Source of the DNA: Chloracidobacterium validum
Lineage (GTDB): Bacteria > Acidobacteriota > Blastocatellia > Chloracidobacteriales > Chloracidobacteriaceae
Assembly (NCBI RefSeq): GCF_018304825.1
Contig: NZ_CP072649.1
Location: forward strand, 310,001 to 374,000
DNA: 64,000 nt
Direction: 5' to 3'
The translations under genes were made by a program, and so were the position numbers. The notes below the pieces were generated by a model. The model worked only from the letters and a program-made list of their open reading frames with translations. It had not been told where the DNA came from and made no database searches. The stretch's first letter is position 1; every line of letters starts with the position of its first letter. This document shows positions 1-64,000 of the stretch, piece by piece.

Positions 1-93
1 GGCGCGGCCTGCCTCAATCGGCTTTCGGCGTCAGAACGGTTTGCGTCGGGGCAAGTCGTTGGGCTGGCCAACATCATTGCCATTGTCGAGTAG
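1..93 (+). CDS. 3' end of an unidentified gene (partial)
   Basis: Reading from base 1 gives 30 open codons ending in TAG at 91-93, with a C-terminus ending GLANIIAIVE. The codons look normal for a GC-rich coding frame, and hpnA begins 29 bases later on the same strand, so this is probably the tail of the preceding gene, perhaps in the same operon. The piece is too short to assign a family and the reading frame is not proven. Confidence 0.45.
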   Translation, partial: GAACLNRLSASERFASGQVVGLANIIAIVE

Positions 94-122
94 TGGTTGC
101 CACCTACCATCACGGCGCGACC

Positions 123-1109
123 ATGAAAGTTTTTCTTACGGGAGGCACGGGATTTGTCGGCGCAAGCGTGCTGCGTGAACTGCTATCCGGCGGTGCGGAA
201 GTCCGGGCTTTGGCCCGGCGCAACGGCGACCGACGCAATCTGGAAGGCCTGGTATTTGACCTCGTCGAGGGCGATCTGGACGATCCGGCGCTCCTGACCC
301 GCGCCATGGAAGGCTGTGAGTGGGTTTTCCATGTCGCCGCCCACTACAGCCTGCTGCGTCGTGACCGAGACGCCATCTATCGCGCCAATGTCGAGGGAAC
401 GCGGCATATCCTGCAAGCGGCCCGCGCGGCCGGCGTCAAGCGCGTGGTTCACACCAGCTCGGTGGCGGCAATCGGCGTCCCGCCGGATGGCGCGGTTGCC
501 GATGAGACCTTTCAAACCACGGTCGAGGAACTCGTCAGCGACTATAAAAAGTCGAAGTTTTTATCTGAGCAACTGGCGCGTCAGGCCGCCCGTGAGGGGC
601 TGCCGGTCATCATCGTCAACCCCAGCACGCCAATTGGCCCCTACGACGTCAAGCCGACGCCGACGGGCGAGATTGTGCTGCGTTTCTTGCAGGGGCGCAT
701 GCCGGCCTATGTGGACACGGGCATGAACCTGATTCACGTCCGCGACGTTGCCATTGGGCATCTGCGCGCTGCGGAAAAGGGACGGGTGGGCGAGCGGTAC
801 ATCCTGGGCTGTCAAAACCTGACGCTCAAGGCCATTCTGGATTTGCTATCTGCCATCACGGGACTGCCGGCCCCAAAGCGCAAGCTTCCACACTGGCTAC
901 CGATCGTCGTGGGCGCGGTGGATGAGTTTGTGATCAGTCGTCTGACCGGACGCTCACCCACGGTGGCGTTGGATTCGGCGCGCATGGCCGCCCATGCGAT
1001 GTATTACGATGCCACGCGCGCCGTCACGTACCTTGGGCTGCCGCAGACGCCGATTGAGACGGCGCTCCGCGATGCCGTCACCTGGTTCCGCGACCATGGC
1101 TACGTTTGA
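123..1109 (+). CDS. hpnA: Hopanoid-associated sugar epimerase HpnA
   Basis: A 328-residue NAD-dependent epimerase/dehydratase of the extended SDR superfamily. The N-terminus carries the Rossmann motif GGTGFVGASV, followed by the HVAA segment, the TSSVAAIG strand, and YKKSKF supplying the YxxxK catalytic pair near residue 140. Length and the MKVFLTGGTGFVG start match HpnA, a cytosolic protein found in hopanoid gene clusters whose exact substrate is not settled. Two squalene-synthase genes for hopanoids (hpnC, hpnD) lie about 16 kb away, which supports the call. ATG 123 is chosen over a GTG at 93 because the family begins just before the glycine-rich motif; there is no good ribosome site for either. 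Its 3' end overlaps the next gene by 14 bases. A related dihydroflavonol reductase-like SDR is the main alternative. Confidence 0.82.
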   Translation: MKVFLTGGTGFVGASVLRELLSGGAEVRALARRNGDRRNLEGLVFDLVEGDLDDPALLTRAMEGCEWVFHVAAHYSLLRRDRDAIYRANVEGTRHILQAARAAGVKRVVHTSSVAAIGVPPDGAVADETFQTTVEELVSDYKKSKFLSEQLARQAAREGLPVIIVNPSTPIGPYDVKPTPTGEIVLRFLQGRMPAYVDTGMNLIHVRDVAIGHLRAAEKGRVGERYILGCQNLTLKAILDLLSAITGLPAPKRKLPHWLPIVVGAVDEFVISRLTGRSPTVALDSARMAAHAMYYDATRAVTYLGLPQTPIETALRDAVTWFRDHGYV

Positions 1110-1857
1110 CGCCCCTTCGTTGCCAAGCGGCGCTGGCACGGCTTGGCTTGGCGTCCGTGAGGTGACGGTGCCGATGTTGCCGTCCGCCTCTGACCTGGCC
1201 GTGCGGGTGCGGGGCTGGCTGGAGCCTGCGCTGTGCGCGCGGTGGGTGGCAAGCGTGTACGCGGCGCGGGAACACTGGGTTGAGGCCTTTGGCGGCTTGC
1301 AATTTTCGTTGGGACGCGCCTGGTACACCGACCTCGAGATGGGCCGTGAAGCGGACTACTTCGCGGAAGCGGCCGAACGCAATGCCCTGGTCGAGCGTTA
1401 CGCGCCAGGGCTTCAGCGCCGGATGCGACAGCTTGCCCGGGCCGTTGTCGGGCGGCCGGTCATCCAGCGGGAAGGCTGGTGCGGGGCCGGGATTCACATT
1501 TTCCCGGCGGGGAGCTGGGTTGCCCAGCAGGGCGGCGAGATTCACTTTGACACGGAAGGGCTGTTGCCGGAACAGCTTGCCGAACAGACACCGGCGCTCA
1601 CCCTGGTGGTGATGCTCCAACCACCGGTGGACGGCGGAGGGCTTCGGCTCTGGGAAGCGCGCTTCGAAGGTGATGAAACCCCGTCACCGGCGCAGTTGGC
1701 GCGGCCGAGCCAAAGCATTGCCTACGGCGTGGGCGATGCCTTGATCTTCGACAGTTACCGCCTGCACTGGATCGAACCTTTTACCGGCGATCGTGACCGC
1801 ATTTCCGTGACCCTGCATGTGGTTCAGACCGGTCCGGTTTGGGAGAGCTGGTTTTAG
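1096..1857 (+). CDS. 2OG-Fe(II) dioxygenase-like protein
   Basis: 253 residues. The second half shows the pattern of the double-stranded beta-helix oxygenases: EIHFDTEG gives an HxD pair (near residue 155), and RLHWIEPFTGDRDRISV gives the distal histidine and, about ten residues on, the arginine that usually binds 2-oxoglutarate. Such enzymes hydroxylate a protein or small molecule using Fe(II), oxygen and 2-oxoglutarate; no substrate can be read from the sequence. ATG 1096 lies inside the last codons of hpnA, so the two are probably co-translated. The longer open frame back to 994 translates to arginine-rich, unnatural sequence and was not used. A tailoring role in hopanoid or lipid modification would be speculation from position only. 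Confidence 0.62.
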   Translation: MATFDAPSLPSGAGTAWLGVREVTVPMLPSASDLAVRVRGWLEPALCARWVASVYAAREHWVEAFGGLQFSLGRAWYTDLEMGREADYFAEAAERNALVERYAPGLQRRMRQLARAVVGRPVIQREGWCGAGIHIFPAGSWVAQQGGEIHFDTEGLLPEQLAEQTPALTLVVMLQPPVDGGGLRLWEARFEGDETPSPAQLARPSQSIAYGVGDALIFDSYRLHWIEPFTGDRDRISVTLHVVQTGPVWESWF

Positions 1858-2050
1858 AGCGTGTTCTGAAACACCCTGAACGTAGGCCTGCCGGCGGCCG
1901 TCTGGTCAGTTCTGCCGGCGGCACGGCAGGCCTGTGCCTTGCTGGTGGGAGCCCGGCGTTGATGTGTGGCGCTCGGATGGGGGCGTCCGTTTCGCCGCTG
2001 CCTCGGTCCTCGCGGTTTTGGCGTGGCATCGGCATTGCCCGCCGCCCGTC

Positions 2051-2944
2051 TCATAGCGGCAGGTACTTCCCGATGATCGCGGCCAACCGGCGGCGCGTTT
2101 CCGGGAAAACCAAATCCGGGCGCGTCATGATGGCGTTTTTGAGCGCCGAGGCGTATGGCGAAGCTGGGTTCGTCGCTGCCAGGCGGCGCAGCGCGCCACG
2201 GACGATTTTTTGCGCCGTCGTGACGTTGCGGTTGAGGTAGCTAATCACCATATCCACCGTGACGTCGGCATGGCCTTCGTGCCAGCAGTCATAATCCGTG
2301 ACCATCGCCAGGGTGGCGTAGCTCATCTCGGCTTCACGGGCGAGCTTGGCTTCCTGCAAGTTCGTCATGCCGATGACGGCCATGCCCCACTGCCGATAGA
2401 CGTTCGACTCGGCACGGGTTGAAAAGGCCGGTCCTTCCATGCACAGGTACGTCCCTCCACGGTGGACGGTCACATCGGTCAGCTCGCGGGCAGCGGCTTC
2501 GAGCGTGTCGCAAAGCAGTGGGCACACCGGGTCGGCAAACGTGACATGGGCGACGATGCCGTTGCCAAAAAAGGTGGATTCCTCAGTACGGCCGCGGGTC
2601 CGGTCAAAAAACTGATCGGGAATGACGACATCCAGGGGCTTGAGTTCTTCCCGCAGCGAGCCGACGGCGGAAATCGAGATGACGAACTCCACGCCAAGCA
2701 TTTTGAGCGCATAGATATTGGCCCGAAACGGGAGTTCTGACGGCAGCAAGAGGTGTCCGCGTCCGTGGCGCGGAAGAAAGGCGATGGGGATGCCGTCGAG
2801 TCGCCCGGTAATGATGGCATCGGAGGGCTTGCCGAACGGCGTATCGAGAAATAACTCTTCTATTTCTTCAAAGGCTTCCATGCGGTAAAAACCACTGCCG
2901 CCGATGACGGCATACTTTATGGGCGATACAGGCAACGTGGACAT
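2051..2944 (-). CDS. mtnP: S-methyl-5'-thioadenosine phosphorylase
   Basis: 297-residue member of the trimeric purine nucleoside phosphorylase family. It cleaves methylthioadenosine with phosphate to adenine and methylthioribose-1-phosphate in the methionine salvage route. Family motifs are clear: AVIGGSGFYRM at the start, PRHGRGH for phosphate, MEGPAFSTRAES, GMTNLQEAKLAREAEMSYA, and TDYDCWHEGHADV at the purine site. The TDYDCW aspartate favours adenine-type substrates over inosine or guanosine. ATG 2944 gives a family-like N-terminus; an upstream in-frame start at 2998 adds 18 unlikely residues. The gene is divergent from the coiled-coil gene starting at 3030. An apt gene at 44.7 kb could recycle the adenine product. 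Confidence 0.9.
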   Translation of the reverse strand: MSTLPVSPIKYAVIGGSGFYRMEAFEEIEELFLDTPFGKPSDAIITGRLDGIPIAFLPRHGRGHLLLPSELPFRANIYALKMLGVEFVISISAVGSLREELKPLDVVIPDQFFDRTRGRTEESTFFGNGIVAHVTFADPVCPLLCDTLEAAARELTDVTVHRGGTYLCMEGPAFSTRAESNVYRQWGMAVIGMTNLQEAKLAREAEMSYATLAMVTDYDCWHEGHADVTVDMVISYLNRNVTTAQKIVRGALRRLAATNPASPYASALKNAIMTRPDLVFPETRRRLAAIIGKYLPL

Positions 2945-3029
2945 ACGAGCGTCTTTGCACTCCGAGGTAGAATCGTTAGGTGTGGTACACGATAGCATTC
3001 ACGGCCGCCACATCGAAGCCACTTCCTCC

Positions 3030-3863
3030 ATGCACATCCTGGATCGGCGGATTGCCTATCTGACTCGCGCCTGCGGTCTGCTGCGCGGCGACTTCACCCT
3101 TGCGTCGCCAAACTCCACGCCAGCGCTCGACGCGGCTGAACCCATTGACCCCGACACCCTCAATCACTGGCCGGCGCAGTTTTTGACGGCTATCGCGCAA
3201 GAGGAAGATGCTGCTTTCGTGCGCCGGTACGCGACGCTGTTTACCCTCGATCCAAGCGACGATCCGCCCCTTGTCGGAATGTTTGATCGCCTGGTGGAAG
3301 TTCCGTCGCTGGCGGCCTACGATGGCGTGTTGGGCCGCCAACTTGACGCCGCCGATGTAATGCACATTGGTGACTTGATGGCCGTCAGTCGCCAGCAGGG
3401 AGGCGACCCGATGCTGCTTACCATGACTGACATTCATCCGGCGCTTGCCGTTTCCCGCTGGTGCCTCGTCACCAACGCCCAACAGTACCGGCGCTTTGAA
3501 CCGTGGGTTCGGCTTTTGCGAACGCTGGGCACGGAAGACTTCGACCCGCTGGCCATGCAGTGTCGGGTGCTGGAACTACGGGAGCGATTGCGGGAAGTGC
3601 AACTGGAGTCCGAACGAATGTCCGAACGAATGCTGGCCGCGCAGGCCGCCGATTTTGAACAGCGTTTACATGCGGCGCACCAGAAACAAGCTGAGCTTGG
3701 GGCACGCCTCAGTGAAGTGGAGGACGAACGTCACCGGCTTGAGAAGCGACTAGGCGAGGCGGAAGCCCAATGTCGCCAAGTTGAAACGTATCTCCAGAAC
3801 GTGCTTGGCTCGCGTTCCTGGCGGCTGACCTCCCCCCTGCGCCGTTTGCTCGGCGGTCGCTAG
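3030..3863 (+). CDS. Coiled-coil protein with SWRLT-type C-terminus, function unknown
   Basis: 277 residues. The first two thirds show no family I recognise. From about residue 190 to 255 the sequence is a charged heptad-like coiled coil rich in Glu, Arg, Gln and Leu. It ends with [19 protein letters not shown], a tail often seen at the end of glycosyltransferases and methyltransferases of surface-polysaccharide clusters. That suggests a scaffold or chain-length-type partner in glycan assembly, but no catalytic domain is visible. A perfect 12-base in-frame duplication at 3609-3632 makes the peptide SERM occur twice in a row at the start of the coil. ATG 3030 was chosen because the open frame upstream overlaps the divergent mtnP start; no clear ribosome site is present. 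Confidence 0.6.
3609..3632 (+). repeat. Perfect 12-bp tandem duplication inside the coiled-coil gene
   Basis: TCCGAACGAATG occurs twice back to back (3609-3620 and 3621-3632), duplicating four codons (SERM) without shifting the frame. Confidence 0.9.
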
Positions 3864-3957
3864 CGCCTGCGGATGGAGGTGGGGACTCGCCTCTGACCTT
3901 GGCGCTGTGATAGTCATTGACGAGTGTTCCGAAAGATACAAAGTGGAAAGACAGCCT

Positions 3958-6687
<2,730 letters not shown>

Positions 6688-6708
6688 AGAAGGCAGGGGG
6701 AGTCGTAC

Positions 6709-7506
6709 TTGCAGAACTTGAGGGATATGTCGCGGATGCGCCTGAGCGTCTTCCGCGACCACGGCTGGTTGCTTCATTCGCTCGTCATGCGCGATTTGCG
6801 GGGCCGCTACAAAGGCTCGGTGCTTGGCTTTCTCTGGACGTTTCTCAACCCGCTGCTGCTGATGCTGACCTACAGCGTGGTCTTTGGGTATTTCCTTCAG
6901 GTCAACGCGGCCGCGTATCCGGCGTTTATTCTGAGCGGACTGCTGCCGTGGATATGGTTCTCAACGGCGCTGCTCCAGGGCTCGACCTCGATTTTGGAGG
7001 GCGCGTCCTACGTTGGAAAAACCATTTTCCCAACGCCGGTGCTGCCGCTCGTGCCGGTGCTGGCAGGCATGGTCAACTACCTGCTGTCGCTGCCGTTGTT
7101 GCTGATTCTGCTTCTGTTTTTCAAACTGCCGGTCGGATGGGGGCTGGTGTGCTTTCCGGTTCTGGTGCTGATTCAAGTGGTGCTGCTCTGTGGGCTGACC
7201 ATGACGCTTTCCGCCCTGAGCGTGACCTTTCGGGATACCCAGCATTTGCTGGGCCACATCGTGACGATCCTGTTCTTCATGATGCCGATCATGTACCCAC
7301 TGACGGCCATTCCCGAACGGGCGCGCTGGATTGTGGAACATAATCCGCTCGTCGGACTTTTTTACAGCTACCAGCAAATCTTCTACTATGGTGAAGTCCC
7401 TGACCCACAACGATTGCTGTGGCTGTTTGTGCTGGCGGTCGCCGTGTTCTACGGTGGGCAATACACGTTCAACCGGCAGTCGGAATCATTCGCCGAGCAT
7501 ATCTAG
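6709..7506 (+). CDS. ABC-2 type polysaccharide/O-antigen export permease
   Basis: 265-residue integral membrane protein of the TagG/Wzm family: about six hydrophobic segments, with the typical N-terminal amphipathic MRDLRGRYKGSVLGFLWTFLNP loop region before the first membrane span and SVTFRDTQHLLGHI between later spans. Family members form the channel for lipid-linked polysaccharide export and need an ATPase such as Wzt or TagH, which is not encoded nearby. A TTG start at 6709 is backed by a strong AGGGGGAG ribosome site at 6694-6701; ATG 6727 is the alternative. It follows acnA by 21 bases, which looks like chance linkage and not shared function. A separate capsule or teichoic-type exporter is possible; the polymer is unknown. 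Confidence 0.85.
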   Translation: MQNLRDMSRMRLSVFRDHGWLLHSLVMRDLRGRYKGSVLGFLWTFLNPLLLMLTYSVVFGYFLQVNAAAYPAFILSGLLPWIWFSTALLQGSTSILEGASYVGKTIFPTPVLPLVPVLAGMVNYLLSLPLLLILLLFFKLPVGWGLVCFPVLVLIQVVLLCGLTMTLSALSVTFRDTQHLLGHIVTILFFMMPIMYPLTAIPERARWIVEHNPLVGLFYSYQQIFYYGEVPDPQRLLWLFVLAVAVFYGGQYTFNRQSESFAEHI

Positions 7507-7532
7507 TTCGAACCGACCTAGTTTGAACCTAT
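7503..7532. repeat. Imperfect 15-bp tandem duplication over the permease stop codon
   Basis: CTAGTTCGAACCGAC (7503-7517) is followed directly by CTAGTTTGAACCTAT (7518-7532), 12 of 15 identical. The first copy contains the TAG stop of the ABC-2 permease. Confidence 0.75.
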
Positions 7533-7602
7533 CGAGTCGCGGCGTCGGTTCGGGTGAATGCCGTCGCTGGTATCCTATATTTGAGTTGGAGAGTTCTCGT
7601 TC

Positions 7603-10600
7603 ATGAGCGCACCCATGCCATCGGCCCGTTCCATGGTCAACCCCATTCGTACCCAGCCAGACTGGCAAGCCCAGCGCGCGGCTTGCCAGGAGGACCCAGG
7701 CGCGTTTCATGGTGCGATTGCGCGCCGCGAAATTCATTGGTTCGACCCAGAGCGGACGGCCTGGCTCACCTACGACGAAGCGGCTGCCCGGTGGACGGGC
7801 TATGACTACCGCACCGGCGCCGCGCTATCGCTCGATGTCTCCGATTTTACTCCCTGGGCGCAGGCTTTCGACGCGGCTGACGCCCCGTACTATCGTTGGT
7901 TCGCCGGTGGCTGGACCAACGCTTGCTTCAATGAGGTGGATCGGCACGTCCTCGCCGGTCACGGCGATGAGGTGGCCTTTTACTTTGAGGGCGACCGGTG
8001 GGATCAGTCCCTGGACGATGGACGCGGCGGCCCGGTCGTTGCTTTCCCGGTCACGCGCAAGCAGCTTCTGCTCGAAACCGTCAAGGCGGCGCTCGTGCTG
8101 CAAGACCTAGGTCTCCGCGCCGGCGACCGCATTGCCATCAACCTGCCCAACATCATGGAGCAGATTTACTTTACCGAAGCTGCCAAGCGATTGGGCATCA
8201 TCTACACACCCGTATTTGGAGGTTTTTCGGCCAAAACGCTCAGTGACCGGATTCATGACTCCGGCGCCAAGGTCGTCATCACCTCGGATGGCGGGTACCG
8301 CAACGCCCAGATTGTGCCCTACAAGGAAGCGTACACCGACAAAGCGCTCGATGATTACGTCCCCGTCAACGATGTGCTGGACATCGTCCGGGACACGCTC
8401 GAACTACTCACCGAAAAATCCACCTTCGGGTGGTCGGGCGAGCATTTTCACGATTCGGTCATCGAGCATATTTGCCGGGCGGTGAGGGAAGCAATTGCTG
8501 GTGACATCACGGTTGAGCGCGCAGATGCCATGCGGGGCGTTGGGGTTGGCCTTAGCGAACTACGCATGCTGTCGGCCAAGGCAAAGTCCATGATTCGCAC
8601 CGCGGTGGCCAAGGCGTTGGTGACGACACCGGCGCGGGTGGCGGCCGTCATCGTGGTGAAGCATACCGGTCAAGACATCGTCTGGCGCGCCGAGCGCGAC
8701 CGCTGGGCCCATGAGTTGCTCGATGGCGCCGCGCGCCGCTTGATCGCGACGGCCCAGGCGCGCGGACTGGCCGTTGCGACCGAAGCCGACCTGCTCGCTC
8801 TGCCGACGGCCGACTTGGTCGGGACGCTGTATGCGCACTCGCGTCCGACACCGGTGGCCGCCGAGTTTCCGCTGTTTTTCATCTACACGTCGGGCAGCAC
8901 CGGCAAGCCCAAGGGCGTCGTTCACGTCCATGGCGGTTACGTTGCCGGCATTGCCCACACGATGAAGGTTGCCTTTGATGCCCAGCCGGGCGATGTCATG
9001 TATGTCATTGCCGATCCAGGGTGGATTACCGGGCAGAGCTACCTGATTTCGGCGGCGTTGACGACGCGGGTGACGAGCGTCATTACCGAGGGCGCGCCGA
9101 TGTTCCCCAACGCCGGACGGTTTGCCTCCATCATCGAACGCTACCGGGTCAATATCTTCAAGGCGGGTTCGACCTTTCTCAAGGCGATCATGGCCGATCC
9201 CCAGCATCGCGCGGACGTGGAACGTTATGATGTGTCGTCACTCCACGTGGCGACCTTCTGCGCCGAACCGACCTCGCCCGCCGTGCAGCAGTTCGGGATG
9301 GATTTGCTCTGTCGGCAGTACATCAACTCGTACTGGGCCACCGAACACGGCGGCATCGTCTGGACGCACTTCTACGGCAACGACGACTTCCCGCTGCGGC
9401 CCGACGCGCACACCTATCCATTGCCGTGGATCATGGGCGATGTGTGGGTGGCCGAAGAAACGAATGAGCAAGGGAGTGTCGTGCGTCATCGGCCGGCCGA
9501 GTTCGAGGAAAAAGGCGAAATTGTCATTACCCAGCCCTACCCCTACTTGGCGCGGACGGTCTGGGGTGACACCGAAAACTTCCGGGTCATCCAGACCACC
9601 ATCGCCGATGGGCTTGACGCCGTGAGCGTCGTTCCGACTTGGCGCGGCGATATTGACCGCTACCGGAAGCTCTACTGGACGAAGTGGGCCGGGACACTGG
9701 CCTATACCCAGGGCGACTTTGCGCGGAAGTACGCCGACGGCAGCTTCAGCCTCCATGGACGTTCGGATGATGTGATCAATGTCAGCGGCCATCGTTTGGG
9801 CACCGAAGAGATCGAGGGGGCCATTCTGCGCGACAAGCAAATGAATCCAAACTCGGTCGTCGGCAACGTCATCGTCATTGGCGCGCCGCACCGTGAAAAA
9901 GGCCAGACTCCGGTCGCCTTCATTCTCACGACCGAGGGCCGCAAGTTGACGACCGACGATGAGCGGCGGTTGTCGGAACTCGTCCGGCAGGAAAAGGGAT
10001 TGACGGCCGTCCCATCGGATTACATTCCGGTGACGGCTTTTCCCGAAACGCGCAGCGGCAAGTACATGCGGCGCTTCCTCAAGAGCCTGCTCTTCAACGA
10101 GCCGCTGGGCGACACGACGACGCTCCGCAACCCGGAAGTGCTGGACGAGATTGCCGCCAAAATCAAAGCCTGGCGTGAAAAGACGCGCCTGCGCGAGGAA
10201 AGCCGCGTCTTTGAAACCTATCGTTACGTGCGCGTGCAGTACTTTGACATCGTGCCGCCAGGCGACGGCCAGGCCGCGCAGCGGATTGCGCTGGCGACGA
10301 TTACCAACCCGCCTGTCAACGCGCTCAATGAACGCGCGCTGGATGAGCTGATCACTGTCATCGAACACCTCGAACGGCGCGATGACGTGAAGGTGGTCAT
10401 TTTCACCGGCGAAGGCACCCGGTCGTTCGTGGCCGGCGCGGATGTCAAGCAGTTGCTTGACTTCAAGACCGTTGCCGAAGCGTCTCCGCTGCCGAACAAC
10501 GCCCACCTGGCCTTCGATAAAATTGAACGGATGCGCAAGCCGGTCATTGCCGCCGTCAATGGGGTGGCGCTTGGGGGCGGGAATGAGTTTCAAATGGCCT

Positions 10601-10740
10601 GCCACTATACGGTGAGCGAGCCAACGGCGGTGTTCGGGCAGCCTGAAATTCGCCTCAACCTCATTCCCGGTTACGGCGGCACGCAGCGGTTGCCGCGCCT
10701 GCTGGCGCTTCGGCGCGAGACAGCACCCAATGGGTCCTGA
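7603..10740 (+). CDS. Propionyl-CoA synthase, truncated after the start of the enoyl-CoA hydratase domain
   Basis: 1045 residues matching the N-terminal portion of propionyl-CoA synthase, the trifunctional enzyme (acyl-CoA ligase, enoyl-CoA hydratase, enoyl-CoA reductase) of the 3-hydroxypropionate pathway, about 1820 residues in Chloroflexus. Residues 1 to about 870 are the ligase: ATP loop YTSGSTGKPKG near 430, CEP/YINSYWATEHGGI, HGRSDDVINVSGH, and PETRSGKYMRR carrying the catalytic lysine near 815. From about 875 a crotonase domain begins, with oxyanion-hole FVAGADVKQLL and both catalytic glutamates in GGGNEF and FGQPE. It ends abruptly after YGGTQRLPRLLALRR, leaving out the rest of the hydratase and the whole reductase. 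It may still activate 3-hydroxypropionate, or be decaying. ATG 7603 follows GGAGAG at 7588-7593. Confidence 0.88.
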   Translation: MSAPMPSARSMVNPIRTQPDWQAQRAACQEDPGAFHGAIARREIHWFDPERTAWLTYDEAAARWTGYDYRTGAALSLDVSDFTPWAQAFDAADAPYYRWFAGGWTNACFNEVDRHVLAGHGDEVAFYFEGDRWDQSLDDGRGGPVVAFPVTRKQLLLETVKAALVLQDLGLRAGDRIAINLPNIMEQIYFTEAAKRLGIIYTPVFGGFSAKTLSDRIHDSGAKVVITSDGGYRNAQIVPYKEAYTDKALDDYVPVNDVLDIVRDTLELLTEKSTFGWSGEHFHDSVIEHICRAVREAIAGDITVERADAMRGVGVGLSELRMLSAKAKSMIRTAVAKALVTTPARVAAVIVVKHTGQDIVWRAERDRWAHELLDGAARRLIATAQARGLAVATEADLLALPTADLVGTLYAHSRPTPVAAEFPLFFIYTSGSTGKPKGVVHVHGGYVAGIAHTMKVAFDAQPGDVMYVIADPGWITGQSYLISAALTTRVTSVITEGAPMFPNAGRFASIIERYRVNIFKAGSTFLKAIMADPQHRADVERYDVSSLHVATFCAEPTSPAVQQFGMDLLCRQYINSYWATEHGGIVWTHFYGNDDFPLRPDAHTYPLPWIMGDVWVAEETNEQGSVVRHRPAEFEEKGEIVITQPYPYLARTVWGDTENFRVIQTTIADGLDAVSVVPTWRGDIDRYRKLYWTKWAGTLAYTQGDFARKYADGSFSLHGRSDDVINVSGHRLGTEEIEGAILRDKQMNPNSVVGNVIVIGAPHREKGQTPVAFILTTEGRKLTTDDERRLSELVRQEKGLTAVPSDYIPVTAFPETRSGKYMRRFLKSLLFNEPLGDTTTLRNPEVLDEIAAKIKAWREKTRLREESRVFETYRYVRVQYFDIVPPGDGQAAQRIALATITNPPVNALNERALDELITVIEHLERRDDVKVVIFTGEGTRSFVAGADVKQLLDFKTVAEASPLPNNAHLAFDKIERMRKPVIAAVNGVALGGGNEFQMACHYTVSEPTAVFGQPEIRLNLIPGYGGTQRLPRLLALRRETAPNGS

Positions 10741-10838
10741 CCCCGGCCCGGGCAAACCGGCTGAACCGTGGCATGAGCTTTGGAGCGATGAAACCGCGTG
10801 TGGCGCAGGGCGACGAAACCACCAGGGAAGCAAACCAA
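10715..10838. other. Junction segment between truncated propionyl-CoA synthase and trpF
   Basis: Homology to propionyl-CoA synthase stops near 10715 and recognisable TrpF sequence starts near 10870. The frame between reads through about eight extra codons to TGA at 10738-10740. The segment shows no transposase, target duplication or terminal inverted repeat I can see. An open frame upstream of the chosen trpF start could translate as MSFGAMKPRVAQGDETT, which is not part of any TrpF. It is the likely site of the deletion or rearrangement. Confidence 0.5.
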
Positions 10839-11510
10839 GTGGATGCGCCGTCGTCTCATGCTCGTTCTGAGCCGCGAACGCGCGTCAAAATCTGTGGCGT
10901 GACAAGCGTTGCCGATGCGGATGCCGCGGCCGCGGCCGGCGCGGACTACCTCGGACTAATTTTTGCCCCATCGAGCGTGCGGTCGGTCACGCTCGACGAC
11001 GCCCGGCAAATCGTGGCGGCGGTGGCCCGGCGCTGCCAAACCGTTGCCGTGTTTCAGGATGCGCCGCTCGAATGGATGCAAACGGTCGTGGCCGCGATTG
11101 GGTGTGATCTGATCCAGCTCCATGGCGACGAGCCACTGGAGGTTGCCGCTGCTTTGCCCTGTCCGGTCATCCGGGCCGTGACCGTCACGCCGGAAACGCG
11201 GCCCGCCGACGTGCTCCCCTGGACGCGGTTGGAAAACGTCGCCCACCTGCTGTTTGATCGCCCCAAGCGCCGGCCGGTTCTCGACTGGGAACTGTGCCTT
11301 CAGCCCCTATGGGAAGCCGCGCAGACGACCGCGGCCGGACGACAAGCCTTCATTGCGGGGGGACTCTCTGCGGAAAACGTCGCGGCCGTCGTCCAACGCT
11401 GGCAACCATACGGCGTGGATGTCGCTTCCGGGGTTGAATCCGCGCCGGGCAAGAAAGACGCGCGGCGCATGCAGGCGTTTTGTCGCTCGGTCCGGTCACC
11501 GGAGCGCTAG
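10839..11510 (+). CDS. trpF: Phosphoribosylanthranilate isomerase
   Basis: About 223 residues, TIM-barrel enzyme of tryptophan synthesis converting N-(5-phosphoribosyl)anthranilate to the enol-amine CdRP. Diagnostic strands are RVKICGVTSVADAD (catalytic Cys), GADYLGLIFAPSSVRSV, VAVFQDAPL, IQLHGDEPLEV, HLLFDRPKR with the catalytic aspartate, FIAGGLSAENV, and GVDVASGVESAPGKKDA at the phosphate site. GTG 10839 is preferred because AGGGAAG stands eight bases upstream and the product has family length; ATG 10773 or 10788 would prepend 15-22 unrelated residues. No other trp gene is in the window. It sits directly behind the truncated propionyl-CoA synthase, an arrangement that looks secondary. Confidence 0.9.
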   Translation: MDAPSSHARSEPRTRVKICGVTSVADADAAAAAGADYLGLIFAPSSVRSVTLDDARQIVAAVARRCQTVAVFQDAPLEWMQTVVAAIGCDLIQLHGDEPLEVAAALPCPVIRAVTVTPETRPADVLPWTRLENVAHLLFDRPKRRPVLDWELCLQPLWEAAQTTAAGRQAFIAGGLSAENVAAVVQRWQPYGVDVASGVESAPGKKDARRMQAFCRSVRSPER

Positions 11511-11513
11511 CGT

Positions 11514-11975
11514 TCAGTCCGGGTCGGACGCGCTTTCGGGGCGTGAAAGCGGGAGACTTCCCGACGAGCGAAGTGGAAGCATCCCGCTTTGCGCCCAGGC
11601 ACATTCGGCTTGGGCAAGGCAGGCTGCGTGTTCGGCTTCCGAAAGCGTCGCCTGCCGGGTGAGGATGAACCGCGTGCTGGCGTTCGACATGGCAATCACC
11701 GTCGGGTCATCGAGCGGAAAGATGGACTCGCGCAGGTTGGCGCGCCGCGCCCCGGCCCGGCTCCAGAGCCAGGCCGGGTGGACGTAGAGCCACAGGTCGC
11801 CATTCGGTCGCCGGTTGAGTTGAAAGGCCAGTTGTTGAATGTCCGGCTCGTCAACGACGATGTCGCAGTCGCTTCCGCTGCCGACGGCAACCCAGGCCTG
11901 GTCAGCGGGAAGACCAAAGCTGGTTGTTCGGGGCGCGTTGATGATGTGGAGCCACCATTCTGGTTGAGGCAACAT
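11514..11975 (-). CDS. Hypothetical protein, weakly FHA-like
   Basis: 153 residues, no family recognised with confidence. Residues 30-65 (WVAVGSGSDCDIVVDEPDIQ, then QLAFQLNRRPNGDLWLYV) resemble the core of a forkhead-associated domain, where a G-S-x-x-x-C-D-I-V pattern precedes the phosphothreonine-binding loop, but the usual SRxH motif is missing. The C-terminal third is low in structure and ends acidic. There is no signal peptide or membrane segment. The gene converges on trpF (stop codons a few bases apart) and lies just downstream of the next minus-strand gene at 11998, so it may belong to that operon. Confidence 0.5.
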   Translation of the reverse strand: MLPQPEWWLHIINAPRTTSFGLPADQAWVAVGSGSDCDIVVDEPDIQQLAFQLNRRPNGDLWLYVHPAWLWSRAGARRANLRESIFPLDDPTVIAMSNASTRFILTRQATLSEAEHAACLAQAECAWAQSGMLPLRSSGSLPLSRPESASDPD

Positions 11976-11997
11976 TGGTTTGGCGAAAGGTCTGTGG

Positions 11998-12894
11998 TCA
12001 GGATGAGTGCCGCGCCACCCGGGCCGGCTTGGCCTGGGCCGGTGCGGTCAGCGCGCGCAACAGTTCAATGACCCCGGGTTTCCCATCCCCGATGAACTCG
12101 GCGCGGCGCTTGCGATAGTCTTCCAGTATCGCCATCGCGCGCGTGCGAAGCCGTTCTTCTTCCTCGGTCGCCCTGTGCCCTTTGGCGACGGCCCAAGTGA
12201 AAGCGCCGGTGTCGCGGGCATAGGTTGGAATGTGCATGAAGTCGCGCTCGACGAACTTGCCCGTGGCCGCCTGGGTTTCACCCGCCGCGACAAAGAAATC
12301 CACTGCCGCGTCTGGATAGCCGAACAAATACCCATACCCGCGCCACCGAGCCGAACGGTCAGCATGTTCAACCTTATTGAGCATGTCCATGGGGTGGGCG
12401 TTGGGCGTGATGCCCAACGGCGCAAAGTAGCCCGCATGCACGCCGACGGCGCGCCTGAGCGCCGCGCGGTTGAAAACGACGCCTTCGGCGTAACGCTTGC
12501 CGTCATGAATAGCCGCGAAGGTCAGCACATCCGCATAGAAGCGGTCGCCACAGCGGAAGTGGGCCAGGAGTGTTCGAGTCGTCTCGATCTCGCCGAGGTC
12601 CGGCGCGGCCACATCGAACTGGAAGCGTACGTAGCCGCTGCTCATCGGCTTGAGGTCGCCGGCAACCGTATAGAGCGCCTCGGAATCCAGTATCGCCAGA
12701 AACAAGGCTTCGGCGCGCGTCCGTTGTTCCGGGGGAAGGTCGGCGAGCGAAAAACAGTCAGTGGATGGGCGCGTTTCCGCTTGCGCTGCCGGCCAGCCAC
12801 CGGGGATGACCAGCGCCAGCCACAGCACCGCCAGCCACAGCCCATACCTGGCCCGGCCGGCGGACGCCCGGCCGGAACTGGGTTGCTTCACCAT
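11998..12894 (-). CDS. Exported protein of unknown function
   Basis: 298 residues with a convincing signal peptide: basic start, hydrophobic LWLAVLWLALVIPGGW core and a likely cleavage after AAQAE near residue 40. The mature part is a soluble alpha/beta-looking domain containing the phrases RFQFDVAAPDLGEIETTRT, GKRYAEGVVFNRAALRRAVG and GYLFGYPDAAVDFF. I recognise no enzyme motif; an LGITPNAHPMDML segment and the periodic aromatic residues could suggest a periplasmic binding role, but that is only an impression. It is 12 bases downstream of the WG-repeat gene on the same strand, so the two exported proteins are likely co-transcribed. Confidence 0.65.
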   Translation of the reverse strand: MVKQPSSGRASAGRARYGLWLAVLWLALVIPGGWPAAQAETRPSTDCFSLADLPPEQRTRAEALFLAILDSEALYTVAGDLKPMSSGYVRFQFDVAAPDLGEIETTRTLLAHFRCGDRFYADVLTFAAIHDGKRYAEGVVFNRAALRRAVGVHAGYFAPLGITPNAHPMDMLNKVEHADRSARWRGYGYLFGYPDAAVDFFVAAGETQAATGKFVERDFMHIPTYARDTGAFTWAVAKGHRATEEEERLRTRAMAILEDYRKRRAEFIGDGKPGVIELLRALTAPAQAKPARVARHSS

Positions 12895-12906
12895 GCCGCT
12901 CCTTCC

Positions 12907-13545
12907 TCAGTGTTGATGCCGGTGCTCGCTTTCAGGCTTTTCCTTGAAACCATCTTTCTGCACCCAAAGCACCCGACCCGTGCGGTCAATGTAGGCATAG
13001 CGCCCGTCCACGATGACTTGGGCGACCCCGCCCATGAAGCGATGCTGGTGTGAGAACTGCGCCGGAATGACCAGTTTGCCCGTACGGTCAATGTAGCCGT
13101 ACAGGTTGCCGACCTTGACGGCCGCCAGTCCCTCGGAAAAGTCCTCAGCGTCGTCAAACTGCGGTGGAATCACAATCTTGCCCGCGCGGTCAATGTAGCC
13201 ATACTTGCCATCTTGCTTGATCCAGGCCAGGCCTTCCTTGAAGCCGTACGTGGCGTCAAAGGTGGCCGGGATGACCAGCTTGCCCGCGCGGTCAATGTAG
13301 CCGTGCTTCCCGTTGATGCGGACGCCGGCCAGGCCTTCACGAAACCCGAAGGTATTTTCATACTGTGGTGGGATCACGACCTTGCCGGTGTGGTCAATGT
13401 AGCCGTACTTGCTTTGTTCCCGGATCCAGTAGAGTCGTTCTTCAGAGGGTGGGGCCGCTTTCTGTCGAGCTGCCTGTTGTGCGCCGGTTGGGGCGGCGCA
13501 GAGAAGTGTCAACACCAACGTGAGCCAGAACCGATTCATAGCCAA
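12907..13545 (-). CDS. Exported WG-repeat protein
   Basis: 212 residues: a signal peptide (MNRFWLTLVLTLLCAAPTGA) followed by five tandem WG-type repeats of about 24-31 residues, each containing the hallmark (K/L)YGYIDxTGK(V/L)VIP. Such repeats form small beta-rich modules in secreted proteins of many bacteria; their binding partners are mostly unknown. The C-terminal repeat is degenerate (RYAYIDRTGRVLWV) and is followed by a short His-rich tail (SEHRHQH) that could bind metal, though this may be coincidental. ATG 13539 is an equally good start. The repeat units are also visible at DNA level as recurring copies of a GGTCAATGTAGCC-like segment on the plus strand. Confidence 0.83.
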   Translation of the reverse strand: MAMNRFWLTLVLTLLCAAPTGAQQAARQKAAPPSEERLYWIREQSKYGYIDHTGKVVIPPQYENTFGFREGLAGVRINGKHGYIDRAGKLVIPATFDATYGFKEGLAWIKQDGKYGYIDRAGKIVIPPQFDDAEDFSEGLAAVKVGNLYGYIDRTGKLVIPAQFSHQHRFMGGVAQVIVDGRYAYIDRTGRVLWVQKDGFKEKPESEHRHQH

Positions 13546-13715
13546 GCCTCGCTAGAGCAGAGCATCGAGTCGCCACTGGGTGGCGTTTACGTAGGCCAAC
13601 TATAAAACCGATGGCTTTGGAATGGGAAGGAACGGAAAGAGGAAAGTTCCGATCAACGCGACACCGGCGGCGCTTGTGATGGTTGTGCGGTCAATGGCAG
13701 ACTAAACGAGGTATC

Positions 13716-14951
13716 ATGAGTTCACCAGTTGCCGCTACCCTGGAAAAAGCTGTTCGCTTTGAGCCGCTGACGCCGCGCGAGGCCCTTGGGCTGCTCGAAA
13801 CCACCGACCCAGCGGCGCGCCAGGCCGTCTATGCGGCGGCGCATGCGTGCAAGCAGGCCCTCATCGGTGCGCGGGCGACCTATGTCGTCAATCTCAATCT
13901 GAACTTTACGAACGTCTGCGCCCTGCATTGCACCTTTTGCGCGTTCCGCCGTGATGCCGATGCGCGTGAGGCCTACGCCCATAGTATTGACGCCATTGTG
14001 GGCAAGGTCAGCCGCTACCGCCAAACCCACGGCATCACGGAAGTCACGATTCAGGGCGGACTCAACCCGGCCCTGCCGGTCAGCTACTACTTCGACCTGT
14101 TGCGTGAACTCAAGCGTGCCTGCCCGGATGTTCACCTCCATGCCTATTCGCCGCAAGAAATAGACTTCATCCAGCAGCGCAGCGGATGGTCACTGGGGCG
14201 CATCTTTGATGGGCTGCGCGTCGCCGGACAGGGAACGCTCTGCGGAACGGCGGCCGAAATCCTGGTTGAACCCATTCGTCGGAAAATCTGTCCTGAGAAA
14301 ATCACTGCCGCGCGGTGGCTGGAGATTGTCCGCGCCGCGCACCAGTCCGGGACGCGCACGACGGCAACCATGATGTTCGGCCACATCGAGTCGCCGGCCG
14401 ACCGCGTTGCCCACCTGCGCCACCTGCGCGCTTTGCAGCGCGCCACCGGTGGCTTCACGGAGTTTATTCCGCTGCCCTTCATTGCCGCCAAAGCCCCGCT
14501 TGGGCGCGCCGTCAGGCGGCGTGAGGTGGATGACGAAACCGTACTGCTGACCTTGGCCGTCGCCCGACTGTTTTTCGGGCGCGACCTCCTCCACCTACAG
14601 CTTGGGTGGGTCAAGCGCGGCCTTACGCTTGCCCGGCGGAGCTTGCACTGCGGCGCGGACGATCTTGGTGGCACGCTGCTGGAAGAGGAAATTTCCAATC
14701 GCGCCGGTTCGCGCTTTGGGGCGGCGGTGACGGCCGAACAGTTGGCCGCAACCATCCAGGCAGCCGGACTGAAGCCGGTGCAGCGCGCGACCACCTACGA
14801 GCCTGTGCGCGCAGAACCATCGGCGGCAAGCACCCAGGTATCCTTGCTCCCCCCGCCCTGCGAGGAGTTGACGACCAGCGAGCCACGGCGCAGGGCCACG
14901 CGGGTCAGCCCGCCCGGCAAAACGAAAATGTCATCGCCATACAGGATGTAG
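13716..14951 (+). CDS. cofH: CofH-type radical SAM enzyme (FO synthase subunit 2)
   Basis: 411-residue radical SAM protein. Cys68, Cys72 and Cys75 in [14 protein letters not shown] bind the [4Fe-4S] cluster. The body follows Cof[72 protein letters not shown] and [18 protein letters not shown]. CofH joins tyrosine-derived 4-hydroxybenzyl to 5-amino-6-ribitylaminouracil to make FO, the F420 chromophore precursor. The relatives MqnE/MqnC of futalosine menaquinone synthesis are the main alternative. The family normally ends near QRATTY (residue 360); here about 45 further residues are read from DNA that is antisense to the ATP-grasp gene, a 157-base convergent overlap. ATG 13716 follows GAGG. No cofG is in view. 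Confidence 0.78.
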
Positions 14952-16249
14952 GGGCGTAGGTCCACGTGGCGACCTTCAATCCGGTCACCGACAATGGTCG
15001 GCACGCGCGAGAGCTGGAGCGTGGGCTGGGCAATGTATTCATCGGGATGCGCCAAAATGCGTTCTCGGAACGCCTCCCGTTCCAGCGCTGTCGAGGCCGG
15101 GCCGACCAGCATGCCGTAACCACCTGACCCGCCGGTCGTCTTGACCACGAGTCGGTCGAGGCTGTCGAGCACATAAGTCCGCGCTTCACGGTCGCGGCAC
15201 AAGTAGGTTGGCACATTCGGAATCATCGGCGTCTCGGCCAAATAGTAGCGGATGATGTCGGGGACGTAGGCGTAAATGGCCTTGTCATCCGCCACGCCGG
15301 TGCCCGGCGCGTTGGCCAGCGCCACCCGTCCGGCGCGGTACACCTGCATCAGGCCCGGAACGCCCAGCAGCGAATCCGGCCGAAACGTTTCCGGGTCGAG
15401 AAAGGTGTCATCAATCCGGCGGTATATGACATCCACTGGTTTGAGTCCGCGGGTGGTTCGCATCTTGACGTAGCCACCTTCCACCACGAGGTCCCGTCCC
15501 TCGACCAGCTCGACCCCCATCTGTTGAGCCAGGAACGCATGCTCGAAGTAGGCCGAGTTGGCGACGCCAGGCGTCAGCACGACGACCGTGGGATTGAGGT
15601 TGTGCTCCGGCGCGAGTCGCTGAAGCGTTTCCAGGAGCTTGCTCGGGTAGGTGAAGACCGGGCGAATGGTTGCCGCTTCAAACGCCTGCGGGAGCGTGTA
15701 CTTCATCACCGAACGATTGCCGAGCACGTACGACACGCCCGACGGGCAGCGCAAGTTGTCTTCCAGGACGTAGATTTGCCCATCGCTGTCCCGGACCAGG
15801 TCGGTGCCCGTGATGTGACACCAGATGTCGTGGGGTGGTCGCAAACCACGGCAGGCTTCCAGGTAGCTTGGGTTGTTCAGAACGAGCTCCGGCGGCAGCA
15901 CGCCATCACGCAAGATGCGTTGCTCACTATACACATCGCTCAGAAAAGCATTGAGGGCGCGGATGCGCTGCTGAAGTCCGGCTTCGATCCAGGCCCACTC
16001 CCGCGCGGCAATGACCCGTGGGATCAGATCGAAGGGAAAGATTTTCTCGACGCCGTCGCTGCTGCCATACACGTTGAACGTGATGCCGAGGTGGAGGAGC
16101 GACTGTTCGGCCGTGGCCTGGCGACGCAGGATTTCGTCGTCACGCAGCGTGGCCAGCGTCCGGGCCAGGAATGCCACGTCAGGACGTGGCACGCCCGGCA
16201 TCAGGAACATTTCGTCATAAAAGTCACCAACGTCGTAAGACTCAAACAT
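14795..16249 (-). CDS. Circularly permuted ATP-grasp protein (DUF404/DUF407)
   Basis: 484 residues matching the circularly permuted ATP-grasp type 2 family. Marks include [15 protein letters not shown] at the start, [55 protein letters not shown] and [18 protein letters not shown], where the glycine-rich loop and acidic residues bind Mg-ATP. Family members are presumed amide or peptide ligases and usually sit beside an alpha-E protein, a transglutaminase-like protease and the proteasome-like Anbu. Here alpha-E and Anbu lie about 6-8 kb away on the other strand, and no transglutaminase gene is seen. The 3' end overlaps cofH tail-to-tail by 157 bases. The upstream neighbour at 16400 is on the same strand. 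Confidence 0.88.
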
Positions 16250-16399
16250 GGACGCGCCCAGCGCGCAAATCCAGTGCCATGAGGAAGCGCATCGGATGAC
16301 GCTGCCGACGCGATACCAGATCAGGCGCTCTGCTAGGGTTCTGTGGAGTCGAACAATAGCGAACCAGGGCCGGGGGCGTCCAGTGCGATGCCACCGGGG

Positions 16400-17137
16400 T
16401 TATGGCCGCCGTGGTTGTCGTTGACGGCGCTGGATGGCCTCGGTCAGCTCGGCGCTGTGCCGGTCAATCCGCTCTCCAATGACACGCCCGCCCGCCTCAA
16501 ACACGGTTGGAATCCGCTCGGTGAACTTTTGAAAGACGGCCGTGCGCGAAAAGGTTTCAATCTGCTTGAGTTCGACTTCATCAAACAGGCGGCGGAGTTG
16601 CGCTTCGTTCAGCTTGCCCTGACCAAAGAGTTCGAGATTGTTGAAGAGCTTGCGCCCGGCGCTCGTCGCCGCGAAAGCGTTGAGTTGGCGAAGTTCACGC
16701 TCCTCGAAGCTATCGGCTAGAAACACGGCGAGATCCTCTGAGATTGCCTGCCACGAGGCATGGCGCCGGAGAAAGTTCTGGAGGATGTCACTGTAGGGGC
16801 GTAGTTCGGGGCTGTCTCGAAGCTGCTGTTGCAGGATCGTCTGCACTTGGCGCTCGTAAAAGGCCGGGATTTCAGTGAGGCCAAAGAACTCCCGCGCGGC
16901 GGCAATGCTCCGTTCGCGCTCGGTTCTGCCCTGGAAGCCCTCGCTTGGACGACTCGCCGGCGTGGTCACTGGTTGCCCAGTGGGAACTGTCCGCTGGCTG
17001 GATGGGGGCACCGTCGGACGACTTGGTGCCGGTCGGTTCTTGAAATCTTCCTGGGCAACGACGGGCACGCAGCACAAAGCTAGTCCGAGCAATCCCCGCA
17101 GCCCCTGGCGGTAGTTGTGAATCGTAATGGGAAGCAT
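16400..17137 (-). CDS. Exported DUF2059-like protein
   Basis: 245 residues. A short hydrophobic N-terminus (LRGLLGLALCCVPVVAQ) looks like a signal peptide. A proline/threonine-rich linker to about residue 70 is followed by a helical domain whose AFAATSAGRKLFNNLELFGQG resembles the DUF2059 consensus, in which a helix with S/T-x-x-G-(R/K) recurs. The function of DUF2059 is unknown; proteins are periplasmic. It begins four bases after the hpnD stop, so it is almost surely co-transcribed with hpnC and hpnD and could act in the periplasm on membrane or hopanoid homeostasis, but that is inference from position. Confidence 0.62.
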   Translation of the reverse strand: MLPITIHNYRQGLRGLLGLALCCVPVVAQEDFKNRPAPSRPTVPPSSQRTVPTGQPVTTPASRPSEGFQGRTERERSIAAAREFFGLTEIPAFYERQVQTILQQQLRDSPELRPYSDILQNFLRRHASWQAISEDLAVFLADSFEERELRQLNAFAATSAGRKLFNNLELFGQGKLNEAQLRRLFDEVELKQIETFSRTAVFQKFTERIPTVFEAGGRVIGERIDRHSAELTEAIQRRQRQPRRP

Positions 17138-17141
17138 CAGG

Positions 17142-18026
17142 TTAGTCCTTTCCGAATCGGAGCAGCCGAGTTTTGATCAAAAGTGTGGTGGCGATGAAAG
17201 CCTTCCGGAGTTTTGACAGGCGTGGCCGGTGGTGGAACACATTAAACCTATTTGCTTCCATTTGGTCGAGCAGTTTGAAGTAAATCGTCGCCATGATTTC
17301 AGCCGCCACCATGGCCGGGCGGTCTTCCGGGCAGAGTGCCTGGAGCGCGCGTGCGCGAAAGTCGCGAGCCCGAGCGGACAGGGCGGCCGCCAGCCGGGCA
17401 AAGGATTCGTCGTAGCGCCCGGACTGCAAGCCCTGCTCGGTGACGCCATGGCGAGCCATCTCCTCCAGCGGCAGATACACGCGCCCACGCGCGGCGTCTT
17501 CCGGGACATCGCGAACGATATTGACCATCTGTAGTGCTTTGCCCAGGTTCACCGCGTAGTCGCGGGCGCTGGCATGCCGATAACCAAAGATTTCAATGCA
17601 CATCAGCCCGATGACGGAGGCGACGTGGTAACAGTATTCGTCCAGCTCGGCAAATGAGGCATAGCGCCGGCGCGTCAAGTCCATTTCCATCCCCCGGATG
17701 AGCGCCAGGAAATGCTCCTGGGGAATGGGAAAGGTTTGGAGGATGATTTTGAGTTCGCGGGCGACGGGATGCCGGGGGGGCTGTCCGTTGAAGCAAGCCT
17801 GAATCTCGGCCCGCCAGCGGTCGAGTTCGCGCTGCGGATCAGACTGAGCTGGCCCGTCGCCGTCCACGATGTCGTCCACGATGCGGCAAAACGCATAGAC
17901 GGTTTCAATGGCTTTCCGCTGCGCCTTGGGCAAGATGAGAAACGAGTACAGAAAATTGGTTCGTGAGCGATGGGTGATGTGTTCCGCCACCAGCTCGGCG
18001 GGTGGGTGATCCATAAGGGTCGTCAT
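17142..18026 (-). CDS. hpnD: Presqualene diphosphate synthase HpnD
   Basis: 294-residue trans-isoprenyl diphosphate synthase of the squalene/phytoene synthase family. The first Asp-rich motif is FCRIVDDIVDGDG near residue 47, and the second is NIVRDVPEDAARGRVYLPLEEM near residue 170. SRTNFLYSFLILPKAQRKAIETVYAF is the typical HpnD N-terminal helix. HpnD joins two farnesyl diphosphates to presqualene diphosphate, which HpnC and HpnE then turn into squalene for hopanoids; hpnE is not in this window. Start codon ATG 18026 overlaps the hpnC stop in an ATGA, so the pair is translationally coupled. Phytoene synthase for carotenoids is the alternative, but the pairing with hpnC argues for hopanoids. 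Confidence 0.88.
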   Translation of the reverse strand: MTTLMDHPPAELVAEHITHRSRTNFLYSFLILPKAQRKAIETVYAFCRIVDDIVDGDGPAQSDPQRELDRWRAEIQACFNGQPPRHPVARELKIILQTFPIPQEHFLALIRGMEMDLTRRRYASFAELDEYCYHVASVIGLMCIEIFGYRHASARDYAVNLGKALQMVNIVRDVPEDAARGRVYLPLEEMARHGVTEQGLQSGRYDESFARLAAALSARARDFRARALQALCPEDRPAMVAAEIMATIYFKLLDQMEANRFNVFHHRPRLSKLRKAFIATTLLIKTRLLRFGKD

Positions 18027-18949
18027 GCCGGCATCCGAAGCGTGGTCAGCGGACTTGCTTTGGAAAACGCCGTCCGGCGCAGCGCGCCGGCGGCCATCCG
18101 CGCTTTGTCACGCAGGCTCAGGGTTGGGCGCCGCTCAAAGACGTTGAACGCCATCTGGCGCAAGGCGCGCAGAATGGTCGTGCCGCCGAGCCAAATCAGG
18201 CGCAGCTCGACGCCGAGCCGACCCGGCGCCAGCGCGCACAGCGGCCGCCCCTGCTCGAAAAGCGCGGCGGTCCGCTGGGCAAGGCTGTCCATGAGCGCCA
18301 CGAAGGCGGGCGTGTAGCGGTGCGCCAGCAGGTCGGTTTCGCCATACCCATGGGCTGCCATCTCGGTCAGCGGAAGGTAGATTCGGTCTTTCTGCAAGTC
18401 CACGAGGATGTCTTGCCAAAAGTTGGTGAGTTGAAGCGCCGTGCAGATGGCATCCGCCATGCGGTGCCAGTCTGGATCGCGATGGCCGAAGAGCAACAGG
18501 ATGAGTCGTCCTACGGGGTTGGCCGAGCGCCGACTGTAGTCGAGCAGGTCGTCAAATGTCGCATGCCGCGCGCGGCGCACATCGAGTTCGAAGGCATCGA
18601 GCAGGTCGTGGAAAAGCTCCATCGGCAGTGCGTGCTGCCGAATGGTGTGACCCAGGGCCACGAAAACGGGGTGCGTCGCGTTGCCGGACGGACAGGCAAC
18701 GAGCTGCCGTCGCCAGTCGGCCAGACTGGCGAGCCGTTGCTCGGCAGTGAGTGTTCCCTCGTCGGCGAAATCGTCCGCAGCGCGGGCAAACGCATAGACG
18801 GCATAGACATGGGGACGAACCGACGCGGGAAGCACCAGCGATCCGACGGGAAAGTTCTCATAGTGCCCAAGGGCAACGCGCCGGCAGTGGGCGTAGGCAT
18901 CTGCTGGTGACAGCGCGGAAGCGTCGGACGTGGGTGAAACAAGCGGCAC
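18023..18949 (-). CDS. hpnC: Hydroxysqualene synthase HpnC
   Basis: About 308 residues, second squalene-synthase-fold protein. GHYENFPVGSLVLPASVRPH, AFARAADDFADEG (first Asp motif) and ICTALQLTNFWQDILVDLQKDRIYLP (second) match HpnC, which hydrolyses presqualene diphosphate to hydroxysqualene. The true start is uncertain: the open frame reaches a TTG at 19045, but those first 32 residues are unlike the family and that TTG lies in a promoter-like TTGACG. GTG 18949 gives family length although its ribosome site is poor. The gene heads the run hpnC-hpnD-DUF2059-like-ATP-grasp on this strand and diverges in function, not direction, from the kinase gene ending at 19060. Confidence 0.87.
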   Translation of the reverse strand: MPLVSPTSDASALSPADAYAHCRRVALGHYENFPVGSLVLPASVRPHVYAVYAFARAADDFADEGTLTAEQRLASLADWRRQLVACPSGNATHPVFVALGHTIRQHALPMELFHDLLDAFELDVRRARHATFDDLLDYSRRSANPVGRLILLLFGHRDPDWHRMADAICTALQLTNFWQDILVDLQKDRIYLPLTEMAAHGYGETDLLAHRYTPAFVALMDSLAQRTAALFEQGRPLCALAPGRLGVELRLIWLGGTTILRALRQMAFNVFERRPTLSLRDKARMAAGALRRTAFSKASPLTTLRMPA

Positions 18950-19059
18950 AGCGTGAGGTCGTTCGCGTGGGGATAGCCAACCTACGGGACAGGCTTCATT
19001 GAGCCAAAATCGGACGATATTTGTCAGGCAAACGACGGACGTCAAGCCAGTTTTGCCAA

Positions 19060-21795
<2,736 letters not shown>

Positions 21796-21877
21796 AGTAA
21801 CTCTTGGTGCGCATTCGCCCTAAAGGCTACTTGCTCAGAAATGGGTTGACGGCCTGGGAGTGGGCAGGGCAGGCTTC

Positions 21878-21907
21878 GTATTCACGATCTGCGTATTCAC
21901 GATCTGC
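21878..21907. repeat. Perfect 15-bp tandem duplication in the kinase/alpha-E divergent gap
   Basis: GTATTCACGATCTGC occurs twice without interruption (21878-21892, 21893-21907) in the intergenic region between two divergent genes. It could be an operator repeat or a replication-slippage scar. Confidence 0.85.
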
Positions 21908-21992
21908 TGCAACGTATCATGCCCTGTTGTCCGGCGCGCAACAGGGTTGTGGCCGGTTGGCGCCCAGGCCTCGTTGCCTGAGCGCTGGACAG

Positions 21993-22023
21993 GGTTATGT
22001 TGAGTTAGTGCGGTTATGTTGAG
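21993..22023. repeat. 12-bp direct repeat duplicating the alpha-E start context
   Basis: GGTTATGTTGAG occurs at 21993-22004 and again at 22012-22023 (period 19). The second copy holds the start ATG of the alpha-E gene; the first ATG is closed off by TAG after two further codons. Confidence 0.8.
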
Positions 22024-22981
22024 CCGGGTTGCCGATTCGATTTTCTGGATGAGCCGCTACATCGAGCGAGCGGAAAACATCGCGCGCTTCGTGGACGCGA
22101 CCATGACGCTGACCCTCGACCTCCCGGCCGACGACACTGCCGCCTGGGCCGAACTCATTGCCAGCGTTGGTGATCCAGAGGATTTTGCCGCGCGCTATGG
22201 TTCTCCGTCGCCGGCGACCGTGTTGCGCTACTTGACCTTTGACGAGCGCAACCCAAACTCGATTTTGACGACGCTGGCGCGGGCGCGTGAAAATGCGCGC
22301 TGTGTCCGCGACGCCATTTCCTCCGAGATGTGGGAGCAAGCCAACACCTTCTATCTGGATGTCAAGGGTGCGGCGGCGCAGGGGCGCTTCGGCGCGATGC
22401 CCCATGCCTTCTTCGCGCAAGTCAAATTGGCCAGCCACCAGTTTGTTGGCGTTACTGATTCAACGATGTCACATGGCGAGGCCTGGCACTTCAACCGAAT
22501 CGGTCGGCTACTTGAGCGAGCCGACAAAACGGCTTGTATCCTAGGAGCGGAACGCTTCAACCGGGCGACGACTTCACCCGCTGCGGCCTCGCCAAGTGAA
22601 ATGCTCATTGATGATCTTGATTGGTCGGGTCTCCTCAAAGCAGCCAGTGCCCATGAGATGTACCGCAAAAAGCACGGTCGCATCGAGCCACACCGGGTAT
22701 TCGAGTTTCTGATTCTCAGTCGAGAATTTCCACGCGCCGCCCACTATTGCTTGCTCCGCTGCGTCGAGTCGGTGCATGCCATTTCGGGGACGCTCCCCGG
22801 AACCTACACCAATCCGCCGGAGCAGCGCCTCGGACGCTTGGCCGCGCAGCTCGACTATGCCGGCGTTGAAGATATCTTGCCACCTGAAGTAGGCGGGGAC
22901 GCGCGTCCCTTCCTGACACGCCTCCGAAGCGACTTGTATGCTGTAGGCGACGCCATTGCGGCCGCCTTCTTCCCATCCTGA
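22016..22981 (+). CDS. Alpha-E domain protein (DUF403)
   Basis: 321 residues, almost entirely helical, beginning MLSRVADSIFWMSRYIERAENIARFVD, which is the signature of the alpha-E (A predicted alpha-helical domain with a conserved E) family. Further marks are FDERNPNSI, ARENARCVRDAISSEMWEQAN and LERADKTACIL. The biochemical role is unknown, but the gene is a regular companion of circularly permuted ATP-grasp proteins and of Anbu, and Anbu follows here 29 bases downstream. The start codon ATG 22016 lies in a duplicated 12-base segment and has no obvious ribosome site. Length agrees with the family. Confidence 0.88.
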   Translation: MLSRVADSIFWMSRYIERAENIARFVDATMTLTLDLPADDTAAWAELIASVGDPEDFAARYGSPSPATVLRYLTFDERNPNSILTTLARARENARCVRDAISSEMWEQANTFYLDVKGAAAQGRFGAMPHAFFAQVKLASHQFVGVTDSTMSHGEAWHFNRIGRLLERADKTACILGAERFNRATTSPAAASPSEMLIDDLDWSGLLKAASAHEMYRKKHGRIEPHRVFEFLILSREFPRAAHYCLLRCVESVHAISGTLPGTYTNPPEQRLGRLAAQLDYAGVEDILPPEVGGDARPFLTRLRSDLYAVGDAIAAAFFPS

Positions 22982-23010
22982 ATGTTTCGACCTAGTGTTT
23001 TACTTTCGAC

Positions 23011-23733
23011 ATGACCTTCTGTTTGGGTATCAAGACCGTTGCGGGGCTGGTGGCGGTGGCCGACACCCGGATCACTTCTGGCACGGAGTGCCGCACCTCA
23101 CGTAAGTTGACCGTCCACCGCGCTGCCGCGGCTCCGGTGTTTGTGATGACTTCCGGGCTGCGGTCGGCGCGCGACAAAGTGGTGACGTATTTCGACGAAT
23201 GGCTGCGCAGCGAAACGGTCATCCACCGGCGCTTGTATGAACTCGTCAACGCCTATGGCGAGCAGGTTCGGCGTGTGTTCCGCGAAGACCACGCCATGCT
23301 CGAACGCGACGGGCTGCGCTTCGATCTGTTTTCGATCATCGGCGGACGCCTCCCAGACGATGGTGAGCATCGGCTGTTTCTGGTGTATCCGCAGGCCAAC
23401 TGGGTCGAGATTGGCGAGTCCTCGCCCTATGCCATCATTGGCAATGCGTTTTACGGCAAGCCGATTCTCGACCGCGTGCTGGACTATGGATGCTCGCTCG
23501 ATGCGGCCCTCAAGGCCGCCCTGCTCGCCTTTGACTGTACCCTGACGAGCGCCAGCGATGTCAGTTACCCGCTCGATGTCGCTGTACTGCCGGCTGGCGG
23601 CGCCGAGTTTGTTGAGCATCGCTTTATGGAAGGCGATGTGACAGGCTACAGCCTGTGGTGGCGGACCAATCTGCGCCGTCTTATCGCCGACGCCCCCGGA
23701 AACTGGCTGGCTTCATTTGATTTGGAGTTCTAG
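23011..23733 (+). CDS. Anbu, proteasome-type protease
   Basis: 240 residues. The N-terminus MTFCLGIKTVAGLVAVADTR matches Anbu (ancestral beta subunit), an Ntn-hydrolase related to HslV and proteasome beta subunits. After removal of Met1, Thr2 would be the nucleophile; the aspartate in ADTR and the lysine in SRKLTV are at the positions expected for the active site. Anbu assembles into open rings in other bacteria; a physiological substrate is not established. ATG 23011 is chosen because it exposes the conserved Thr. It lies between the alpha-E gene and a gene for an Hpt protein that starts one base after the Anbu stop, a tight coupling. The ATP-grasp partner is on the other strand at 14.8-16.2 kb. 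Confidence 0.9.
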   Translation: MTFCLGIKTVAGLVAVADTRITSGTECRTSRKLTVHRAAAAPVFVMTSGLRSARDKVVTYFDEWLRSETVIHRRLYELVNAYGEQVRRVFREDHAMLERDGLRFDLFSIIGGRLPDDGEHRLFLVYPQANWVEIGESSPYAIIGNAFYGKPILDRVLDYGCSLDAALKAALLAFDCTLTSASDVSYPLDVAVLPAGGAEFVEHRFMEGDVTGYSLWWRTNLRRLIADAPGNWLASFDLEF

Positions 23734-23734
23734 C

Positions 23735-24079
23735 GTGAACTGTCTCGACCCTGAAACGATCGCCTCACTCAAGGCGCTGGATGATGGCGACGGCTTTTTT
23801 GCCGAAATTGTCAGCACGTTCCTCGGCAATGCTCGTCCTACCCTGAGCCAGCTCGCGTCCGCTCAGGCGGCCAACGATCTCCCTGCCCTGGAACGCCTGG
23901 CACATAAGCTGCGCGGCGCAGCCAGCACGGTCGGCGCACAGCGGCTCATGGCGTTGTGCAGTCGGCTGGAAACCGCCGCGCGCCAGGGAACGGTGGTGGA
24001 CGCGGCGGCTGACGTGGAGACTATCGAAACTGAGTTTCAACGAGTGGTTGCAGCACTCGAAGTTGAATTGCAAGCCTGA
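23735..24079 (+). CDS. Stand-alone Hpt (histidine phosphotransfer) protein
   Basis: About 114 residues, a single four-helix Hpt domain. LERLAHKLRGAASTVGAQRL places the phospho-accepting His at residue 57, followed by the usual glycine and the helix ending in CSRLETAA. Hpt proteins shuttle phosphate between receiver domains. GTG 23735 is one base after the Anbu stop codon, with GGAG eight bases or so upstream inside Anbu, so translation is probably coupled; an ATG at 23717 in the same frame lies inside the Anbu coding region. It could be an accessory to the hybrid kinase encoded about 2 kb upstream, whose own Hpt domain has a similar core (HRLRGSAAQLGARRL). Confidence 0.87.
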   Translation: MNCLDPETIASLKALDDGDGFFAEIVSTFLGNARPTLSQLASAQAANDLPALERLAHKLRGAASTVGAQRLMALCSRLETAARQGTVVDAAADVETIETEFQRVVAALEVELQA

Positions 24080-24105
24080 CCTCAATTAGCTCAAAGGAAC
24101 CTGTT

Positions 24106-24927
24106 ATGCCTCCCATTGTGGATGTCGGTCAAGTCTTGAAGGACCAAGTTGCGTTGGTCACGGGCGCAAGCTCAGGCATTGGCGCTTCCGTGGCGCGTGA
24201 ACTTGCCCGTGCCGGGGCAGCCGTGGCCGTGAACTACGCCGGAAACCCGGCCGGTGCCCAAACCGTCGCCGACGCCATCACGGCTGCCGGCGGACGTGCC
24301 ATCATCGTCAAGGCTGATGTGAGCGTTGAAGCTGACGTCACCGCTATGTTCGCCGCCGTCATCGAAGCCTTTGGGCGACTCGATATTTTGGTCAGTAACG
24401 CCGGCCTCCAGCGCGACGCAGCGTTTGTGGACATGACCCTGGAGGAATGGGATCGCGTCATGGCCGTCAACTTGACCGGCCAGTTCCTGTGCGCCCGCGC
24501 GGCTGTGCGGCAGTTCCTTGCCCAGGCGCCACGCCCGGAGGTTTCGGCAGCGCTCGGCAAAATTATCTGCATGTCGAGCGTTCACGATGTGATTCCGTGG
24601 GCCGGGCACGTCAACTACGCGGCCTCGAAGGGCGGTGTCTCCCTGCTGATGAAGTCGTTGGCGCAGGAGATTGCCGAGAAGAAAATCCGCGTCAATGCCG
24701 TTTCCCCGGGCGCGATTCGGACGCCCATCAACCGCGCCGCCTGGGAAACCCCAGAGGCTGAGGCTGCCCTCCTGAAGCTGATCCCTTACGGGCGCGTGGG
24801 CGACCCCGAAGACATTGGCCGGGCGGTGGTGTGGTTGGCCTCGGACGCCTCGGATTACATTACCGGAACCACACTCTATGTGGATGGTGGCATGACACTG
24901 TATCCAGAGTTTCGGGAAGGCGGTTGA
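24106..24927 (+). CDS. SDR-family glucose 1-dehydrogenase-like oxidoreductase
   Basis: 273-residue classical short-chain dehydrogenase. ALVTGASSGIGASVARELA binds NAD(P); LDILVSNAGLQRD carries the NAG motif; the catalytic residues are the serine in MSSVHD and YAASK. The C-terminal YVDGGMTLYPEF is typical of the glucose 1-dehydrogenase subgroup (enzymes of Bacillus type), which oxidise beta-D-glucose to gluconolactone. Substrate is predicted from subgroup resemblance only. AAAGGA about ten bases upstream supports ATG 24106. The stop codon overlaps the bluB start by one base, so the two are co-translated, but a shared pathway is not evident. Confidence 0.83.
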   Translation: MPPIVDVGQVLKDQVALVTGASSGIGASVARELARAGAAVAVNYAGNPAGAQTVADAITAAGGRAIIVKADVSVEADVTAMFAAVIEAFGRLDILVSNAGLQRDAAFVDMTLEEWDRVMAVNLTGQFLCARAAVRQFLAQAPRPEVSAALGKIICMSSVHDVIPWAGHVNYAASKGGVSLLMKSLAQEIAEKKIRVNAVSPGAIRTPINRAAWETPEAEAALLKLIPYGRVGDPEDIGRAVVWLASDASDYITGTTLYVDGGMTLYPEFREGG

Positions 24928-25610
24928 TGGAAGCTGCGGAGTGGGCATTCTCGGACGCCGAGCGCGCCGCCGTGTATCGGGCCATTCACACCCGGCGGGA
25001 CATCCGTTCGACCTTTCTCCCGACGCCCGTGCCGGATGGCCTGGTGTGGCGGTTGTTGGGGGCCGCCGCCGCGGCGCCCTCGGTAGGCTTCATGCAGCCG
25101 ACCGAAATCATCGTCATCCGCGATGTTGCCGTCCGCCGTCGCCTCCAGGCGCACTTTGAAAGCGTCAACCGGGCGGCGGCGGAAGTCTATGCGGATGAGG
25201 CCCGTGCTACCTACGATGCCCTCAAGCTGGCGGCCATTCTCGAAACGCCCCTCAACCTGTGTTTCACCTGCGATACGACGACCGCGCGCGGGCGCGGTTT
25301 AGGCCGCCAAACCATGCCCGAAACGGCGGTGTTCTCGACGGTGTGCGCCGTCCAAAATGTCTGGCTGGCGGCGCGGGCTGAAAACGTGGGTGTCGGTTGG
25401 GTGAGCATTCTCGAACCCGAAGCCGTCAAGTCGGAGTTGGCCATTCCAGCGCACCTGACGCTCGTGGCCTATCTCTGTGTTGGCTACGTGAGCGACTTTC
25501 CCAATCAACCGGAGCTTGAAACGAAGGGCTGGGAGGCTGCCCGCGCGCTCACCGATATGGCTTACCTTGATCGCTATGGGGAACGCCTGCCCGCGCTCCC
25601 CAACGAGTGA
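24927..25610 (+). CDS. bluB: 5,6-dimethylbenzimidazole synthase BluB
   Basis: 227-residue nitroreductase-fold flavoprotein. It uses reduced FMN and oxygen to break down flavin and form dimethylbenzimidazole, the lower ligand of vitamin B12. IHTRRDIRSTFLPTPVPDGL, GAAAAAPSVGFMQPTEIIVI (family GxxxAPSVGxxQPW-like segment), ARGRGLGRQTMPETAVFSTV and GWVSILEP are characteristic. ATG 24927 overlaps the SDR stop (TGATG) and gives the family length; the longer open frame upstream is antisense-like filler. No cobalamin pathway or riboswitch is visible nearby, so it may serve B12 remodelling and not full synthesis. Confidence 0.9.
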   Translation: MEAAEWAFSDAERAAVYRAIHTRRDIRSTFLPTPVPDGLVWRLLGAAAAAPSVGFMQPTEIIVIRDVAVRRRLQAHFESVNRAAAEVYADEARATYDALKLAAILETPLNLCFTCDTTTARGRGLGRQTMPETAVFSTVCAVQNVWLAARAENVGVGWVSILEPEAVKSELAIPAHLTLVAYLCVGYVSDFPNQPELETKGWEAARALTDMAYLDRYGERLPALPNE

Positions 25611-25635
25611 CTGAATCAGAGGCCAAAAAGCAACG

Positions 25636-28600
25636 ATGAACCTAAAAAAACCGATTTCCACGCTGATGCCGATCCGTTCCCTCGGTTTTCTGGGATGGCT
25701 CACGCTCGTCTGTCTAATTCTGTCGATCGCGTCTGTCGCGCCGGCCCAACAACCCGCCACCAAGTCGGTTGCTGAAGCTAAGCCTGCCGGCTACGCTTCG
25801 CTGAAGTATCGTCAAATCGGCCCTTTTCGCGGTGGGCGCGTCGGAGCCGTCACCGGGGTCGTCGGACAACCAAATCTCTACTACTTCGGGGCAACCGGCG
25901 GTGGGGTGTGGAAGTCCACGGACGGCGGCGTGAATTGGCAGCCGTTGGGTGATGGGACGTTTCGCGCTGGCTCGGTCGGCGCGCTTGCCGTGGCGCCGAG
26001 CGACCCAAACGTGATCTATGTTGGGATGGGCGAGCACACCTGGCGCGGCAACATGTCGCATGGTGATGGCGTGTATAAATCAACCGATGCCGGTCGCACT
26101 TGGCGGCGCGTTGGGTTGGGAGCAACGCGCCATATTGCGCGCATTCGGGTGCATCCGTCCAATCCCGAGGTGGTGTACGTTGCCGCCATGGGCCACGGTT
26201 TTGGTCCGAATGAAGAACGCGGCGTCTATCGCTCGACCGACGGCGGCAAAACCTGGCAGCGGATATTGTTTGTGAGCGCCAAGGCGGGTTGCGCCGACCT
26301 GGCCATGGACCCGACCAACCCACGGATTCTGTACGCCGGGATGTGGGAAGCTCAACGCGGTCCGTACTTTTTCACCAGCGGCGGCCCCGGGAGCGGCCTT
26401 TGGAAGAGCGTGGACGGCGGCGACACCTGGCAGGACCTGACGCGCAAGCCGGGCCTGCCCAAGGGGACGCTGGGCAAAATCTGTGTCACCGTCTCCCCGG
26501 TCAATTCTGATCGGCTCTGGGCGAGTGTCGAAGCCGACGAAGGCGGTATCTTCCGCAGCGACGACGGCGGCAACACCTGGACGCGCACCACTGGCGACCG
26601 CAACCTGCGCCAGCGGGCCTGGTATTTCTCACGTGTCCAAGCCGATCCCAAGGACGCCAATGTGGTTTATGCACTCAACGTCCAGTGGCATCGTTCGAGC
26701 GATGGCGGCCGGACGTTTACCCCGATGCCGACCACCCATGCCGACCATCACGATCTCTGGATTGCGCCAGACGACCCGCAGCGGATGATTCTCGGCAACG
26801 ATGGCGGCGCCTCGGTTTCCACCGACGGCGGCCGCTCGTGGACGGAACAGGACCAGCCAACAGCACAGTTCTACCGCGTGGCACTCGATAATCAGTTTCC
26901 GTTCTTCATCTACGGCGCACAGCAGGACAACACCACCGTTGCCATTGCCAGCCGGACGATGCGCGGTTTTGGGATTGGAGTGCGCGATTGGAGTGAGGTC
27001 GGCGGCGGCGAGTCGGGCTGGATTGCGCCGCATCCGACCAATCCCGATATTGTGCTGGCCGGCAGCTACGGTGGACTCCTGACGCACTACGACCGGCGGA
27101 CCGGGCAGACGCGGGATGTCACCGTGTACCCGGAAAACCCGATGGGCGCCGGGGCGGAAAGCATGAAGTACCGTTTTCAGTGGAACTTTCCCATTCTGTT
27201 TTCGCCACATCCACCCCATGCCCTGTACGCGGCCGGAAACCGGCTCTTTCGGAGCGACGATGAGGGAGCAAGCTGGCGGCCGATTTCACCAGACCTCACG
27301 CGCAATGATCCGGCGAAACTCGGACCCTCCGGCGGTCCGATTACGAAGGACAACACCAGCGTAGAGTACTACTGCACGATTTTCGCCCTGGCGGAATCGC
27401 CCAAAGCCGCCGGTGTCCTCTGGGCCGGAACCGACGATGGACTGGTTCACCTCTCCCGCGATGGTGGCGCGACCTGGGAAAACGTCACGCCGAAGGGCCT
27501 TCCGGAATGGATTCAGATCAACGCCATTGAAGCCTCGCCGCATGAGCCGGGCGCGGCCTATCTGGCCGCCACGATGTACAAGCACGATGACTTCGCGCCT
27601 TATCTCTACAAGACAACTGACTACGGCAAGACCTGGACAAACATTGTCAACGGCATTGCGCCCGATGCCTTCACGCGCGTCATCCGGGAAGACCCACGGC
27701 GGCGCGGACTGCTTTATGCCGGGACGGAGACCGGCATGTATGTCTCCTTCGATGATGGAGCGAACTGGCGTTCCTTGCAGCTCAATCTGCCAGCCGTGCC
27801 GATTACCGACCTGGCCGTTCATCCGCGCGACAACGTGTTGGTCGTCGCCACCCAGGGGCGGTCGTTTTGGGCGCTGGACGACCTGGCTGTGCTCCAGCAG
27901 TATGCCGAGCGTCCGTCAACTGGTGAAGTGCGGCTCTATGCACCGGAAACGGCCCTCCGTCTCCGTGGCTTTGGCGGATTCACCCCACCGCCTACCGCGA
28001 CGGTTGGCACCAATCCACCGGTTGGCGTTTCGGTCTTTTTCGAGCTGCCGGAGAAGCCCTTCAAGCGCGTGACACTGACCTTCGAGGATGCCGACGGAAA
28101 GCCCTTGCGGACGTTCACGGGCAAGCCAAAGGATGAGCCGGAAGCGGCTCTACCGGCGGAGCGGGGAGAAGCGTCACCGGATACGTTTACCTACGAACCT
28201 GGACTCAACCGCTTTGTGTGGGACATGCGGCTGCCGGGCGCAACGCGCGTGCCGGGGATGGTCCTCTGGGCCGGTGACCTGCGCGGCCCGCGTGTCCTAC
28301 CCGGCCGTTACCGCGTCACCCTCAAGGTGGATGATGTCGTCCAGACCCAGGGGTTTGAGATTCGGACTGATCCGCGTCTGTCCGCCACGCCGGACGACCT
28401 CAAGGCGCAGTTCGAGTTGCTGGTTGCCATCCGGGACAAAGTTTCAGAAACGCACCAGGCGATTTTGAGTATCCGAGACGCTCGCCGGCAGATTGAGGAT
28501 GTCGAAGCCCGACTGCGTGGGCGTGACGATGCCAAGTCGTTGCTCGACCTGGCCAAGTCGCTCAAGGAAAAGCTCACGGCAATTGAAGAGACCTTGGTGC

Positions 28601-28860
28601 AAACCAAGATTCAGAGTGGCCAGGACCCACTGAATTATCCGATTCGGCTCAACAACAAGCTGGCTGCGCTGACCGGCGTGGTGGATAGCGCCGATGCCGC
28701 GCCAACGGCCCAGGCGCGCGAAGTCTTTGCCGACTTGAGCGCGAAGATTGATGTCGAGCTGCAAAAGCTGCGCGACGTGCTGACCCGTGATCTAGGTGAC
28801 TTCAATGCGAAGTTTCAGTCGTTGGGACTGCCGCGCATCACACCGCGCACCGGAGGATAG
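25636..28860 (+). CDS. Exported Asp-box (BNR/VPS10-like) repeat protein
   Basis: 1074 residues with a signal peptide (LGWLTLVCLILSIASVAPAQQ) and then a large beta-propeller array. At least eleven Asp-box hairpins of the form S-x-D-x-G-x-x-W are readable (STDGGVNW, STDAGRTW, STDGGKTW, SVDGGDTW, SDDGGNTW, SSDGGRTF, STDGGRSW, SDDEGASW, SRDGGATW, TTDYGKTW, SFDDGANW), as in sortilin-type and sialidase-like proteins. No sialidase RIP/catalytic arginine set is evident. After about residue 780 comes a beta-sandwich-like part and a C-terminal helical, coiled-coil-like tail. Such large exported proteins are common in Acidobacteriota and Bacteroidota; the role, possibly in protein turnover or glycan binding, is unknown. 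Confidence 0.83.
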   Translation: MNLKKPISTLMPIRSLGFLGWLTLVCLILSIASVAPAQQPATKSVAEAKPAGYASLKYRQIGPFRGGRVGAVTGVVGQPNLYYFGATGGGVWKSTDGGVNWQPLGDGTFRAGSVGALAVAPSDPNVIYVGMGEHTWRGNMSHGDGVYKSTDAGRTWRRVGLGATRHIARIRVHPSNPEVVYVAAMGHGFGPNEERGVYRSTDGGKTWQRILFVSAKAGCADLAMDPTNPRILYAGMWEAQRGPYFFTSGGPGSGLWKSVDGGDTWQDLTRKPGLPKGTLGKICVTVSPVNSDRLWASVEADEGGIFRSDDGGNTWTRTTGDRNLRQRAWYFSRVQADPKDANVVYALNVQWHRSSDGGRTFTPMPTTHADHHDLWIAPDDPQRMILGNDGGASVSTDGGRSWTEQDQPTAQFYRVALDNQFPFFIYGAQQDNTTVAIASRTMRGFGIGVRDWSEVGGGESGWIAPHPTNPDIVLAGSYGGLLTHYDRRTGQTRDVTVYPENPMGAGAESMKYRFQWNFPILFSPHPPHALYAAGNRLFRSDDEGASWRPISPDLTRNDPAKLGPSGGPITKDNTSVEYYCTIFALAESPKAAGVLWAGTDDGLVHLSRDGGATWENVTPKGLPEWIQINAIEASPHEPGAAYLAATMYKHDDFAPYLYKTTDYGKTWTNIVNGIAPDAFTRVIREDPRRRGLLYAGTETGMYVSFDDGANWRSLQLNLPAVPITDLAVHPRDNVLVVATQGRSFWALDDLAVLQQYAERPSTGEVRLYAPETALRLRGFGGFTPPPTATVGTNPPVGVSVFFELPEKPFKRVTLTFEDADGKPLRTFTGKPKDEPEAALPAERGEASPDTFTYEPGLNRFVWDMRLPGATRVPGMVLWAGDLRGPRVLPGRYRVTLKVDDVVQTQGFEIRTDPRLSATPDDLKAQFELLVAIRDKVSETHQAILSIRDARRQIEDVEARLRGRDDAKSLLDLAKSLKEKLTAIEETLVQTKIQSGQDPLNYPIRLNNKLAALTGVVDSADAAPTAQAREVFADLSAKIDVELQKLRDVLTRDLGDFNAKFQSLGLPRITPRTGG

Positions 28861-28985
28861 GGTGGTTTGAAGTCGCGCCGGTTGGTGGCGGGCCGGCAAG
28901 CCAGTGAACTTGTCCATGGGGGGGCAGACAGTCCGGGCATTTCCAACTCAGGAAAACAGAATCAGTGCTACCGATCGTTTTCAGG

Positions 28986-29014
28986 TTGCAGTCGCCAACG
29001 ACTTGGCCTATATA
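28986..29014 (+). promoter_or_regulatory. Putative sigma-70 promoter of rpmB
   Basis: TTGCAG (28986-28991) and TATATA (29009-29014) are 17 bases apart, about 40 bases before the rpmB start. The rest of the 195-base gap after the Asp-box gene shows no gene. Confidence 0.5.
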
Positions 29015-29055
29015 TGACGGCTTTTGAGCTTGTGCTGGAAAAGAGGTGAGATGCC

Positions 29056-29292
29056 ATGGCCAAGGTTTGTCAAGTTACGGGGAAGCGCCCAATGTCGGGC
29101 AACAACGTGTCCCACGCAAACAACCGCACGAAGCGTCGCTTCCTCCCCAACCTGCAACGGCAGCGGTTTTGGGTGCCAAGCGAAAACCGGTGGGTTCGGT
29201 TGCGCTTGTCGGCGCGGGCCATCAAAACCATCAATCGCTATGGGATTGAGCACGTTTTGAAGCAGATGCGCGCCGAAGGGAAGAAAGTCTAG
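29056..29292 (+). CDS. rpmB: 50S ribosomal protein L28
   Basis: 78 residues. [34 protein letters not shown] followed by [23 protein letters not shown] is a complete L28, a basic protein of the large ribosomal subunit that binds 23S rRNA. There are no zinc-binding cysteine pairs: this is the C-minus form, with a single Cys. GAGGTGAG lies about eight bases upstream of ATG 29056. It stands alone, not joined to rpmG as in many bacteria. Confidence 0.97.
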
Positions 29293-29341
29293 CCCAAGTG
29301 GAGCGCCCGGCTCGCGGAGAACCCAGCGGCCGGGACACCGC

Positions 29342-29379
29342 CTCTTTGCTGTGGCTAGCCCTTTTTGCCGTGGCTAGCT
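29342..29379. repeat. Imperfect 19-bp tandem duplication downstream of rpmB
   Basis: CTCTTTGCTGTGGCTAGCC (29342-29360) is followed directly by CTTTTTGCCGTGGCTAGCT (29361-29379), 16 of 19 identical, in the convergent gap between rpmB and the coiled-coil gene. Confidence 0.8.
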
Positions 29380-29445
29380 TTTGCGATTGCCAGAGCAGTG
29401 CCGACCTCCCAGCGTCACCGCCGTCAGGCCTGGGATACGACTTGC

Positions 29446-30126
29446 CTAACGAACGCTTGGGTCAACCATCACGGCCGATGGATCAGACGGTCCTTTCACC
29501 GGTGGCACTTCCGAAAGAACGGAATCCACATCGGCGTCATTGAAGTCCAGTTCGCCGACGAACGGACGCAGCAAGTCCGACAACCGCTGCCGTTCAGCAT
29601 TGAGCCGGGCTTCAAACTCACGCGCTTGCTGCTCCGCCTCCTGCGCCTCTTGCATGAGGCGTTCCTTTTCTTCTTCCTGTCGCCGAATAAACTCCAGCCG
29701 CTCGGCTTCCATTTCTTTGAAGCGGTCGGCGTTGCGGCGTTCGAGGCTATCAGCCCGATTGAGTAAGGTGCCGTGGTAGGCGTCGAGTGCCTTGACCTTG
29801 CGCGCAGCGTCTCCCTTTGGCTCTTCAATTGTGTGCCCTTCGCGGTCGAGCGCGAACTTGAGGGCAATGACGCGCGTCTCTGGGGGTGCGTTGGCGATGA
29901 TTGGGTTGGCAATCATTTTTTCCAGTTCATCTACCCCGCAGGGCGAAACCGGCAAGCGCGCGCTCTGATAAATAGACTCAAAGCTCCGCAGGTGAGGGGC
30001 GCTTTCTTCTCGTGGTTGGGGTGGCTCGATAGGGCGCTCGTCCTGGGGACGACGCTCACGTTCTTCACGGCTGTTTTCAGGTTTCGAGCCAAAGAATCGA
30101 CCGAGCATGCCTGTTCCGTTACTCAT
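29446..30126 (-). CDS. Coiled-coil hypothetical protein
   Basis: 226 residues, cytosolic, no family recognised. The N-terminus is short and glycine-rich (MSNGTGMLGRFFGSK), then a disordered Glu/Arg/Pro-rich stretch to about residue 45. The middle contains a small predicted globular part (VDELEKMIANPIIANAPPE, then RVIALKFALDREGHTIEE). From about residue 120 to 195 a long helix with EEEKERLMQEAQEAEQQARE suggests a coiled coil. The tail is acidic. No signal peptide or membrane segment. The composition resembles structural or scaffold proteins; nothing more can be said from neighbours, which are rpmB (convergent) and a small membrane protein (divergent). Confidence 0.65.
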   Translation of the reverse strand: MSNGTGMLGRFFGSKPENSREERERRPQDERPIEPPQPREESAPHLRSFESIYQSARLPVSPCGVDELEKMIANPIIANAPPETRVIALKFALDREGHTIEEPKGDAARKVKALDAYHGTLLNRADSLERRNADRFKEMEAERLEFIRRQEEEKERLMQEAQEAEQQAREFEARLNAERQRLSDLLRPFVGELDFNDADVDSVLSEVPPVKGPSDPSAVMVDPSVR

Positions 30127-30136
30127 AGTGCCTCAT

Positions 30137-30159
30137 TGCGCCAAGGGGTTCTTGGCGCA
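30137..30159. promoter_or_regulatory. Perfect 9-bp inverted repeat upstream of the coiled-coil gene
   Basis: TGCGCCAAG and CTTGGCGCA pair perfectly around a five-base loop, 11 bases before the minus-strand start at 30126. There is no T-run, so an operator or 5'-leader hairpin is more likely than a terminator. Confidence 0.5.
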
Positions 30160-30268
30160 CCCAACGGTTAGGTTTCGGGAGTACTCACATATTCTGGTTG
30201 AAAGCTGGATGTGGCACAAGTCGCCCGTGGGTGATGCTCCCCACGCCGTACGCTGTATCACGCTTCAA

Positions 30269-30290
30269 ATTATGCGCAAGCTCGCATAAT
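30269..30290. promoter_or_regulatory. Perfect 8-bp inverted repeat upstream of the four-span membrane gene
   Basis: ATTATGCG, six bases, then CGCATAAT. It lies about 50 bases before the ATG at 30342 and is AT-rich relative to its surroundings, as for a dimeric repressor site. Confidence 0.45.
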
Positions 30291-30341
30291 GGGCGCAACC
30301 CCACGTCGTCTGTATCCACTCGATTCGGTAGGTTCAACACG

Positions 30342-30884
30342 ATGAAGTCATCTGGCATGGCCGTCAAGCTTGGCGATGTGATTGCGCGGTTCTCGGTTTT
30401 CACCGGGTTTTGGGCGATTGCCTATTTTTTCATGTGCCTGACGGCCTTTGCCGTCGCCCGTCCCCAGTGGACGTTCACCGTTGACGTCGGGTCCGTGCTG
30501 GTCTGGTTTGGCATCTATTTGGGCATCTCCCTGACACTTGGCAACCTCATCGGGGTGGTTTCAAATCTGATTCGTCCCCACACCGGCACGCTGACCCACG
30601 GCGACTTTGATGGGCGCTTTGCCGGCAACTGGTTGCAGGTCATCCAGTTTTGCTTTGGCACGCTCGTTTCTGGCGTGGTTTTCCTGGCCCTGGCCAAGCT
30701 CACGGCCAACCTCGCGCAGCGCTGGTTTGCTGTCCAGCTCGACATCGTGAACGGAACGTCATTTGCCCTGGCGGCATTGACCGTTGCCGTGGAGAGCACG
30801 GCGACGACGCTGCTGGTGCTGGGCATTATTTTTTATGTCAAAGGTCAACTCGAAGCCAACATTGCCCTGCGCCAGACCAGCTAG
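30342..30884 (+). CDS. Four-span membrane protein of unknown function
   Basis: 180 residues with four hydrophobic segments: about 19-40 (FWAIAYFFMCLTAFAVA), 50-75 (VLVWFGIYLGISLTLGNLIGVV), 100-125 and 145-168. A soluble loop RPHTGTLTHGDFDGRFAGNW separates spans two and three. No transporter or enzyme motif is recognised. ATG 30342 is selected because upstream in-frame codons translate to a composition unlike a membrane protein; ATG 30357 is possible. The gene lies behind two inverted repeats and converges on the TonB-dependent receptor gene, whose stop is 44 bases away. Confidence 0.6.
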   Translation: MKSSGMAVKLGDVIARFSVFTGFWAIAYFFMCLTAFAVARPQWTFTVDVGSVLVWFGIYLGISLTLGNLIGVVSNLIRPHTGTLTHGDFDGRFAGNWLQVIQFCFGTLVSGVVFLALAKLTANLAQRWFAVQLDIVNGTSFALAALTVAVESTATTLLVLGIIFYVKGQLEANIALRQTS

Positions 30885-30928
30885 GAACGGGCGCAGGGTC
30901 GTCCGGACACTGGACTGTGGACCGGGGC

Positions 30929-33900
30929 CTAGAACGAAAACTTGAAAGCAAATTGGACGATGCGGGGGCCGGTCGTGGCTTCAAGAATGCGCCCAAAGTT
31001 GGGCGTCCCGACCACATTGCCCGGATTGGCAAAGTTGGTCTGGTTGAAGATGTTGAAGAACTCCGTCCGAAACTCGGCCCGGTAACGTTCCTGGAAAACG
31101 ATGAACTTGACAATCGAGAAGTCGGTGTTGGACTGCGCCGGCCCACGCAGCGTGTTGCGGCCCACCGTGCCGAAGTTGCCGACGCCCGTCGAGGGAATGA
31201 ACCGGCTGGTGTCGAAGTAGCGGTCGAGTCGGCGCCGCACATCACCGGAGAGGCTGCCGTTGCCCTGACCGCCAGCGGCATAGGACGCGCGCGCGCCATC
31301 ACTGAGCCCCGTGCTGCTTGCAATGGTAAAGGGCAGCCCGGTTTGGAAAATCGAGACGCCGGAAAGCTGCCAGTTGTTGGCCAAGGCCTTGAGCGCAAAG
31401 TTATCACCGTCATACAGCTTAGGCAGGTCATAGACAAAGCTCACCACGAGCCGCTGTCGCCGGTCGAAATCCGCCGTCGCGCGGTTGCCGCGAAAGGTGG
31501 CCTGGTCGCCAAAGTCGGGTGAGACATCGCTCGTGCCAAGCGATGTCAGTTGCCCGGAGTATTCGTCAATCGTGTGCGACCAAGTATAGCTCACCAGCGC
31601 CTGCAAACCCTTGGACAGCCGACGGGTCACCGTCGCCTGAAGGGAGTTGTAGCTGGCCACGGCCGAAGATTCCTGAACCGTCACCGAGAAGGAGTTCAAC
31701 CCTGGTTGCGTGATCTGCGACAAAATGGTGCCAAATGGACTGGTCGTGCCGTTCGGTGCGAATGGCTGGTTGACATTCTTGAAGCGTTGAAGCTTGCGGG
31801 TCTGCGATCCAACGTAGCTGACCTCAAGTTGCGTGTCCTTGATGAACTCCCACTGGAAGCCAAAGGAGTACTGCTGAACGTAAGGCGTCCGCAAGTTGCG
31901 TCCCGGATAGATGCCCTGGACGGCCACTTGGCGCCCGCCCAGGCAGAAGGGCAGTCCACGGTTTGGACCAGGGCCCGCCGTGCAGCTCGTTCCGGGGAAA
32001 AATGAGGCGTTTCCGGTGTCAATCGGCCCCTGGACGGCCGGAATCGGCGCGAACGGGTTGGAAAACCCGCCGCCCGCCACCGCCGGGAAGAACGGAATGA
32101 GCGGAAACACCGGAAAGCTGAAGCTCGAATTGATGACGGTTCGCGCATTGAACCGGTCATAGTAGAGTCCATAGCCGGCGCGCACGACGAACCGATCGGT
32201 TGGCAGTGGCTTGAAGGCCACACCCAGGCGTGGCGCGAAGTTATTCCAGTCCGCATCGGTAAAGCCACGCCGAGTGTCGCGGGTAATACCCGGCAGCCCC
32301 ACCCGGTTGTTGGAAGGCACGAAGAAACCCGCAAATGTGCCGGCCAGATTTGAAACGCCGCCGGCCCCGGTGCCAACCGCGGCCCGCGCCGCTGCCTCGT
32401 CAAATGTGGCCATCAGCCCATCCACTTCGTAAAATGGCCCAAAGTAGTCATACCGAATGCCAAGGTTGACGGTCAAACGGCTGTTGACTTTCCAATCATC
32501 CTGGAAAAAAAGGGTGAAGTCATTGGCGCGAAAGTCACGCTTGGCGCCACCGGGTGAGATGACCGACAGAAATGGCGAAGTCAAACCGCCCGCCACCGAG
32601 GACAATCCAGGATTGACGCCTGTAATCAGAAACTCCGTGAACGGGAGCGTTGGAAGAAACTGCGGCGCGCGATTGACCGAACCGGCCGGGATGCCGAGCG
32701 CGGCAAACGCCCCAAGTCCGGCGGCATTGGCAAATCCACCCGTAAACTGGAGGAGTCCCCGCGCCCCGACGTTGAAGAACACCCGCTGCCGGTAGGGACG
32801 AATTTCACCGCCAAACTTCATCGAGTGTGCGCCGGCTGTGAGTGAGAGCGTATCACTGAAGGTAAACCCTTCGGTGGTATTGAAGCTGTCCGAAGTCGTC
32901 GCCGGGCCGATTGAGAACATGTTGGAGAACACAAAACCCGGCAGGCCCGGAAACAAGGCAGCGCTGGGTGAGTTGATGCCAAAATCGGCGGCCCGAAGCG
33001 GCTCGGTTGGTTTCCCCTGAGTAATCAGGCGATTGTAGCCAAACCGAAATTCATTGATCAGGGTGGGGCGAATGATGCTCGTCCACGAGGCGGTCGTCAC
33101 CCGGTTGTTGGTGATGGCATCCACTGGATAGCCGGGCAACTGAAGCGCGTTGCCGCCGCCAAACTGCCGAAACAGCCCTTGCTTGACGGTATTGTTGGCA
33201 AAGAAGAACTTGCCTGACACGCGGTTGTTGTCGTTGATTTGCCAGTCGCCGTTGAGGTTGAACTGCTCTTCGCGGAAGGTGGATTCCGCCACCCGGACGC
33301 CGGTCGTCCGCCCGTTGCCACTGGGGATGACAAACGTCCCGTCTGGATAACGCGCCTGAAGCAAGCGCACCTGCGGCGAGGTCGCAAAAACGGCCGAGTT
33401 GATGAAGTTGGCGAAGCCCGGCGCGCGACTCAGCGCAATGGCCCGAATCGAAGCCAGTGAGCGATCGTCGGTCAAGTCCGGGGCCGGATTGAACGGGGCA
33501 ATGCTGTTGTTGGTCGAGGTTCCGTTCGTTTCGCGTGTCCCCTGGTAAGAGCCAAAGAAAAACAAACGGTTTTTGACGACCGGCCCGCCAATCGTCGCGC
33601 CGTACTGCTTGCGGTTGTTCGCCTGACGTGGGATGCCGGCGCGCTTCAGAAAGAAGTTGTTGGCGTTGAGCGCTTGGTCGCGCAGGAAGAAATAGGCGTT
33701 GCCATGAAACTCGTTCGTCCCGCTCTTGGTAATCGCCGCCACCACGCCCCCGACGTTGCGCCCGGCCGAGGCATCGTACTGACTCGTCTGCACGATGAAT
33801 TCTTGCAGGGTGTCCGTGGCTGGAACGGCCAGGTTGGCAAATGAACCCGTCCCAATCGAGTTCACGTCAATCCCGTTGATGAGGATGGAATTGCTCGTCG

Positions 33901-34567
33901 TGCGCTGGCCGTTGACATTGATGGCGGTGTCGCCACGTCCGACTTCCGAGGTATTGAAAATATTGGAAGCCGCTCCGGCCGACAGGGCAAGCAACTGCTG
34001 GAAGTTGCGCGTTGGGAGCGGAAGCTGGCGGATGTTGCGCTCGTCCACGACGCGCCCGTGGGCTGCCGAGTCGGCCTGAATCAGTGGCGCTTCACCTGAC
34101 ACGTTGATGACTTCCGACGCGGCCTCGCCAATTTCAAGCGCAATGTCATTTGTGGTGACGCCAGTGATATTGACCGTAATGTTTTCGGTCACGCTGGTTT
34201 TGAAGCCTGAGGCCCGGACTTCAAGCCGGTATCTTCCCGGCGGCAGCAGCGTAAACACGTAGTCCCCATTGCCACCTGTCGTGACCTCGCGCTTGCTTCC
34301 CGTTGCTTGCTCGACCAGGGTCACGCTGGCCCCGCTGACGACCGCCCCCTGGGGGTCGCGGACCACACCGCGCAACTGTCCAGTGCTGGCAGACTGAGCC
34401 GAGGTTGGCACCGGCGCGCCAAGCAGCAAGGCGCACACGATGAGACCGACACTGGCCCGCGACATCCACCCAAGCCACCTGCCTGCCAAGCGGTCTTCGG
34501 GGAGCCAGTGCTGGTCGGTCGCCTTCCAGAGCTGACGCAAAAACCTGTCACATAACGCAAGGGTCAT
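30929..34567 (-). CDS. TonB-dependent receptor with carboxypeptidase-regulatory-like N-domain
   Basis: 1212-residue outer-membrane receptor of the Oar-like kind abundant in Acidobacteriota. After a signal sequence (ASVGLIVCALLLGAPVPTSAQ, about residues 38-58) comes a beta-sandwich CarboxypepD_reg-like domain (GQLRGVVRDPQGAVVSGASV, GDYVFTLLPPGRYRLEV), then the plug (LPLPTRNFQQLLALSAGA, VNGQRTTSNSILINGIDVNS) and a long 22-strand-type barrel ending in QFAFKFSF, whose terminal Phe suits outer-membrane assembly. Ligand unknown; family members take up large substrates such as oligosaccharides or metal chelates. ATG 34567 has an AGGTAGG site nine bases upstream; ATG 34465 would give a conventional short signal peptide. 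Confidence 0.92.
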   Translation of the reverse strand: MTLALCDRFLRQLWKATDQHWLPEDRLAGRWLGWMSRASVGLIVCALLLGAPVPTSAQSASTGQLRGVVRDPQGAVVSGASVTLVEQATGSKREVTTGGNGDYVFTLLPPGRYRLEVRASGFKTSVTENITVNITGVTTNDIALEIGEAASEVINVSGEAPLIQADSAAHGRVVDERNIRQLPLPTRNFQQLLALSAGAASNIFNTSEVGRGDTAINVNGQRTTSNSILINGIDVNSIGTGSFANLAVPATDTLQEFIVQTSQYDASAGRNVGGVVAAITKSGTNEFHGNAYFFLRDQALNANNFFLKRAGIPRQANNRKQYGATIGGPVVKNRLFFFGSYQGTRETNGTSTNNSIAPFNPAPDLTDDRSLASIRAIALSRAPGFANFINSAVFATSPQVRLLQARYPDGTFVIPSGNGRTTGVRVAESTFREEQFNLNGDWQINDNNRVSGKFFFANNTVKQGLFRQFGGGNALQLPGYPVDAITNNRVTTASWTSIIRPTLINEFRFGYNRLITQGKPTEPLRAADFGINSPSAALFPGLPGFVFSNMFSIGPATTSDSFNTTEGFTFSDTLSLTAGAHSMKFGGEIRPYRQRVFFNVGARGLLQFTGGFANAAGLGAFAALGIPAGSVNRAPQFLPTLPFTEFLITGVNPGLSSVAGGLTSPFLSVISPGGAKRDFRANDFTLFFQDDWKVNSRLTVNLGIRYDYFGPFYEVDGLMATFDEAAARAAVGTGAGGVSNLAGTFAGFFVPSNNRVGLPGITRDTRRGFTDADWNNFAPRLGVAFKPLPTDRFVVRAGYGLYYDRFNARTVINSSFSFPVFPLIPFFPAVAGGGFSNPFAPIPAVQGPIDTGNASFFPGTSCTAGPGPNRGLPFCLGGRQVAVQGIYPGRNLRTPYVQQYSFGFQWEFIKDTQLEVSYVGSQTRKLQRFKNVNQPFAPNGTTSPFGTILSQITQPGLNSFSVTVQESSAVASYNSLQATVTRRLSKGLQALVSYTWSHTIDEYSGQLTSLGTSDVSPDFGDQATFRGNRATADFDRRQRLVVSFVYDLPKLYDGDNFALKALANNWQLSGVSIFQTGLPFTIASSTGLSDGARASYAAGGQGNGSLSGDVRRRLDRYFDTSRFIPSTGVGNFGTVGRNTLRGPAQSNTDFSIVKFIVFQERYRAEFRTEFFNIFNQTNFANPGNVVGTPNFGRILEATTGPRIVQFAFKFSF

Positions 34568-34695
34568 GGCTCGATACCTACCTTTTTTTCAGCGGGAAAG
34601 CTTCCTGCGCCTAGCATCGGCATGCTGCACCCCATCCTGCTGCAACGCATCTGGCGCGTCATGCGAAAGCCAAGCATTTGAACGATTTGACGCGA

Positions 34696-34724
34696 AAGAT
34701 ACGCTTCGCTCAGAGGCGCGTCAA
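34696..34724 (-). promoter_or_regulatory. Putative promoter of the TonB-dependent receptor gene
   Basis: On the minus strand TTGACG (34724-34719), a 17-base spacer and TATCTT (34701-34696) lie about 130 bases upstream of the start. A leader of about 120 bases is implied. Confidence 0.5.
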
Positions 34725-34750
34725 TGGCGTAGTTCAAGCAAGCTGCCGAA

Positions 34751-34774
34751 GTGGGCCAGGCAGTGGGCCAGGCC
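34751..34774. repeat. 12-bp tandem duplication behind proC
   Basis: GTGGGCCAGGCA (34751-34762) and GTGGGCCAGGCC (34763-34774) differ in one base. It lies between the proC stop and the receptor promoter. Confidence 0.7.
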
Positions 34775-34806
34775 AGGACGCAAAACGGTTTCCGGCGCGG
34801 CCTCGA

Positions 34807-35622
34807 CTAGCTGTTGACCAGCTCGCGGGCGCGTTCTGTGGCCCGGACGACGGCTTTGATCAGCGTGACACGGAGCTTGCCTTCTTCGAGTTCAAGCAGT
34901 CCATCCACCGTGCAACCGGCCGGCGTCGTCACGCTGTCCTTGAGCAAGGCCGGATGTTGGCCAGTTTCAAGCGCCAGCTTTGCCGCCCCAAGCATGGTTT
35001 GCGCCGCCAGAAGCGTAGAAATGTCACGTGGGATGCCAAGTTTGACGCCGGCTTCCGACAAGGCTTCAAGCACAACGTAGATGTAGGCCGGCCCACTGCC
35101 GGAAAGTCCGGTGACGGCATCCATGAGTTTTTCTTCGAGGAAGGCCGTTCGACCAACGGCACTGAAGATTTCTTCAGCCATTTGCTGGTGTTCCAGGGTT
35201 GCACGGCGTCCCGCACAGAGGACGGACATGCCCTCGTTGAGGAGCGCTGGCGTGTTGGGCATGACGCGGATGACGGCGGCTGGGAACGGCAGTCGTTCCT
35301 CGATGAAGGCCGTATTGATCGACGCGGCGACGCTGATGAAAAGCTGCGAGGCTGAAACTGCCGGGGCGATGCTTTCCAGGACGGCAGCCATGTTCTGCGG
35401 CTTGACGGCCAAAATCACGATGTCGCGTCCGGCAACCGCCGCGGCATTGTCGGTTGTGACGGGGATGCCCAGTCGCAAGTCCACCCGCGCCATCGAAGAC
35501 GGACGGGCAACCGAACCAATCAGGTTGGCGCGCTCGACATCGGCTCGGCGAACCAACCCGGAAACCAGGGCTTCACCGAGTTTGCCGACGCCCAGAATGG
35601 CAATCTTTTTGTCGAAAAGCAT
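34807..35622 (-). CDS. proC: Pyrroline-5-carboxylate reductase
   Basis: 271 residues, last step of proline synthesis: NAD(P)H-dependent reduction of pyrroline-5-carboxylate. KIAILGVGKLGEALVSGLVR is the nucleotide-binding motif, AVKPQNM the conserved AVKP segment, RVMPNTPALLNEGMSVLC the central signature, and ALSGSGPAY-like TGLSGSGPAYIYVVLEAL plus DSVTTPAGCTVDGLLELE the catalytic dimer-interface region. ATG 35622 gives the usual N-terminus, without a visible ribosome site; a GTG at 35655 would add eleven residues. The gene reads toward the TonB-dependent receptor and has its own strand-mate arrangement but no proA/proB nearby. Confidence 0.95.
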   Translation of the reverse strand: MLFDKKIAILGVGKLGEALVSGLVRRADVERANLIGSVARPSSMARVDLRLGIPVTTDNAAAVAGRDIVILAVKPQNMAAVLESIAPAVSASQLFISVAASINTAFIEERLPFPAAVIRVMPNTPALLNEGMSVLCAGRRATLEHQQMAEEIFSAVGRTAFLEEKLMDAVTGLSGSGPAYIYVVLEALSEAGVKLGIPRDISTLLAAQTMLGAAKLALETGQHPALLKDSVTTPAGCTVDGLLELEEGKLRVTLIKAVVRATERARELVNS

Positions 35623-35785
35623 AGGAAGGGTGATCCAGTTCTGAAAAAATTCCACGCCAGCTTACCCGGCGGCAGTGGTGCATCCGGCACGGCGGCCACG
35701 CCAGCGGCAGGTGAGCCGTGACGCGCCCAGAGGGGCGTGAGCAAGTTGACATACCATGACAAGCTTCCGATGTGAAATCCTTGGG

Positions 35786-35815
35786 TTGACGAAGTCTTGG
35801 GATAAGAAGTGTACT
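35786..35815 (+). promoter_or_regulatory. Putative promoter of the CmoB-like gene
   Basis: TTGACG (35786-35791), 18 bases, TGTACT (35810-35815). The ATG at 35820 is only five bases past the -10, so transcription would begin at or next to the start codon: a candidate leaderless mRNA. Confidence 0.5.
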
Positions 35816-35819
35816 GTCT

Positions 35820-36590
35820 ATGATGAATGTTGACTTGGCCCAAAAACTACTTGCAGCCCAACGTTGGCACCACGACTTCGAGGTGCTCCCCGGACTGCGA
35901 ACAAACGGAGCCTACAACCCAGAGGGACTCTGGAACGAGCTGCACCTTCCGGCGGATATGACCGGCCTGCGGCTGGCGGATGTCGGCGCTTCAAACGGCT
36001 ACTTCAGCTTCAGTGCGCACCGGCCGGGTGCCGCCGTCACAGCGTTTGATTACCGGCACCGAGACAACTCTGGTTTTACGCTGTTGTCGCTGATTCAGGG
36101 CGTGGATATTCCACATCACCAAGTCAACGTCCTGGAACTATCCCCGGAGGTGTATGGGCAGTTTGACATCGTGTTGGCGCTTGGCTTGCTCTACCACACA
36201 CCTGACCCCTACCGCGCCCTGGTCAACTGCGCCAGCTTGGCGTCTCAGCGGCTGTTGGTCGAGTCGTACTGTATCGATCACCGGCTACCGGAGGCGCTGC
36301 GCGTAGAGCCCGTGATGCGCTTCCTGCCCGACCCGGAACGGTTCCCCAATCAAGGCCAGCCCAATGACGATCCCAGCAACTTCTGGGGCTTCACGTCGGT
36401 TTGCTTGAAGCAGATGCTGGAAGACGTCGGCTTTGCCGTGGATCGGATCCGGGTTGAAGCTGACCGGGTGCTGGCTGACGCGCACCGCGTTGGCGGGAAC
36501 GACCACCGCCTGCAACTCGCCTACCAGTGCTTTGACCACCAGCCCCCCACCGGCGATCCCCTGGACCCAGCCGCCTGGACGATTTTTTAA
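35820..36590 (+). CDS. CmoB-like SAM-dependent methyltransferase (DUF1698)
   Basis: 256 residues. It has the class I methyltransferase fold: LRLADVGASNGYFSFSAHRPG is the SAM-binding motif I, with FDYRH as the acidic end of strand 2 and FDIVLALGLLYHTPDPYRAL the catalytic-side motif. The combination WHHDFEVLPGLRTNGAYNPEGLW and LYHTPDP resembles CmoB, which carboxymethylates uridine 34 of tRNAs, but general DUF1698 proteins also modify sugars or lipids, so the substrate is unsure. No ribosome site precedes the ATGATG start and a good promoter lies right against it. The next gene begins 35 bases later on the same strand. Confidence 0.75.
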   Translation: MMNVDLAQKLLAAQRWHHDFEVLPGLRTNGAYNPEGLWNELHLPADMTGLRLADVGASNGYFSFSAHRPGAAVTAFDYRHRDNSGFTLLSLIQGVDIPHHQVNVLELSPEVYGQFDIVLALGLLYHTPDPYRALVNCASLASQRLLVESYCIDHRLPEALRVEPVMRFLPDPERFPNQGQPNDDPSNFWGFTSVCLKQMLEDVGFAVDRIRVEADRVLADAHRVGGNDHRLQLAYQCFDHQPPTGDPLDPAAWTIF

Positions 36591-36617
36591 CCGTGGCGAC
36601 TTTTTAGCCGTAGCGAA
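36584..36617. repeat. Imperfect 17-bp tandem duplication over the CmoB-like stop codon
   Basis: TTTTTAACCGTGGCGAC (36584-36600) and TTTTTAGCCGTAGCGAA (36601-36617), 14 of 17 identical. The stop codon TAA is in the first copy and the equivalent position of the second reads TAG. Confidence 0.78.
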
Positions 36618-36625
36618 CTGGTCCT

Positions 36626-39157
36626 ATGCTCTTTTCCTTGCGGATGCTCTGGCGTGAAATGCGTTCGATGTGGCGTCAGATGCTGTTTTTCCTCCTCTGC
36701 ATCGCCGTGGGAACGGGGCTTATCATGACCCTGCGGTCGGCAATCCAGAACATCCGAGCGGCGCTCGTCAAGCAGACGCGGAGCTTTCTGGCGGCAGATT
36801 TAGAGGTGCGTCTGCCCTATGGACGGGTCGCCGCGCTGCGCCCACGCCTTGATGAAATCCTGATGGCCTTTCCTGATGTTGGGCGCACGGATGTCATTGA
36901 ACTGGCAACCGGGGTCGTGGCTGACAATGAGGAGGCACTCCGTGTTCTGGTGCGCGCCGTGGATGAACACTACCCGCTGGATGGCCAAATTGCCCTGGAA
37001 GGCGATACCTACCGCTACGAACTTCTGGCCAATCGCGGCATTGTCGTCTCGGCGTCGCTGCTGGAGCGCCTTGATACCGGACTTGGGAAACCACTCAAGA
37101 TCGGCAATCAGTCCTTCACGATTCGGGGGGTATTCAAGCGCGAAGGTTCGTCGGCTGCCCTGGGTGAGGCTACGCCGGTGCTGATGACCAGTGCTGACCT
37201 CAAAACCACCGGGCTCCTCACTGCCGAGGGACGCGGGACGTACTTCATCCGGCTGCGTGTGGGCGACCGCCCCGACCGGGTGGAGGCCGTGGCGCAGACG
37301 CTCCGCCAAAGCCTGCCGGTCAACAGCGGCGCGTCGGTTGAGACCGCCCGCGCCCGCGAGGGGCGTGTCGTTGACCGCCTGGACGAAGCTGAGAACTTTT
37401 TTAGCCTCGTAGGCTTGGCGGTGACCATGCTCGGCGGCGTTGGGATTGCCAGCGTGACTTACACCATCATTGGTCAGCGCGTACGCGCCATCGCTGTTCT
37501 CAAATGCTTGGGAGCCTCCGATGCCCTTGTGTTTCGCGTGTATGCGCTCCAGATGGGGCTGCTTGGCCTGTTGGGGAGTGCCCTTGGTTGGGCGCTGGCT
37601 GAATTGTCCGGGCGGGTCTTTGGGCCAGACGTTGCCACCCGATTTCCGTTCCCGGTGGCGTTTGTCTTGACTTGGTCGGCGATTGGGCAGGGCTTTGGCG
37701 TTGGACTGATCGTGGCGCTGGCCTTTTCGGTTGTCCCCCTGGTGGGCATCCGCAATGTCAAGCCCAGCCTGCTGCTTCGGAGTCGCCACGAGGCACTCAG
37801 GCTGCCGCTGCGCTGGGTCATTCCAACAGGGCTGGCGGCCGTGGCTATGCTCTATGCGCTTTTCATCTGGCAGGCAGGGTCGTTCAGTCTCGGCAACACC
37901 ATGTTTCAGGCCATGGTTGTCACCTTGCTGGCGCTGTATGGCGTGAGTTGGGTGGTGATTCGTTTGGCGGGCGCGGCCCGGCAGGTTTCAGGCTTCACCC
38001 TGCGCTACGGACTGGCCGCCCTGCGGCGTCCGGGCAACCAAGCGGCAGTCATCGTGATGACCGTAGGCGTTGGCCTCTTCTTCGCGCTGACCGTGCGGTT
38101 GCTTGAACGGAATTTGCTCGACAGCGTCAACTTGGCTGCTTCTGAAAATCTGCCGAATCTTTTGCTGTTCAATGTCCTTCCGTCCCAAACGGACAGTGTC
38201 AGTGCCCTGGTTGAGCGTCAGGTTCAGGCAAAAACAACGTTTATTCCGATCATTTCGGCGCGGCTCACCGCCATTAACGGCCAGCGCATAGACTTTGCTG
38301 CCATCAAGGAAGCCAGCCGCCGGGCGGCCGTGGACCGGGAGTTTCGCCTCACGTACCGGTCAGAGCTGGATGCTGGCGAACAAATTGTTGAAGGGACGTG
38401 GTGGTTGGCGACCCCGGCTGAACCGCTGGAGTTGTCGCTGGAAACGTTCTTGCAAAAAAATCTCGGCGCGCGGGTGGGTGACCGCTTGACGCTCGACATT
38501 CAGGGGCGCGAGGTTTCGGGCGTCATTCGCAGTATTCGACGGATTGATCCCCGGCGGGGACAACAGTTTTTTGCCATCGTGGCGCGCCCCGGCGGCGTGC
38601 TCAGCCAGGCTCCCCAAACCTTTTTGGGAGCGGTCAAAACCGACGCCTTTGATCGCTCGCCCGATGCATATCGCAAGTTGACGCTGGCGCTGGTAAAAGG
38701 GTACCCGAACATTTCAGTTGCGTTGACCAGCGACTTCCTGAAAACCGTTCGTGCGATCCTGGATGGACTACAAGCGGCGTTGACAATGATTGGAACCTTG
38801 GTCGTCCTGAGCGGCGTCGCCATGCTGGTCGGGGCAGTTGCGCTCACGCGCTACCAACGACAGTATGAAACCGCCCTGCTCAAGACGCTTGGCGCGCGAT
38901 TTGTCACCCTCTTTGGCATGACCATCGTCGAGTATGGCGCACTGGGCGCGGCCGCAGCGGCAATTGGCGGCGGCGGCGCGTTGGGCGCAAGCTGGTATGT
39001 CACCTGCACCGTGCTGCGCACGGCATGGCAGCCTTTTTGGGGCGATTGGCTGATCGGCATCGCCGGGACGCTCGTACTCGTCATCGTGGTTGGCAGCGTT
39101 GCCAGTTGGGACATTCTCCGCAAAAAACCGCTCGGTGTGCTGCGGGGCGGCGACTGA
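36626..39157 (+). CDS. FtsX/YbbP-type ABC transporter permease
   Basis: 843 residues with two FtsX-like modules. One N-terminal span (MLFFLLCIAVGTGLIMTL, about 18-37) leads into a large periplasmic region, then three spans near 265-380 (FSLVGLAVTMLGGVGIASVTYTIIGQ and the GLLGLLGSALGWALA stretch). A second unit repeats this from about 400 to the end, closing with a GTLVVLSGVAMLVGAVAL span and DILRKKPLGVLRGG. This layout matches YbbP, LolC or ABC permeases that work with a small ATPase (YbbA or LolD type) on lipoproteins, lipids or toxic hydrophobic compounds. No ATPase gene is adjacent. The pairing with the CmoB-like gene looks incidental. Confidence 0.85.
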   Translation: MLFSLRMLWREMRSMWRQMLFFLLCIAVGTGLIMTLRSAIQNIRAALVKQTRSFLAADLEVRLPYGRVAALRPRLDEILMAFPDVGRTDVIELATGVVADNEEALRVLVRAVDEHYPLDGQIALEGDTYRYELLANRGIVVSASLLERLDTGLGKPLKIGNQSFTIRGVFKREGSSAALGEATPVLMTSADLKTTGLLTAEGRGTYFIRLRVGDRPDRVEAVAQTLRQSLPVNSGASVETARAREGRVVDRLDEAENFFSLVGLAVTMLGGVGIASVTYTIIGQRVRAIAVLKCLGASDALVFRVYALQMGLLGLLGSALGWALAELSGRVFGPDVATRFPFPVAFVLTWSAIGQGFGVGLIVALAFSVVPLVGIRNVKPSLLLRSRHEALRLPLRWVIPTGLAAVAMLYALFIWQAGSFSLGNTMFQAMVVTLLALYGVSWVVIRLAGAARQVSGFTLRYGLAALRRPGNQAAVIVMTVGVGLFFALTVRLLERNLLDSVNLAASENLPNLLLFNVLPSQTDSVSALVERQVQAKTTFIPIISARLTAINGQRIDFAAIKEASRRAAVDREFRLTYRSELDAGEQIVEGTWWLATPAEPLELSLETFLQKNLGARVGDRLTLDIQGREVSGVIRSIRRIDPRRGQQFFAIVARPGGVLSQAPQTFLGAVKTDAFDRSPDAYRKLTLALVKGYPNISVALTSDFLKTVRAILDGLQAALTMIGTLVVLSGVAMLVGAVALTRYQRQYETALLKTLGARFVTLFGMTIVEYGALGAAAAAIGGGGALGASWYVTCTVLRTAWQPFWGDWLIGIAGTLVLVIVVGSVASWDILRKKPLGVLRGGD

Positions 39158-39279
39158 CCTCGAACCGGATTCGGCGCGGCGTGACCCACGGCCTTGGATA
39201 AAACCAAAAATGCTTTAGAATGCCGCCCCGGAGCGGGTGCGTCTCCAGGCAGAGCCAGGACTCGGTGCCCGACAAATGT

Positions 39280-41211
39280 ATGCTGCGAACGATTGTTCGA
39301 TTTCGGGCTTGGTTCTTGGAAGGCGCGCGTGACCGGACACTTTCCGCCGCCAAACCGGTTGCCCATGCCCATCCCACCAAGGCGTGGTGGCAAGTGATGT
39401 GCCTGACCGGGGTGGATTACTTCTCCACGCTGGCTTACCAACCCTATATTGCCTTTCTGGCCGTTGGCGCGTTGGCCCCGGTCGCCACGCTGTTCCTGGT
39501 CGCGCTCACGCTGCTGGGCGCGGTGCCGATGTATTGGCGCGTTGCCCGTGAAAGCCCAAACGGGCAGGGGAGCATCGCCATGCTCGAACAGTTGTTACCG
39601 GGCTGGCGTGGAAAAACCTTCGTCCTGTGTCTGCTGGGCTTTGCGGCAACCGATTTCATCATCACGATGACCCTGTCGGCCGCCGACGCCGCCGAGCACT
39701 TGATTGAAAATCCCTTTGCCCCGCACTGGCTTGACCATCGGCTGCTCTTGACGTTCTTCCTGCTGGTGCTGTTGGGCGCCATTTTCCTCAAGGGCTTTGC
39801 CGAAGCCATTTACATTGCCGTTGGGCTGGTCATTGCCTTCATGGGGCTGAATGTCGTGGTCATCGGCCGCGGCCTGTATGAAATCGTCACGCATCCAGAG
39901 GTCTTTCCGCGTTGGCAGGAAGCCCTGACGGCTGGTAGCTCACACGGAAACCTATGGCTCATCCTGGTGCTGTCGTTGTTGTCTTTCCCAAAGTTGGCGC
40001 TCGGATTGTCCGGCTTTGAAACCGGCGTGACCGTCATGCCCCTGATCAAGGGGGATCCGTCCGATACACCGGAGCATCCAGCCGGGCGCATCCGCAATGC
40101 GAAGAAACTACTTTTGACCGCAGCGGTCATCATGTCGCTGGCGCTCATCGGTAGTTCGTTGGTTACGACACTGCTCATCCCGCCATCGGAGCTTGCGCCG
40201 CAGGGCAAGGCGGCCGGCCGCGCGTTGGCTTACCTTGCCCATGACTTCTTCGGCGTTGGGTTCGGCACGCTCTATGACCTGACGACGGCGGCGATTCTGT
40301 GGTACGCCGGAGCCTCAGCCATGGCTGGGCTGCTCAACCTCATCCCGCGCTACCTGCCGCGCTATGGCATGGCCCCCGAGTGGGCGCGCGCCAACCGTCC
40401 CCTGGTGATGGTCATTACGGGGGTTACGCTCTTTGTGACCTGGTTTTTCGATGCCAGCATCGAGGCGCAGGGCGATGCCTACGCCACCGGCGTGCTGATG
40501 CTCATGCTGTCGGCCTCGATTGCCGTTGTCATTTCGGCGCGCCGCGACGGCGGGTGGACCTACGTCGGGTTTTTGGCCATCGCGCTGGTGTTTACCTACA
40601 CGACGTTGGAAAACATCCGTGAGCGTCCCACCGGCTTGAAAGTTTGTCTGGCATTCATTTTGTCGCTCATCTTCGTGTCGCTCGTGTCACGGGCGCTCCG
40701 CGCCACGGAGTTGCGGACACGGCGCGTCGTTCTGGACGACAAAGCCCAGCGGTTTTTGCGCGAAGCCGTGCGAAACCACATGCTGCGGATTGCGGCCAAT
40801 CGGCCACAGACCGGAACCGAGCGCGAATACGCCCGCAAGCGCGCCGAACTCAAGCGCGTTCACCGCATCAACCATGACGAGCCGGTACTCTTTTTCGAGG
40901 TCAGTATTGCCAACCCATCCGAGTTCAACGACGATGTGCTGGAAGTGCATGGCGTGACTGTGGGCAAACACCGGATTCTACGCTGCGACAGCCCGGCCGT
41001 TCCCAATGCCATCGCCGCCTTTCTCCTTCACGCCCAGAAGGAAACCGGAGTCATCCCCGATGTCTATTTTGGGTGGACGGAAGGCAGCCCGATTGGCTAC
41101 GCCTTCAAGTATCTCTTCCTGGGCGAGGGCGACACGGCTCCGGTCGTTCACGAAGTCCTGCGCAAGGCCGTTGATAACCCGGAAAAACGTCCGTGCGTTC
41201 ACGTTGGTTGA
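39280..41211 (+). CDS. APC-superfamily transporter with KUP/KimA-like C-terminal domain
   Basis: 643 residues. About twelve hydrophobic segments fill residues 35-470, starting with the unwound-helix-like [22 protein letters not shown] where APC transporters bind substrate. The last 150 residues are soluble ([40 protein letters not shown]) and recall the cytosolic domain of KUP/KimA potassium importers. Potassium or an amino acid are both possible substrates; neither is shown by a diagnostic motif. ATG 39280 is chosen over ATG 39220 to keep the basic N-terminus compact. Its stop overlaps the next gene's start by 19 bases. Confidence 0.75.
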
Positions 41212-44200
41212 AAGTTCTCCGACGCGGTAGCTTACCTTCCGTCCGGCGTAGCGGCTGGGTGGTTATGTGTGGGTTGTGGTGGCTGGTCTGGATCGCGCCG
41301 ACCGTTGCCCTTGACCCGCGCAAAACGGTCACGCAGTACGGGCAGGATGTGTTTCAGGAGGGGCTGCCCCAGCAGAGCATTCACGCTGTTTTACAGACGC
41401 GGGATGGCTACCTGTGGTGCGCGACGTACGAAGGCGTGGCCCGCTTCAACGGCGTCAGCTTCACTGTCTTTGATCGCAGGAATACGCCGGCGCTCAAAAG
41501 CAACAGCGTGTGGACCCTCTGCGAAGACCGCGCCGGGACGCTGTGGCTCGGGACGCTGGGCGGTGGCGTGACGCGCTACCAGGACGGTGTGTTTTCCACG
41601 CTCTCCAAAGCGGACGGGCTCCCCAGCGATTTTGTCTATGCCCTGTGTGAAGGGCCGGACGGCGCGATGTGGTTTGGCACCGACCGCGGCCTCGGTTGCT
41701 TTCGGCAGGGGCAATGGACGACCTATGCTGCCGAGCAAGGGCTAGCCGGGCTGAACGTGCGCGCCCTGTGTTTCGATCGGCACGGACAGCTCTGGGTTGG
41801 AACGGAGGGCGGGGGCGCCTACCGTTTCGTGGATGGGCGCTTCGCGCCGTTGACGGCGGCCGAGGGTGGGCGCGGCGATACGGTCTATGCGATCCGGGAA
41901 ACCACGGACGGCACGCTGTGGTTCGCCTGCTATGGCGTCGGGCTGGTGGCGCGGCGCGGCGAGCAGATCAACCTGTACACAGAAAAAGACGGATTGCCCA
42001 GCCGACTGGTCTGGACGCTTTGGGAAGACCGCGACCACGCCTTGTGGATTGGCACCGATGGCGGCGGCGGCGCGCGGCTCTATGCCGGGCGCTTCGAGGA
42101 CTTCACGACGCGCGACGGGTTGACCCAAAACTTCGTGAGGTCACTTTACGAGGACCGGGAAGGGAGCCTGTGGTTCGGCACGAATGCCGGACTGACCCGC
42201 TTGCGGGATACGACCGTGACCGTCTTTGGTGTGTCCCAGGGCCTCCCCAGTGACAGCATCCGCAGCATTTGCGAGGACCGGGACGGCCGCCTCTGGATCG
42301 GCACGGATGGCGGTGGCGTCTGTCGCCTAAACGGTCGGCAGGTCATCACCTATGACAAATCCAACGGCTTGACGAACGAGGCCGTCCGCGCTGTGTTTCC
42401 CGACCGGGATGGCGGCGTCTGGGTTGGCACGAACGGGGGCGGCGCTTGTCTGATTCGGGATGGCCAGGTCGTGGCGCGCTATGACAAGTCCTGCGGGCTG
42501 TCGAATGACGCGGTCTATGCCATTTGTCAGGACGCCACCGGGGATGTGTGGATCGGCACGTATGGCGGCGGACTCAATCGCCTCCACGCCGGGAACATCA
42601 CCATCTTCACGGTTGAAAACGGACTGCCGAACAACACCATCCGCTGCTTGCTTCCGAATCGGGACGGTGGCGTCTGGATCGGCACGAACGGCGGTGGACT
42701 GAGTCTATGGCGGGATGGAACGTTGACCACCTACAGCACGGCGCAGGGCTTGCCCAACGACACGGTTTTCGCGCTGCACCAAGCTTCGGATGGCACCCTG
42801 TGGATTGGGACGGAAGGCGGATTGAGCCGCTTGCGTCAGGGGCAAGTCACGTCCGCGACCAGCCGGGTCGGACTTCACGACGACAAAATCTTTCACATCC
42901 TGGCCGACGCGGACGGCTTCTTCTGGATGAGCTGCAATCGCGGCATTTTTCGCGTTCGCCAGGCTGACTTGGAAGCCGTTCTCGATGGCATCCGTCCCAC
43001 GCTGGAATCAAAAGTGTATGGCATCCCGGATGGGATGAAGACCCGCCAGTGCAATGGCGCGTCCTCGCCGGCCGGCTGGGTGACGCGGCAGGGGGAGTTA
43101 TGGTTTCCGACCAGCCGCGGCGCGGTGCGGATTGCGCCACGCGAGTTGGTTTCCAACCCCTTGCCGCCGCCGGTGTGGATCGAGCGGGTCGTGGTCAACG
43201 GCGTCCCCCAGGTGATGGCGCCGACGGCGCAGGCCTTTGCCGAATTCCCCCAGGCGATGGGACGGGTTGAGTTCGAGTACGCCGGGCTGAGCTTTCTCAT
43301 CCCGGCGCGCGTTCGATTCCGTTTCCGTCTGGAAGGCTATGACGCAGACTGGGTTGAGTCCGGCGACCGCCGGGTGGCTTTCTACACGAACCTTTCTGCC
43401 GGGCGGTATCTATTCCGCGTCCAGGCCTGCAACAACGACGGCGTTTGGAACGAAGTCGGCGCCACCTACGCCTTTTACTTGCGCCCGCCGCTCTGGCGAC
43501 GGTGGTGGATGCTGGCGCTCTATGGGCTTGGAGCCGCCGTCGCCATCTACGGCGGGGTTCGCTGGCGATTGGGCACCCTGGAGCGCCGCGCCGCGCGGCT
43601 GGAATCCATCGTTGCGGAGCGGACGGCGGAAGTCGTCCGGCAGCGCGATGAAATTGCCGTCCAGCGTATGGAAATGCTCGACAGCATTCGTTACGCCGAG
43701 CGCATTCAACGGTCAATGCTGGATTACCGGGGGCGAGTCGCCGTGGCGCTGGCCGAGCATTTCATTCTATTTCTTCCGAAAGACATCGTGTCCGGCGATT
43801 TTTACTGGTTTGACCAAGTCGCGGATGGCGTGATTGTAGCGGTTGCCGACTGCACCGGCCATGGCGTGCCTGGAGCGCTGCTTTCGATGGTCGGCAGCGC
43901 CGCGCTGACGCAAACCGTGCGGGGGGACGGCGTGACTGAACCGGCGCTCATCCTCGAACGTTTGGATGTCAGCCTCCGGCAAACCTTGCAATCAAGCGAA
44001 GATACCCCGGATGCCAAGCCGACCGGGACGGCGGATGGCCTGGAGATCGCGCTTTGTCATCTCGATGTCCGCAACGGGCTTGTGACCTTTGCCGGGGCCG
44101 GGCGTCCACTGTATTACCACGCCGTGGAGGAGGGGCTGGAGCCCGGCGGACTCATTCGCCAGGTGCGGGGGAATCGCCGGGTGATTGGCGGCAACGCGCG

Positions 44201-44474
44201 TCATCAAGGGGAAGCGTTTGTGAGTCACCAGTTGAGGGTAGGGCAGGGGTTGACGTTGTACTTGGCTTCGGATGGCTTGACCGATCAACCCGGTGGTGAG
44301 CAGGGACGCGGCTATGGCACGAAGCGCCTGCGCGCCCTGCTTGGCGCACACGTCGGGGAACCGATGCCCGCGCAGCGGCAGATGGTGCTGGCGGACCTCC
44401 GCGCCTATCAGGGGGATGTTCCCCAACGTGACGACATCACCTTGGTTGGAATTCACCTGCGCCCGCCAGCATAG
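41193..44474 (+). CDS. Propeller-Y_Y_Y sensor fused to a SpoIIE-type PP2C phosphatase
   Basis: 1093 residues. A signal sequence (about 25-40) precedes thirteen two-component-regulator-propeller repeats of the form (D/E)GxLWIGTxGG, which make two seven-bladed propellers in related proteins. A Y_Y_Y beta-sandwich follows (residues 660-750: [19 protein letters not shown]), then a membrane span near 770-790, a coiled coil ([20 protein letters not shown]) and a PP2C/SpoIIE phosphatase ([54 protein letters not shown]) with the metal-binding aspartates. Sensors of this layout normally end in a histidine kinase; a phosphatase output suggests control of an anti-sigma-antagonist system. GTG 41193 or ATG 41265 may be the start. 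Confidence 0.88.
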
Positions 44475-44518
44475 GCTTGTCGGGCCACGCGCGCTGAAGA
44501 GGGAGTGGGCAAAAGGAG

Positions 44519-44591
44519 TGCCTGCGGCCGGAATCGAACCGGCGACCTACCGCTTAGGAGGCGGTTGCTCTATCCACTGAGCTACGCAAGC
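44519..44591 (-). tRNA. tRNA-Arg (anticodon CCT)
   Basis: Reading the minus strand gives a 73-base cloverleaf: acceptor GCTTGCG pairing CGCAGGC, D-arm GCTC/GAGC, anticodon stem ACCGC/GCGGT with loop CTCCTAA (anticodon CCT, reading AGG), T-arm GCCGG/CCGGC around TTCGATT, discriminator A. The CCA end is not encoded. Confidence 0.97.
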
Positions 44592-44703
44592 AAAATGCGC
44601 GAGGGCCGTGACCCAGCCATCGGTTGAAAACGGTCAGGCCTTTCACTGTAGCGTGACCAACCCGGGTTGCTCAAGACAGGAACCGTCCGTCCCAGGGATG
44701 GTC

Positions 44704-45225
44704 TCAGCTATCGTACTTGAGCAGGGATGTCACCGGATAGGATGCCAGCTTTTCGCGTCCGCCCAAGAATGTCAGTTCGACGAGGAAGGTCAGCCCAACG
44801 ACTTCACCGCCTAGCTTTTCGACCAGCGCCACGGTCGCCGCGGCCGTTCCGCCGGTGGCGAGGAGATCGTCGGCAATGACGACCCGCTGGCCAGGCTGGA
44901 TGGCGTCCCGGTGGATTTCGAGCATGTCGCTGCCATATTCCAAGTCATAGCTGACACGCTCGACCTCACCTGGCAGCTTTTTGGGCTTGCGAACCGGCAC
45001 GAAGCCGGCCCCCAGTTGATAAGCCAATGGCGGGGCAAAAATAAAGCCCCGTGCCTCAACGCCGATTACCACGTCAATCGGCTGGCCGGACAGCGCTTCA
45101 CTCATGTGGTTGACCGCCAACTTGAGTCCACGCGAATCTTTGAGCAGCGTTGTAATGTCGTAGAACAGAATACCTGGCTTGGGAAAATCAGGAATTTCAC
45201 GAATCAGTCGTCGGAGTTCGTCCAT
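44704..45225 (-). CDS. apt: Adenine phosphoribosyltransferase
   Basis: 173 residues, salvage enzyme forming AMP from adenine and [24 protein letters not shown] is the standard Apt N-terminus; [24 protein letters not shown] the family core; [13 protein letters not shown] the hood; [20 protein letters not shown] the PRPP loop. ATG 45225 has a GAGGA site eight bases upstream; an extra N-terminal extension to 45258 is possible. It could use adenine released by MtnP (2.0 kb). tRNA-Arg and acylphosphatase genes flank it on the same strand, without an obvious shared job. Confidence 0.95.
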
Positions 45226-45312
45226 TGCGCGATCCTCAGCAGATGGCTGGTTTGGCAAACTGGCAGCGTTGTGCGGCTCAGTCCAGTCTCGCTTACGCCA
45301 GCCGCTATGCCT

Positions 45313-45348
45313 AGCCTAACGCAATATAGGGAGCCTAGCGCAAGATAC
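45313..45348. repeat. Imperfect ~17-bp direct duplication over the acylphosphatase stop codon
   Basis: AGCCTAACGCAATATAG (45313-45329) and AGCCTAGCGCAAGATAC (45332-45348), 14 of 17 identical, period 19. The minus-strand TAG stop of acylphosphatase is within the second copy. Confidence 0.72.
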
Positions 45349-45616
45349 GAAACTCATCGTAATGAAGTGAGGCGTCCGCTTCCGTGACTTCAATCCCTTC
45401 CACCTGGGCGTTGTAGGGCCCGAAGCTGAGTTCTCGGCGGAACGTCTCCATGACATTGGAGAGTCCTTTTGCCCAGGCCTCGACGCTCCCATCTGGCAAA
45501 TTGCGAACCCACCCAACGACACCTAGTTCCCGTGCCACACACAGAACGAAGTAACGATAGCCGACGCCTTGCACCCGTCCTGTGACGCGAAAGTGTCTTG
45601 CTATCAACGTCATCAC
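45335..45616 (-). CDS. Acylphosphatase
   Basis: 93 residues (92 if the second Met is used). GRVQGVGYRYFVLCVARELG is the acylphosphatase signature with the catalytic arginine in GYRYF; GWVRNLPDGSVEAWAKG holds the catalytic asparagine. The enzyme hydrolyses acyl-phosphates such as acetyl phosphate or carbamoyl phosphate; its role in the cell is often unclear. The end of the gene overlaps a local duplication. It is on the same strand as apt, with a 109-base gap. Confidence 0.93.
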   Translation of the reverse strand: MMTLIARHFRVTGRVQGVGYRYFVLCVARELGVVGWVRNLPDGSVEAWAKGLSNVMETFRRELSFGPYNAQVEGIEVTEADASLHYDEFRILR

Positions 45617-45708
45617 GCCGTTCCCGCAAGTCTGGAAATGGTCTACCGCGCAGGCGAGGACGAAGCCTCGACTGTCGCGTGCCGCTTATATCGCTCTTGC
45701 TCGGAAGA

Positions 45709-45785
<77 letters not shown>

Positions 45786-45867
45786 TTCGGACTGTTGCAG
45801 CCGGTGCACGCCCAAGGCTAATGGTGGCTGAAACAGCCACCAGACTATCCAGGTTCACGGGCTTTTG

Positions 45868-46341
45868 TCAAACGAAAAGCAGTTGCTGACAGATGGCCGT
45901 GGCGCGCGCCCGGGCCTCGATTTCAAAGCAGATGTTTTCGTATGCCGCGGCCAGTCCGTCGCCGCGCCAGAGGTTGCTGACGAAAGCCAGCCCATAGCGA
46001 ACCGTAAAGCCAACGTAGCCATGACGACGGTACTGGGCAACGTGCGCCAGCTCATGCGCGATGAGTTCGATACCGGCCGGAGTCTCTGGCGCGTACTGGT
46101 TTGGAGCGACCCAAACGAGCGAGCCAAGCGTAATCGCAAGTGGCGGGATGACTGCCAGCCGACGCACCCACCAGGGCACGCCGTCCACGCGCCAGAGTAT
46201 GTCGTCAAGGTCCAGCTCTGGAAAAAAAGGCTGCAACTGCTGGCGGGTGGCGCTCGGAAGGTGGCGCCAGCCCGGTGGCGGCGGTCCTTCCCATGACCAA
46301 CCGCCCAGCCCGGTCAAGAGAAGCCGCAGTGAGGTCCACAT
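45868..46341 (-). CDS. Membrane-linked protein with HExxH motif (DUF4157-like)
   Basis: 157 residues. A hydrophobic stretch (about 60-80: RLAVIPPLAITLGSLVWVAP) precedes GIELIAHELAHVAQYRRHG, a zinc-type HExxH followed by the AQYRR residues seen in DUF4157 and similar minimal metallopeptidase-like domains. A downstream glutamate (EARARA) could be the third ligand. Such domains often sit in contact-dependent toxin or autoproteolytic proteins, but here the protein is short with no toxin partner visible. ATG 46341 is selected because it leaves a 14-base gap to the stop of the next gene at 46356, which reads on the same strand; the longer frame to 46416 would overlap it. Confidence 0.7.
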   Translation of the reverse strand: MWTSLRLLLTGLGGWSWEGPPPPGWRHLPSATRQQLQPFFPELDLDDILWRVDGVPWWVRRLAVIPPLAITLGSLVWVAPNQYAPETPAGIELIAHELAHVAQYRRHGYVGFTVRYGLAFVSNLWRGDGLAAAYENICFEIEARARATAICQQLLFV

Positions 46342-46355
46342 GCGCCAGTTCGTTC

Positions 46356-46853
46356 TCAGCTCAAAGCCGGAGCAAAGTGCTCGGCGTGCCAGCTCTGGGC
46401 AAAGGGGCGTTCCCACCGACCTGCTCGCAGGTCGCCCAAGGTGCGCACCGTGCTATCGAATACTGGTGTCTCGGCGCTGATGTGTCCATCGCGGACGAGT
46501 CGGCGGAAGGTCGGGCGGTCAACCAGTTCGACCCCGGTGGCACTCCGGTAGGCAATGTCGGCAGTGTCGGCCAGCGCCACGCCGGCACTACGAACTGCCG
46601 CGCTTACCGCATGAAACATACTGTCAATCGAACACCCAGAGACATCGTTGCGGGTTTCGTCCGCCGCGACCACGATGAAGCGTTGATCGAGGATGGCAAA
46701 GCCGCCACGCACGCGCGCGCCATGCGACATCCAATCAGCAACAAACGCCGTCAGCGCGTTCTCGATGACGGCCACACTCGCGGAAGCGAGCGTCTCGGCG
46801 GTTGTGAAAACCCAAACCCGCGCCTGATCCGGCAGGGCATCCAGTGTTGGCAT
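46356..46853 (-). CDS. Conserved hypothetical protein (GCSID family, often mislabelled ABC ATPase)
   Basis: 165 residues, no Walker motifs. It resembles a family of small proteins common in Bacteroidota and some other phyla that have the features RVWVFTTAE at the start, FVADWMSHG, RFIVVAADETRNDVSGCSID and a C-terminal RWERPFAQSW. The conserved D-E-T...G-C-S-I-D block looks like an active or binding site, though its chemistry is unknown. Annotations as ABC transporter ATPase are not supported by the sequence. It probably forms an operon with the HExxH protein gene just downstream. Confidence 0.7.
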   Translation of the reverse strand: MPTLDALPDQARVWVFTTAETLASASVAVIENALTAFVADWMSHGARVRGGFAILDQRFIVVAADETRNDVSGCSIDSMFHAVSAAVRSAGVALADTADIAYRSATGVELVDRPTFRRLVRDGHISAETPVFDSTVRTLGDLRAGRWERPFAQSWHAEHFAPALS

Positions 46854-47243
46854 GATGAACGTCTCCGTGAATACAAAAAATGCTCACCAAGCCTAATCTA
46901 CCATGCCGCATCTAGGCTTGACCGGCCGCGTTCCCTCCCGCGTCCTTGTGTCCGGGAGTCAGTCCGCGACGCCTGCCAAGGGTCGGTCGTCAAAGGATTG
47001 TTGCATTTTATGAATGCACAGCCTACACTAGCTCTCGTGTATACCTTCTCTTGCTCATCAACGGTGACGTGCCTCGTTTCGGATAGTGGTTGGGCGTGGC
47101 GGTTTCGGATTAGTCGGAGATAGGAAGGTCTTGGTTATTCACGAAACCCGCCGCTCGTCGGCTTGCTATGTGTCATTCTTTCGCACCGTTCCAGAATGGA
47201 TGCCTGGCTGGGGTTTCTTTATCCGAAAGAGGAAAACGCATCC
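46854..47243. other. 390-base gap upstream of the RRM gene
   Basis: No convincing ORF. It contains the promoter at 47001-47029 and a long probable leader reaching the RRM start at 47244. GTTTCGGAT occurs twice in the leader (47077-47085, 47101-47109). The left part up to about 46980 would carry the promoter of the minus-strand gene starting at 46853; I see no clear boxes there. Confidence 0.6.
47001..47029 (+). promoter_or_regulatory. Putative promoter with palindrome upstream of the RRM protein gene
   Basis: TTGCAT (47001-47006), 17-base spacer, TACACT (47024-47029). A perfect inverted repeat TGCATT-TTATG-AATGCA (47002-47018) covers the -35 and half the spacer, where a repressor would block RNA polymerase. 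The start of the RRM gene is about 205 bases on, giving a long 5' leader. Confidence 0.55.
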
Positions 47244-47597
47244 ATGAAGCTCTATGTTGGTAATTTGAGTTTTCAGACCACGAGTGAAGACCTGCGGAGT
47301 TATTTCTCGCAGGCCGGCGCGGTCGAATCAGCGCTCGTTGTCGAAGATCGTGACACGAACCGCTCACGCGGCTTTGGTTTTGTCGAGTTCTCGTCAAACG
47401 AGGACGGCAACAAAGCCATTGAAATGTTCCACGGCACGGAGTTCAACGGACGGACGCTGACCGTCAACGAAGCGCGTCCGCGTGAAGAACGCAGCGGCGG
47501 CTATGGCGGTGGCGGTGGCCGTCGTGGTGGCGGCGGCTATGGCGGCGGTGGCCGTCGTGGCGGCGGTGGCGGCGGTTACGGCCGGGGTGGCTGGTAA
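47244..47597 (+). CDS. RRM/RGG RNA-binding protein
   Basis: 117 residues: one RRM domain with RNP2 LYVGNL and RNP1 RGFGFVEF, then a tail made of glycine, arginine and tyrosine (RGG-type, about 35 residues). Such proteins, best known from cyanobacteria and also found in other phyla, bind single-stranded RNA and are often cold-induced chaperones. The start has a GAAAGAGGAAAA ribosome site. The long leader upstream with a palindromic promoter, and the strong terminator directly downstream, show a separate single-gene unit. The tail's repetitive GGCGGC-rich DNA makes copy number variable between strains likely. Confidence 0.95.
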   Translation: MKLYVGNLSFQTTSEDLRSYFSQAGAVESALVVEDRDTNRSRGFGFVEFSSNEDGNKAIEMFHGTEFNGRTLTVNEARPREERSGGYGGGGGRRGGGGYGGGGRRGGGGGGYGRGGW

Positions 47598-47623
47598 GCC
47601 TGTCCCAACCACGAATGTACGGG

Positions 47624-47653
47624 GGATGCGCCCACGCGGGCGCATCCTTTTTT
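47624..47653 (+). terminator. Rho-independent terminator of the RRM gene
   Basis: A ten-base perfect stem GGATGCGCCC / GGGCGCATCC with a four-base loop (ACGC), followed by TTTTTT at 47648-47653. It begins 26 bases after the stop codon. Confidence 0.93.
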
Positions 47654-47681
47654 CATGTTTTCGTGTTTTCATGTTTTCGTG
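47650..47681. repeat. Perfect 16-bp tandem duplication behind the terminator
   Basis: TTTTCATGTTTTCGTG occurs twice (47650-47665, 47666-47681). It overlaps the T-run of the terminator and ends just before the selD stop on the opposite strand. Confidence 0.88.
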
Positions 47682-47686
47682 CGCGC

Positions 47687-48733
47687 TCATCGCACCGTGA
47701 TCCGTCCGGCCGCGCCGGGGAGCAACCTCCCGATCGGCGCGGCGCATGGCGTCTGACGGGCGCGGAGTTCACCAATGAGGCGCTCCGCTCGGTCGGGCGC
47801 GACCGCCAGCAGCAATCCACCCGAAGTCTGCGCGTCACACAGGAGCAGTTGGTCGGTTCGGGTCAGGCGTGGAGCGTAGTCGGTCCAGTCGTTGAGGAAG
47901 CGCCAGTTGGCGTGGGTGCCACCGGGAATGATCCCCTGCGCCGCGTACTGTTTTGCGGCTGAGAGGATTGGAATGGCGTCGAAATCAACTTCGGCGGCAT
48001 ACCCACTAGCATGGGCCAGGTTGCGCAAATGACCCAGGAGACCAAAGCCGGTGACATCCGTTGCCGCTCGCACGCCCACCGCGTGGGCGGCTTCGGCGGC
48101 CATCTGGTTGAGCGTCCGCATGAGCGCAATGGACTCGCCGATGGCGCCCAAGGTGTCGGCGTCGTTTTTGGCTGCCGTCGTGATGATGCCAATGCCAATG
48201 GGTTTGGTCAGGATGAGCACGTCGCCGGCGCGTCCGGCCGCGTTGGTCAGCAGGCGATCAGGCGCGACCATCCCGACAACGGCGAGTCCGTAGATGGGTT
48301 CTTCGCTCTTGATCGTATGCCCGCCGACGATGCTGACGCCGGCGGATGCCGCCGTCGCCGCCGCGCCGCGCAAGATGTCGCCCAGGACGCTGGCTTCGAG
48401 ACGGTCATCGGGGAACCCGACCAAGTTGAGGGCCAGGCGGGGCGTGCCGCCCATGGCGTACACATCGCTCAGCGCGTTGGCGGCGGCAATGGCGCCGAAG
48501 TCGGACGGGTCATCCACGATGGGCGTGAAGAAGTCCGTGGTCAGGACGAGCGCGAGTTCATCGTCGAGACGATACACGGCGGCGTCATCGGCGGTGGCAC
48601 TCCCGACGAGCACATTGGGATCGGTCGGCAGAGGAAGCTGCCCCAGCAGGGAAAAGACATAGCCCGGCGGCTGCTTGGCGGCGCAGCCGGCCCGCTTGGC
48701 CAGTTGGGTGAGACGAATGCTATTCGCTGCCAT
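47687..48733 (-). CDS. selD: Selenide, water dikinase
   Basis: 348 residues. It makes selenophosphate from selenide and ATP for selenocysteine and selenouridine. RLTQLAKRAGCAAKQPPG holds Cys17 and Lys20, the positions of the essential pair in the Escherichia coli enzyme; here position 17 is cysteine and not selenocysteine. TADDAAVYRLDDELALVLTTDFF, GGTPRLALNLVGFP, GGHTIKSEEPIYGLAVVG and DVTGFGLLGHL are family blocks. ATG 48733 matches the family start; the open frame runs 26 codons further upstream without likeness. selA, selB and a tRNA-Sec are not in the window, so which selenium product it feeds is unknown. Confidence 0.94.
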   Translation of the reverse strand: MAANSIRLTQLAKRAGCAAKQPPGYVFSLLGQLPLPTDPNVLVGSATADDAAVYRLDDELALVLTTDFFTPIVDDPSDFGAIAAANALSDVYAMGGTPRLALNLVGFPDDRLEASVLGDILRGAAATAASAGVSIVGGHTIKSEEPIYGLAVVGMVAPDRLLTNAAGRAGDVLILTKPIGIGIITTAAKNDADTLGAIGESIALMRTLNQMAAEAAHAVGVRAATDVTGFGLLGHLRNLAHASGYAAEVDFDAIPILSAAKQYAAQGIIPGGTHANWRFLNDWTDYAPRLTRTDQLLLCDAQTSGGLLLAVAPDRAERLIGELRARQTPCAAPIGRLLPGAAGRITVR

Positions 48734-48880
48734 GGTGGTGACGGGTGGGAAAACGTGACGCGACCGTGAAACTTTTTTGAGGCCGATTGCACATGCTCTG
48801 TGACGAAGCAACTTTCGCGCGGGGCAAAGCGTATGCCGTCGCAGTCACATCGTACTGAATTTGGAACAGCGGTTCACGTT

Positions 48881-49450
48881 ATGGATGACGCCTCGCCATT
48901 GACCAAACCATCCGCGCTGCCCGACGCGGAAACGTTTCAGCACTGGTTCAACGCTCATGCGCGGTCGGTATTCACATTTCTATACCTGTTGGTGGGGCGG
49001 CGGGAAGTGGCGGAAGAACTCACGCAGGAGACGTTCGCGCGGGCTTACGAACATCGCGCCACGTTACGTGACCGTGACCGGGTTGCCGCCTGGTTGTTTG
49101 GAATTGCGCGCAATGTGTCGCGTGAGCACGTCCGTGAGTACCACCGGTGGGATTCGCTGGATGACGTTTTCGATGACGATTCCCAACCCGCGTCGGGGGA
49201 CGAACGCCTCCCGGATGCGGCGCTTTTGGAGGCTGAACTACGCTTCGTCGTTCGGTCTGCGCTCGCCAAACTCGACGCCGACAAACGCATGGTGTTCATC
49301 CTGCGGACATTCGAGCAGTGCAGTTACGAAGACATCGCCGCGATTACGGGTTCTTCAATCGGCAAGGTCAAGACTGACCTGCATCGCGCGCGGCTGGAAA
49401 TGCGCCGCCACGTCCGACCGTATTTGTCGGTGGGACAAGGAGGTGACTAA
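48881..49450 (+). CDS. ECF-type sigma factor
   Basis: 189 residues. Region 2 is FNAHARSVFTFLYLLVGRREVAEELTQETFARAYEH with AWLFGIARNVSREH; region 4 is VFILRTFEQCSYEDIAAITGSSIGKVKTDLHRARLEMRRHV, whose helix-turn-helix reads the -35 box. Linker between them is acidic (DDVFDDDSQPASGDERL). ATG 48881 gives a normal length; frames further up read to 48800. TAA is followed at once by the ATG of a zinc-finger anti-sigma gene, and a DUF4097 exported protein gene follows: a three-gene envelope-sensing unit. Autoregulation by its own promoter is usual in this class, but no matching boxes could be confirmed. Confidence 0.93.
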   Translation: MDDASPLTKPSALPDAETFQHWFNAHARSVFTFLYLLVGRREVAEELTQETFARAYEHRATLRDRDRVAAWLFGIARNVSREHVREYHRWDSLDDVFDDDSQPASGDERLPDAALLEAELRFVVRSALAKLDADKRMVFILRTFEQCSYEDIAAITGSSIGKVKTDLHRARLEMRRHVRPYLSVGQGGD

Positions 49451-50248
49451 ATGGAATGTGAACGTTGCCTAGAACAACTCGACGGCTACCTGGATGGTGA
49501 ACTCGACGCCCGGTCGGTAACCTCACTGGAGGCGCACCTGCAACAGTGTCCGGCCTGTTCGGCTGAATGCCGCGCCCGCCGGTGGGAGCAGCGGGTGTAC
49601 CGTGATGCCGTGGCGGGCGTGACGTTGCCGGATACCATCTGGCCGCGCGTTGCTGCCAATATCGCCCGCGCCGATGCGCGCCAGGCGCCGCGGACGGCCC
49701 CCCGCTGGGGGCTGCCAAGTGGTTGGTGGGCGCTTGGGTTGGCGATGGGCTGTGCGGTGGTGGCGTTTGGTTTATGGTCACTGTGGCGGCCCCCGGCCAC
49801 CACGGAGCCACTGCTTGTCCGGCAAAACGCGGCCGCGACCGAAAAAACGGCACCGCCGCTCATAGGTGGCGCCCCGGCGGTTTCTGAAAACACCACGCCG
49901 TCAGATGCGGTCATCATCGAGCCACCCCGCCGGCGAACGGTTCCCACGGCGCCCCCAGCTCCGCGTCAGCTATCGGAAGCTGAACGAGCCTTGCAACAGG
50001 CCGAACAAGCGTACGTGGTGGTCATCGAACGCCTTCAGTCACAAGTCCGGTCGCGGCAGTCACAGCTCGATGTGTCAACGCGGACGGCGCTAGAGCAGAC
50101 GCTTTCTGAACTCGACGCCAAAATCGCGCAAACCCGCGAGGTCGTGCGGCAATCGCCGGCCGACCCGGCGGCCATGCATTTCCTGATGACGGCCTACCGG
50201 AAAAAGGCCGAGGTATTGAGTGAAGTCGTTGTGATTACTCAGAACTAA
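49451..50248 (+). CDS. Anti-sigma factor with zinc-finger (zf-HC2) domain
   Basis: 265 residues. The N-terminus has the ZAS signature: CERCLEQLDGYLDGEL then HLQQCPACSAEC, where His and two Cys bind zinc and clamp the sigma factor. A membrane span lies at about 95-113 (WWALGLAMGCAVVAFGLW), so the C-terminal part with a long helix (residues 175-230, ERALQQAEQAYVVVIERLQS) is periplasmic. It starts directly after the sigma-factor stop, no gap. The signal that releases the sigma factor is not known. Confidence 0.92.
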   Translation: MECERCLEQLDGYLDGELDARSVTSLEAHLQQCPACSAECRARRWEQRVYRDAVAGVTLPDTIWPRVAANIARADARQAPRTAPRWGLPSGWWALGLAMGCAVVAFGLWSLWRPPATTEPLLVRQNAAATEKTAPPLIGGAPAVSENTTPSDAVIIEPPRRRTVPTAPPAPRQLSEAERALQQAEQAYVVVIERLQSQVRSRQSQLDVSTRTALEQTLSELDAKIAQTREVVRQSPADPAAMHFLMTAYRKKAEVLSEVVVITQN

Positions 50249-50292
50249 AGAGCTGAAAAAGCTGAATGATTCGCAAAATAGAGGGTTTCATC

Positions 50293-51402
50293 ATGAGAAC
50301 GGTTTTGTCTGTGGCACGTGGCTTGGCGCTGGTCTGGGTGGTCGGTTGCGTGCCGGCCCTGGCGCAAGAAATTCGTCAACCCCTTGAGGGCAACGGCCGG
50401 GTGGCAGTGGAGTGTTGGCATGGGCAAGTTTCCATCACCGGCAAAGATGAACAGGTTTTGACCATCGCCACCGATGGCGATGCCTCGACCATCAAGCTCA
50501 AACGGTTGGATGACGGTGGGTATCAGGTATCCATCGAGCCGCCCAAGACGCCCCACCGGCTGCAAATCAGCGTGCCGCGGCAACTGCTTTCGCTCGATGT
50601 CAAGACCCGTAGCGCTGGCGTGCAGGTCAGCGACGTGGCAACCCTGCGGGTGGCGACCATCAGCGGCAATGTGTTGGTTGGGCAGGTGTCGGGGGAGGTG
50701 TCTGTAGCGACCACGAGTGGGGACGTGAAGCTCAACCAAGTTGGCGCTGCCCGGCTTCAGACGGTGAGCGGTAGCGTGAGCGCGCAAATGGTGACGCAGG
50801 AACTCAGTGTGAGTACGGTGAGTGGGCGGCTGAATGCCTCGGATATTGGCGGTGACGTGACGGCGCAGCTCGTCAGTGGCAGTGCCGAAATTCGTTGTGG
50901 GCGTGGCCGAGTCGAGGTGTCCACCGTGAGTGGCGATGTGAAGTTGGCGCGGCTCGAAAATGAGATCGCCGTTGAGACCACGAGCGGCAGTGTTCTGTTC
51001 GCCGGGGCGCTCACGCCGGTCAAGCGCTGTAGCATCAATGCTTTTTCCGGTGACATCCGGCTTGTGGTGCCCGAGACGTGTGGTTTTGAAGCCAAGTTCA
51101 AAAGCTTCAGTGGCACAATCAAGTCTGATTTTCCACTGGACGGCTCTGATGCGCCGGAGCGTCGTCAAGCCCTCCCGTCGCCGCCCGGTCCGCCCGTGGT
51201 TGTTGGCGCTCCGCAGGGGATGCCGGGTCTCCCGCCGCCGCCACCACCGCGTCGTCCGCCCCCGCCTCGGCAGGGTTCGTACATCGTCTGGCGCCATGGC
51301 GATGGCGCGGCCAAGGTCTTTTTGAACACGTTTAGCGGCAAGGTGTTGGTTGTGCGGGACACCTCGCCGGGCGAGCCGCCCTGCGTCGCGCTGCCCCGGT
51401 AG
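50293..51402 (+). CDS. Exported DUF4097 beta-helix protein
   Basis: 369 residues with a signal peptide (LALVWVVGCVPALAQ). The body is a right-handed beta-helix of the DUF4097 family, seen as about ten regularly spaced S-G turns such as TISGNVLV, TTSGDVKL, TVSGSVSA, TVSGDVKL, AFSGDIRL, TFSGKVLV. A polyproline stretch (GLPPPPPPRRPPPPRQG) interrupts the helix at about residue 315. DUF4097 proteins are often encoded beside ECF sigma/anti-sigma pairs and are presumed to act at the cell surface; biochemical role unknown. ATG 50293 follows AGGGTTTC. It completes the operon begun at 48881. Confidence 0.84.
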   Translation: MRTVLSVARGLALVWVVGCVPALAQEIRQPLEGNGRVAVECWHGQVSITGKDEQVLTIATDGDASTIKLKRLDDGGYQVSIEPPKTPHRLQISVPRQLLSLDVKTRSAGVQVSDVATLRVATISGNVLVGQVSGEVSVATTSGDVKLNQVGAARLQTVSGSVSAQMVTQELSVSTVSGRLNASDIGGDVTAQLVSGSAEIRCGRGRVEVSTVSGDVKLARLENEIAVETTSGSVLFAGALTPVKRCSINAFSGDIRLVVPETCGFEAKFKSFSGTIKSDFPLDGSDAPERRQALPSPPGPPVVVGAPQGMPGLPPPPPPRRPPPPRQGSYIVWRHGDGAAKVFLNTFSGKVLVVRDTSPGEPPCVALPR

Positions 51403-51753
51403 CACGACCCGGATGGCGGCGCGTTTATGGCAAGGTAGCCGGCAAGGTCACGCTTCAGACACAGGCAAGCGCCCGCTCAATCCGAACGCAACGTGAGATA
51501 AGACCGGAGCGGGTGAAATAGAGACTTTGCCGGGTGGGTCAGGGTGGCTCTGTCCGGCACGGGAACCGAACGATGGGCGAACGCGGCGCTCACCAGAACG
51601 GGGCGCACATTGAGGCAGCGCTAGACAAGCTACAAAAGCCGCCTCAAGCTGGCGCTCTGGTCGTCGTCGCCGGAGTTTCTGGCGCGATTACCCAGGAAGT
51701 ACCCAAAGAACTGGGCTAGCATTGGTGTAGTTTTGGCAAGTTGTTGATTGTTA
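51403..51753. other. 350-base gap between the DUF4097 gene and tRNA-Phe
   Basis: No gene that I trust. A 61-codon open frame (51534-51719) has alanine/valine-rich codons near its end (ALVVVAGVSGAI), which might be a decayed coding remnant, but there is no ribosome site and no family match. No terminator-like hairpin with T-run is visible. Confidence 0.55.
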
Positions 51754-51829
<76 letters not shown>

Positions 51830-51879
51830 TTGCGTTGGCAAAAGTCAACCATACGGTTTTCACCCCGCGCTGTCAATCA

Positions 51880-53013
51880 TCACCTTTGGCCTTGAGGTTC
51901 GGCGTCGTCCTGAAAGCAACGCGCCAGCCACGACCATTCCCGGCGTCCGAACAAGCCCTGCGGACGCGCGATCATCAACCCCACCAGCAGCAGCGAATAC
52001 AGTACCATCCGGTAGTCCGGGAGATTGGCAAGAAAGGGCAGCGCGCTCACGACTGACGCCGGGAGCACGCGCGTCAGGTCGCGTAACGCTTCCGGCAAGA
52101 TGGTCAGCGTTGCCGCCCCCACCATCGCGCCGGAAATGCTCCCCAGCCCGCCCAGGACAATCATCGTGACGATTTCGACCGAGCGAAGAAAGGTAAATGA
52201 ACTCGGATTCAGATAGTTGTCGTAGTGCGCGTACAGCCCGCCAGCAACGCCCGTCAGCGCCGCGCTGATGACGAACGCCGTGGTTTTGGCCCGCGTGGCG
52301 TCAATGCCCATGGCGGCGGCCGCAATTTCGTTTTCACGCACCGCAGCCAGGCTTCGTCCGAAACTCGAATAAGCCAGACGACCGACAATCGTAATCGTGC
52401 CGATGGTGGCCAGCGCCACCCAGAAAAACATGGTGTCTTCCAAAAACAAGGCAAACCGTTGGTCGGGCAACTGGCCCGGAACGTCCGGCCCCTGCGCAAT
52501 GTTGGTAAAGCCGAGCGCCCCGCCGGTGGGTTCGATGTTGAGCAACACGACCCGGATGATTTCCCCAAACCCCAGCGTCACAATCGCCAGATAATCCCCC
52601 CGCAGCCGGAGCGTCGGCAGGCCCACCAGCCAGCCGGCAATGCCACTGACGACGGCCCCGACGGCCAGCGACACGACCAGCCGCCCGGCATGCACCGGCC
52701 AGGCCGGCAATCCGTCGAGCAAGGCGAGGAAGGGCGCTCCGAAAAAATGCGTCATCGCCCCGGCAGCATAAGCGCCAAGTGCCATGAACCCCGCATGTCC
52801 GATGGAAAACTGCCCCGCGCAGCCGTTGACCAGCGTCAAACTGACGGCCAGCACGATTGAAATCCCAACCAGCGTGATAACCCGCAGATAGTAGGCCGAC
52901 AATCCATAGCCACCGACACCATGAACAAACATGGCGTTGAGCAGAAATACCCCAGTGACCAGGCCCGTGGCGATGACCCAGGACCGTGCCGGATGTCGTG
53001 ACTTGGTATTCAA
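51880..53013 (-). CDS. livM: Branched-chain amino acid ABC transporter permease LivM
   Basis: 377 residues, about ten membrane spans. LAVSLTLVNGCAGQFSIGHAGFMALGAYAAG and LPTLRLRGDYLAIVTLGFGEIIRV are LivM signatures; LAAVRENEIAAAAMGIDATRAK is the coupling loop that contacts the ATPase. It would form the membrane channel with LivH and be powered by LivG/LivF, none of which is encoded in the window. It is divergent from a cationic amino-acid permease gene across 207 bases. If this organism resembles cultured Chloracidobacterium, which is reported to need branched-chain amino acids and lysine, uptake genes of this kind would be needed. Confidence 0.9.
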   Translation of the reverse strand: MNTKSRHPARSWVIATGLVTGVFLLNAMFVHGVGGYGLSAYYLRVITLVGISIVLAVSLTLVNGCAGQFSIGHAGFMALGAYAAGAMTHFFGAPFLALLDGLPAWPVHAGRLVVSLAVGAVVSGIAGWLVGLPTLRLRGDYLAIVTLGFGEIIRVVLLNIEPTGGALGFTNIAQGPDVPGQLPDQRFALFLEDTMFFWVALATIGTITIVGRLAYSSFGRSLAAVRENEIAAAAMGIDATRAKTTAFVISAALTGVAGGLYAHYDNYLNPSSFTFLRSVEIVTMIVLGGLGSISGAMVGAATLTILPEALRDLTRVLPASVVSALPFLANLPDYRMVLYSLLLVGLMIARPQGLFGRREWSWLARCFQDDAEPQGQR

Positions 53014-53045
53014 AGCTTCCTCTCGTGACCAATCCTCATACCGAT

Positions 53046-53079
53046 CAAGTTTTTGCGCAAACCAAGTTTTTGCAAGCCG
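53046..53079. repeat. 11-bp direct repeat, period 17, in the livM/permease divergent gap
   Basis: CAAGTTTTTGC starts at 53046 and again at 53063. The flanks beyond it have diverged. It lies next to the livM start, where regulatory repeats would be expected. Confidence 0.7.
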
Positions 53080-53220
53080 GTGCGGATTCGCGCTATGTTG
53101 CCGCTACCGGACAGCCAAGCCTGCGACATGGTTAGCCTTCAGGGCCTGACGTGCTGCGCGGGCGTCTGCGCTGGCCGCATCAAGTCCGACATCTCACCCA
53201 AGTTACTAGAGGAGTGTAGC

Positions 53221-54678
53221 GTGGCAAATCAGCTCTTCGTGGTCAAATCTATTGACGAATTACAAGCGCAGTCGTCGGTTGAACAAGGTTCACTCAAGCG
53301 AACCCTCGGCCCGATCAACCTGACCGCGCTGGGCATCGGCGCCATCATTGGCGCCGGCTTGTTTTCCATCACCGGTCTCGCCGCCGGCAACAACGCCGGC
53401 CCAGCCGTGACGATTTCTTTCGTAATTGCGGCGGTGGGATGTCTCTTCGCCGGCCTCTGCTACGCCGAGTTTGCCGCCATGATTCCGGTGGCCGGCAGCG
53501 CCTACACCTATTCTTACGCCACCATGGGCGAACTCATCGCCTGGACCATCGGGTGGGACCTCGTGCTGGAATACGCCGTCGGGGCCGCAACCGTCTCGAT
53601 TAGCTGGTCGCGCTACCTAGTGAAGTTTCTGGAGTACTACAACCTCGCCTTGCCGCCCCAACTCACCATGTCGCCGTTCGATTCTATTACCACGGCCGGC
53701 GGGGCCACGGTGACGGGCATCGTCAATCTTCCGGCGGTGTTCATCGTCGTGGCCATGTCGCTCATCCTCATCAAGGGCACGCAGGAGTCCGCCCTGGTCA
53801 ACAACATCATCGTGGCGCTCAAGGTGGGCGTTGTGCTCGCGTTCATCGGACTGGGATGGGGCTTCATCGAACCCAAAAACTACGAGCCCTACATCCCACC
53901 CAACACGGGCGAATTCGGCAGCTTTGGCTGGAGCGGAATTGTGCGCGCGGCCGGCATCATCTTTTTTGCCTACATTGGCTTTGACGCCGTTTCGACCGCC
54001 GCCCAGGAAGCCCGCAACCCCCAGCGCGACATGCCGATTGGCATTCTTGGCTCCCTCGCCATTTGCACGGTGCTTTATATCCTCTTTGCCCATGTGATGA
54101 CTGGGCTGGCCCATTATTCCGAGTTTCAGGGCGTCGAAGGCATCGCTCCGGTGGCAACGGCCATCGCCCATACGCCCTATAAGTGGCTCAACCAGGGCAT
54201 CATCCTGGCGATTCTCGCCGGCTACGCCTCGGTCATCCTGGTGATGTTGCTGGGGCAGTCGCGGGTCTTTTTCTCGATGTCGCACGACGGGCTGTTGCCC
54301 AAGATTTTTTCGGAAGTGCATCCGCGCTTCCGTACGCCGTGGAAATCCAACGCGCTGTTCGCGGTTTTCGTGAGCCTGTTCGCGGCATTCGTCCCGGCGC
54401 GGGTCGTCGGCGAAATGACGAGCATCGGGACGCTGTTTGCCTTCATTCTGGTGTGTGTCGGGATTCTGGTGTTGCGCTACACCCAGCCCGAACGCAAACG
54501 CCCGTTCAAAACGCCGTTCGTCCCGGTCGTGCCGGTGCTCGGCATGCTGGTCTGCTTTGCCATGATGGCCGCCCTGCCACTCGACACTTGGTTGCGGCTC
54601 GTCATCTGGATGGCCGCCGGGTATGTCATTTACTTTACCTATGGCATCCGATACAGCAAGTTGAAGCCGGCCGCCTGA
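53221..54678 (+). CDS. APC-family (CAT-type) amino acid permease
   Basis: 485 residues with about twelve membrane spans. RTLGPINLTALGIGAIIGAGLFSITG carries the GxG unwound helix 1 that binds the amino-acid backbone; FIGFDAVSTAAQEARNPQRDMP (here AYIGFDAVSTAAQE) is the helix 6 region; the family resembles the cationic amino-acid transporters (YfnA/CAT). A basic amino acid such as lysine or arginine is likely but not shown. GTG 53221 is preceded by AGAGGAG at an ideal distance; the longer frame to 53053 carries unrelated residues. Confidence 0.9.
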   Translation: MANQLFVVKSIDELQAQSSVEQGSLKRTLGPINLTALGIGAIIGAGLFSITGLAAGNNAGPAVTISFVIAAVGCLFAGLCYAEFAAMIPVAGSAYTYSYATMGELIAWTIGWDLVLEYAVGAATVSISWSRYLVKFLEYYNLALPPQLTMSPFDSITTAGGATVTGIVNLPAVFIVVAMSLILIKGTQESALVNNIIVALKVGVVLAFIGLGWGFIEPKNYEPYIPPNTGEFGSFGWSGIVRAAGIIFFAYIGFDAVSTAAQEARNPQRDMPIGILGSLAICTVLYILFAHVMTGLAHYSEFQGVEGIAPVATAIAHTPYKWLNQGIILAILAGYASVILVMLLGQSRVFFSMSHDGLLPKIFSEVHPRFRTPWKSNALFAVFVSLFAAFVPARVVGEMTSIGTLFAFILVCVGILVLRYTQPERKRPFKTPFVPVVPVLGMLVCFAMMAALPLDTWLRLVIWMAAGYVIYFTYGIRYSKLKPAA

Positions 54679-54746
54679 TCCTCCCCGCTGACCAGAAGCT
54701 TGGTCGGGCAGTGTCACCCGGCGCGGTGCCACCGCCCGCAGGGTCG

Positions 54747-56120
54747 TCAGTGTTTGGGCTGAAGACTGAGCGGAGCGCTCTCGCTAATCCAGGTGTCCTT
54801 GTCGTGCATGACGGCTTGCGGCGGCAGCGCCGGCGAGAGCGTCTTCGCTGCCGGATGGCGCTTGACGGCCGTGCCAATCGCCAAAAACTCCAGCAGTCCG
54901 TTCATGTCATTGACGTGGGTTTTGATGCCCATCACGTCGTCCGCGCCCAACTGCTCGGCTTCGGCGGCAATCAGTCCAATGGCGTGCTCCCGCGCCTCAT
55001 AGATGAGCGAGGTCAGTTCACTGATTTCGCCCCGCGCAAACGACTTGAGCGCCGACATGATGCCGCCGACGAAGCCCAGCGAATAGACCGCCGTTCCGAG
55101 CACGAGCCGCAGTGGGATATACCCCAGGTTGGCCAGATTCCACGTTTCCTGACAGGTGAGATCGCTGGTGATGGGTTGTTGTTTGAACTCCGCCGGAAGA
55201 TCGGGATGAAAGACTGCCGTGCCGAGCATCATCATCTCGTGAACACCCTGAAACGGTTTGACACTCGTCTGGATGCCGAGCACGGCGTTGGCCCCGGCTT
55301 GCCTGGCTTCACCGGCAATGCGGTCGAGCGCCAAATGACGGGTGGCATTGAGCACATTGCTAAACTCCCGAATTTCACCGCGTTTGAGGCTGCGCAGCCC
55401 GCCCATGAGTCCACCGCCCAAGCCAATCGAGTAGGCCACATTGCCAAACACGAACTGAAGCGGTTGGTAGCCCGCATCGAGCAGGCAATACAGGTCTTGC
55501 CCGTCGCCGCTCATCGTGAACTCCAACTGCCCGGCCGCGGACGTGGTTCGGTGAACCGTCGAGGCAATCGAGAGAAACTCAATGTTGCCGTGGAAGTGTC
55601 GCAGCTCGCTCGTCACGCTGGTGATGCCCACGCCGCCGTAGGCTTGCGCCTCACGCACCATCCGTTGGTAGGACTGAAACCGGCCTTCGTGAATCAAGTT
55701 GGTGACTTGGCTGACTTCACCGCCAATCAGCCCCTGCACGCTCGATCCCAGGCTCCCCAGCAAGCCCAATGAATAAACGCTATTGCCAATGATGAGGCTG
55801 CCGGGCGTAAAGCCTTTCTGATGCAGACAAAACATCTCGTTGCCGGAAAGCCCGGTCATGATGGTTTTCATCTTGCCGCGCCCCAGCGTTTGCTGGAGAT
55901 TCTGAAATTTTGCTGGCGGCGACTGGGGGACCGCGCCCGGCGGCGCCGCGGCGCAGACCTCGCGCAACTCAGGCGCTTGGTGGGCCGGAATCCAGTTGAG
56001 TTCGCCTTTGCGGACATAAGCGTTTGGCGGCACACGGCCTTCGGCAATCCACTGCCGCAACGTCGTGAGGTCAGTTGTGTAGGCCTGACCGTTGAGGTTA
56101 ACCGTCCAGGCTTGGTCCAT
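54747..56120 (-). CDS. GYF-like plus three YbjQ-type domains, function unknown
   Basis: 457 residues, no signal or membrane segment obvious. Residues 1-58 resemble a GYF_2/DUF4339 module (WTVNLNGQAYTTDLTTLRQWIAEGRVPPNAYVRKG). Three copies of a YbjQ-like domain follow, roughly at 88-200, 203-315 and 322-430. Each begins with a hydrophobic VLGNxxYSLG segment (IIGNSVYSLGLLGSL, FVFGNVAYSIGLGGG, LVLGTAVYSLGFVGG), then a GEIxE(L/F)SxLxxxxR stretch, then GANAVLGIQTS-like text ending FLAIGTAV. Single YbjQ proteins form pentamers and have been suggested to bind metal; a tandem triple chain is unusual. It shares its strand with the UDP-sugar dehydrogenase 42 bases upstream. Confidence 0.8.
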   Translation of the reverse strand: MDQAWTVNLNGQAYTTDLTTLRQWIAEGRVPPNAYVRKGELNWIPAHQAPELREVCAAAPPGAVPQSPPAKFQNLQQTLGRGKMKTIMTGLSGNEMFCLHQKGFTPGSLIIGNSVYSLGLLGSLGSSVQGLIGGEVSQVTNLIHEGRFQSYQRMVREAQAYGGVGITSVTSELRHFHGNIEFLSIASTVHRTTSAAGQLEFTMSGDGQDLYCLLDAGYQPLQFVFGNVAYSIGLGGGLMGGLRSLKRGEIREFSNVLNATRHLALDRIAGEARQAGANAVLGIQTSVKPFQGVHEMMMLGTAVFHPDLPAEFKQQPITSDLTCQETWNLANLGYIPLRLVLGTAVYSLGFVGGIMSALKSFARGEISELTSLIYEAREHAIGLIAAEAEQLGADDVMGIKTHVNDMNGLLEFLAIGTAVKRHPAAKTLSPALPPQAVMHDKDTWISESAPLSLQPKH

Positions 56121-56162
56121 CGGTTTTTCTACCCTCTAGATTGGAAAGATGGGCGTGACGAT

Positions 56163-57476
56163 TCAGGCCTTGGTGACTTTGTCGCTCACCAGCTCGGCTG
56201 GCAACCCGGCGCAAACGTTGCGGGTATCAATCACCAGCGGTGCATGCTGGACGACAAAGGCATAGTCAATACTATCGTGCGCGGTGCAGATCACGACGGC
56301 GTCGCTCTGCGCCAGAACCTCTGCGGTCAAAGGGACGGAAGGCGTCCCCGCGTAGGCTGGATACTCGCGCATGGGCGGCGCGACCGGAATGTGCGGATCA
56401 TGGAACAGAACCTGCGCCTGGCGGGCGCGCAGCAGGTCCCAGATGGCGAAGGTCGGGGATTCGCGTGGGTCGTCAACGTTTTTCTTGTAAGCCAATCCCA
56501 GCAGGAGAATGTTCGCGCCCCGCAGCGGCTTGCCGGCGTCGGACAGGGCTTCGAGCAAACGGGTGACGACATAGCGGGGCATGCTGGTGTTGATGTCGCC
56601 GGCCAGTTCGATGAACTTGGTTTGAACGCCGAACTCGCGCGCTTTCCAGGTCAGGTAAAACGGATCAATCGGAATGCAGTGCCCGCCCAGGCCCGGCCCC
56701 GGCTCGAACTTCATGAAGCCAAATGGCTTGGTTTTGGCCGCGTCGAGCACTTCCCACACGTCGAGGCCCATGGCGTCAAAGACAATTTTGAGTTCGTTGA
56801 CCATGGCGATGTTGACGCACCGGAAAATGTTTTCAACCAACTTGGTCGCCTCGGCGACGCGCAGCGACGACACCGGCACGAGCGTCTGAACGGCGTGTTG
56901 GTACAGCGCCACGCCGGCCGCCAGGCAATCGGCTGTCAATCCACCGATGACCTTTGGGATGTCGCGCGTTCCAAAGTTGGGATTGCCGGGGTCTTCCCGT
57001 TCGGGCGAGTACACGACGTGGAAATCCAGTCCGGCGCGCAAGCCCGATCCCCGTTCCAGCCGTGGGATCAGTTCCTCTTCGGTCGTGCCCGGGTAGGTCG
57101 TGGATTCCAGGCTGACGAGTTGCCCGCGCCGTAACCGCGGAGCAAGCGTTTCGGCCGTGCGGGTGATGAACGACAAATCAGGTTCGCGGTGCGCCGTCAG
57201 CGGGGTCGGGACGCAAATCACGATGGCGTCCGCGCTTGCCAGGAGCGTGGAATCGGTGGTCGCCGTGAGTCGCCGGGTGGCCGCCGCTTCCGCAATCACG
57301 GCGGCCGGGACGCTTTTGATGTAAGCGCGCCCGGCATTGATGGCCGATACCTTGTGCTCGTCAATATCAAACCCAATGACCTGACATCCGCCGCGAATAA
57401 ACTGCACGGCGAGCGGGAGGCCCACGTAGCCCAGCCCAATAATGCCAACGGTTGGATAATCTATGTGGTGCGGCAT
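56163..57476 (-). CDS. UDP-sugar 6-dehydrogenase (WecC/WbpA type)
   Basis: 437 residues. It has the three-domain layout of UDP-glucose/GlcNAc dehydrogenases: NAD fold with TVGIIGLGYVGLPLAVQF, central helix with EATKLVENIFRCVNIAMVNEL, catalytic GPGLGGHCIPIDPFYL (Cys near residue 265), and C-terminal UDP domain with AYKKNVDDPRESP. It oxidises C6 of a UDP-hexose, most likely UDP-N-acetylglucosamine or -mannosamine, to give uronic acids for surface polysaccharide. Substrate choice between Glc, GlcNAc and ManNAc cannot be settled from sequence alone. It is alone among glycan genes here; the ABC-2 permease at 6.7 kb is the only other candidate partner. Confidence 0.9.
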   Translation of the reverse strand: MPHHIDYPTVGIIGLGYVGLPLAVQFIRGGCQVIGFDIDEHKVSAINAGRAYIKSVPAAVIAEAAATRRLTATTDSTLLASADAIVICVPTPLTAHREPDLSFITRTAETLAPRLRRGQLVSLESTTYPGTTEEELIPRLERGSGLRAGLDFHVVYSPEREDPGNPNFGTRDIPKVIGGLTADCLAAGVALYQHAVQTLVPVSSLRVAEATKLVENIFRCVNIAMVNELKIVFDAMGLDVWEVLDAAKTKPFGFMKFEPGPGLGGHCIPIDPFYLTWKAREFGVQTKFIELAGDINTSMPRYVVTRLLEALSDAGKPLRGANILLLGLAYKKNVDDPRESPTFAIWDLLRARQAQVLFHDPHIPVAPPMREYPAYAGTPSVPLTAEVLAQSDAVVICTAHDSIDYAFVVQHAPLVIDTRNVCAGLPAELVSDKVTKA

Positions 57477-57486
57477 AAGCTTTTTT

Positions 57487-57521
57487 ATTCTTCGCTGCGA
57501 CTCCTATGCTTCGCTACAACC
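57487..57521. repeat. Imperfect ~16-bp direct repeat, period 19, between divergent genes
   Basis: ATTCTTCGCTGCGACT (from 57487) and ATGCTTCGCTACAACC (from 57506), 12 of 16 identical, directly upstream of the UDP-sugar dehydrogenase start. Confidence 0.55.
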
Positions 57522-57600
57522 GGCGTGGTGAGGTAAGCGTTTGCAACCCATACCGTGCGCCGGAAAGCGGCGTCAAGTTCATCGGCAGAGCCTAAACGAT

Positions 57601-59163
57601 ATGGCTTTGAAACTGCATACCCGTACAACCCTGCTGGCCTCGGCCATCACGATTGCCGTCCTGGGCGCCTTTGTCTGGCTGTCAAGCCGTGAGCTGGAGC
57701 GTTTGCTTGGCGAAGAGCAGCGGGCGCGGGTCAAGCTCCATGCCGTGACGTTGGCCGACCAGATCGCGCGCCTGCCAAACGAGCAAACGGCGCTCAATCG
57801 CCTGTTGGCACTGTCGAAGAACGCGCGTCCCGGCGCCATCGGCGTGCGCGTGTGGGAGCGCGCCGGGAAGTCTTATGGCGTGACCGCCGCCGTCGTGGAC
57901 GATGATCTCCCCCCGCCTGACCCGGAAGCCATTGCCAAATCACTGCGGACGCCGTCCGTGGCAAACCTGCCCACCAGTCGCCCGCTGAAGCCTGGCGGCG
58001 AGGAGGCCTACTGGGTGTGCGTCCCTATCAAGCGCCCCGGCCGCCCGGAAGGGGCCGTGGAATACGTCGAGCGCTTTGATGCCGCCCCAGACGTGGTTGC
58101 CCGCTACCGAACCTTGGCGCTGTGGCTGGCGCTGGGTTGCGTGGCAACGATTACACTGAGCATGAACTGGCTGTTTCGGCGAACCGTGTATCGTCCGATT
58201 GAGCGCCTGCTGAATGCGATGCACCGGGTTCAGTCCGGCGACCTGTCCGCGACGGTTGATATTCGCGCGACCGATGAGCTTGGCCGCTTGGCGGCCGGCT
58301 ACAACCAGATGCTCGGACAGGTTCAAGCCATGACGGATGAGCGCGAACGGCAACGCCAGCTTCTGGAAGAGCGCATCGCCGAGGCCACCGCCGAGCTATC
58401 CGAACGCAACGCGCAGCTCGCCCAGCTCAACCGTGAGCTGTGGGAGCTGACGCGCCGCTTGACGGACATGGAGCGCCTGGCGGCCGCCGGACAGACCGCC
58501 GCGCAGTTGGCCCACGAGGTAGGGACGCCGCTCAACCTCATCAGTGGCCATGTCCAGCTTCTGAGCGCCGATCTCGGCGACAATGCCAAGGCCCAGAACC
58601 GCCTGGAAACCATTGCCGCTCAGATCGAGCGCATCGAGCGGATCGTCCGCGCGATGCTCGACCGCACGCGGGCGGACGTGAGTGAACACGAGCTGCTGGA
58701 CCTGTCTGCCGTTTTACGTCGGACCTTCGATGTCGTGCAGCCAGCGCTCGACGCTCGAAACATCCATCTGGTCACCAACATCGGCAACACCGCCTTGCCG
58801 ATTCGGGGCGCGATGGACCGGCTCCAGCAAGTGTTCATCAACTTGTTCAACAATGCCGTGGACGCCATGCCCCAGGGCGGACAGTTGATGGTGGACGTCA
58901 CGTGCTGGGAAACGGGTGGCAGCGGCGAGCAGTTTGTCATCGAGGTCAGCGACACCGGCACGGGGATGCCGGAAGACGTTCGCGCCCGCGTTTTCGAGCC
59001 ATTCTTTACGACCAAGCCGCGCGGCAGCGGAACGGGTCTCGGCCTGGTGGTGGCGCGCCAGATTATCCGCGAACACGGCGGAGAGATGACGGTGGTCAGC
59101 CAGCCCGGCCGCGGGACGACCATTCGCCTCACGCTGCCGTCGGCGGTGGAGCAACCGGCATGA
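57601..59163 (+). CDS. Sensor histidine kinase (NtrB-like partner of the following regulator)
   Basis: 520 residues. Spans at about 10-27 and 170-191 border a periplasmic domain of 140 residues. A HAMP domain (192-245, RPIERLLNAMHRVQSGDLSA) and a coiled coil (EERIAEATAELSERNAQLAQL) lead to the HisKA His near 305 in AAQLAHEVGTPLNLISGH, and an HATPase with FINLFNNAVDAMPQGG, DTGTGMP and GSGTGLGLVVARQIIREHGG. Its stop overlaps the start of an NtrC-type regulator (ATGA), so the pair forms a single system. ATG 57601 is the start with the right N-terminal helix. The stimulus is unknown. Confidence 0.93.
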   Translation: MALKLHTRTTLLASAITIAVLGAFVWLSSRELERLLGEEQRARVKLHAVTLADQIARLPNEQTALNRLLALSKNARPGAIGVRVWERAGKSYGVTAAVVDDDLPPPDPEAIAKSLRTPSVANLPTSRPLKPGGEEAYWVCVPIKRPGRPEGAVEYVERFDAAPDVVARYRTLALWLALGCVATITLSMNWLFRRTVYRPIERLLNAMHRVQSGDLSATVDIRATDELGRLAAGYNQMLGQVQAMTDERERQRQLLEERIAEATAELSERNAQLAQLNRELWELTRRLTDMERLAAAGQTAAQLAHEVGTPLNLISGHVQLLSADLGDNAKAQNRLETIAAQIERIERIVRAMLDRTRADVSEHELLDLSAVLRRTFDVVQPALDARNIHLVTNIGNTALPIRGAMDRLQQVFINLFNNAVDAMPQGGQLMVDVTCWETGGSGEQFVIEVSDTGTGMPEDVRARVFEPFFTTKPRGSGTGLGLVVARQIIREHGGEMTVVSQPGRGTTIRLTLPSAVEQPA

Positions 59164-60524
59164 TCAAGCGTATTCTGGTTGTGGATGACGACGCGGCTTC
59201 CTGTGAGTTGCTGCGCGAAATTTTTGCCGCCCGCGGCTGGGATGTGGCCACCGCCACGACCCCGGCCGCCGCACGCCGCTGCTTTGCGGAGCAGCCCTTC
59301 GACCTCGTGGTGAGCGACATCAACCTTGAAGCCGATGCCACGGGACTCGACCTGCTGAAAGACTTTCGGGCGCGCTGCCCCGTCATTCTCGTCACGGGCT
59401 TCGGGACGCTGGATGCGGCCGTGACGGCGTCCCGCGATGGCGCCTGGGACTTCATCTCGAAGCCGTTCAAGGTGGATCAAGTCGTGTCGGTCGTGCAGTC
59501 CGCGCTGGCCAGTCGCGGCATGTCATCCGCGCCGCCGCCGGCGGCGGAACGCTTCGTGGACACCTCGGGCCTGGTCGGGCGGTCAGCCCCGATGGTGGAC
59601 CTCTACAAAGAAATCGCGCGCGTTGCGCCAACGCGCTCAACCGTTCTCATCCTGGGTGAATCCGGCGCCGGCAAGGAACTCGTCGCCCGCGCCATCCACC
59701 AGCATAGCCCGCGCGCCGATGGGCCGTTCGTGCCGGTCAACTGTGGCGCGTTGCCGGAAAACCTCCTCGAATCCGAACTGTTCGGTCATGTTCGAGGTGC
59801 ATTTACCGGAGCGATTGCCGAGCGAAAGGGTTTGTGGGAAGAAGCGCATCACGGCACCCTGTTTCTCGATGAGATTGGCGAGATTCCGCTGGCCATGCAG
59901 GTCAAGCTCCTGCGCGCGTTGCAGGAAGGTGAAATCCGGCGGGTCGGCGCGGCGCGCGCCCAGCAGGTGGATGTGCGGGTGATTGCGGCGACCAATCGGG
60001 CACTGGAAGCCGAAGTGTCTGGCGGACGGTTTCGGGAAGACCTGTATTACCGACTCACCACGGCAACCCTGCGCGTGCCGCCACTGCGCGAGCGGCGCGA
60101 GGATATACCCCTCCTGTCCAAGGCGTTTTTGCACAAAGCCACAAAAACGCTTGGCCGGAGCGTGCAGTTTGAGCCGTCCGCCCTGGCCCTGCTGGAAGCC
60201 TATGACTTTCCCGGCAATGTCCGCGAGTTGCAGGCCGCGGTCGAGTATGCCGCGCTCCATGCCCGCGGTGGCCTCATTCGTCTGGAAGACCTCCCCCCGA
60301 AAATGCAGGGAACGCGCGCCGACCGACCAGTTGCTTCAGACTGGGAAAAGCAGTGCTTTGCAGCGTTACCGACGCTAGATGAACTGGAGCGCCGTTATTT
60401 GGCGCACGTGCTCAATGTGGTCAAGGGCAATCGGACACGCGCCGCCGAGGTCCTTGGTATTGACCGCCGGACGCTCTATCGCATGGCGGAACGTTTCGGG
60501 ATCAAACTCACCGATGAATCATAG
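59160..60524 (+). CDS. Sigma-54-dependent NtrC-type response regulator
   Basis: 454 residues: receiver with phospho-acceptor Asp53 ([15 protein letters not shown]), an AAA+ domain with Walker [14 protein letters not shown] near 165, the sigma-54 contact loop GAFTGA near 215, Walker [12 protein letters not shown] near 230 and arginine finger region, then a Fis-type helix-turn-helix ([23 protein letters not shown]). It would turn on sigma-54 promoters, so the organism must have RpoN. Start ATG 59160 overlaps the kinase stop. Targets are not visible; no -24/-12 promoter was recognised in the window. Confidence 0.95.
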
Positions 60525-60525
60525 T

Positions 60526-60553
60526 GCTTGCGGCGCGACAACCGCGCGCAAGC
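60526..60553. terminator. Hairpin between convergent regulator and DinB-like genes
   Basis: GCTTGCG-G-CGCG, a five-base loop ACAAC, CGCG-CGCAAGC: eleven pairs with one bulged G. It fills the 29-base gap between convergent stop codons and could serve both strands, although it has no T-run, so it is an atypical terminator. Confidence 0.45.
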
Positions 60554-61048
60554 TCACCGCTCATCGGCGCTCGGCCCATAGATGGCTGGAAGTGGAATGT
60601 CGAGCCAGCGAAGGTAAACAGATAGCTGCCCGCGATGGTGAATGATATGGTTCATCACCATGCCACGCAGGACCTGCGCGCGGGGTAGGTCGAGTAACAC
60701 CTGTTCCCCATGGCGCAGTTGCCACCGCACCATCAGCGACTCATCCGTGACTTGGCTGAGTGACTTCACGGCTTGCGCCAGCGTTTCATCAAACATCGCC
60801 ACGAGTTCGGCAGTGGTCTGTGGCGACTTGGGTTTATAGTCCATTGCAGCGAAATCCAGCGCTGGCGTCTCAACCGTGGTGCTGATCCACCCGTGCATTT
60901 CAGTCACATGCACGGCCAGCCGTTGAAGCGTCATGGATTTTTCATGCGGCTTCCAATCAAAGTGTTGCTCCGGGATGCGCTCGAGCAGCTTACGAGTTGT
61001 TTGAGCCTCATGGGTCAACTCGCCGATGAACGCCTGCGCTATAGACAT
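60554..61048 (-). CDS. DinB-family protein
   Basis: 164 residues, four-helix DinB fold. The three metal-binding histidines expected of the family fit HVTEMHGW near residue 47 and NHIIHHRGQLSVYLR near 133-138. EQHFDWKPHEKSMTLQRLAVH is also characteristic. DinB-like proteins include thiol-dependent transferases (bacillithiol or mycothiol type) and damage-induced proteins; the substrate cannot be inferred here. The gene converges on the NtrC-type gene and diverges from argR across a 400-base gap. Confidence 0.85.
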   Translation of the reverse strand: MSIAQAFIGELTHEAQTTRKLLERIPEQHFDWKPHEKSMTLQRLAVHVTEMHGWISTTVETPALDFAAMDYKPKSPQTTAELVAMFDETLAQAVKSLSQVTDESLMVRWQLRHGEQVLLDLPRAQVLRGMVMNHIIHHRGQLSVYLRWLDIPLPAIYGPSADER

Positions 61049-61451
61049 GCGGATACTCCATTTTGCAAGTGAGAGGTGGGTTATCGGTCTTCAGCCTGGT
61101 TGCCGAAGGTCGGCAAGATCGGCTCAGGCCGGACACTGCGCGTCACGAATGGGCAGCACCTTGACCCCAAGGCGCTTGGCTAAAACTTACGCCCCTCAGT
61201 TCATCACAACGTTGTGGTTCCATTCAAACCATGGACGGGCCAGCAGAGCCGCCCAGTTCATCCAGCGGCTGGTAGCGCGTACTGACCAGTTGTGCGGCGC
61301 GCCAAGTGCCGCGCCGCCTCGGCACAGGAGTAACGGGGGGCAATTTTGCATATCTATGCTTGACAAATGCATAAATATGCATACTATCGGCGGCTTATTC
61401 ACGGGACATGGGTCAATAGCCGGGTGTAAGGAGGGTGATGGCTGAACCAGG
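61049..61451. other. 400-base divergent gap with the arginine operator
   Basis: Apart from the ARG boxes and promoter at 61346-61387 there is no gene in this gap that I trust; open frames on both strands translate to arginine-, glycine- and proline-rich text. The left 250 bases should hold the DinB gene's promoter, which I cannot place. Confidence 0.6.
61346..61387 (+). promoter_or_regulatory. argR promoter with two tandem ARG boxes
   Basis: Two near-palindromes TTGCATATCTATGCTT (61346-61361) and TGCATAAATATGCA (61368-61381) match the ArgR consensus form TGnAT-4-ATnCA. Their starts are 21 bases apart, two helical turns, as for known ArgR operators. TTGACA (61360-61365), 16 bases, TACTAT (61382-61387) is a strong sigma-70 promoter: box 1 abuts the -35 and box 2 fills the spacer. 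Binding of arginine-loaded ArgR would block RNA polymerase, so the operon is probably autoregulated. Confidence 0.88.
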
Positions 61452-62018
61452 ATGGAGAAAGCCGAACGTCAGCAAGCTCTACTAGAACTTATTGAGCGCG
61501 AGCGACTGAGCACCCAGGCCGACTTGCGTGCTGCACTAGCTGCGCGCTACGGCATCATCTGCGATCAGGGAACCATCTCCCGTGACATCAAGGAGCTGGG
61601 CTTGGTGAGATTTTCTGATGCTAATGGCGCTTACTATGGGCGAACCATGCTGACGTTTCCTAGCTCAAATGAAACGTTTTTGCTGTCGCGGTTGGTCCGC
61701 CGAGCGCAGGCCGCCGAAAACCTGATCGTTGTTCACACCGATGCAGCTAACGCCCATCCCGTCGCAGAGGCGCTTGACCGGCTGGCCTTCCCAGAAGTCA
61801 TTGGCACGGTCGCCGGCGACAATACAGTGTTGGTTGTGGTCAAGAATGCGGCTGCCGCGCGGCGGCTTGCGGAGCGGATTGTCAATCTGGCCGGGGTGTC
61901 CGCCCCAGCCGGTGGTCCTTATCAAAAGAATGGTCAGGCACTGCGCGGTCGTGGCAGGCATGACCGCACTCAGGTCACAAAAGGTCGAAGTGCCAAGGAA
62001 GGGAAGCATCGGTCATGA
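61452..62018 (+). CDS. argR: Arginine repressor ArgR
   Basis: 188 residues. N-terminal winged helix ([17 protein letters not shown], then [18 protein letters not shown]) and C-terminal hexamer/arginine-binding domain ([31 protein letters not shown], with the GTxAGDDT-type motif). It is longer than usual (about 150) because of a basic tail from about residue 150 ([20 protein letters not shown]). Start odd: AAGGAGG (61428-61434) lies 17 bases upstream of ATG 61452, too far for a normal site, and an out-of-frame ATG 61438 with 15 codons is nearer. The stop overlaps argG by four bases (ATGA). Confidence 0.93.
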
Positions 62019-63205
62019 AAAAAATTGCCCTCGCCTACAGTGGTGGCCTCGATACGAGCGTTATTTTGACTTGGCTGAAGGAGACCTACGGCGTTCCGGT
62101 TGTGGCATTTGTCGCCGATGTCGGACAGAACGAAGACCTAGCTGCGGTGCACGAAAAAGCCCTGGCGACGGGCGCGACCGAAGTTGTCATTGCTGATGTT
62201 CGGGAAGCGTTTGTGCGCGATTATGTGTTTCCGGCGTTGAGCGCGCATGCCGTCTATGAAGGCGCGTACTTGCTCGGCACATCACTGGCGCGTCCGGTCA
62301 TCGCCAAAGCCCTGGTGGCAGCCGCGCGGTCAACTGGCTGTGACGCCGTGGCTCATGGCGCGACCGGAAAGGGCAACGACCAAGTGCGCTTTGAACTGAC
62401 CGTCGCGGCGCTCGCTCCTGACCTGCGGGTCATCGCTCCGTGGCGCGAGTGGTCCTTCGTGGGACGGAGCGATCTGCTGGCCTATGCCGAACGGCATGGC
62501 ATTCCGGTGCCGGTGACGGCGGAAAAGCCCTACTCGATGGACGCCAACGCCATGCACATCAGCTACGAGGGCGGCGTGCTCGAAGACCCCTGGCAGCCGC
62601 CACCGGCAGGCATGTTTCTCTGGACAACCGATCCCGAACAAGCCCCCGATGAACCCGCGTTGGTTGACATCACCTTTGAAGCCGGGGTGCCGGTGGCCAT
62701 TGATGGAGAAGCCCTATCACCTTTTCGGTTGCTGGAACGCGCCAACGCCCTGGGCGCACGACATGGCATCGGCCGCGTGGACATCGTGGAGAATCGCTTC
62801 ATCGGGCTGAAGTCGCGCGGTGTGTACGAAACACCGGGCGCGACCATCCTGATGCTGGCCCATCGCGCCGTCGAGTCACTGACGCTTGACCGCGAGGTGG
62901 CGCATTTCAAGGAGACGCTCGCGCCGAAATTTGCCGAACTCGTTTACAACGGCTTCTGGTTTGCTCCCGAAATGGAGCTACTGCGCGCGACCCTGGCCCA
63001 CACTCAACGGAACGTGACGGGAACGGCGCGTTTAAAGCTTTACAAAGGTGCGGCCCAGGTCGTCGGTCGTAAATCTCCGGTCGGACTTTACGATGCTGAA
63101 GCTGTGAGTTTTGAGACGCGCACGCAAGTTGCGCCCTCAGATGCCGGTGGGTTCATTGCTGTGCAGGCCTTGCGCCTGCGACAGGCGGGACGGTTGTCGG
63201 CATAG
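62015..63205 (+). CDS. argG: Argininosuccinate synthase
   Basis: 396 residues. It joins citrulline and aspartate, using ATP, to argininosuccinate. [19 protein letters not shown] is the PP-loop; [38 protein letters not shown] and [18 protein letters not shown] are further synthase signatures. The start ATG 62015 overlaps the argR stop, so regulator and enzyme are translationally linked. Length fits the type common in bacteria (about 400). Next on the operon, after 123 bases, is a small membrane protein and then argH. Confidence 0.97.
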
Positions 63206-63328
63206 CCCGCCTGGTCGGTTGGTTCACGTCGGTGATTCGGTTTTGAAAGGCCGAATTTACAACTCGCTCCCATCGTATCGCGCGCGTATGCAGGCGCGGC
63301 CGAGTCTTTCTCAATGGAGGTGACTGCC

Positions 63329-63592
63329 ATGTTGTTCCCCTTTGGCGCGTCTGCGCGGGTTGCTGTTGGAAACGTCCATCACGTCAGGCTTTTCTGGGAA
63401 GAAGTCTTGGCCACGGTGGGCTTCATGGTCGCGATCACCACGGCGCTCGTCGTCGTTTTTGGAACCTTGCCGGCGGCGCGTATCAACCTGTTGACGCATG
63501 CGTCATTCGCGTTGCTGACCATTGCCCTCTTCGGCCTGGAAGTGACGGTGTACCAGCACCTGAACGCCAGGCAGACATCGAGCGAATCATGA
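63329..63592 (+). CDS. Small membrane protein between argG and argH
   Basis: 87 residues with two hydrophobic segments (about 29-50, VLATVGFMVAITTALVVVFG, and 58-80, HASFALLTIALFGLEVTVY) and a charged tail. No family recognised. GGAGGTGA (63317-63324) sits directly before ATG 63329, whereas the longer frame's ATG 63314 has none, so 63329 is the start. Its stop overlaps the argH start in an ATGA, a coupling that suggests a real gene and a link with arginine metabolism or its transport, without telling which. Confidence 0.72.
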   Translation: MLFPFGASARVAVGNVHHVRLFWEEVLATVGFMVAITTALVVVFGTLPAARINLLTHASFALLTIALFGLEVTVYQHLNARQTSSES

Positions 63593-64000
63593 CCGCTGAT
63601 CCGCGTTTGCCTCAGTCATCCGACGCGCCCGGACTCCGTGCCGCCTTTAGCGCGCCGATGGCAGATGATATTGCGAAATTCGTCGCTTCGGTCGAGACCG
63701 ACCGCCACCTGCTTGAGGCTGACCTGCGCGGTTCACTGGCGCATGTCGCCATGCTTGAAGCCGTCGGCGTGTTGACGGCCGAGCAGGCGACCCGCTTGCG
63801 CCACGGACTCGAGCGCATCCGTGCCGAAGGGCTTGACCTCGATCCGGCGTACGAAGACGTGCACATGAACGTTGAGCGGCGGCTGGAAGACCTCATCGGC
63901 GCGGATGCGCGGCTGCTGCATACGGCGCGCAGCCGCAACGACCAAGTGGCGCTTGACTTGCGCCTGTACGTGCGCGATTGCGAAGCCCGGTTGCGACTGG
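63589..64000 (+). CDS. argH: Argininosuccinate lyase, 5' part (runs off the window)
   Basis: About 137 residues are readable. EDVHMNVERRLEDLIG followed by LLHTARSRNDQVALDLRLY is the well-known N-terminal active-site region of argininosuccinate lyase, which splits argininosuccinate to arginine and fumarate. The start overlaps the stop of the small membrane-protein gene by four bases (ATGA). The N-terminus has about 20 extra residues before the usual beginning. The gene continues past base 64000. Confidence 0.93.
   Translation, partial: MTADPRLPQSSDAPGLRAAFSAPMADDIAKFVASVETDRHLLEADLRGSLAHVAMLEAVGVLTAEQATRLRHGLERIRAEGLDLDPAYEDVHMNVERRLEDLIGADARLLHTARSRNDQVALDLRLYVRDCEARLRL

Follow-up and report, generated by a model that had tools for sequence, protein, structure and literature searches.

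In the light-harvesting, hot-spring bacterium Chloracidobacterium validum and other members of its genus, propionyl-CoA synthase (Pcs) is almost certainly encoded as two genes, split through the hydratase domain. One of these (the N-part) lies in the window, as we call the whole stretch of 64,000 nucleotides that was analysed, and the other (the C-part) lies outside it, on the same contig at a distance of 112 kb. The two genes are complementary and conserved, with no core part of the enzyme missing between them and with a common split point; both are under purifying selection, and members of the families expected for other pathway steps are present. Since the point at which the genes meet lies within the hydratase, the middle one of the three domains, their products probably come together again as an enzyme that makes propionyl-CoA.

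Anatomy of the two genes

The N-part is an open frame of 1045 aa. Pfam places ACAS_N, AMP-binding and AMP-binding_C on it, followed by ECH_1 at profile positions 4-144 of 251 only. Its best solved relative is PDB 6eqo, the Pcs of Erythrobacter NAP1 (1850 residues), of which residues 27-1047 match N-part residues 19-1035 (E=0, 1282 bits). The motifs GGGNE and QPEI put the hydratase glutamates at aa 995 and 1015, which we take to be catalytic as in rat enoyl-CoA hydratase, and K820 in TRSGKYMRR is, by motif position, presumably the A10-motif lysine of the ligase. The features, in window coordinates, are as follows.

7603..10740, + strand: N-part of the two-gene Pcs, 1045 aa, predicted to be a 3-hydroxypropionate:CoA ligase joined to the first piece of the hydratase (open reading frame, Pfam, 6eqo match; conserved in 7/7 genus genomes and G008)
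7603..10212, + strand: ligase (acetyl-CoA synthetase-like), about aa 1-870 (Pfam ACAS_N, AMP-binding, AMP-binding_C)
10240..10716, + strand: N-terminal piece of the hydratase (crotonase) domain, ~aa 880-1038, last conserved residues ...GTQRLPRLLALRR (ECH_1 4-144 of 251; dN/dS 0.042; 59/62 invariant residues)
10585..10587, + strand: Glu995, first hydratase glutamate, role presumed (GGGNE motif)
10645..10647, + strand: Glu1015, second hydratase glutamate, role presumed (QPEI motif)
10717..10740, + strand: variable C-terminal tail (ETAPNGS) and stop (comparison of eight genomes)
10773..11510, + strand: trpF-like gene (PRAI), directly downstream and outside the enzyme (open reading frame list, domain match)

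These matches bear out the sequence-only reading, which had described the frame as Pcs through the ligase and into the hydratase, with both glutamates and then a stop. The trpF-like gene begins 32 nt past the stop codon in C. validum; a Pcs remnant downstream of the N-part was looked for in the window and not found, the DNA running into the trpF-like gene. With the 6eqo and ECH_1 matches partial and trpF after the stop, the rest of the enzyme is therefore missing at this locus. The earlier claim that the reductase and the end of the hydratase are gone holds here but fails for the genome, where a search for the missing C-terminal ~780 residues recovers them as a separate gene, G000:C2:432906-435362 (G000 being C. 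validum), which encodes 818 aa when read from a conserved Met. The assembly consists of two contigs totalling 3,659,143 bases, with the N-part on the one of 1,000,103 bases.

The search used profile A1, made from the C-terminal ~800 residues (804 positions) of 9 full-length Pcs, against 20 genomes. Near-full matches were obtained in G000 (C2:432951-435317), G001, G002, G003, G004 and G005; G008, a genome of a second genus, gave a match at a contig edge. The strong matches start at profile positions 8-11 of 804, which is the point at which the N-part stops, and the remaining matches in the 20 genomes are generic and weak, at E 5e-17 or above. The C-part matches 6eqo 1055-1846 and the N-part 27-1047, so the pair spans the solved chain from residue 27 with the exception of seven residues, and these are loop residues of 6eqo. 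A full-length copy elsewhere in the C. validum genome, which the sequence-only reading had named as a circumstance that would count against it, is absent among the matches listed for the N-part search and profile A1. Among the NCBIfam models listed (the best 25 of 155 for the N-part, 11 of 11 for the C-part and the best 25 of 155 for full-length Pcs), none reaches its cut-off for the N-part, the C-part or full-length Pcs, so this library is blind to the difference between split and unsplit Pcs.

In each of the seven C-parts, 16-25 residues of variable leader precede LL(D/E)AIEI(I/L)(V/L)GGR. Upstream, all 6 of the 6 genus copies carry CATAGCGCA - spacer - TGCGATACT (read by eye), and the exact pattern of the C. 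validum type occurs once in that genome (reversed control, 0). The element stands 41 bases before the start codon of the C-part and for this reason may be its promoter. Co-regulation of the halves through a shared upstream element was considered and set aside, the element before the C-part having been found only once in the genome; as the two genes are far apart and their upstream sequences differ, co-regulation finds no support.

Conservation of the split and its origin

The N-part form is present in 7/7 Chloracidobacterium genomes and in G008. This answers the comparison of related genomes that the sequence-only reading had proposed, and the second circumstance it had named against itself, the same shortened form conserved in many genomes, is what we find. 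Both halves, with the same split point, occur in 6/7 Chloracidobacterium genomes, and G008 has them as partial copies at contig edges; in G002 and G008, contig ends truncate the N-part on its 5' side. Each of the eight N-parts stops 2-8 residues past the RR (RK in G008) of GTQRLPR(L/M)L(A/S)LRR. Loss that is recent, as had been suggested, does not fit an end point shared by two genera. In the three genomes assembled into two contigs (G000, G001 and G005), the C-part is far from the N-part and in other surroundings. G007 and G009, from two further genera in the family, gave neither half.

The position of the break was placed on a predicted structure of the hydratase region of a full-length relative, L023 (mean pLDDT 85), whose best PDB match is 6eqo with a TM of 0.94. 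In this model the break, at residue 165, falls in a predicted one-residue gap between helix 152-164 and helix 166-178.

Of 28 loci in an outside sample, which reached close relatives, with distant Pcs (e.g. those of Chloroflexota) beyond it, three are Chloracidobacterium-like (L011, L012, L038) and the other 25 were assessed. Single Pcs frames, 1804-1886 aa from the match start, account for 17/25; in three (L017, L027, L029) the frame is open past the split point up to the contig end, and three (L021, L036, L037) end ahead of it. The last two (L020, L024) have continuous DNA with frame changes, one of those in L024 close to the split point, which we take, without proof, to be errors of metagenome-assembled genomes (MAGs). 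A scan of 396 Acidobacteriota genomes (E up to 1e-60) returned the C-part in the 3 Chloracidobacterium genomes drawn, and 3 further matches, all in family f25 (G075, G196, G238) and in longer frames, of which the frame at L075 was examined.

One Chloracidobacterium genome departs from the pattern. G006 is 99% complete in 90 contigs and has an intact N-part, and its C-part was found by neither profile nor protein search. A stretch of 19 kb spanning the place where it would be expected has the neighbours on the left but not the C-part, and the genes beyond differ. Either a gap in the G006 assembly hides the C-part or the lineage manages without it.

Trees of 26 rows each were made for the N-side and the C-side, with the 17 full-length Pcs and loci L017 and L027 included; the N tree was made without the partial G002 N-part, and the C tree without G006, which has no C-part. 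(Alignments A1 and A2 comprise 9 full-length Pcs; in the fragment alignment the leaders and some tails are misplaced, and its conserved stretches alone were used.) Chloracidobacterium forms a clade at 100/99 in both trees, in the same position relative to other Pcs; on the C side, the partial G008 sequence sits within Chloracidobacterium, on a long branch. The matching trees fit one ancestral fused gene better than two recruitments.

Selection was gauged from within-genus pairs (21 for the N-part segments other than aa 1-110, and 15 both for that stretch and for the C-part segments, the C-part leader being too short to score). The dN/dS values are rough, since they come from our own Nei-Gojobori script at synonymous differences of 0.52-0.60 per site. 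For the N-part they are 0.115 (aa 1-110), 0.054 (ligase, aa 111-860) and 0.042 (hydratase piece), the last being the lowest of all segments scored; for the C-part they are 0.128 (hydratase piece, the fastest-evolving segment scored), 0.062 (aa 111-200) and 0.059 (reductase). Both genes are under purifying selection, and the suggestion that the product of the window gene may still be used gains from this. Of the columns invariant in 17 full-length Pcs from outside, all Chloracidobacterium copies keep 267/283 in the ligase, 17/20 in the linker, 59/62 in the N-part hydratase piece and 206/222 in the reductase; the C-part hydratase piece has only 5 such columns and keeps 5/5. That the N-part hydratase piece is the best-kept segment argues against its being an unused half-domain.

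Alternative readings and a working model

The fission could instead have given two independent enzymes: a short acyl-CoA ligase (for example for 3-hydroxypropionate) whose half-crotonase is not catalytic, and an acryloyl-CoA reductase acting on its own, with dehydration left to a stand-alone enoyl-CoA hydratase. Stand-alone hydratase-like frames do exist (e.g. G000:C1:2383341-2383766, 43% identical, in a 260-aa frame), G006 has an N-part with no C-part found, and the ligase domain of an Erythrobacter Pcs served by itself as a 3-hydroxypropionate:CoA ligase (PMC11599936, excerpt). We nevertheless consider this unlikely, since an unused half-domain is expected to drift, whereas the N-part hydratase piece keeps its invariant residues, both glutamates included, at the lowest dN/dS, and the complementary piece is retained on the reductase gene. 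The new shortened ligase proposed by the sequence-only reading is likewise not favoured, the missing ~780 residues being an intact, conserved gene, although it may apply to G006, in which the searches gave no second gene.

That reading had also proposed a relic of lost 3-hydroxypropionate or propionate metabolism, an idea to which the window locus, seen alone and without a reductase, lends itself, as does the species description, which reports carbon-fixation genes absent in all nine sequenced strains (PMC12816986, excerpt). Decay is very improbable given that the frames are open in 8/8 genomes with an N-part, that dN/dS is 0.04-0.12 across the three N-part segments, and that the missing part is intact and conserved elsewhere in the genome; the N-part gene is probably not a relic. 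Joining of the halves into a single chain after transcription or translation, by a split intein or trans-splicing, would suit two genes that together span the chain minus seven loop residues, but sequence of intein size is lacking at the split ends (N-part tails of 2-8 and C-part leaders of 16-25 residues, both variable) and in C. validum trpF begins immediately after the N-part, which makes such joining extremely improbable. An error of assembly or sequencing, of which the frameshifted pcs copies in draft MAGs elsewhere (L020, L024) might be a reminder, can be virtually dismissed: the N-part ends at the same place in the three two-contig genomes and in the genus's four MAGs, and in all three of the former the C-part is distant.

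We conclude that an old gene fission led to a two-subunit Pcs, whose hydratase would re-assemble in trans. Such re-assembly of the N-part and C-part proteins appears likely from the gene sequences. Points that speak against it are G006 with its N-part only, the faster evolution of the C-part hydratase piece and its mere 5 invariant columns, the distance between the two genes, and the partial state of the G008 copies. Our working model is drawn from the anatomy, the conservation and what is known of Pcs. A trifunctional pcs gene in the common ancestor of Chloracidobacterium and the related genus would have been broken at a helix-helix boundary in the hydratase; the second half would have acquired, besides a start codon, a short leader of variable sequence and, in Chloracidobacterium, a promoter-like element of its own, with the halves now at separate places on the second chromosome. 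The N-part protein, a 3-hydroxypropionate:CoA ligase with the first part of the hydratase and both glutamates, would activate 3-hydroxypropionate, and the C-part protein would hold the remaining hydratase helices and the acryloyl-CoA reductase. Binding through the divided hydratase domain would yield a two-subunit Pcs converting 3-hydroxypropionate to propionyl-CoA, in the reaction order generally known for the enzyme: the hydratase site with the N-part glutamates would be completed by helices of the C-part, and acryloyl-CoA then reduced on the C-part protein. There is a slightly better than even chance that complementation of the fragments has a further role, in that the hydratase site and the compartment for toxic acryloyl-CoA would form only when the halves meet, and separate control of the two could gate a bicarbonate-fixing route to succinyl-CoA.

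Pathway setting and comparison with known systems

A protein like malonyl-CoA reductase is present in 7/7 genus genomes (44-45% identical along ~1140-1155 aa of the query) and partially in G008. The query was the two-part SDR protein adjoining pcs in Erythrobacter sanguineus, which we take to be malonyl-CoA reductase; the PDB relatives of the protein found are named SDR only. The methylmalonyl-CoA mutase family is above cut-off in 8/8 genomes, and the biotin-dependent carboxyltransferase family is present in 3/3 genomes searched. Isocitrate lyase (0/8 genomes; control 8/14) and malate synthase (0/8; control 6/14) are absent, and with them the glyoxylate bypass that would make a 3-hydroxypropionate route redundant. 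The malyl-CoA/MMC lyase family (HpcH_HpaI) is above cut-off in 0/7 genus genomes and 1/8 overall (G008; control 10/14), with matches under the cut-off in 5/7 genus genomes. An autotrophic 3-hydroxypropionate bi-cycle was considered and rejected for Chloracidobacterium on this ground, for without the lyase family above cut-off the cycle should not close.

A malonyl-CoA reductase-like protein and mutase family members, in a genus with neither isocitrate lyase nor malate synthase and with the malyl-CoA-lyase family below cut-off at best, point to an anaplerotic route that leads through 3-hydroxypropionate to succinyl-CoA. Acetyl-CoA and two bicarbonate would be converted to succinyl-CoA through malonyl-CoA reductase, Pcs, a carboxylase and methylmalonyl-CoA mutase, which would amount to anaplerotic CO2 capture rather than autotrophy. 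On balance we favour this anaplerotic role for the split Pcs; its activity, and the pathway and direction in which it would work, are put forward from the genes found. C. thermophilum was reported to require bicarbonate (PMC4376005, excerpt), which later work describes as stimulating yet not essential (PMC12816986, excerpt); the published physiology also includes a lack of growth on bicarbonate alone and a need for B12, explained there by methionine synthesis. The published hypothesis for bicarbonate is carboxylation of succinyl-CoA to 2-oxoglutarate (PMC4376005, excerpt), and this and the 3-hydroxypropionate route do not exclude each other. The genes described here supply specific candidate enzymes behind the effect of bicarbonate on Chloracidobacterium.

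Excerpts of eight papers (PMC5459899, PMC8245765, PMC12816986, PMC12214013, PMC4400912, PMC3669762, PMC4376005 and PMC3150298) name neither Pcs nor malonyl-CoA reductase for Chloracidobacterium, and titles and abstract openings retrieved for truncated or split Pcs or for Pcs structure include none on a split Pcs. A split Pcs is likely unreported, in a survey that did not include the 2012 C. thermophilum genome paper. The title of the 2018 structure paper describes Pcs as a fusion whose single compartment retains a toxic intermediate (cited through PMC11599936, excerpt), and a natural cut through the middle domain makes the need for a single chain in that containment testable. It also provides a natural split site for the engineering of 3-hydroxypropionate pathways.

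The diagnostic enzymes of the 3-hydroxypropionate bi-cycle are malonyl-CoA reductase, Pcs and malyl-CoA/MMC lyase (PMC5459899, excerpt). Compared with the bi-cycle of Chloroflexaceae, Chloracidobacterium has two of the three (the malonyl-CoA reductase-like protein and Pcs), the third being above cut-off in none of the seven genus genomes. The Acidobacteriota f25 proteins (G075, G196, G238) have a Pcs-like reductase in common with Chloracidobacterium, and in G075 the ligase C-terminal and hydratase domains are also on one long frame; unlike in Chloracidobacterium, the order there (L075 only) is ligase-reductase-hydratase, and the frame is unsplit. With the Pcs of Erythrobacter sp. NAP1 and of Chloroflexus aurantiacus the two genes share three domains in one order, at ~57% identity to the NAP1 enzyme on each side of the break. 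The C. aurantiacus Pcs is one gene, Caur_0613 (PMC3150298, excerpt), and against both of these enzymes Chloracidobacterium has two genes and two chains, with the break in the hydratase, a start codon for each and 112 kb between them in C. validum. Jointly the two genes carry the Pcs domain set in the order ligase-hydratase-reductase, with both hydratase glutamates (Glu995 and Glu1015, whose role we presume) in place, and the three predicted activities are divided between two polypeptides rather than placed on one; hence the enzyme is a variant of Pcs and not a plain member of the family.

Surroundings of the C-terminal gene

The C-terminal part of the split propionyl-CoA synthase (Pcs) is preceded by a promoter-like element, CATAGCGCA - spacer - TGCGATACT, which when read by eye is kept in all six copies within the genus, and whose exact pattern occurs only once in the searched C. 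validum genome (G000).

Near 8833-8865 of locus L059 (G000:C2:432832-432864): promoter-like element of the C-part
G006:C4:138000-157000 (L091): site where the C-part is expected in G006, the genus genome with an intact N-part

At the G006 site the left-hand neighbours are conserved, the C-part was not found there, and other genes stand in its place and in that of the genes past it.

Related and neighbouring genes

A full-length malonyl-CoA reductase-like protein is present in each of the Chloracidobacterium genomes searched (7/7); carbon-fixation genes are stated to be absent from Chloracidobacterium in PMC12816986. The family search placed HpcH_HpaI (malyl-CoA-lyase family) above cut-off in none of these seven genomes, and a gene of this family is found in G008, from the related genus (L069, G008:C536:1682-2341). 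Within the window, two adjoining genes overlap on opposite strands.

G000:C2:754958-758389 (L053): malonyl-CoA reductase-like gene
Window 13683-14951, strand opposite to the ATP-grasp gene: CofH/MqnC-like radical SAM gene
Window 14795-16249, strand opposite to the radical SAM gene: circularly permuted ATP-grasp type 2 gene

Pcs genes in other lineages

The pcs gene of a Burkholderiaceae MAG (L024) has two frame changes within 2759-2964, one of them near the same hydratase-domain point as the Chloracidobacterium split. These are probably sequence errors; the change near the split point is possibly an independent break of pcs. Acidobacteriota family f25 has Pcs-like proteins within long frames (L074, L075 and L076), that of L075 (1-4413, from genome G075) lying in a frame of 2411 aa and, in contrast to Pcs, ordered ligase, reductase, hydratase over the portion read.
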